From positions 1 to 26,493 of the IMG/VR virus record IMGVR_UViG_3300028595_000057: a stretch of DNA of 26,493 nt; one strand, written 5' to 3'. Source of the DNA: a virus. Both the position numbers and the translations under genes were made by a program. Below the pieces are notes generated by a model. The model saw nothing but the letters and a program-made list of their open reading frames with translations. It was not told where the DNA came from and ran no database searches. This document shows, piece by piece, positions 1-26,493 of this stretch (position 1 is the stretch's first letter; every line of letters starts with the position of its first letter).

Positions 1-293
1 TCTAATGCCTCGTAAGGCAATAGATCAAACCTCCCACGTCCTTTACTTGACTCTCTAACCCCGCCTTCACCGTGCTGCTCCACTTCTCCTTGACCTTTAA
101 TCATGTCTGCTTCCTCCTTGTATTTTTGTAATTGTTGCATTCCGTACATGAAACTATCGATGTGGTCTTGTTGTCCTTTGGTTAGAACCTCTTTAGCTCT
201 AGGTATTCTTTCTTCCGTACCGTCTGGATAACATAGAACCCTCTCACCAGTCTCGTAATCCCAATACATAAATTTACATACTTTGTTTTTCAT
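1..293 (-). CDS. Partial protein with dATP/dGTP diphosphohydrolase N-terminal-type (DUF5664-like) motif
   Basis: The gene starts at an ATG at 293 behind AAGGAG (about 302-307) and runs off the left edge with no stop, so only about 97 N-terminal residues are visible. The first 70 residues are charged and include a short motif rich in Tyr/Gly (MYWDYETGERV). Residues about 80-96 read GVRESSKGRGRFDLLPYEAL. This matches the start of the phage DUF5664 domain, annotated as the N-terminal domain of dATP/dGTP diphosphohydrolase, where a G-x-R-x-x-x-x-G-K/R-G-R-x-D-L-L-P signature opens the fold. If correct, the protein would act in nucleotide metabolism or DNA modification rather than in the virion, so the window edge would lie in the early region. 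The core of the domain lies outside the window, so the call rests on one motif. Confidence 0.6.
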   Translation of the reverse strand, partial: MKNKVCKFMYWDYETGERVLCYPDGTEERIPRAKEVLTKGQQDHIDSFMYGMQQLQKYKEEADMIKGQGEVEQHGEGGVRESSKGRGRFDLLPYEAL

Positions 294-327
294 AATATAA
301 TCTCCTTTCAAGAAATAAAGAAAGAGC

Positions 328-618
328 CTAAGCTCTATCCATGATTCGATTCCATAATTTTCGATCATCATCTTTAATTGTTTTTAGTAATTCTTCAACG
401 TCGCTTTCGCATAGTCTTTGCCACTTCTCTTTATATTCAGGGAATTCAATCATTCTATCCATACAGTATAACACAGCCATACATACATCAACTACATAAT
501 AATGCTCAGAGTCATGCGTATAGTTCATTTTACATTTATAAATAGAACGAATTTCCTCAATATCTTCTCGCGTCAATTCTACACTTTTTCGCTTAAAAAT
601 CTTTCCTAATAATTTCAT
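328..618 (-). CDS. Small hypothetical phage protein
   Basis: A 96-residue, charged, largely helical protein that I do not recognise. The open frame allows an ATG at 627, but AGGAG lies only 2 bases before it. The ATG at 618 sits 11 bases after the same AGGAG and is the more plausible start (MKLLGKIFKRKS). The N-terminus is basic, the centre holds two cysteines (in VVDVCMAVLYCMDRM) that could form a short helical hairpin, and the C-terminus is Asp/Lys-rich. No membrane segment or catalytic motif is visible. It lies directly downstream of a strong promoter-like sequence (652-677) and so probably belongs to the leftward non-structural unit, not the late operon. Confidence 0.6.
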   Translation of the reverse strand: MKLLGKIFKRKSVELTREDIEEIRSIYKCKMNYTHDSEHYYVVDVCMAVLYCMDRMIEFPEYKEKWQRLCESDVEELLKTIKDDDRKLWNRIMDRA

Positions 619-651
619 ATAAATCATCTCCTAAAATTTATTTAATCTCTC

Positions 652-677
652 ATTATAACCTGTGTAATTTTCGCGAA
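652..677 (-). promoter_or_regulatory. Promoter-like element, copy 1
   Basis: On the minus strand, TTCGCG (677-672) is followed after exactly 14 bases by TATAAT (657-652), and the motif continues as TATAATGAGAGA. The same layout occurs at 1030-1055. The -10 box is perfect. A canonical TTGACA -35 box is absent, so an upstream recognition box may be replaced by the TTCGC element or by a phage factor. It stands about 35 bases before the start at 618. Confidence 0.6.
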
Positions 678-706
678 AAAGAAAGGGTGTGTTTTCACAC
701 ACGCCC
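676..706 (-). terminator. Probable Rho-independent terminator after the 695-997 gene
   Basis: On the minus strand a GC-rich arm (706-698) pairs with CACACCC (691-685) around a short A-rich loop, with one bulged base. The hairpin is followed by TTTCTTTTT (684-676). The stop codon of the membrane-protein gene lies inside the hairpin, and the T tract runs up to the next promoter, separating two small transcription units. Confidence 0.55.
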
Positions 707-997
707 TCGAAGCACAAAACTTAGTGCTTTAGATGTTAATATATTTGCACGTTCGAATCCTAATATCAAAACTATACCTAATATGCTACCTGCTATTTGG
801 GCTACCGTGTCAGGTGAAACTTTCCATCTTCTCTTTTCAGACTTCATCTTCACAAGACGCTCGTAACTCGCTAACAAGTTTTCATACTGTTCAGTACCTT
901 CTTGAACTTTTAGTAACTCGTTCTCCATACAATCAATTAACTGATCTAACTTACTTTGTTCTTTTACTTTCTTCGTGGCGAATAGTTTTTTCAACAT
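695..997 (-). CDS. Small phage protein with one membrane segment
   Basis: The first 60 residues are charged and probably coiled (KLDQLIDCMENELLKVQEG onwards). They are followed by SPDTVAQIAGSILGIVLIL, a hydrophobic segment long enough to cross a membrane once, and a short basic tail. This arrangement is a recurrent small phage protein of unknown function in my memory of Bacillota phages; no activity can be assigned. In-frame ATGs occur at 1006, 1003 and 997. The AAAGG ribosome site (about 1008-1012) is well spaced only for the ATG at 997, which gives MLKKLFATKK and 100 residues. A TATAAT-type promoter lies just upstream (1030-1055), and the stop codon is inside a terminator-like hairpin (676-706), so this gene may form its own short transcript. 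Confidence 0.65.
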   Translation of the reverse strand: MLKKLFATKKVKEQSKLDQLIDCMENELLKVQEGTEQYENLLASYERLVKMKSEKRRWKVSPDTVAQIAGSILGIVLILGFERANILTSKALSFVLRGRV

Positions 998-1029
998 ACC
1001 CATCATCCTTTCAAGTTTTATTTTCTCTC

Positions 1030-1055
1030 ATTATAGGGTTTGTTTTTCTTGCGAA
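1030..1055 (-). promoter_or_regulatory. Promoter-like element, copy 2
   Basis: TTCGCA (1055-1050), 14 bases, then TATAAT (1035-1030) extended as TATAATGAGAGA, on the minus strand. Its spacing and sequence match the copy at 652-677. It lies just past the stop codon of the last late gene (1059) and about 33 bases before the start at 997, as expected for the first promoter of the next leftward unit. Confidence 0.6.
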
Positions 1056-1058
1056 TTA

Positions 1059-2021
1059 TTAGAATGTTGATCCGATTGATCGTCTTACCCAGTTTGCATC
1101 TGCAATAGTATTATCGGCAGTAGCAATATATTCATACGTATCATCAATATATCTTTCTCCGAATCCACCTACAGTTCCGTCAACTCCACCAGACATTTCA
1201 GTGTCGCCGAATGCACCGTTAGCCATTGTCTCAGACACTTCAATTGCGTTACCAATAACTCCTTTAACATCAGCAGTAACGGCAACTGTATCTCCAGCTC
1301 CGTCAGCACCACCAACTCCTTGCGTATCGCTAGCAGTCATAGCTGATACTAAAGCTGTAATAGCATTAGCCGCAGTACAATCAGCGCCGCTTCCAAGAGT
1401 TGCTCCTGAGAAGACGTTCGTACCAGCCGTGAATGTCTCCGTAGTATCTATTGCGTCCCCCGCAGTTCCACCTACTAAGGCTGTAACAGTCGAATCGTCA
1501 GAGGCAAAGTCTCCAAGACTAACGCTAGCGTTTGCTGTATTTACTTCATCAGTGCCATTTACCGCAGCAACGATGTTAACTTGGGTAGCCGCTACATCAA
1601 CCCCAAGATCAATTTGTCCTTGCGCGCTAGCTGTATCAGCCGGAACGAATGTGTATTCCTCACCACCAAGGGTCATTGTGTCCCCAGCAGTTGGGTTTGT
1701 ATCCACTGTCAAAGTGTTGGAACTAGCTGTCACAGACGCAGTAATATCAACTGGAATGTTACCTTCAGTTGTTACAGATTGAGCCGCATCAGCGCAGAAT
1801 TCATAAGTATCGCTATCATCAACGGCAGGATTGTCAATTACAACAGTCTCACCATCAATAACTACTCCAGACACAGTCAATACCTCACTAGCCGCAACGG
1901 CGTTAACTGGTGTACCAGCAGTAGGTATCATTTCTTGAATCAAGTCACCAAAACCAAGCGTCTCCATTGGAATGTTTATTCGGTTAACATTATAAAGCTC
2001 TTTTGTTGTTAATTTTTCCAT
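1059..2021 (-). CDS. Ala/Thr/Gly-rich repetitive phage protein, unknown role (possible virion or surface protein)
   Basis: A 320-residue acidic protein beginning at an ATG with AGGAGG upstream (about 2028-2033). Residues 1-32 form a compact leader (MEKLTTKELYNVNRINIPME). The rest is rich in Ala, Thr, Gly, Val and Asp and nearly free of Lys/Arg until the end. Two related beta-type modules are visible: about 100-207 contains GDTMTLGGEEYTFVPA, VNIVAAVNGTDEVN and GGTAGDAIDTTETFTAG; about 235-290 contains VKGVIGNAIEVSETMANGAFG. The C-terminus (YIDDTYEYIATADNTIADAN) ends in WVRRSIGSTF. Similar repeats occur in phage structural proteins, from memory, but I cannot name a family. The gene ends the late unit, after lysis, and its DNA looks clearly richer in GC than its neighbours, suggesting separate origin or strong compositional constraint. 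No signal peptide is visible. Confidence 0.65.
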   Translation of the reverse strand: MEKLTTKELYNVNRINIPMETLGFGDLIQEMIPTAGTPVNAVAASEVLTVSGVVIDGETVVIDNPAVDDSDTYEFCADAAQSVTTEGNIPVDITASVTASSNTLTVDTNPTAGDTMTLGGEEYTFVPADTASAQGQIDLGVDVAATQVNIVAAVNGTDEVNTANASVSLGDFASDDSTVTALVGGTAGDAIDTTETFTAGTNVFSGATLGSGADCTAANAITALVSAMTASDTQGVGGADGAGDTVAVTADVKGVIGNAIEVSETMANGAFGDTEMSGGVDGTVGGFGERYIDDTYEYIATADNTIADANWVRRSIGSTF

Positions 2022-2035
2022 CTATACCCCTCCTA

Positions 2036-2689
2036 TTATTTATTCCCTATATTTTCAATCAGTATAGGCAAGTATTTGAATATTTCTAAATCCCCTAAAT
2101 CACCGTCAGCATCAGCCATTTCTTTAATTGTCTCAACTGCGCGGATCCAGTCTTCGCCGCGTCCTTTTGAGTTCTCCATGACTAATTCTTCGAAGGTCTT
2201 CTTTTTGTTGTAGTGTATGAATGGGCACTCAAGCCAATGACTCCAAGTACCATTAACAAACTCCGTTTCTACAACACCATATTTAGTTCCTTTTGCCTCA
2301 ATAACCTTACCGTCGCCAATATAAACGCCGATATGACCTTTCTTATACACACACAAACCAGGAATATGCGGAAAGTCTCGTACTGGACCTTTCACTTTTG
2401 CTATTTTAAACATCCCATCAGCAGATACATCAGTAGCGGACCTATATTCTGGGCCAGACCCATTCCACCAATAATATGATTTGATAAGTCCTACACAATC
2501 AGCAGTACGACGTCCTACCCAGTTCTCGTGAATAAAGTCTTTGTACTTACCGACTGATGTTGGATATTGTCTCAACTTTTCAAAGAATATCATAGGAGTT
2601 AACACTTGTCCGAATGTCCCCCAGACATATCCCCATTTAGCTTTTTTAGCAGTAATACAATGATTGACTAAACCTCTATTATCTAACAT
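2036..2689 (-). CDS. NlpC/P60-type endolysin
   Basis: A 217-residue cell-wall peptidase, the likely phage lysin. Cys65 in GRRTADCVGLIK is the expected nucleophile and His119 in KKGHIGVYIGDGKVIEA is the expected base; a polar residue in the following strand (Glu131 region) would complete the site. NlpC/P60 enzymes cut stem peptides of peptidoglycan, usually after gamma-D-glutamate. The N-terminal KWGYVWGTFGQ segment is typical of Bacillota phage lysins of this class. Residues about 165-217 form a charged helical tail that may be a wall-binding or regulatory part; no SH3b, LysM or choline repeats are seen. There is no signal peptide, so release should depend on the holin encoded immediately upstream. 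The ATG at 2689 has AAAGGAG at good spacing. Confidence 0.88.
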   Translation of the reverse strand: MLDNRGLVNHCITAKKAKWGYVWGTFGQVLTPMIFFEKLRQYPTSVGKYKDFIHENWVGRRTADCVGLIKSYYWWNGSGPEYRSATDVSADGMFKIAKVKGPVRDFPHIPGLCVYKKGHIGVYIGDGKVIEAKGTKYGVVETEFVNGTWSHWLECPFIHYNKKKTFEELVMENSKGRGEDWIRAVETIKEMADADGDLGDLEIFKYLPILIENIGNK

Positions 2690-2701
2690 AGTTACTCCTT
2701 T

Positions 2702-2893
2702 CTAAAACTTATTTTTAGATGTTGGATTATTCGCAGCAGCAAATATGTTATAAAGCGCATAGCCTATAACTATTAATGCCTCCACGAATTGATTCTCTAT
2801 TTCGATATTGAAGAATTCCTTACAAGCGTAGCAGACTGCAAATATAATTGCGGTTCTCACTACAAAACTTTCACTTCTTTTTTGAATATCCAT
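2702..2893 (-). CDS. Phage holin
   Basis: A 63-residue membrane protein with two hydrophobic segments (about 12-27 and 37-53) joined by a short acidic turn. It ends in FAAANNPTSKNKF; the N-P-T-x-K tail is characteristic of small phi-LC3-like phage holins of Gram-positive bacteria. It would form lesions in the cytoplasmic membrane that let the endolysin out. Its AGGAGG site lies inside the 3' end of the preceding gene, whose TAA is one base from this ATG, so the two are probably translationally coupled. Confidence 0.85.
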   Translation of the reverse strand: MDIQKRSESFVVRTAIIFAVCYACKEFFNIEIENQFVEALIVIGYALYNIFAAANNPTSKNKF

Positions 2894-2894
2894 A

Positions 2895-3110
2895 TTAACC
2901 TCCTACGACAAAGGCGCAGACCGTCTGCACCCAATGTCTAAGTAAGAATCCGAATGCACCTATTAATACCGTCCCAACCATTATTGATAGTGTAGTTAGA
3001 ACTTTTGTTAGTACATCAATACGCTCCACCAATACTGGAATTTGACTTGTGCCATCTTCGAGATTAATGATTCGTTGTCGATATGGACAGTTGTTTGGAT
3101 CTGGACACAT
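2895..3110 (-). CDS. Small membrane protein of the lysis cassette (XhlA-like, holin partner)
   Basis: A 71-residue protein with a Cys/Pro-rich N-terminus (MCPDPNNCPYRQR), an amphipathic heptad-like helix (about 17-38) and one hydrophobic segment (about 39-58). The layout of a soluble helix followed by one membrane span resembles haemolysin XhlA-type proteins that work with a holin in Bacillus phages, but sequence similarity cannot be judged by eye. The placement directly before the holin and endolysin supports a role in lysis timing, as co-holin or antiholin. The start has AAGGAG at good spacing. Confidence 0.65.
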   Translation of the reverse strand: MCPDPNNCPYRQRIINLEDGTSQIPVLVERIDVLTKVLTTLSIMVGTVLIGAFGFLLRHWVQTVCAFVVGG

Positions 3111-3137
3111 TTAATAATCACTCCTTAATTGTTAAAA

Positions 3138-5768
3138 TTATCCTATCCAACATTCGCGTAACTTATCAACGATTCTAGGATAAAATCGAGCAGTTCCTAA
3201 CTCATTAGGATGAACACCATCAGGGGCAAACTGAGCAAGAGTTAAAGGGTTTAAACCACCTATAGTATATAAATCAATATACGGAATACTATAATATTCG
3301 CAATTTTCTATAATGGCGGCTCTATATTCGCTCATGAAAACCCCAGAACCATTCGCGCCATTTCGATTACTTTGTAACGGTGTCATAAATACAATTATCG
3401 GCGCGTTTGGTCTAGCAACTAAATCCTCAATAATCGCTTTTATTGCTCCGTGAAATGTCGATAGATCGCTATCGTTTAATGTTCCAATAGGCGTCGTATA
3501 CAACCAATCATTTACCCCAGCAAAGATAGTCCATATATCTGCGTCTGCATACCCCGGATTTCCATTTAACCCCGCAACTCGCTCAACAACACTTAAATTA
3601 GTTAAGTAGGAATTATTGATCGCCATGGTTGATGACGATAGTCCGCAATTCGTAGCGGTTAAACCTAAAGCCGATTCAATTGGTGTAATATATCGACCTT
3701 GTTCTGTAATACTATCACCAACAACATTCCAAGACAATCCTTCCAACATATAAACTAATGGTTTAATTTTATTAACATCTATACTAACTTGATCGTTTAT
3801 AGGTAGCCCATAGGTTACATATTGCATCATTGGCGTTGATACCGTTTCAGGGGTGGTAGCTCCCATTATTTTTCGAGTCTTCCAATTAACTATCGATGTC
3901 GCTTCAGTCAGCATATCTATCTCTGCAAAATTGGTCCATGTAATAAGATCGGCACTAATATCTATTTTGATAAAATCGTATTCCCAGTAAATATGCACAT
4001 AGGTATTCAAGTCTATTGCTGGGGTAATTGATATATCGACTATGCGAATCGCACTTCCTAAATCAGCTAAACGAACACTCCAAGGAGAACCTATAGCAAT
4101 AGCCGTAAATGCATCATATGCGTCCCCACCAATGATAATCCAATCATCCGCTCGTATATGCTTAAAACAAATCGATACTATACCTTCTTTAAAAAATAAT
4201 GGGTAATGACTTGTTGCCCATCCGGAAGGCTTGTATAGTTCTACTACTTGACTAGAGTCAATGCTGAATGTCGCTTCGCTCGCATCGCAATCCGACACGA
4301 GTAACGATTGACCCTTATTCTCCAACTGTACGATATCAGATTCTATCTGCACTACGTCCGATTCTATCTGCACTACGTCCGATTCTATCTGCACTACGTC
4401 CGATTCTATTTCGGTTATTCGGTTTTCATGTGTGCGTAACTTATAAATATCCGCATTTAAATATCTACAGCCGAATATGCCTTTTATAGGATTGAAATTT
4501 GCAATTTGAACGACCCCTCCATCGACCCCCGCAGTGTACCCAGCGCCTTTAATATATATACGTATAGCTTCAGCGCCAGCAGGTATTTCGGTCGGATCTA
4601 AATAGGTACTAAATGCTGCGGGGACGTCTTCCGATACTGGAATATAATTAGACTCATATATCTTGGTTAGGCTAGTATTGATAACACTATATATCTCGAC
4701 GTTAAAACTTTTATTAGCGGTAGATGCTAAAAAGTTAAACCCTAAAAATAAGCCTTGACTTAGACACTTTTGTATATCGGCATTATTTATAAAAAACTCT
4801 AGTAATGTTCCGGAGGGATAGTTTATATGCAGATCTAAATTTATAGCTCGCGTCGCAAACTCGAAATGAGCAGTGTCTTCGACCGTCATAATATTTCCAA
4901 ATTGTGCGGCATAAAATCCAGTCGTAGGCCCGTCTCCAGAATCATCACTAATTATAGTTAATACGTCTTCGTCATATGTTGGATCGTCATATATAAAGTC
5001 CGATGCTAAGGATGCCCCAACATTAAACCCTTGTTTCAGCTCATCATCATTTTTTGCGTATACAATACTATTATCAGATATTTCGGCGGCTTGATACGTT
5101 CCACCATCAGTCCAACTAACACCATTCCAATAGTACCAATGTCCATCTGCGGAAACGATGTATATATTAGTGTCGCCGGACGGGTAGGCGGCTTCTAATG
5201 CGCTTAAAGTTGCATATACCCCCGCCGGAGATGCGTCTCCTATATTGGCTATTGCTGTCTGAACAACCGATAAATCATTTTCGATCGTGCCCAATCGAGC
5301 GTTTTCAGTTGTATACATTTCATCATTAACTGCGCTATACCTCAAATCCGCACGAGATAAAATAAAATCCGCACCATCAAAGTCGACATCATAGGTATTA
5401 CCTATAATTAATTCTCTACCAGATAATGGCGTTTTAACTCCAGAATTATTAATTATTTGTAATGCGTAGGTTGTGTTCTCGTACGTTATTGATACGGCAG
5501 AGGTATTGGTGTTAGAAACTGTTAGCTTAAATTTTAAACCAGCAACTAAATCGAATTCAAGCTCCGATTCTATTTCTAAATCATTTGTTCCGGTTGCTGT
5601 AATTTGAAACACTCCTATACTGCTATTAATACCTACATTAACGAGGTTATTTATTCGACTATCTAACTCTTGGACATCTACGTCTACAGAATCAAACCCA
5701 TCATTAATTTTATCATACTCATCTTTGATCTTATTCGAGCCGACCAAATTACAATATTTATTGCTCAT
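3138..5768 (-). CDS. Tail fibre / receptor-binding protein with C-terminal SGNH hydrolase domain
   Basis: An 876-residue fibre-like protein. The N-terminal 200 residues are beta-rich. Residues about 180-250 hold the common fibre linker (YPSGDTNIYIVSADGHWYYW), then a beta-rich jelly-roll-like region, then a coiled coil (about 452-483) of near-identical heptads. The last 203 residues (from 674) are an SGNH/GDSL esterase: Ser686 in VVGDSITEQG, Asn753 in FAGVND, and Asp850/His853 in PDGVHP. Such domains usually de-esterify cell-surface polysaccharide or teichoic acid, so this protein probably both binds and trims the host receptor. It follows Dit and Tal, the usual place for the receptor-binding protein. 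AGGAGG precedes the ATG, and the frame overlaps the previous gene by 11 bases. Confidence 0.85.
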   Translation of the reverse strand: MSNKYCNLVGSNKIKDEYDKINDGFDSVDVDVQELDSRINNLVNVGINSSIGVFQITATGTNDLEIESELEFDLVAGLKFKLTVSNTNTSAVSITYENTTYALQIINNSGVKTPLSGRELIIGNTYDVDFDGADFILSRADLRYSAVNDEMYTTENARLGTIENDLSVVQTAIANIGDASPAGVYATLSALEAAYPSGDTNIYIVSADGHWYYWNGVSWTDGGTYQAAEISDNSIVYAKNDDELKQGFNVGASLASDFIYDDPTYDEDVLTIISDDSGDGPTTGFYAAQFGNIMTVEDTAHFEFATRAINLDLHINYPSGTLLEFFINNADIQKCLSQGLFLGFNFLASTANKSFNVEIYSVINTSLTKIYESNYIPVSEDVPAAFSTYLDPTEIPAGAEAIRIYIKGAGYTAGVDGGVVQIANFNPIKGIFGCRYLNADIYKLRTHENRITEIESDVVQIESDVVQIESDVVQIESDIVQLENKGQSLLVSDCDASEATFSIDSSQVVELYKPSGWATSHYPLFFKEGIVSICFKHIRADDWIIIGGDAYDAFTAIAIGSPWSVRLADLGSAIRIVDISITPAIDLNTYVHIYWEYDFIKIDISADLITWTNFAEIDMLTEATSIVNWKTRKIMGATTPETVSTPMMQYVTYGLPINDQVSIDVNKIKPLVYMLEGLSWNVVGDSITEQGRYITPIESALGLTATNCGLSSSTMAINNSYLTNLSVVERVAGLNGNPGYADADIWTIFAGVNDWLYTTPIGTLNDSDLSTFHGAIKAIIEDLVARPNAPIIVFMTPLQSNRNGANGSGVFMSEYRAAIIENCEYYSIPYIDLYTIGGLNPLTLAQFAPDGVHPNELGTARFYPRIVDKLRECWIG
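4339..4401 (-). repeat. Three perfect 21-bp direct repeats encoding coiled-coil heptads
   Basis: Three identical 21-bp units (4339-4359, 4360-4380, 4381-4401) lie head to tail, with decayed copies on both sides. Each encodes one heptad of the pattern ESDVVQI. Because the unit equals one heptad, gain or loss of copies keeps frame and changes the length of the fibre's coiled-coil stalk. Confidence 0.9.
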
Positions 5769-5976
5769 TCTTTACCGCACCTCCTTCTTTAAGAAGTAAT
5801 ACTGCGTTATAGGAGTCATCGACAACCGTCATACGATTGGCAATTATCTCCGCACCAGAATTATCTCCAGCGGCTTTTAGCGCAATATAATCAAGTTTAA
5901 GCTCCATATACTTACGTTCGTACTGTTTCAATCGTTGCTCTATCGCGTTTGATTTCACTTCATTACTAATTTCCAT
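5758..5976 (-). CDS. Small helical tail-region protein
   Basis: A 72-residue charged protein that looks almost wholly alpha-helical, with heptad-like spacing in IEQRLKQYERKYMELKLDY. I do not recognise a family. It lies between the Tal gene and the receptor-binding protein and overlaps the latter by 11 bases, so it is probably co-translated with it and may be a fibre assembly partner or tail-tip component. The ATG at 5976 has AGGAGG eight bases upstream. Confidence 0.65.
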   Translation of the reverse strand: MEISNEVKSNAIEQRLKQYERKYMELKLDYIALKAAGDNSGAEIIANRMTVVDDSYNAVLLLKEGGAVKNEQ

Positions 5977-5987
5977 ACATTCACCTC

Positions 5988-7811
5988 CTATGTAATTTGA
6001 TGGGCATGACTCCCTCCCGAATTTACCGATACGCTATGACTATGCGAACCGCCACTTGTAGTTGTATAGGCTGTGCCATCGACAGTCACACTATGCGTAT
6101 GTCCGCCAGCACTACCACTACTAGCTCCGTGATTATGAGATCCCCCAGAATTTGTTACTAAATTGTAAATATTACAACTCACAAAATTCCAATCGCCCTC
6201 AGGATATGTGGGAGCATATGTGCCACCTAAAGACATTCCTGTAGAATCTAACGTACCCCGTATTGCAAAGTTGTTGTAATCGTCATAGAATTCTACCAAC
6301 GGCGCATCACGATGATACAAATATAAATCTACAATACCGGTTGGAGTCATTTGAAAATATAAACCACTTATCTTTTCGTCCGACGTAACACCAGCAAACT
6401 CCCCATTGCTCAATTCAATGCGATTCGTACCTACTTCTCCAGTTCGAATTGTAGATCCTGTAATAATAGCTTCAGAAGTAATATCGCCTCTAAAATATGC
6501 TTTACCACTTGAGTCTATTTCGAAGGTTTTTATCCCCGTAATGCCATCGTATGCACTAATACCAGCATTATCTATACTTACATAACTACTCCCCAATAAG
6601 TCATTTCTAAAATCGGCTTGTCTAATGGTTGATACGCCATCGTTCGTCACCTTAAATAACTCGGTTGCGTCGTGAGTTATAGAGAATGCGGTATCTAAAT
6701 CAGGAGCCATCTTTATCTCGGTCCCCTCATTTAGAATATTCACCGTGCCATAGAACAAACTCTCATCGTCAATCTCTATAGATTTTGCTTGTATACGCCC
6801 TTCTGTATCGACGTAGAAGTTACGAACATAACCAACCCCCAAATCAGAATATATACTAATCCCCTCGGTTGCGTTCATCACAGTCTTTGCTTTTTCATCA
6901 GAACGTTCTGCTACATACCCTTCGTCTGGCCCGATACGACAACCGTTATAGATCTTTTCCTTTGTCACGGTCTTTGTTTCAATCTCATCAATCTTGTGGG
7001 TTATTAATTCAATCACATTTACAAGTTCAATTCGAACGTTGGTTTCAAATATAGGATTGTACTCAATTGATAGGACTTGATTCTCAATATCAATATTCAT
7101 CATCTCATCAATTACTCGTACTGTATCGCCTAGACTTATTTGCTCTAAGTCCTGATAGCCCTTTGAAATATACTCGGTGCTATTCTTCATAGAAACCATA
7201 TCAACATCGTAATAGGTCTTTAACTCACCACGATTCTCAATAATCTTAGTAACTGCTTTGAGATTTTTACCAAGTCTTATTTGAAAATGGTTGTTTTGAC
7301 CTATTGAGTTGAGAATATTGATTGTGAATCCGTCATCACTAAAGGATATCTCCCCGCCAAGCGTATTAGCAATCTCGGTGACTAATTCCTTCTTAGTTAT
7401 TTCTTCATTTACAGTGATGGTGATATTGTCCGTAAATTCAACAGTACCAGCAGAGAAATCAGTACCTGCTAATACATCCGCTAACATGGATGCTGGAGAA
7501 CCCGTGTACGTGTAAACTTCATATAGGTTATCTTCACCATCTTCTAATCTATAATGGACGTGTTCACATTCCATCTTGTATACAATATCAATATTATGTA
7601 TCTGCTCAATATAAGAAATATCAAACATTTGATCATCTATCTTTATCACATTACCTGCTTGGAAATATTCACTTTTCAAATCTTTTTCAAAAGCCTCAAT
7701 GGTTAGAATATACTTACCATTTACAACTCTTGATATCTGAGCTGTATCTTGTATAATATTATCTAACACCGCAAGTAATTCTCCTGAACTGTTATATAGT
7801 TTTGGAAACAA
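5988..7811 (-). CDS. Tail-associated protein Tal (prophage tail endopeptidase family) with His-rich C-terminus
   Basis: A 607-residue tail-tip protein. The first ~270 residues fit the prophage tail/gp27-like Tal family (ILTIEAFEKDL, VIKIDDQMFDISYIEQ and GDTVRVIDEM strands), which forms the baseplate hub that plugs the tail tube. The middle (about 300-550) is beta-rich and fibre-like, with repeated strand-turn units such as GISAYDGITGIKTFEIDSS. The last ~50 residues are Gly/Ser-rich and carry four GGxHxH-type motifs (GGSHNH, GGHTH, GGSHSH, GGSHAH). The start codon is TTG at 7811, supported by AAGGAGG with about 7 bases spacing. It lies immediately after Dit, the standard order in siphoviruses of Gram-positive hosts. 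Confidence 0.82.
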   Translation of the reverse strand: MFPKLYNSSGELLAVLDNIIQDTAQISRVVNGKYILTIEAFEKDLKSEYFQAGNVIKIDDQMFDISYIEQIHNIDIVYKMECEHVHYRLEDGEDNLYEVYTYTGSPASMLADVLAGTDFSAGTVEFTDNITITVNEEITKKELVTEIANTLGGEISFSDDGFTINILNSIGQNNHFQIRLGKNLKAVTKIIENRGELKTYYDVDMVSMKNSTEYISKGYQDLEQISLGDTVRVIDEMMNIDIENQVLSIEYNPIFETNVRIELVNVIELITHKIDEIETKTVTKEKIYNGCRIGPDEGYVAERSDEKAKTVMNATEGISIYSDLGVGYVRNFYVDTEGRIQAKSIEIDDESLFYGTVNILNEGTEIKMAPDLDTAFSITHDATELFKVTNDGVSTIRQADFRNDLLGSSYVSIDNAGISAYDGITGIKTFEIDSSGKAYFRGDITSEAIITGSTIRTGEVGTNRIELSNGEFAGVTSDEKISGLYFQMTPTGIVDLYLYHRDAPLVEFYDDYNNFAIRGTLDSTGMSLGGTYAPTYPEGDWNFVSCNIYNLVTNSGGSHNHGASSGSAGGHTHSVTVDGTAYTTTSGGSHSHSVSVNSGGSHAHQIT

Positions 7812-7823
7812 TTTATCACCTCC

Positions 7824-8618
7824 TTATAAATATTCATTCTTGTAGTCGAACGTTAATGTTATGGGCTCGGTAAATGTGCCAAGAATTGCAAATAAGTTCT
7901 CGCCTGGATCAATTTCTAAGAACTCGCCTTCAAACTTACTCATTTGGGATGTCTTGACGCCACCCGATTCGCTATATACGACATAATCTTTACAATCAAT
8001 ATACAACGTACCATTAAGCCCCGTTATTGTCATGTGCTCGATTCGTAATTCATCCGCCACACCCTCAACTTTAATTATTGGTAGTGCTTTATATGTTCCG
8101 GCGTTCATTACAGATATCACGTTCGGAATAGTAAGTTCAAACACTCGTTCGTAGCCTATCCATGGTAAATCGGCGTATTGAAGTAACGCGTCGGAATCTT
8201 CCCAAGTCATATCACTATTGTAGAATAGCTGAGTCTGATTCGGACGACATTCGAACTTGATTGTGAACTCGTCAATTGGGAGTTTGTATCCCATAATATT
8301 AACGTCTATGTCAGATACCGTCTTAACTACGTCGTAAGATACATCAGGCTCGTAATCGAGGATCAACGTCCCCGTGTTACGTAACCATTGACTGATAAGT
8401 CGCATGTTCTTACGACGATGTAATATCAAATCATCTACAATCTTACATTCAAACTCAAGTTCGATGTTGTCGTATCCAGAATCTTCAAATATAACTTCCG
8501 CATCTCGTCCTTGCACTTTTACTTTCTTTGATTTCTTAGTAGGGATTCCGGTTATAGATTTTGTCTTAACGCAAATCCCAAATGTATCACTATGCACATC
8601 ATTAAAAGTTAATCCCAT
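7824..8618 (-). CDS. Distal tail protein (Dit family)
   Basis: The protein has the pattern of siphovirus Dit proteins: an N-terminal beta domain (about 1-130, with FEDSGYDNIELEFECKI) that forms a hexameric ring at the tail end, and a C-terminal galectin-like domain (PIIKVEGVADELRIEH, TLYIDCKDYVVY). It connects the tail tube to Tal and the receptor-binding apparatus. The open frame extends to an ATG at 8639, but no ribosome site precedes it. The ATG at 8618 has AGGGGG at proper spacing and leaves 4 bases after the tape-measure stop, so the protein is taken as 264 residues (MGLTFNDVHS). Confidence 0.82.
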   Translation of the reverse strand: MGLTFNDVHSDTFGICVKTKSITGIPTKKSKKVKVQGRDAEVIFEDSGYDNIELEFECKIVDDLILHRRKNMRLISQWLRNTGTLILDYEPDVSYDVVKTVSDIDVNIMGYKLPIDEFTIKFECRPNQTQLFYNSDMTWEDSDALLQYADLPWIGYERVFELTIPNVISVMNAGTYKALPIIKVEGVADELRIEHMTITGLNGTLYIDCKDYVVYSESGGVKTSQMSKFEGEFLEIDPGENLFAILGTFTEPITLTFDYKNEYL

Positions 8619-8622
8619 TCTA

Positions 8623-11600
8623 TTACCCCCTACTTTCATTTCTTTGTAACAACTGTAATTGTCTCGCTATTCGTTTAACATCCGCATCTTCTCTAACCAC
8701 AAGACTTGAAATGTTGAAATTATTGTTTACGCCACTTCCATTTTGACTTGTTGTCCGAGGCGTTTGTGATGGTTCGCTAGGTATTGTTCGAGGTAAGATC
8801 GGTCTGTAGGCAGATAAGCCTAGAAGATCTTTATTCGCATTGAAGTCAGACATATCCAAGACTGGTGTAATTACAGGACGTAGATTAATGTCATCGTTGA
8901 TGATGGATAGGATATTGTTGATGGCTTGTGTTATGCCCTTCTTCATTAATTCCGCGGTATCATCAATCGCCTTTACGAGTTGCCCTGACATATTTTGGAT
9001 ACCTGCAATTAAACCTTTAATTGTGTACTCGCCAATAGCCATAAACTCTTTTGACGGGGACTCAACTCCAAGTGCGTCTTTAGCGGTCTGTAAAATTTCT
9101 TCAGCCATCTTACCAGTTTCTTCTACGGCGTATATTGATTCGTCTTTCATACCAGTTACATACCCGCCAATAACATTGGATGCTAGTCCAGACCAATCAG
9201 GCGCATTGATCTTTTTAATCATATTATCACACATTAATTCCGTTTCAAACTCTGCTGCGCCTCGCATATTACCTATTTCACTCGCCCAATCACGTTTAAG
9301 TTGCTTCATGGCAGATGTAGTATCATCAACGACTGTCATCATCTGACCCGACCAAACTTTAACGTATTCGTTAAGCTCCACTGAAGCAGCTTTCGTTAAC
9401 TCTTGGATCTTTGTAACTGTCTCCGTACGCATACCTTCTAATTCCTCGGTAGCTTGTGTCTTAGCTAATGCATGTTTACTTCTCCATAGAGATGTATACT
9501 TAGTAAGTTCTTTATCTGATAGTTGTGTTAGGGCATCGATTTCTTGTCCTGATTTAGGCCCTAGTTTACGAAGTTCTTGAATTAGGTCTTCACCAACACC
9601 TCTAGCCGCTAACTTATCAATATCAACTTGCCAATTCTTAAATGCTTTAACCTGACCCTGTAAGTTATTGAGTAACTGGGTACCTTTGATCTTGTCTTCC
9701 TCTTTCTCTGGAAGTTTAATCTCATCAAACAACCCATAAGCAGAATATAACGTATCAGTTCTTGACGTTACAGCATTGTTGTATTCGTCCGTCACAGACT
9801 TAATATCTTGCTTTAACTTATCATGAATAGATTTAGTTTTATCGTAATATTCTTCCTCGAGCGCAATACGTCGATCGTTTGCTTCTTGTTGCAGCTTATC
9901 CATATCCTGAATATACTCATTATTAGCGTCTCGTATCTCTTGCTCAACTCTAAATATCTCACGATCTGCTTTCTTACGCATGTCTGAGTCTTTCTTAACT
10001 GAGTCTCGAATCTTTTTATGTGCGGCTAATTCCTCGGTTAACGCTAATTCATTGTAATATTTTTTCTCATCAATTAAATCAATCGATTTATCATAAGAAT
10101 CCTGCTCGATCTCATTTCGTACTCGATATACATCTTTATCAATTTGCTTACGTTCTTCTGAGCCTTCTTCATATATTTTTTGTAAGTCTTGATATTCTTT
10201 TAGCTCTTCTTCTAAGCTTAATTGTTTATAATATTTACGATTATTTATTGATTCGATCGCCTGATTATACTCATCTTTATAACTTTTCTCTTTCTCACCT
10301 TCATCTCTTTGCCTAATGGCTTTCTCAACACGATAAACCTCTCGAGCAGTCTTCTTACGATACTCTGCATATTCAGAGAATGTCTTGTTTAGGAATTGCC
10401 ATTCTTTCAATTCTTCGTCCAACGAAAGCTTATCGAAATACTTACGTTCTTCAATTGAGTCTACGGCCGCATCGAAGGCATCTTTAACCGACTTAGCGGT
10501 TTCTTTTGTAGCCGCAGCAGTTACTTTCTTACTAGAATTGGTAATTGCCTCTACGACTTCAGGAGTTCCTTGCTCAATTCCTAATTTCTGCCCACGCATC
10601 AAATATAAACCGATCTTTCTAAATATTTCGGATGGAGAGTGGGTATCAAACACTTCTTCTGCCGCGTCAATTACTTTTAAACCCATTTTACTTACTGCTC
10701 TGACTACGGGATTTGAATTTTCTGAAATCCCATTCTCTAGGCCAGCAATAACGTTCTTTCCGATATTTTCAACCTCAGCATATACTTTGTCTGGGATTTT
10801 CTTAAGTTCTTCTAATAACTTATTACCCCAACCAAGCGCTATTCTTGCGATTTCTTTTAAGACCAAGTCACTACTTAACGTAAAAGCATTCATAATCGCA
10901 ACGTTGAGTCCCACTATTGCGCGTTGGAGCTCTTCGCTATTCTCACGAATTGATTTCTCTACCTCGTTTATGAAGGTTATTGTAAATTCATATGCTGCAT
11001 CTACAACCTCGTCCATTGTTTTTGCCATACCGTTTAGCATGTTAACGATCATCATATTTCCAATTATTGTAAGCTCCTCGATATTATCATTCAATCCTCG
11101 CATAAAATCTAGTAGTATTTGATATCCATACTCATTTATAGTTGGTGAGTACTTAGCAAAAGATTTAAGAAGTTCGTTTGTGATTAAAAATGTTATTTCG
11201 CCTATTTTAGGTCCTAGCGACGCAAGCGCATCTAATAGTTGATCAGTAAGGTCTACCGCCCACTTGACCATTTTTGGAGTTACTGATATTAGCCCATCCC
11301 ACAGTTTGTTTAAGGAATCGTTAAATACTTGAATGAACATTGGAATAATAGACATGACGCTTGTAAAACTGACAACTATAGCTGGTCCACTAGCAGCGAT
11401 TAAAGTAAATAATGCCACCATCGCCGTGACTAATAATGCGGTTCCGGCAGCCATAGCCCCCATCCCAATTGCAGCGACTCCTACTGCTACTCCTAATAAG
11501 GCTATTGCGCCTGCGATTCCAAGAATAACTGGTAATAAAGGTCCTAAGAAATATGCGGCGACACCTAAAGTTGTTAGGACGCCGACTAATGCTCCTAATC

Positions 11601-14600
11601 CTATTATTGCTCCGCCTAAAGATATAGACCCAATCATCTTTAAGGCTGGGGCCATAGCAAGTAGCGCTAGCGCAACACCAATTAATACGCCCGTACCAAC
11701 GGTGCCTGCTTGTAATGAATATACCGCGGCTACTAATATAGCTAACGATGCCGCCATTACAGTTAAACTACTCTTAATTTGTTCCCAGGATATAGTTGAT
11801 AGCATCGTAAGACTATCGGCTAATATCAATAGCGAACCGACTGCCCCGATTAATGTACCTACATTGGTAATTGCGGTAGCAGGCATTAAAAGTAACGCGG
11901 CATTTAATATAGCTAGCGAGCCACCTAAAGCAGTAAGACTACGTTTGATTTGATCCCAACTTAGTTTTGATAACGAGGTTAGAACATCAGACACCGTTAC
12001 TAATGACTTAGATAAGATCTTCAACGCCATACTTCCTAAAAATGCTTTCTTTGAAGCACTGTTTATTAAATTGAAGAAAGATATGATAGACAGGATACCG
12101 CCCATTGCAACTAACCCTTTTTTGATATTTAATATCGACATTTTACCAAGCTTCTCTACAACGCCCGACAATATCGTTAACGCAGTAGCAACCGCTATTA
12201 AATCAAGAATGTTTAAAGCCCCCATCTTGATAGGCCTTAAAGACTCAAATATAACAATGCCTCCTAGTAATATACCAATACTTAATAATCCTTGCTTCAA
12301 TTTATTAATATCCATCTTACCGAATGTTTCTACGGTTGTTGCAAATCGGTTTAAAGTTGCGGCTAATATAAACAATTTAGCCATATCAAATAATCGTATT
12401 TTAACACCTTTGGCTGCTAGGGAGAATAAACTCAACTCAATCATTATTGCGCCTATAGTGCCTAACCCTTTAATTATTTGTTTAACGCTTAATATGCCAA
12501 TTGTAGACATTGCGTCAGCTAACATTCCGATTGCTTTACTTAATATAACCATACTTAACGCGCTAGCTAAGAACGATACGGCATTTTTTGACATTAGGGC
12601 AGACGTGGCAACTAATAATGTTAATAATCCGGCGACGCCGATTAACCCTTTAACTATACCATTGAACGGTATCTTTGCTATTTTAGTTAATGCTGAGGCT
12701 AATATCAATATCGCGGCGGATATAGCGATCATAGTTATGATTCCTTTTGTAATCCCCACCATTCCAGCAATTGACAGTTTATTTAACGCTATCATAGCGG
12801 CGAATAATTCGGCAATCAAAGTACCTATTGCAGATAGAGCAAGTAAAGTTTTCTCACTATCTACCTGCGCAATTAGTAAGAATGATAATGCTAACAAGCC
12901 AATTGCGGCGGCAATCTTTATTAATGCTCGGGCTTTTAACTCGTTCTGATAAGCTATTAAGCTACCTTTAATCCCATCTAATACCCCACTAACTTGTTTT
13001 TGTAGTCCAGCGAAGTCTTTAAACATGTTTGTAATACCGGTTGTAAAGACCTCAATGATGCCACTAAGCCCTCCTGTAGTTTTAGACAGTTTAGACGCAA
13101 ACGTAACCAAAGTTAAACCGAACGCTGTTACGATTCCGCTATTTAGTATTGAGAATACCTCTGCGACGTTTAATACAGATAAGAACTCTCGAATAGCGTT
13201 AACCATCTTCATGGTTGCTCCGTATACTACAACTCCTGCGTATTGAAATATAACAAAGAGTGCGACGACGGCTTGTATCATTTTGTATACCCCGGCCTTA
13301 ACAAGTTCCGCTTTATCATTAAATACTTCAAAACTTTGAGCAATGTTATCTATAATTTGAGCTCCATCCTCCAACCTAGAGTCAATAAATGATTGTAATA
13401 GCGCTTGTATGGTCACGATTACAATTTTCATTAATGTTCCGATTGGTTTGAGTGCTTCTGCCCATTTGTATAGGGATGCGGTTATGTTTTGTACTGTGAA
13501 TACGCCACGATCTAAGTCGAAGAATAACTGACCGATAGATACTAATAGGTTTAAGGTGGTTTCTCCTAAGGGTGTTAAGTTTTCAACTAGAAACTTTACC
13601 CCTTTAGCGGCAACCACAACGGCTTTACCCAACATTCGTACTACTGAGAACAACCCCTTAAATATAGTCTTTATCTTGTCTGCTAAATCGGCTCCTATTT
13701 TGAGGCCTGCTGTGAAGTCTCTAAATCTATTTGATGCGGTTACTAAATCTCCACCAGTTAGAGGTTTGAACACCTCAGCAAACGCCTCTTCTATTGGTTT
13801 TAAGACATCCGCGATAAGTATTAGGACGTTTGAGATTCCTTCTAATACGGCTTGTCGTCCACCTTGTTCGTCCCAGAATTTAAATAGCTCAGTTCTAGCC
13901 TGTGCAGATGCAGATATAACCTCACCAAAACCTTCACTAATAGAGGTCCATAATGCGGTGGATTTATCTTTACCACCTAAGATTGCCTCCCAAGTTTGAG
14001 CCCATCCAGATCCCATAGTTTCTTTCATAACGCCTAATAGTTTGGTAAAGGTCGTAACGTTTGTTGCTGCGGCAAGTAATGATTTATCCACAGCCATCTT
14101 TTTCATTGTTTCGATGAAGACTTCAGTTGTTAACCATCCGTCTTTTAATGAATTTCTGAATGGCACCGTTTCATCTCTAAATATACCCATTTCATTAGCC
14201 GTTTTCTCTAACGCAACCCTTAATTTCTCACCAGCTAGCCCTGCAATTTCTAATGACTTCCAGTCGATTAGTTGGAAATATCCTCCCGGCCTTAATGCTT
14301 GTGAGATTTGATAGGTCGCTCCAGCCATTCTTGTAGCATCCACACCAAAACCCGCAGCCACGTTACTTATACCTTTTATAGCAGTTACTGAGTCTTCTAG
14401 CCCAACTCCAGCCGCAGTAAACTTACCGATATTATCGGTCATTTGCGCAAAGTTGTAGATCGTTTTATCTGCATACGTATTCAATTCGTCTAATGCAGCG
14501 TTTACCTGATCTAGCGTGGTGCCTTTGCTTTCGGTATTAGTCAGTATTGTTTGGATAGAATTCATCTTCAACTCATACTCACTTAGGCCGGTTAATATTG

Positions 14601-14913
14601 GATCTACCGTTAAGGCCGATGTAATACGCTCGCCAAGTCTCATAGCAGAGTTGGTTAGATTCTCTATTACCGTAAATCCTACAACTCCTAAAGCGTTAAA
14701 TTTTGATGTCGCCGATCCTATAGCATGTATTACACTATCGAGGGAAAACCGACCTGCTGATTTTTCAAACTGATTGAATCCTTTTGCTGCATTCTGTAAA
14801 TTTAGACTGCTTTTTAATCGGTCTAGAGATTTCGTACTCGTACTTATATTACGTTCAAATTGCTGATTGTCAAATCGCATCTGAACAATTCGTTCATCAA
14901 TAGATCGAGTCAT
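8623..14913 (-). CDS. Tail tape measure protein
   Basis: A 2096-residue protein that sets tail length and leaves with the DNA. By the usual ~0.15 nm per residue the tail would be near 300 nm. The N-terminus (RIVQMRFDNQQFERN, then TP901-type core with WKSLEIAGLAGEKLR) is followed by hydrophobic repeats: eight copies of a 56-64-residue unit starting near residues 681, 745, 805, 864, 922, 981, 1038 and 1094. After a helical region come two SPS motifs (HSPSEIF near 1421, ESPSKEF near 1947) and three charged coiled-coil repeats near 1485, 1553 and 1611. No lysozyme or peptidase motif is seen. The frame reaches an ATG at 14934, but that has no ribosome site. The ATG at 14913 follows GGAGG and overlaps the previous stop as ATGA. 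Confidence 0.93.
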   Translation of the reverse strand: MTRSIDERIVQMRFDNQQFERNISTSTKSLDRLKSSLNLQNAAKGFNQFEKSAGRFSLDSVIHAIGSATSKFNALGVVGFTVIENLTNSAMRLGERITSALTVDPILTGLSEYELKMNSIQTILTNTESKGTTLDQVNAALDELNTYADKTIYNFAQMTDNIGKFTAAGVGLEDSVTAIKGISNVAAGFGVDATRMAGATYQISQALRPGGYFQLIDWKSLEIAGLAGEKLRVALEKTANEMGIFRDETVPFRNSLKDGWLTTEVFIETMKKMAVDKSLLAAATNVTTFTKLLGVMKETMGSGWAQTWEAILGGKDKSTALWTSISEGFGEVISASAQARTELFKFWDEQGGRQAVLEGISNVLILIADVLKPIEEAFAEVFKPLTGGDLVTASNRFRDFTAGLKIGADLADKIKTIFKGLFSVVRMLGKAVVVAAKGVKFLVENLTPLGETTLNLLVSIGQLFFDLDRGVFTVQNITASLYKWAEALKPIGTLMKIVIVTIQALLQSFIDSRLEDGAQIIDNIAQSFEVFNDKAELVKAGVYKMIQAVVALFVIFQYAGVVVYGATMKMVNAIREFLSVLNVAEVFSILNSGIVTAFGLTLVTFASKLSKTTGGLSGIIEVFTTGITNMFKDFAGLQKQVSGVLDGIKGSLIAYQNELKARALIKIAAAIGLLALSFLLIAQVDSEKTLLALSAIGTLIAELFAAMIALNKLSIAGMVGITKGIITMIAISAAILILASALTKIAKIPFNGIVKGLIGVAGLLTLLVATSALMSKNAVSFLASALSMVILSKAIGMLADAMSTIGILSVKQIIKGLGTIGAIMIELSLFSLAAKGVKIRLFDMAKLFILAATLNRFATTVETFGKMDINKLKQGLLSIGILLGGIVIFESLRPIKMGALNILDLIAVATALTILSGVVEKLGKMSILNIKKGLVAMGGILSIISFFNLINSASKKAFLGSMALKILSKSLVTVSDVLTSLSKLSWDQIKRSLTALGGSLAILNAALLLMPATAITNVGTLIGAVGSLLILADSLTMLSTISWEQIKSSLTVMAASLAILVAAVYSLQAGTVGTGVLIGVALALLAMAPALKMIGSISLGGAIIGLGALVGVLTTLGVAAYFLGPLLPVILGIAGAIALLGVAVGVAAIGMGAMAAGTALLVTAMVALFTLIAASGPAIVVSFTSVMSIIPMFIQVFNDSLNKLWDGLISVTPKMVKWAVDLTDQLLDALASLGPKIGEITFLITNELLKSFAKYSPTINEYGYQILLDFMRGLNDNIEELTIIGNMMIVNMLNGMAKTMDEVVDAAYEFTITFINEVEKSIRENSEELQRAIVGLNVAIMNAFTLSSDLVLKEIARIALGWGNKLLEELKKIPDKVYAEVENIGKNVIAGLENGISENSNPVVRAVSKMGLKVIDAAEEVFDTHSPSEIFRKIGLYLMRGQKLGIEQGTPEVVEAITNSSKKVTAAATKETAKSVKDAFDAAVDSIEERKYFDKLSLDEELKEWQFLNKTFSEYAEYRKKTAREVYRVEKAIRQRDEGEKEKSYKDEYNQAIESINNRKYYKQLSLEEELKEYQDLQKIYEEGSEERKQIDKDVYRVRNEIEQDSYDKSIDLIDEKKYYNELALTEELAAHKKIRDSVKKDSDMRKKADREIFRVEQEIRDANNEYIQDMDKLQQEANDRRIALEEEYYDKTKSIHDKLKQDIKSVTDEYNNAVTSRTDTLYSAYGLFDEIKLPEKEEDKIKGTQLLNNLQGQVKAFKNWQVDIDKLAARGVGEDLIQELRKLGPKSGQEIDALTQLSDKELTKYTSLWRSKHALAKTQATEELEGMRTETVTKIQELTKAASVELNEYVKVWSGQMMTVVDDTTSAMKQLKRDWASEIGNMRGAAEFETELMCDNMIKKINAPDWSGLASNVIGGYVTGMKDESIYAVEETGKMAEEILQTAKDALGVESPSKEFMAIGEYTIKGLIAGIQNMSGQLVKAIDDTAELMKKGITQAINNILSIINDDINLRPVITPVLDMSDFNANKDLLGLSAYRPILPRTIPSEPSQTPRTTSQNGSGVNNNFNISSLVVREDADVKRIARQLQLLQRNESRG

Positions 14914-15296
14914 ATACTCATTACCTCCCTCCATAGTTCAATACTTAGCTTATCAAATATGGGTCGTAGTGTTGGATTGATAAAATCAATACCTTCTACA
15001 TAGCCACCACTTCTAGTCGCATGCCCATACTGAATTAATATGGCGATTGGAGTTTTACCTTCTTTGTTCGTATTGTACCACTCAAGTTTAACTCCACCGC
15101 GGTCTCTTATAATCTCGTAATACCATGATTCCGAGGTTTTACCTGTATCTTTCGGTGTAGTGGCTCTTAAAGCAGCGATTCCTAATTCGCCATAGCGTTT
15201 AAATAAATGTAAATACTTGCGATCTATCTCCGACGCGTTCGTAAAGAACGTATCGGTCTTTTTAAATTTACCACGATGTACGAAGCTTATAGCCAT
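14910..15296 (-). CDS. HK97 gp10-like head-tail/tail completion protein
   Basis: A 128-residue protein with the HK97 gp10 family signature: TPKDTGKTSESWYYEI, then IAILIQYGHATRSGGYVEG and INPTLRPIFDKLSIELW. Family members close or complete the head-tail interface. In this phage type the gene lies next to the tape measure rather than next to the capsid gene, so a tail-completion role is equally possible. Its TGA overlaps the tape-measure ATG by the ATGA arrangement, indicating coupled translation. AAGGGG precedes the start. Confidence 0.72.
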   Translation of the reverse strand: MAISFVHRGKFKKTDTFFTNASEIDRKYLHLFKRYGELGIAALRATTPKDTGKTSESWYYEIIRDRGGVKLEWYNTNKEGKTPIAILIQYGHATRSGGYVEGIDFINPTLRPIFDKLSIELWREVMSI

Positions 15297-15300
15297 ATTA

Positions 15301-15840
15301 TCACCCCTTCGTGTTATACTGTGCTCTGCGTTGACTATTTAAAGATCTATTTCTAGCCGCGATTTCTTTTTTGGACATCTTTTTCTTAGGCGCATTCTTT
15401 TCATTACATACGCTAATCAACATCAACAATCTATTTAAATGCCATTTTTGACATTCGAAGGGTATGGTATGAGCAACCATCCAGTAATATATTACTTCCG
15501 AAGTTATAATTTCATTTGATTGTTTATTCTTGCTATTTATGGTTGTTGCTGTCATCGGACTTTTGATATATTCTTGAATTTCGTCGATTAATTCCGATGG
15601 TAAAGCGGTACTTATATATGTATAATCGACATTATTATTTATTACCATACAATAAATGTAATAGAGTGACTCCTCTAATGTCTTTTCGGTTTTAGATAGG
15701 AATGGTTTATTCCATTTTGACTCCCATTTTGAAATTGCGATTAGGGAATGCTCTAGTTGTAATGTGTGCTCTTTGAATTTTGTAAATAGGTTAAGTTTAT
15801 CATTATAAATTTCTATTTCAGGTATTGTAATTGTTAACAT
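15301..15840 (-). CDS. Candidate second tail-assembly protein upstream of the tape measure
   Basis: A 179-residue helical protein with an aromatic/Trp-rich N-terminal half (AISKWESKWNKPFL, YYIYCMVINN), MTATTINSKNKQ in the middle, IITSEVIYYWMVAHTIPF and KWHLNRLLMLISVCN, and a basic KKKMSKKEIAARNRSLNSQR tail. I recognise this as a recurrent phage protein always placed between the gpG-like chaperone and the tape measure; a role in guiding tape-measure folding or tail assembly is inferred from that position. No catalytic motif is visible. The ATG has AAGGAGG upstream. An in-frame TAG stands two codons before the start, so it is not a frameshift extension of the previous gene. Confidence 0.65.
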   Translation of the reverse strand: MLTITIPEIEIYNDKLNLFTKFKEHTLQLEHSLIAISKWESKWNKPFLSKTEKTLEESLYYIYCMVINNNVDYTYISTALPSELIDEIQEYIKSPMTATTINSKNKQSNEIITSEVIYYWMVAHTIPFECQKWHLNRLLMLISVCNEKNAPKKKMSKKEIAARNRSLNSQRRAQYNTKG

Positions 15841-15857
15841 TCCCTAACCTCCTTCTT

Positions 15858-16220
15858 TTATTTTATTTGGGGTACGATTCCATTAATGAATGCTGCGGCT
15901 TTCTCATCGCTTGTGGTCAGCTCCATGAATAAGTTACTATATGCTTCTGTTTGAATGAATTTATTCAATACCTCCTCATTCTTAACAAAACGCTTACCGT
16001 CCAAAGATTTTTCACCATAAGATAAGTTAATTATTTTCTTGAATGTTTCCATGATTCTTTTCACATCGTTCTCTTGGACTAACTTTTGCATTAGCTTTGA
16101 TAGTCCTCCGTCGTTACTTAATTCCAATTCAGTTAATTCCATTTTTGTTAGATTGAAGTAGAAATCCTCTTCCCTCTCGTTTCCATCATAATCGGTGTAT
16201 TTGATTGTTTTTTTAATCAT
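15858..16220 (-). CDS. Candidate tail assembly chaperone (gpG-like position)
   Basis: A 120-residue acidic helical protein beginning with the strand-rich KYTDYDGNEREEDFYFNLTK and containing NLSYGEKSLDGKRFVKNEE and TSDEKAAAFINGIVPQIK. The same pattern recurs in siphoviruses of Bacillota in the slot between major tail protein and tape measure, where tail assembly chaperones lie. It should bind the nascent tape measure and not enter the finished virion. AAAGGAG precedes the ATG. Lambda-like phages make a longer form by ribosomal slippage here; no slippery heptamer is visible at the 3' end in the required phase. Confidence 0.68.
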   Translation of the reverse strand: MIKKTIKYTDYDGNEREEDFYFNLTKMELTELELSNDGGLSKLMQKLVQENDVKRIMETFKKIINLSYGEKSLDGKRFVKNEEVLNKFIQTEAYSNLFMELTTSDEKAAAFINGIVPQIK

Positions 16221-16255
16221 TTCACTCTCTCCTTTCGAATTTTGGTTTTTATTTG

Positions 16256-16606
16256 TTATTTGTTATTTGTTCCTAATACTTGTCTGTGTGCTCGGTCTTG
16301 AACTCTTTTATCGAGCCATAATAAAGCATCCTCGATATGGGTTAATGCGATTGCGTTTTCTCGGCATTTATACGCTTGTGTTTGAAATGTCTGAAGTCGG
16401 TGTCGAACAATTTCTAATAGGTCAACATCAAGACATCCAAAAGTTGAATCCTCTTCATTTCTAGGACCTTTTTGGAAGTTTATTTCCAATTGTTCGTGTG
16501 AATTTTTAGCCGCGATTAAATATTCATGGCATGAATCTTCTTTTACGTGTACATCGTTTAATACTTCATGCTTTTGTATCCTGTCTAATTTTGTGTATGT
16601 TTTCAT
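16256..16606 (-). CDS. Acb2/Tad1-family protein, candidate anti-CBASS/anti-Thoeris signal sponge
   Basis: A 116-residue protein. Residues 44-113 match the widespread phage family now grouped as Acb2/Tad1 hairpin proteins: NFQKGPRNEEDSTFGCLD, DLLEIVRHRLQTFQ, CRENAIALTHIEDALLWLDK, RVQDRAHRQVLGT. The C-terminal pair of helices with C-R-E-N-A and the E-x-A-L-x-W-L-x-x-R stretch is the diagnostic part. Studied members bind immune messengers, gcADPR (Tad1, anti-Thoeris) or cyclic di/trinucleotides (Acb2, anti-CBASS), without cleaving them. The first 43 residues are more variable. Which ligand this one binds cannot be told, and some family members may have other roles. It sits within the late operon between an unknown gene and the tail chaperone, with AAAGGAG before the ATG. 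Confidence 0.72.
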   Translation of the reverse strand: MKTYTKLDRIQKHEVLNDVHVKEDSCHEYLIAAKNSHEQLEINFQKGPRNEEDSTFGCLDVDLLEIVRHRLQTFQTQAYKCRENAIALTHIEDALLWLDKRVQDRAHRQVLGTNNK

Positions 16607-16637
16607 TTTTTCGCTCCTTTAATCTACTTTGTCGCAT

Positions 16638-16937
16638 TTAATAGTCTCCATTATTCATACTTTCTAATCTAGGTGTTTCGCCTTCGGTGCTAATATACAC
16701 TCCTGGAATATACGTTAATGCCTCTGCTACGGAATACGAACCATCTGGATTTCTTTGTTGGGTCGTTACCTGCATAACACATCCATCCGGACAATTACAT
16801 ACTTTTGTAGATTTCATAAAGCCCTCGTTGTCACTGGACGCCTTAGCTAATAATACCCATACGTCATCTCCGTAAATTTTTAAATCTTTAATGTTTTGTC
16901 TGTCTGGCTTATCGTCTGAAATATCAAGTTGTCTCAT
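16638..16937 (-). CDS. Small Cys-containing phage protein, unknown function
   Basis: A 99-residue protein I can match only to recurrent unknown phage proteins. The core reads DVWVLLAKASSDNEGFMKST, then VCNCPDGCVMQVTTQQRN and AEALTYIPGVYI. The C-N-C-P-D-G-C cluster could bind a metal ion or form a disulphide turn. The frame is open to an ATG at 16970, but AAGGAG lies nine bases before the ATG at 16937, which is the chosen start and leaves 13 bases after the previous stop. It precedes the Acb2/Tad1 gene by 31 bases in the same accessory cassette. Confidence 0.62.
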   Translation of the reverse strand: MRQLDISDDKPDRQNIKDLKIYGDDVWVLLAKASSDNEGFMKSTKVCNCPDGCVMQVTTQQRNPDGSYSVAEALTYIPGVYISTEGETPRLESMNNGDY

Positions 16938-16950
16938 CTCTTTCTCTCCT

Positions 16951-17229
16951 TTACTTTTTTCTATGACCATTTTTACTCACTATTTCCTCAGCAGACTTAA
17001 ATGAATTATTTTGTTCTGAGTTCTGAGGCTGCGTGAGGTTTTGCATTTGTTGCTGGAAGAATATCCTATCTTGTGCTTGTATTGGCATGTTTAGAATAGT
17101 TCTTATAGCATCGATGGTGCAATTTATAGCTACGCGTTTATAATCTTGATTATTCATGTCGATTAACATATTACAAACACGTTGTTTCTCTTCTTCTAAT
17201 TGTTGAAAATGCGCATTGTTGTAATTCAT
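16951..17229 (-). CDS. Small Gln/Asn-rich hypothetical protein
   Basis: A 92-residue protein, helical in the first 65 residues (NAHFQQLEEEKQRVCNMLI) and rich in Gln and Asn after that (FFQQQMQNLTQPQNSEQNN), ending in a basic NGHRKK. I do not recognise a family. The ATG at 17229 follows AAAGGAG. A terminator-like hairpin lies just upstream (17246-17273), so its expression needs read-through or an unseen promoter. Confidence 0.6.
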   Translation of the reverse strand: MNYNNAHFQQLEEEKQRVCNMLIDMNNQDYKRVAINCTIDAIRTILNMPIQAQDRIFFQQQMQNLTQPQNSEQNNSFKSAEEIVSKNGHRKK

Positions 17230-17245
17230 GATAAATACTCCTTTA

Positions 17246-17273
17246 TATTAAAAAGGGGCTTTTACACCCCTTT
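17246..17273 (-). terminator. Rho-independent terminator-like hairpin
   Basis: On the minus strand AAAGGGG (17273-17267) and CCCCTTT (17258-17252) form a perfect 7-bp stem with an 8-base loop, followed by TTTTTAATA. It lies 12 bases after the stop at 17285 and would end, or attenuate, transcription coming from the capsid and major tail genes. Confidence 0.7.
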
Positions 17274-17284
17274 AGTTTTCATTA

Positions 17285-17791
17285 CTAGCAGTTAGGAGAT
17301 AAGTTTCTATTTCCCATCATTGATTGTACTACATTTACTACTTCGTTGATTGTGATTCCGCCGTTACTTCCATTTTGATTTCCGCAACCTACTACTTCAT
17401 ATCGAGCAGATGGTTTAGGACAACAGAATGAGTTTACTTCGGCTTGAAGTCTATTGGTCGTTTGCCCAGCAAGAATTTTGTCATCACGAAGATCAGCAAT
17501 CTTTTGAGATAATAGATCTCTTTCTAAATTATCGATCTTGTTATCTAACGCGTTAAATCTAGCTGCATTATTCATTTCTAATGAACTGAATCGAGCGTTA
17601 TTGTTAACTAGAGAATTATTGAAACTATTGTTCAAATTCATGCTATTCTCTACTTGTCTCATTGTGTTGCTTTGGTTAAGATTCGCAAATCCAGCGTTCA
17701 ATCTTCCGCATAATTCAGATTCGCTTCTAACAATATCGCTATTGTTTCTTAATACGTCTCTTTGGATTTGTTGGTTTTGGTCGAATGCGAT
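17285..17791 (-). pseudogene. C-terminal part of the frameshifted accessory-cassette gene
   Basis: This frame is open from 17791 to the stop at 17285. It encodes an Asn-rich coiled protein (SMNLNNSFNNSLVNNNARFS; LDNKIDNLERDLLSQKIADL) with a Cys pair (FCCPKPSARYEVVGCG). It lies in the -1 frame relative to the upstream piece (17749-17991). The region before the first in-frame TTG (17701) still reads as protein (IAFDQNQQIQRDVLRNNSDI), so that TTG is unlikely to be a real start and it lacks a good ribosome site. Joining the frames at the AAA codon (17793-17791) gives a continuous ...LLDK-IAFDQ... protein. One missing A in the A-run, from error or mutation, would explain it. A programmed shift is possible, but no standard slippery site is present. 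Confidence 0.6.
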
Positions 17792-17991
17792 TTATCAAGT
17801 AATTGACCTTGTCTTCCGTATCCACCATAATATCCGTCGCTGATTGTTGGTACAATGTTTGAAGTTGTTGTTAACATTTTTTCATCTCCTCCTTGATGGT
17901 TATCATATACCTCATCCTTGTGGTACATTTCTTCAATTTTAGCGTGTGTTTCTTCTGATACTTCGTAATGTTTCTTTTCTTCAGGCGTCAT
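17749..17991 (-). pseudogene. N-terminal part of the same frameshifted gene, with two nested starts
   Basis: The frame opens at an ATG at 17991 with AAAGGAGG upstream and encodes a charged leader (KKHYEVSEETHAKIEEMYHK). A second in-frame ATG at 17877 follows a perfect AGGAGGAG site with 8 bases spacing and begins MLTTTSNIVPTISDGYYGGY, which I recognise as the usual N-terminus of a recurrent phage protein of unknown function. After QGQLLDK the frame becomes nonsense-like (SHSTKTNKSKETY) and stops, while the -1 frame continues sensibly. The intact product would have about 197 residues from the inner start or about 235 from the outer start. Confidence 0.6.
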
Positions 17992-18037
17992 TTTTTCACC
18001 TCCTTTCTAAAACTTTAAAGGTGGTGCTTTTTAATTA

Positions 18038-18068
18038 GACCCTCCACGGTCCCTAAACGCAGAGGGTC
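18038..18068 (-). other. Stable 11-bp hairpin between the major tail gene and the accessory cassette
   Basis: On the minus strand GACCCTCTGCG (18068-18058) pairs over 11 positions, two of them G-U, with CGTGGAGGGTC (18048-18038) around a 9-base loop. No T tract follows on either strand, so it is not a standard terminator; protection of the abundant upstream mRNA from 3' decay or a processing site are possible. The remaining bases of the 17992-18202 gap are AT-rich, and I see nothing else firm in them. Confidence 0.6.
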
Positions 18069-18202
18069 AGTTGATATAAGTAATTTCTTAAATATGATAC
18101 TGCTGAATAAGTTACATCTTTGTATAAAATTATTTGACTACTACTTTAAATAAGCTGAAAACTTTACATTAATTTAATTCGTGAATTTCTTAAAGAATAT
18201 TA

Positions 18203-19165
18203 CTACGCTGCTGCTGTAGTAAAGTCTTTAACTTGGTTGGTCAACGATTGTGCGTAAATATCCGCAACGTTCGCTATAACAACTAAGTATGTTGTACTGT
18301 TTGCAAGGTCCACAGTCGGTGTGAATGTAAGGATCTTCTCGGTGGAATCCAATGAGAATGCTCCCGCCACAGGTACGCCAGCCGCAGTTGTTACTGTGAT
18401 GTTGTAATCAACGATTGCATTGTTGAATGTCATCGTAATAGCGCTATCGATAGCAACGTCTGTTTCAGCATCTGCAGGGTCAATAGTAGATAATGCAAGA
18501 GCTGATGGAGCTGCGCCGTCAAATAACGTCTTGATTTCATTCGGTAACGGTAATCTAGGATCTACGCCCTCAGTTCCGTATAAGATATCTTCTAAAGTTG
18601 CTAGCGTTGTAGCATCACATTTAGTAGAATCAATTACAACAGAAGCTGTTGGTTTTTGATCTGTTACTGATACTGGGGTGGTTGACACTTCCCATGAGAA
18701 GTTGATTGCTTCTGGTGAATCATTGATTGTTTGGTACGCTTTCTCTGATGGAGCAGCTAATGCCCCATAGATCAAATGTAACTTATAACCGTACTCTTCA
18801 CCATCAACATCGTTACCAACTTCAGTTCTGTAACACATACCGAATTGTTGTCTTGATTGCTGCCCAATAGCAACGCCAGTAGCTAAATCTACGCCACCAT
18901 CACAAGCTTCAAATTCTGCTGGATACGTGAACGCTTCGATTGTTGCGGCGAATTCCTCTGTAGATAACAAGTTAAGATACTTAATGTTATCCGCATAGAT
19001 TGGAGTTGCTTCTGCACCAGTAGGTGATTCTGAAACGTTAGTTAAACCATTCCATGCCACACCTAAAGGATATGTACCACTTGAAGATTGTGGATACAAC
19101 ACTCCATTTTTAACGCCAGTTTCATATAGTCTTTCACCGGTAGCATCCCACGAAAGTCTAGACAT
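18203..19165 (-). CDS. Major tail protein with C-terminal Ig-like (Big_5 type) domain
   Basis: A 320-residue tail tube subunit. Residues 1-210 match the major tail protein pattern of Bacillota siphoviruses: SRLSWDATGERLYETGVKNG, YLNLLSTEEFAATIEAFTYP, RQQFGMCYRTEVGND and INFSWEVSTTPVSV. Residues about 218-320 form an added Ig-like domain of the SbsA/Big_5 type (IDPADAETDVAIDSAITMTF, KILTFTPTVDLANSTTYLVV, VKDFTTA). Such domains decorate the outside of the tail tube and may bind host surface sugars weakly. The position after the tail-completion genes and before the chaperones is standard. AAAGGAGG precedes the ATG at 19165. Confidence 0.88.
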   Translation of the reverse strand: MSRLSWDATGERLYETGVKNGVLYPQSSSGTYPLGVAWNGLTNVSESPTGAEATPIYADNIKYLNLLSTEEFAATIEAFTYPAEFEACDGGVDLATGVAIGQQSRQQFGMCYRTEVGNDVDGEEYGYKLHLIYGALAAPSEKAYQTINDSPEAINFSWEVSTTPVSVTDQKPTASVVIDSTKCDATTLATLEDILYGTEGVDPRLPLPNEIKTLFDGAAPSALALSTIDPADAETDVAIDSAITMTFNNAIVDYNITVTTAAGVPVAGAFSLDSTEKILTFTPTVDLANSTTYLVVIANVADIYAQSLTNQVKDFTTAAA

Positions 19166-19179
19166 GTTTCATTCCTCCT

Positions 19180-19479
19180 TTAATAATAGATGTTATAAAC
19201 ATCATGATGTAAATTTTTACTTACATAACCACGATCGAATGCACATGAGGGCAGATTCGACACTAAGTCCAATATTGGATCGTCAGGTTGCCTCGATATG
19301 ACCGTCAATTGATATCCGATCGCTTTTTTATAAGGTTTATTGTTAGCATGCGAGATGGCTAAATTGGAGCGTCGATAGCGTATACATGGATACTCCATTT
19401 TATAACTCTCAGGCGGTTGATAATATACCTCGGGGGTAATGCCGAGTAAAATTGCATGTAATTCAAGCCTCGTCCCCAT
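19180..19479 (-). CDS. Probable tail terminator / tail completion protein
   Basis: A 99-residue protein with the pattern of phage minor tail or terminator proteins: GTRLELHAILLGITPEVYYQ, a PCIRYRR strand and an AYQ-like repeat strand region ending in LHHDVYNIYY. It lies directly before the major tail protein, where the tail terminator that caps the tube is normally encoded. The open frame includes a GTG at 19488, but that codon is part of the GGGAGG ribosome site. The ATG at 19479, eight bases downstream, is the real start and overlaps the previous gene by 17 bases. Confidence 0.62.
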   Translation of the reverse strand: MGTRLELHAILLGITPEVYYQPPESYKMEYPCIRYRRSNLAISHANNKPYKKAIGYQLTVISRQPDDPILDLVSNLPSCAFDRGYVSKNLHHDVYNIYY

Positions 19480-19786
19480 TATAGACACCTCCCAAACTAA
19501 GAATTAATCTGGGCCTACTCACAGTAACATTAGTCACCTTCCAGTAAACCCCAGACCATTTAACATATACAATTTGCAGAAAGTTGTCGTATGCGAAAGG
19601 ATCTGCAACAATACTAATCTCGTGATTAACTTGAATATTATCATTCGATCCTCCGCTTCCGACCATTCGCCTGGATAACTTCACAACGTCTCCGGTGTAC
19701 ATTTTTTCAGTAATCTGAGGCGTCCAGCACCCAGGCGTAGTTTCGACGGTCTCAGAATAACCTACTTCACCATAGAATCGTCCCAT
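19463..19786 (-). CDS. Head-tail connector / head closure protein
   Basis: A 107-residue beta-rich protein (GRFYGEVGYSETVETTPGCW, EKMYTGDVVKLSRRM, HEISIVADPFAYDNFLQIVY, RPRLILSLGGVYNGDEA). The same pattern recurs next to capsid genes in Bacillota siphoviruses as a head-tail joining protein. The position between the capsid fusion and the tail terminator fits a head-closure (stopper) role. AGGGGG precedes the ATG. Confidence 0.65.
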   Translation of the reverse strand: MGRFYGEVGYSETVETTPGCWTPQITEKMYTGDVVKLSRRMVGSGGSNDNIQVNHEISIVADPFAYDNFLQIVYVKWSGVYWKVTNVTVSRPRLILSLGGVYNGDEA

Positions 19787-19801
19787 TTTGAATTCCCCCT
19801 A

Positions 19802-21562
19802 TTAACCTGCTGCTTGTAACTTCTCAACAGTCATAGCTGATTTAGGCTTAGTCAAACATCCTGACATTCTACCTTCCATCAAGTATTTGTATTGGTTGAA
19901 GTCAATGTCGAAATCGTCGAATGTTGAGATTTTACCACCTTTGTCAGCACCAACTGTGTAATCTTTAAGATTAACGATGATTCCGATTAAGTCGTAAGTA
20001 TCATCTCCGTCTTCACGAGTTTGATTCTCCATAACTTCTACTTCAACAATCTTAGACACTCTTAAAGCAGCAGCTACTTCAGCTTCTGTCTTATAAAGTC
20101 TGTGCCCTGTAGTATCTTTCAATAACAACAAGTCTGTTAAAGTATCAGCAGTTGTGTAGAAAGTAGGTCTTCCACTTCCTTTGTAGTTCTTTCTAGCTCT
20201 TAAGATAGCATCGATCATATCGTTGGTATCTGCGTCAGAAGCTAATTGGATTTTGTGGTTGTAGAAGTCAGCATCTTTATAGATAGGACGAATGTTTGAT
20301 TCGTTGATTTTATTGTCATGGTCAACAGCTCTTCCATCTCCAACTAAGATTGCTCTTGCAATTTCCTCATCCAACATCATTCTCATTTCCATCTTTAACC
20401 AAGCAACTACCTCCATATCAGTGATATCGATGATATCATCTCTATCTAACTTTTGTTTCTTATAGATAGTAGTAGGTGTTGTTACACGCTTACTTAACGC
20501 GAACACTTCGTCAGTTTTCTCGTTACCAGTAGTGTAACCTTTTGCTCTTGCTTCATCCGCTGTAATATCCGCAGACATACTTTTGATTCTTGAGAATGGT
20601 GATTTGTGAGTTCCGCTAATTACGCCAGACACCCACTCAGTAACTCTTTTCTCAAAATCAGGAGTGTTTCTAATCTTTTGGGCATCTGGGAATAAATAGT
20701 CGATGTTATCGATACCGTAAGTTCCCGCATGCTCTAAGAAGGCTTTCTTCAAAGAACCACTCTCTCTAGCTGATTTAAAGATATTAACAACATCTTCGTG
20801 AGTTAGTTCTGTTTTAGAGTGTTTTAATTCTTTTTCGTCTTTCTTATCAAATACGTTTTTCTTCATTCCTTCTCCTCCTTCATCATGGTTTAGATCTTTT
20901 TCAGAATCATCAGCATCGCCAGTTACACCTTCTGAGTCATCAGATTGTTTCATATCGCCATCTTTGCCGGCAACCGCATCAACGGCGTGAGACATGATAG
21001 CATATACCGCAGTCTTTTGTTTCTCATCTAATGTATTGAATACGTCACCGATAGTTTCTCCGGATCCGCCTTCTTGATGCTCGATTTCGCCACCTTCTTG
21101 AATATCAGATTCTCCGTGGTAGATAACTGCCTCAGATTCATCCACATAATCAGATCCATCAGCGTGTTCTATTGCGATGTTATCAATATGTGCTCCTGGA
21201 TTAGCTCCAGCCATAACTAAACTAGCTTCTCTGATAACCCCGTGTAATACATCACTAACGACTTGTCTCAATTGATTAGCGTGGATTGATAACGCCTCGA
21301 TATCTTTATGCTTAACTAATGCTTTAGCATTTTGTGCACTTGGAGTATCATTAAATGTGGCGTAACCATACACACCATCATCCCTATGTTCTAAAATAAC
21401 ATGTCCTAGAACATTAGATGGGTCTTTCTTAAAATGCTGCCATACCAAAGGAATCTTTGCGCCGTCTTGATGCTTGAATGCGTTAGGCTTAATAGTTCGT
21501 CCATCAGAGCATCGAATGTTGTACTTAGTGACATAGCCACTAAAATCAAACTTCTTTGACAT
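19802..21562 (-). CDS. Fused prohead protease and HK97-type major capsid protein
   Basis: A 586-residue polyprotein. Residues 1-135 are a HK97-family (S78) prohead protease: His43 in LVWQHFKKDP and Ser92 in EALSIHANQL are the expected catalytic residues, followed by GVIREASLVMAGANPGA. Residues about 140-232 are acidic and low-complexity, a delta-domain scaffold that should be cut away. Residues from 233 form the HK97-fold capsid protein (EEIARAILVGDGRA, RPTFYTTADTLTDLLLLKD, DFNQYKYLMEGRMSG). An in-frame ATG at 20866 (Met233) has a perfect internal ribosome site and could make capsid protein without protease. The gene overlaps the portal by 17 bases and starts after GGAGGAGG. Confidence 0.92.
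   Translation of the reverse strand: MSKKFDFSGYVTKYNIRCSDGRTIKPNAFKHQDGAKIPLVWQHFKKDPSNVLGHVILEHRDDGVYGYATFNDTPSAQNAKALVKHKDIEALSIHANQLRQVVSDVLHGVIREASLVMAGANPGAHIDNIAIEHADGSDYVDESEAVIYHGESDIQEGGEIEHQEGGSGETIGDVFNTLDEKQKTAVYAIMSHAVDAVAGKDGDMKQSDDSEGVTGDADDSEKDLNHDEGGEGMKKNVFDKKDEKELKHSKTELTHEDVVNIFKSARESGSLKKAFLEHAGTYGIDNIDYLFPDAQKIRNTPDFEKRVTEWVSGVISGTHKSPFSRIKSMSADITADEARAKGYTTGNEKTDEVFALSKRVTTPTTIYKKQKLDRDDIIDITDMEVVAWLKMEMRMMLDEEIARAILVGDGRAVDHDNKINESNIRPIYKDADFYNHKIQLASDADTNDMIDAILRARKNYKGSGRPTFYTTADTLTDLLLLKDTTGHRLYKTEAEVAAALRVSKIVEVEVMENQTREDGDDTYDLIGIIVNLKDYTVGADKGGKISTFDDFDIDFNQYKYLMEGRMSGCLTKPKSAMTVEKLQAAG
20864..20880 (-). promoter_or_regulatory. Internal ribosome binding site and start within the capsid fusion
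   Basis: On the minus strand AAGGAGG (20880-20874) stands 7 bases before an in-frame ATG (20866-20864) that encodes Met233. It falls exactly between the acidic linker (DEGGEG) and the capsid part (MKKNVFDKK). Initiation here would give a free 354-residue capsid protein. Confidence 0.7.
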
Positions 21563-22811
21563 CCTTTTCCTCCTCCTTTATCTCTTTTTTAATATCAGAA
21601 GCGGGAATTTGCTTTGCCTCTGGGATATTTTTGTTTCTTAATTCATCAGCTTTTGGGTCTGATGATGGCATCCATCCTATAATAGCCCTCATATCGTTCG
21701 AGGATGCTATTTCATTCCTTGTGAACTTATCAGCGATGTCTGCCAATTGTGAGACAGGGACCAACTTAAACGGATCTCTGAAATACAATATTTTTTGGTT
21801 TTGCGATCTTGCGGTTTTTGTTAAGAACTTTCGGTTCATCTCGTCAACAATAGCGTTTAGTATAGGCTCAACCGTACGAGTATAGTAATTCAACATCTCT
21901 TCCTCGGTCGCGGTGCCATTAAACACTCCTTCTGAGAAGCCTAATTGATTGTACAGCATAGTAGTTAAATATGTGATCTGAGTCATCAAATCATTATCAA
22001 CTGCTCTATTCAATTGGGTAATCTTCTCAGTACCATCGATGTAACCAATCCCAAGATCAGATGTTGCTAATTGCTCCTCTAGACTTGCCAGTCGATTCTC
22101 AGCTTGTTGTTTTCGAAGATTTGACTTAACAATATATGGCAACTGAATTATTAAATCTAACTTTTTCGATGCAGACTTACTATCCGCTACATCTAGTAAA
22201 TTAAGCTTTGTAATCAATCGTTTTAGAATTGAGTTTGGTTCATTCATCACCGCGTAGTGTGGATTCTCGATAATACATACAGATTTCTTAGGAAGCGGTA
22301 TTGGTTGATGCTCTCCTAACTTCTCATTAAACACATCCACCATCACATGCTCTGGAAACCATTGTTCTATTCGTCCTACGCGAACGTTATAAATCTCAAA
22401 ACTATTTGATTTGTTTGGATCCAGGCTTGTTTCTATTGGTACTAATGCTACACAGCCCTCGTCAATCAGTGACATTACTAAATCCTGCATCATAGCCCTA
22501 CCAGTCTGATCTATGTTAGCCTCGACGGATAATACTTCTTGTAAATTACTTTTAATAGATTCTTTATATCTTCCATTTTGATCTACTCTTGCATGTTGTA
22601 GTGACATGGAGGATACATCGATTGCAATCTTATTATACAGAGGCATGACTAACGAGGTTTCATTACTGGTTGATATGTATGTTCTATCAGGTCTGTGACT
22701 CCACGACCGTCCTACATCTACATAATCGCTAGTTGGCTCGAATACCTCTTTCTTCTTGAAAATATTCCATGCTCGAGATAACCGATGTCTTAAACTTAAC
22801 TTCTCCTTCAA
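21546..22811 (-). CDS. Portal protein (HK97 family)
   Basis: A 421-residue portal that forms the dodecameric DNA entry ring and docks the terminase. Diagnostic stretches include NETSLVMPLYNKIAIDVSSM, DLVMSLIDEGCVALVPIE, the wing/stem part SNLRKQQAENRLASLEEQL, LTTMLYNQLGFSEGVFNGTA and a C-terminal crown ending in a Lys/Glu-rich tail. Its length is normal for the family. The start codon is TTG at 22811, supported by GGGGAGG with suitable spacing; no better ATG exists. The 3' end overlaps the protease/capsid gene by 17 bases. Confidence 0.9.
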   Translation of the reverse strand: MKEKLSLRHRLSRAWNIFKKKEVFEPTSDYVDVGRSWSHRPDRTYISTSNETSLVMPLYNKIAIDVSSMSLQHARVDQNGRYKESIKSNLQEVLSVEANIDQTGRAMMQDLVMSLIDEGCVALVPIETSLDPNKSNSFEIYNVRVGRIEQWFPEHVMVDVFNEKLGEHQPIPLPKKSVCIIENPHYAVMNEPNSILKRLITKLNLLDVADSKSASKKLDLIIQLPYIVKSNLRKQQAENRLASLEEQLATSDLGIGYIDGTEKITQLNRAVDNDLMTQITYLTTMLYNQLGFSEGVFNGTATEEEMLNYYTRTVEPILNAIVDEMNRKFLTKTARSQNQKILYFRDPFKLVPVSQLADIADKFTRNEIASSNDMRAIIGWMPSSDPKADELRNKNIPEAKQIPASDIKKEIKEEEKDVKEV

Positions 22812-22829
22812 TTCTTCACCTCCCCTGTA

Positions 22830-24578
22830 TTATATAAGTGCATCTTTATTCAATTTAAACGCTACTAATGCGTCCATAAGGGCGGCAACAGCGTCTATCT
22901 TTGCTTCGTATCGTTTCTTAAGTAATTTACGGTTACCGTTTGTATCTTCCATAGTAATACAATTGCCCATTGCGTACTCCATCAACAATTCATCAAACAG
23001 CAGTGCTCTATCCTCTGCTAATTTCTTAATCTCACCCAAAGGAACACTCTCTGTTTTCGCACCTTGTATAACTTTCTCTATACCAAAGTTACCGTTATCT
23101 TTAATCCAACGAGCTATGAACTCTTTTGCATTGTATGGGTCATACCCAACACATCTTACATCATACTCATTCACTTCTATGTATTTTTCTAAATCGTCAT
23201 AGACGGTTCCTTCTACATCTAACACCGTTCCATCCATAACCATCAAACTACCCTCGTTGATAAATCCCTCATACTTAAATCTTGTCGCGGGTGGTAATTT
23301 CATAAGAGTTCGTTCTGTAATATAACATCGAGTCTTCGCACCAAAACATCCATTTGACAGTGGGAATAAGAACGTGAATGCACAGAAGTCGTCTCCTTGT
23401 GACATATCAGCCCCCAACGCACACGGTAATTGCCAGAAGGTTTTCTTTCTATGTGGTATAGTCTCTTCGTAAGTGAAGAAATATGTATATCCCTCCATAG
23501 GAAGTCCAAACCGTTTAGCCAGAATATCATTTCGTGCCGCTGGAGCATTTTCCGCCCGTTCGACATCTAATTGATATGCTTCATAACTGACCGTCTTACC
23601 AATATTCGGATTTGCTTTTTGCCACATTTCAGGATTACCTACTTCTTCAACGTCGTCAAGTTTGTAGTACCAAATAGATACATGTGGGTTGTTATAATTA
23701 CCCTTTAAAATGTCAAGTAGTTCCATTTTGATGTCGTCACCACTAGCATTCCTTACCGTACCTTCTGAACTCGTAGCAAGTATAAAGTAATCATCAAGTT
23801 TCGATGCTCCTTGCTCTACTGCGCCGACGACATCTTCTCTGATATCACCCGATAGCCATTCATCAATCGCAACGTATTTACATCTAAGTCCTTGAAGCTT
23901 TGATATGCTCATAGGTCTAATCTCAATGAATGATCCAGTCAAGAAGTTCTCTATACCTTTCTTGGTTGATGCTAATTTAACCCGATTTGATTTCGGACCG
24001 GTTGTATTTTGTAAAGAACCCTCAGTTAGAAACTTGAACAGCGGTCCTTTAGCTCTGGTTATTGCGGTTCTTATTGGACCCATAATCTCTTCGGCTTGTT
24101 TCATTGTTGGTGCGGTTACTACTTGGTGGGTGGTAGAAGTGTCGATGTTCTGGAAGAACGATTGTAAACAGGATGCATACAGAGATTTGGCGGCACCCCT
24201 ACCCACTATAAGATATTGTTTCTTAATTAAACGCTTCTTAATAGTGCGTCGTTCATACCGACCGCCTTTTCCATCTTCTCTCGGAACATAGACGCTACGA
24301 TCGATAAAATAAAACCAACCAAATACTTGTTCTGCCCATAACTTAAACGTGTCTAGTAGATACAAATCTCCACCATCAGTTAGAGTCATCTCTTCCTCAC
24401 AATATGCGATAAATCCATCTATTGCATTCTCGTCATAGTATATATTGGGATTCTCGATTAATGCGTCAATGCGATTCATCTCCATTGAGATCTCTTTACA
24501 TACAGGTATAATCCCTTTTACCACTTTCTCTCGGAATAATCCGTAATACTTTGGAACTGCCGTATTTGATAGCGCCAT
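22830..24578 (-). CDS. terL: Terminase large subunit
   Basis: A 582-residue packaging motor with all expected parts. The ATPase carries Walker A VGRGAAKS (125-132), Walker B YVAIDE (235-240) and coupling motif ILATSSE (266-272). The RNase H-like nuclease has Asp391 in GADMSQGDD, Asp480 in GYDPYNA and Asp562 in KIDAVAALMDAL. It cuts concatemeric DNA and pumps it through the portal encoded next. The sequence resembles the HK97-like/Terminase_1 branch typical of cos-type siphoviruses, though the packaging type cannot be fixed from the protein alone. The ATG at 24578 follows AGGAG; one base separates it from the preceding stop. Confidence 0.95.
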   Translation of the reverse strand: MALSNTAVPKYYGLFREKVVKGIIPVCKEISMEMNRIDALIENPNIYYDENAIDGFIAYCEEEMTLTDGGDLYLLDTFKLWAEQVFGWFYFIDRSVYVPREDGKGGRYERRTIKKRLIKKQYLIVGRGAAKSLYASCLQSFFQNIDTSTTHQVVTAPTMKQAEEIMGPIRTAITRAKGPLFKFLTEGSLQNTTGPKSNRVKLASTKKGIENFLTGSFIEIRPMSISKLQGLRCKYVAIDEWLSGDIREDVVGAVEQGASKLDDYFILATSSEGTVRNASGDDIKMELLDILKGNYNNPHVSIWYYKLDDVEEVGNPEMWQKANPNIGKTVSYEAYQLDVERAENAPAARNDILAKRFGLPMEGYTYFFTYEETIPHRKKTFWQLPCALGADMSQGDDFCAFTFLFPLSNGCFGAKTRCYITERTLMKLPPATRFKYEGFINEGSLMVMDGTVLDVEGTVYDDLEKYIEVNEYDVRCVGYDPYNAKEFIARWIKDNGNFGIEKVIQGAKTESVPLGEIKKLAEDRALLFDELLMEYAMGNCITMEDTNGNRKLLKKRYEAKIDAVAALMDALVAFKLNKDALI

Positions 24579-24579
24579 A

Positions 24580-24939
24580 CTAACTCGCTCCTAACAATTT
24601 ATTCCTCACAGCGTTCTCTGCTTCCTTTAAAGCTATTTTCAAAACCCTATTTCCAATACCTTCTAACACTTTGTCGAGTATTTTTTTACCTACTGAAGGG
24701 GGACGTCTAGTTAATGTGCTATATGATTGCTCTAATTGCAGCCTTTGATTTAGTTGCATTAATTCTTTATTCGACATTTCAGATAATCGCTTGCCCTTTA
24801 GGCTAGTTGCGGTTTTATAATCTGAACTATGTTTTTCTGGAGCATCATCATATCCGAGTTGTTTCCTAGATCTTCGTACACCCCACTTCATTCCCAAAAT
24901 ACCAAAATGCTCTAAGAAATTTTGATCTATTTTATGCAT
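24580..24939 (-). CDS. GMKWG-motif phage protein, unknown function
   Basis: A 119-residue basic protein opening with LEHFGILGMKWGVRRSRKQL, a strikingly conserved phage motif of unknown role seen near capsid and packaging genes. After that come a helical SLKGKRLSEMSNKELMQLNQ region and an amphipathic C-terminus (VLKIALKEAENAVRNKL). The location next to terL suggests a head-assembly or packaging helper, which is inference. A GTG at 24945 is only 3 bases from AGGAG, whereas the ATG at 24939 has 9 bases spacing and is preferred. It overlaps the previous gene by 8 bases. Confidence 0.65.
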   Translation of the reverse strand: MHKIDQNFLEHFGILGMKWGVRRSRKQLGYDDAPEKHSSDYKTATSLKGKRLSEMSNKELMQLNQRLQLEQSYSTLTRRPPSVGKKILDKVLEGIGNRVLKIALKEAENAVRNKLLGAS

Positions 24940-25276
24940 CGTCACCGTCTCCTATCTGCGAGGTTATTCGCCACGCTAAACTTAGTATCGTTCGGTCCAT
25001 ACATTCTATTACGTATGAGGTTGAGGGCGGATCAAACATTAATCTAACACGAAGTAGAATATAAGTCTTCACCGCTTCTAAATCAGTTCTATCCCCGAGC
25101 AGTTGCGACCAGGTAGCAGTTTTATCGGTTACGATGAATTCATCTGCGTTTGGTAATCCAAACTGACTTAGGGCTATCATCGTGGTATTAATATGCATGA
25201 TTATATCCACATCGAAGTGTGTGTAATCTTCATCTATACCAAGTAGTTTCTTAATACTCGTTAGTATACTATCCAC
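24932..25276 (-). CDS. Head-tail connector (gp6-like adaptor)
   Basis: A 114-residue helical protein of the gp6-like/DNA-packaging adaptor type: SILTSIKKLLGIDEDYTHFD, IIMHINTTMIALSQFGL and EAVKTYILLRVRLMFDPP. The pattern of an N-terminal helix bundle and conserved V-K-x-Y-x-x-L-K/R-x-R-x-x-F-D-P-P is typical. Such proteins form the ring below the portal. In this genome the gene lies before terL instead of after the capsid gene. The start is GTG at 25276 with AGGAG at good spacing. Confidence 0.75.
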   Translation of the reverse strand: MDSILTSIKKLLGIDEDYTHFDVDIIMHINTTMIALSQFGLPNADEFIVTDKTATWSQLLGDRTDLEAVKTYILLRVRLMFDPPSTSYVIECMDRTILSLAWRITSQIGDGDDA

Positions 25277-25280
25277 GACA

Positions 25281-25580
25281 TCACTCCTGTTCTAAATATT
25301 TTATCATTACGTAACCTTTAGTTCCTTCTCGGTTCCATTTTGAATTGTTGTTTATCATTGTAACTTCCGCCCAAACCTGCCTTTGCGAATCCATTATTTT
25401 ATCGCCAAGTTTCAACTTTGTGTCGGCTGCTATAACCATAAGACTCTTTGACGCCTTCATTGGTTCGCATCGTACATTCAAAGCTTTAACTTTAACCTTA
25501 AATGTTTTGAAATCGTTGGTTGATTCTGGCGCATCAGTTGTTTCTTTTGATTCTTTGAATATATTATTATATGCTTTCAT
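25281..25580 (-). CDS. Small protein with SH3b-like domain
   Basis: A 99-residue protein. After about 25 polar residues, residues 28-97 have the bacterial SH3 pattern: KVKALNVRCEPMKASKSLMV, a central LKLGDKIMDSQRQVWAEVTM and TKGYVMIKYLEQE. SH3b domains mostly bind peptidoglycan or teichoic acids and accompany lysins, but here one stands alone among packaging genes. It may be a virion component or a protein-binding SH3-like fold. AGGAG precedes the ATG inside the end of the HNH gene, one base after its stop. Confidence 0.68.
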   Translation of the reverse strand: MKAYNNIFKESKETTDAPESTNDFKTFKVKVKALNVRCEPMKASKSLMVIAADTKLKLGDKIMDSQRQVWAEVTMINNNSKWNREGTKGYVMIKYLEQE

Positions 25581-25581
25581 G

Positions 25582-25992
25582 TTATCTCCTCCATGGACAA
25601 GTATCGTTTTTACTTCGTTCTACAACTACATACTCCTTTAATTCGTTTCCGTAGTGAATAGCGTTATGTGTGTCTAAACACGTCGTTATCAAATTCTCAG
25701 GATCGAAGATTATAGAACTCATATTTTCTATTTGTTGCAATGTTAGCGGATTGATGTGGTGTATTAGCGTTTTTCCAAATATAACATAATCCTCACAAGC
25801 TAAATCAAACCCATTATCACGTATTATAATACGATCTCTTGTTTCTCGCCATCGTCTTGATTTATAAAGCATCTGATTTAAATACCTATCGTATCCGAAG
25901 GTCTCTGCGCCAACTTTACCGGTTAATTTCAAGTAATTGAATCGCTCGTTAAATGTTTTGAACTTGATTAGTTCAGAATATCGTTTAACCAT
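25582..25992 (-). CDS. HNH endonuclease, probable terminase partner
   Basis: A 136-residue HNH nuclease. The metal/catalytic residues are visible: His78-His79 in LIHHINPLT, Asn100 in DPENLITTC, and His109/His113 in DTHNAIHYG. The N-terminal helices (YKSRRWRETRDRIIIRDNGF) fit the common phage version. HNH proteins adjacent to terminase genes are needed for DNA cutting and head morphogenesis in several cos phages (HK97 gp74 type). The position between the small-terminase candidate and terL supports that, rather than a homing endonuclease. It overlaps the small-terminase gene by 8 bases and starts after GGAGG. Confidence 0.88.
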   Translation of the reverse strand: MVKRYSELIKFKTFNERFNYLKLTGKVGAETFGYDRYLNQMLYKSRRWRETRDRIIIRDNGFDLACEDYVIFGKTLIHHINPLTLQQIENMSSIIFDPENLITTCLDTHNAIHYGNELKEYVVVERSKNDTCPWRR

Positions 25993-26299
25993 TGTGCCCT
26001 CCGTAACGCTTCATTGCTTCTAGTGCATCTTTATAAACTTCTTCCGATTTTTGGTTTGCTTTGATTGCGTCGGTCTTTGCAGTCATAAGCGTTTTCTGTT
26101 CTTTCAAAATATCTTTTTCTAATTTCGCATTTGTAGATCCTAATTTTAGAAAATGTGTGATAACTTGCGAGGATGCCGTACCTTCAGCTAGTTGTTTTGC
26201 CGCTAAGTTGACTGCCAGGTTTATTAGCTGGTTTTCTCTAGCCTCTAAGGTTTTAGCAGCTCGACTTTTCTTAGGCTTTTCAACTTTTTCTTCAGCCAT
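25985..26299 (-). CDS. Probable terminase small subunit
   Basis: A 104-residue, highly charged and helical protein. A Lys/Arg-rich N-terminus (KVEKPKKSRAAKTLEAREN) is followed by AVNLAAKQLAEGTASSQVIT and HFLKLGSTNAKLEKDILK, then a second helix ending in DALEAMKRYGGHNG. This pattern recurs as the first gene of packaging modules in Bacillota phages and is taken as the DNA-recognition subunit, but no clear helix-turn-helix is seen, so the call rests partly on position. It opens the late operon directly after the inverted-repeat leader. AAGGAGG lies about 10 bases before the ATG. Confidence 0.68.
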   Translation of the reverse strand: MAEEKVEKPKKSRAAKTLEARENQLINLAVNLAAKQLAEGTASSQVITHFLKLGSTNAKLEKDILKEQKTLMTAKTDAIKANQKSEEVYKDALEAMKRYGGHNG

Positions 26300-26329
26300 A
26301 AAGATAGATCCTCCTTACTTTTATATTTA

Positions 26330-26468
26330 TTTCGGGAGCTTTTTAGACTCGGCGTTAGCGTTTTGAGAGATTTTAATGAACTAAAACTATCACGTGCCTT
26401 GAAAGGAGACCGGACTCACCACTGTCCGTAACGCCACGATTGTCGCCGAGTCTAAAAAGCTCCCGAAA
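26330..26468. repeat. Perfect 25-bp inverted repeat enclosing 89 bases; candidate packaging site or structured RNA
   Basis: The left arm (26330-26354, starting TTTCGGGAGC) and the right arm (26444-26468, ending GCTCCCGAAA) are exact reverse complements over 25 bases. The enclosed 89 bases hold several small hairpins on the plus strand: TTTTA/TAAAA, CCTT/AAGG, CGGAC (26411-26415)/GTCCG (26424-26428), and GCGTT (26358-26362)/AACGC (26430-26434). No open frame is present. The element lies just upstream of the small terminase start, where cos or pac sites are normally found. A structured RNA is equally possible. Confidence 0.75.
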
Positions 26469-26490
26469 CATACCCTCCGGAGCTATTTTT
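26454..26490. terminator. Terminator-like hairpin, readable on both strands
   Basis: AGCTCC (26458-26463) and GGAGCT (26479-26484) form a 6-bp stem with a 15-base loop. On the plus strand it is followed by ATTTTT; on the minus strand by TTTT AG. One arm is shared with the right arm of the 25-bp inverted repeat, so the two foldings exclude each other. The minus-strand form would shield the late operon from upstream transcription. Confidence 0.55.
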
Positions 26491-26493
26491 AGT

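Follow-up and report, generated by a model that had tools for sequence, protein, structure and literature searches.

A gene in the tail module of a viral genome record encodes a 116-aa protein which, judged by its sequence and its modelled fold, is a somewhat divergent Tad1 of the CbTad1 branch and belongs to an already known family. The gene lies within the 26,493-nt stretch of DNA that was analysed as a whole (subsequently designated the window), a 26.5-kb virus record whose minus-strand genes are laid out as a late region. We consider it probable that the protein is a late-made sponge, i.e. facultative cargo of the virion-assembly operon, the production of which is timed with that of the Thoeris-triggering capsid protein. 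The analysis provides its family membership, predicted fold, position and same-strand late context, as well as the recurrence of sponges in such positions. The window Tad1 adds one protein to the known family; of greater interest are the late slots in which sponges recur.

The Tad1 ORF runs from 16606 to 16256 on the minus strand, starts with ATG and is preceded by a strong ribosome-binding site, AAAGGAG (16614..16620, minus strand), located 7 nt upstream of the start codon. An earlier reading made from the sequence alone (the sequence-only reading) had marked an ORF at 16256-16606, without giving a strand, and had placed its product in the Acb2/Tad1 family on account of the motifs FQKGP, DLLEIVRHRL, CRENAIALTHIEDALLWL, RVQDR and LGT. 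The ORF is real, all of these motifs are present, and phmmer, Foldseek and a phylogenetic tree narrow the assignment to Tad1 of the CbTad1 branch. When PDB sequences were searched with phmmer, CbTad1 was the top match (E=1.2e-26, residues 6-116 of the window Tad1) and the second Tad1 matched was 8kbb (CmTad1; 1.2e-14). PHROG 2428 was matched with E=1.4e-27, and this value together with that for CbTad1 far exceeds chance resemblance. Global alignment with CbTad1 yielded 51% identity. The Pfam profile Acb2_Tad1_hairpin (PF24729) scored 22.8 bits, which is below its curated cut-off of 27 bits, and aligned at profile positions 30-54 only. Other CbTad1-like proteins likewise score low (27.2 and 33.8), indicating that PF24729 fits this branch poorly; membership in Tad1 rests on full-length homology and fold rather than on this profile. 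PADLOC returned no match, as expected for counter-defence, and Tad1 was not matched in plasmids. In IMG/VR, a single-sequence query returned nothing and an alignment query was required to find relatives.

An AlphaFold model of the window Tad1 (monomer, 49 sequences; pLDDT 86) predicts strands at residues 4-6, 17-22, 28-33 and 39-44, followed by two long helices (60-75 and 82-107), that is, the four-strand antiparallel N-terminal sheet plus helical hairpin that characterizes Tad1. Proteins of the Tad1 family form hexamers (trimers of dimers) and bind gcADPR and cyclic oligonucleotides without cleavage. The paired-helix hairpin anticipated by the sequence-only reading is thus predicted, and the best structural match is CbTad1: in Foldseek searches of the PDB it ranked first (E=7e-11, TM 0.83), with CmTad1 next, and these two were the only matches with E below 0.001. 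Acb2 shares the helical hairpin domain, as reflected by the PF24729 match, but consists of a short N-terminal helix and the hairpin without a beta-sheet, whereas an N-terminal sheet is predicted for the window Tad1. The ligand pocket, conservation of which the earlier reading had proposed to check, appears to be retained in its core. F74 and N84 align with F82 and N92 of CbTad1, which we take to be the essential pocket residues of that protein, and H27, Y29, Q45, G47, R70, R101 and R105 are kept as well.

The sequence-only reading had further regarded the N-terminal 43 residues and the ending QVLGT as setting the protein apart from the studied branch. Both reasons proved wrong upon alignment to CbTad1 and relatives, and an unusual N-terminus or ending was rejected: the N-terminus aligns with CbTad1 from residue 6 onwards and is modelled as the Tad1 sheet, and VLGT is the usual ending in the CbTad1 branch, with NVLGT in CbTad1 itself and RQVLGT in three further loci (L027, L035, L052). 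The G-V-E-G-T ending, from which QVLGT was thought to deviate, belongs to the Bacillus SBSphiJ7 branch and not to the CbTad1 branch. Departures that this reading did not mention lie elsewhere. A five-residue gap after D24 shortens the loop preceding H27 and removes a Gly-x-Gly motif, of which both glycines are present in 48/48 aligned relatives, and near-invariant residues are changed by G77Q, N99D and E103Q. Given these changes, the ligand of the window Tad1 may differ or the protein may be impaired. The Tad1 of SBSphiJ7, a tested protein, also lacks the Gly-x-Gly loop, which identifies the loop as a feature of the clostridial branch rather than as a defining trait of Tad1. Since the loss is shared with SBSphiJ7 Tad1, it does not exclude function of the window protein, but the ligand range still should not be assumed.

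Among proteins of known structure or function, CbTad1 from a Clostridium botulinum prophage (PDB 7uav, 7uaw, 8smd, 8kbe, 8kbf) is closest: the two proteins are about 50% identical across their full length, agree in the sheet-plus-hairpin fold predicted here, and have in common the pocket Phe and Asn and the VLGTN.K ending. In comparison, the window Tad1 is five residues shorter before H27, lacks the CbTad1 loop glycines and is encoded in a tail module, between the genes for the major tail protein and the chaperone. CmTad1 (PDB 8kbb-8kbd), a binder of cyclic trinucleotides, has the same fold (Foldseek E about 3e-7) but is more distant in sequence than CbTad1 (30% identity). SBSphiJ7 Tad1, the founding anti-Thoeris protein from a Bacillus phage, belongs to the same family with 34-47% identity. 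PhiKZ gp184, taken as a jumbo-phage Tad1, weakly shares the hairpin (E=0.98); it is a virion component of 230 aa, whereas the window Tad1 comprises 116 aa. Another jumbo phage encodes a 338-aa protein (Burkholderia phage FLC9 gp131; L013, 2392-3408), in which a C-terminal Tad1 is preceded by about 200 extra N-terminal residues.

The minus-strand genes of the window encode, in this order, terminase, portal, a protease-capsid fusion, head-tail connectors, the major tail protein, small ORFs, a chaperone, the tape measure protein, and tail and lysis proteins. All features described in the following are on the minus strand. Upstream of Tad1 are the fused prohead protease/major capsid protein (19802..21562; PF04586 and PF05065), which belongs to the kind of protein by which Thoeris is triggered, and the major tail protein (MTP; 18203..19165; phrog_2645, E=3e-106), the gene of which is followed by a hairpin (18038..18068; -18.3 kcal/mol). 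Four cargo ORFs come next: an 80-aa ORF (17749..17991), a 138-aa ORF with a TTG start (17285..17701; frame open to 17791), a 92-aa ORF (16951..17229) with a weak, sub-cut-off match to DUF3896, and a 110-aa ORF (16638..16970), for which no family was found. The frame of the 138-aa ORF overlaps the 80-aa ORF, and the pair resembles a single protein interrupted by a frameshift, be it natural, programmed or due to sequencing. Tad1 itself is separated by 31 bp from the ORF preceding it and by 35 bp from the downstream gene for the tail assembly chaperone (TACa; 15858..16220; PF23803, E=7e-42). Further downstream are a second conserved gene, here named TACb (15301..15840; phrog_4338), the order of which is kept in relatives, a tail completion/Neck1-like protein (14910..15296; phrog_5, E=4e-10) and the tape measure protein (TMP; 8623..14934; phrog_4372). 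The location in a tail gene cluster claimed before is borne out in that Tad1 sits between the MTP and TACa genes. Gene order, spacing and strand make it likely that Tad1 is co-transcribed with the tail genes. An own promoter is not claimed, since a consensus promoter scan found sites no more frequent than in shuffled sequence. An intrinsic-terminator-like hairpin (AAAGGGGTGTAAAAGCCCCTTTTT; 17252..17273; -11.8 kcal/mol) lies upstream of the group formed by Tad1 and the ORFs at 16951 and 16638, and expression of this group may consequently be below that of the tail protein. The same hairpin may also reduce expression of the downstream tail genes.

In order to view this arrangement in relatives, about 80 contigs were fetched with the window's MTP, and more with TACb. 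Their common gene order is MTP, TACa, TACb, neck and TMP, and the intergenic gaps are normally short (median 89 bp for MTP-TACa and 22 bp for TACa-TACb), as compared to about 2 kb with five ORFs between MTP and TACa in the window. Distinct modules, collected irrespective of whether they contain a sponge, number 139. Cargo is present in the MTP-TACa-TACb gaps of 33 of them, and in 5 of these 33 it includes a protein of a sponge family: one Tad1 (L138/L141), two Tad2 (L100, L131) and two Acb2-type hairpin proteins (L110, L348). The L100 protein matches solved Tad2 at 3e-17. The L110 and L348 proteins carry the Acb2/Tad1 domain according to Pfam; as the L110 sequence matched no solved Acb2, both are named Acb2-type only. 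Further Tad1 genes were found in the MTP-TACa gap of L099 and between TACb and neck in L055. When 49 long contigs of the lineage were scanned with Tad1, Tad2 and hairpin models, three genes were detected, all of them in the tail module; this test is small and L055 had been fetched via a Tad1 query, leaving one Tad1 and one Tad2 as independent cases, both in the tail slot. The four tail-slot Tad1s are scattered on the tree, where at least two changes are required by well-supported branches and four are obtained by parsimony. Since they do not group, Tad1 appears to have arrived repeatedly in this slot.

Association of sponges with structural genes extends to other phage lineages and is more general than the late-region placement which the sequence-only reading had correctly noted for this one gene. 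A survey of Tad1 yielded 143 loci forming 102 clusters at 90%. Recognised structural genes are present within 5 kb and on the same strand at both sides of Tad1 in 34/102 clusters and at one side in 20/102; in 28/102 clusters Tad1 is located between minor head/portal and scaffold/capsid genes. For 48/102 clusters no structural gene was detected nearby with the models used, and endolysin and holin neighbours recur among the remaining loci. Tad2 occupies the head slot (minor head-scaffold/capsid) in at least six loci (L414, L417, L436, L439, L444, L448), and L434 joins L100 and L131 as a locus with Tad2 in the tail slot, while Acb2-type relatives are mostly found elsewhere or have structural neighbours that the models used do not recognise. 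The structural-gene models were built from the Tad1 loci and the window, and counts near Tad2 and Acb2-type genes are therefore lower bounds. In cultured Bacillus phages, including the SBSphiJ7 group, Tad1 lies between SSB-like and RecA-like genes, unlike the window gene in its late operon, and the Lactococcus phage 1706 homologue lies in a replication-side region. Adjacency of these Tad1s to replication genes shows that late placement is not required for Tad1 function. No description of late-operon placement of sponges was found in the open-licence papers searched.

According to published work reviewed in PMC12043709, gcADPR and cyclic trinucleotides are both sequestered by Tad1, each at sites of its own. 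Triggering of S. aureus Thoeris requires the phage major head protein, which by itself suffices (PMC12578639). The window Tad1 would bind and sequester immune messengers of nucleotide type, with glycocyclic ADP-ribose from Thoeris as the most likely ligand and cyclic trinucleotides of CBASS as a possible further one, keeping the host suicide effector off. Judged from its position, it would be made alongside capsid and tail proteins by late co-transcription, and the antidote would be supplied together with the trigger. Such timing matches the trigger, as it is newly made major head protein that switches Thoeris on.

The position could also be incidental, Tad1 being a small accessory gene of ordinary function that happened to insert where the late operon tolerates additions, with no role for timing. 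Indeed, the MTP-TACa-TACb gaps also take clearly unlike cargo, namely Ig-like proteins, a second tail protein copy, DUF4406 and DUF6275, and the TACb-neck gap accepts endolysins. However, three sponge families in one gap and the sharing of the head slot by Tad1 and Tad2 look like more than a random draw among small phage genes, and we regard an incidental position as rather unlikely. More doubtful still is virion carriage, also considered in the sequence-only reading, in which the window Tad1 would be part of the particle, enter the cell along with the DNA and act ahead of all phage gene expression. In phiKZ, the virion protein gp184 has been shown to be injected (PMC10449902), and a 2026 review describes phiKZ Tad1 as injected (PMC13282480). 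In addition, homologues are annotated as 'structural protein' in Lactococcus phage 1706 (orf71) and as 'putative structural protein' in Bacillus phages CM1 and P59, and many Tad1 relatives adjoin scaffold and minor head genes. But gp184 matches the window Tad1 weakly, the orf71 annotation is not traceable to data, its record giving no basis, and the window Tad1 carries neither a packaging signal nor a structural fusion. Gene position alone is no proof of packaging, which moreover is not needed for a sponge.

It is very improbable, finally, that the protein has lost messenger binding and now functions in tail structure or assembly. The missing Gly-x-Gly loop, the changes at several near-invariant residues, a long branch on the tree and the adjoining tail genes would fit such a fate, but core pocket and hairpin residues are retained. 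In addition, most relatives of the tail module have no Tad1-type gene in the MTP-TACa gap, showing that Tad1 is not needed for tail assembly.

A late-made sponge timed with its trigger leads to a broader proposal, which we put forward tentatively. Virion-assembly operons of siphophages might contain two dedicated positions, a head slot flanked by minor head and scaffold/capsid genes and a tail slot delimited by MTP and TMP. Both would be loaded interchangeably with sponges of unrelated folds (Tad1, Tad2, Acb2-type). Output of the sponge would thereby be coupled to that of the structural proteins by which Thoeris and CBASS are triggered; alternatively, the sponge would travel within the particle. 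Sponges act by stoichiometry and hence the time of their production decides success; if phages repeatedly tie them to capsid and tail genes, this would fit the sensing of capsid protein by Thoeris. Should the slots be real, the question of timing becomes testable, they provide a map position for seeking new counter-defence genes, and DUF4406, DUF6275, crAss001_48, a recurrent 72-aa protein and the window ORFs at 16638-17991 become candidates for counter-defence.

Several of these small proteins recur in the MTP-TACa gap. DUF6275 and crAss001_48-related proteins, candidates for as yet unknown counter-defence, are found in L131, L134, L339, L341, L343 and L258, and in L131 they lie directly upstream of Tad2. 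A 99-116 aa protein is present in L241, L242, L243, L244, L246, L255, L260, L262, L285 and L296; at least one copy matches DUF4406 (PF14359, 22.9 bits), and it is possibly a nucleotide-acting enzyme. A protein of 72-79 aa recurs in L134, L138, L139, L140, L142 and L313, the scanned copies being without Pfam match, and immediately precedes Tad1 in L138/L141. The TACb-neck gap often holds endolysin-type enzymes (amidase, GH25, CHAP, glucosaminidase; L106, L123, L126, L159, L167). Elsewhere in the window, a tail fibre-like protein (3138-5768) carries a C-terminal GDSL esterase domain (PF13472), and a 320-aa ORF (1059-2021) has homologues in L094, L097, L115 and L265 that vary in place, occupying either the terminase-portal interval or one of the gaps MTP-TACa and TACa-TACb.
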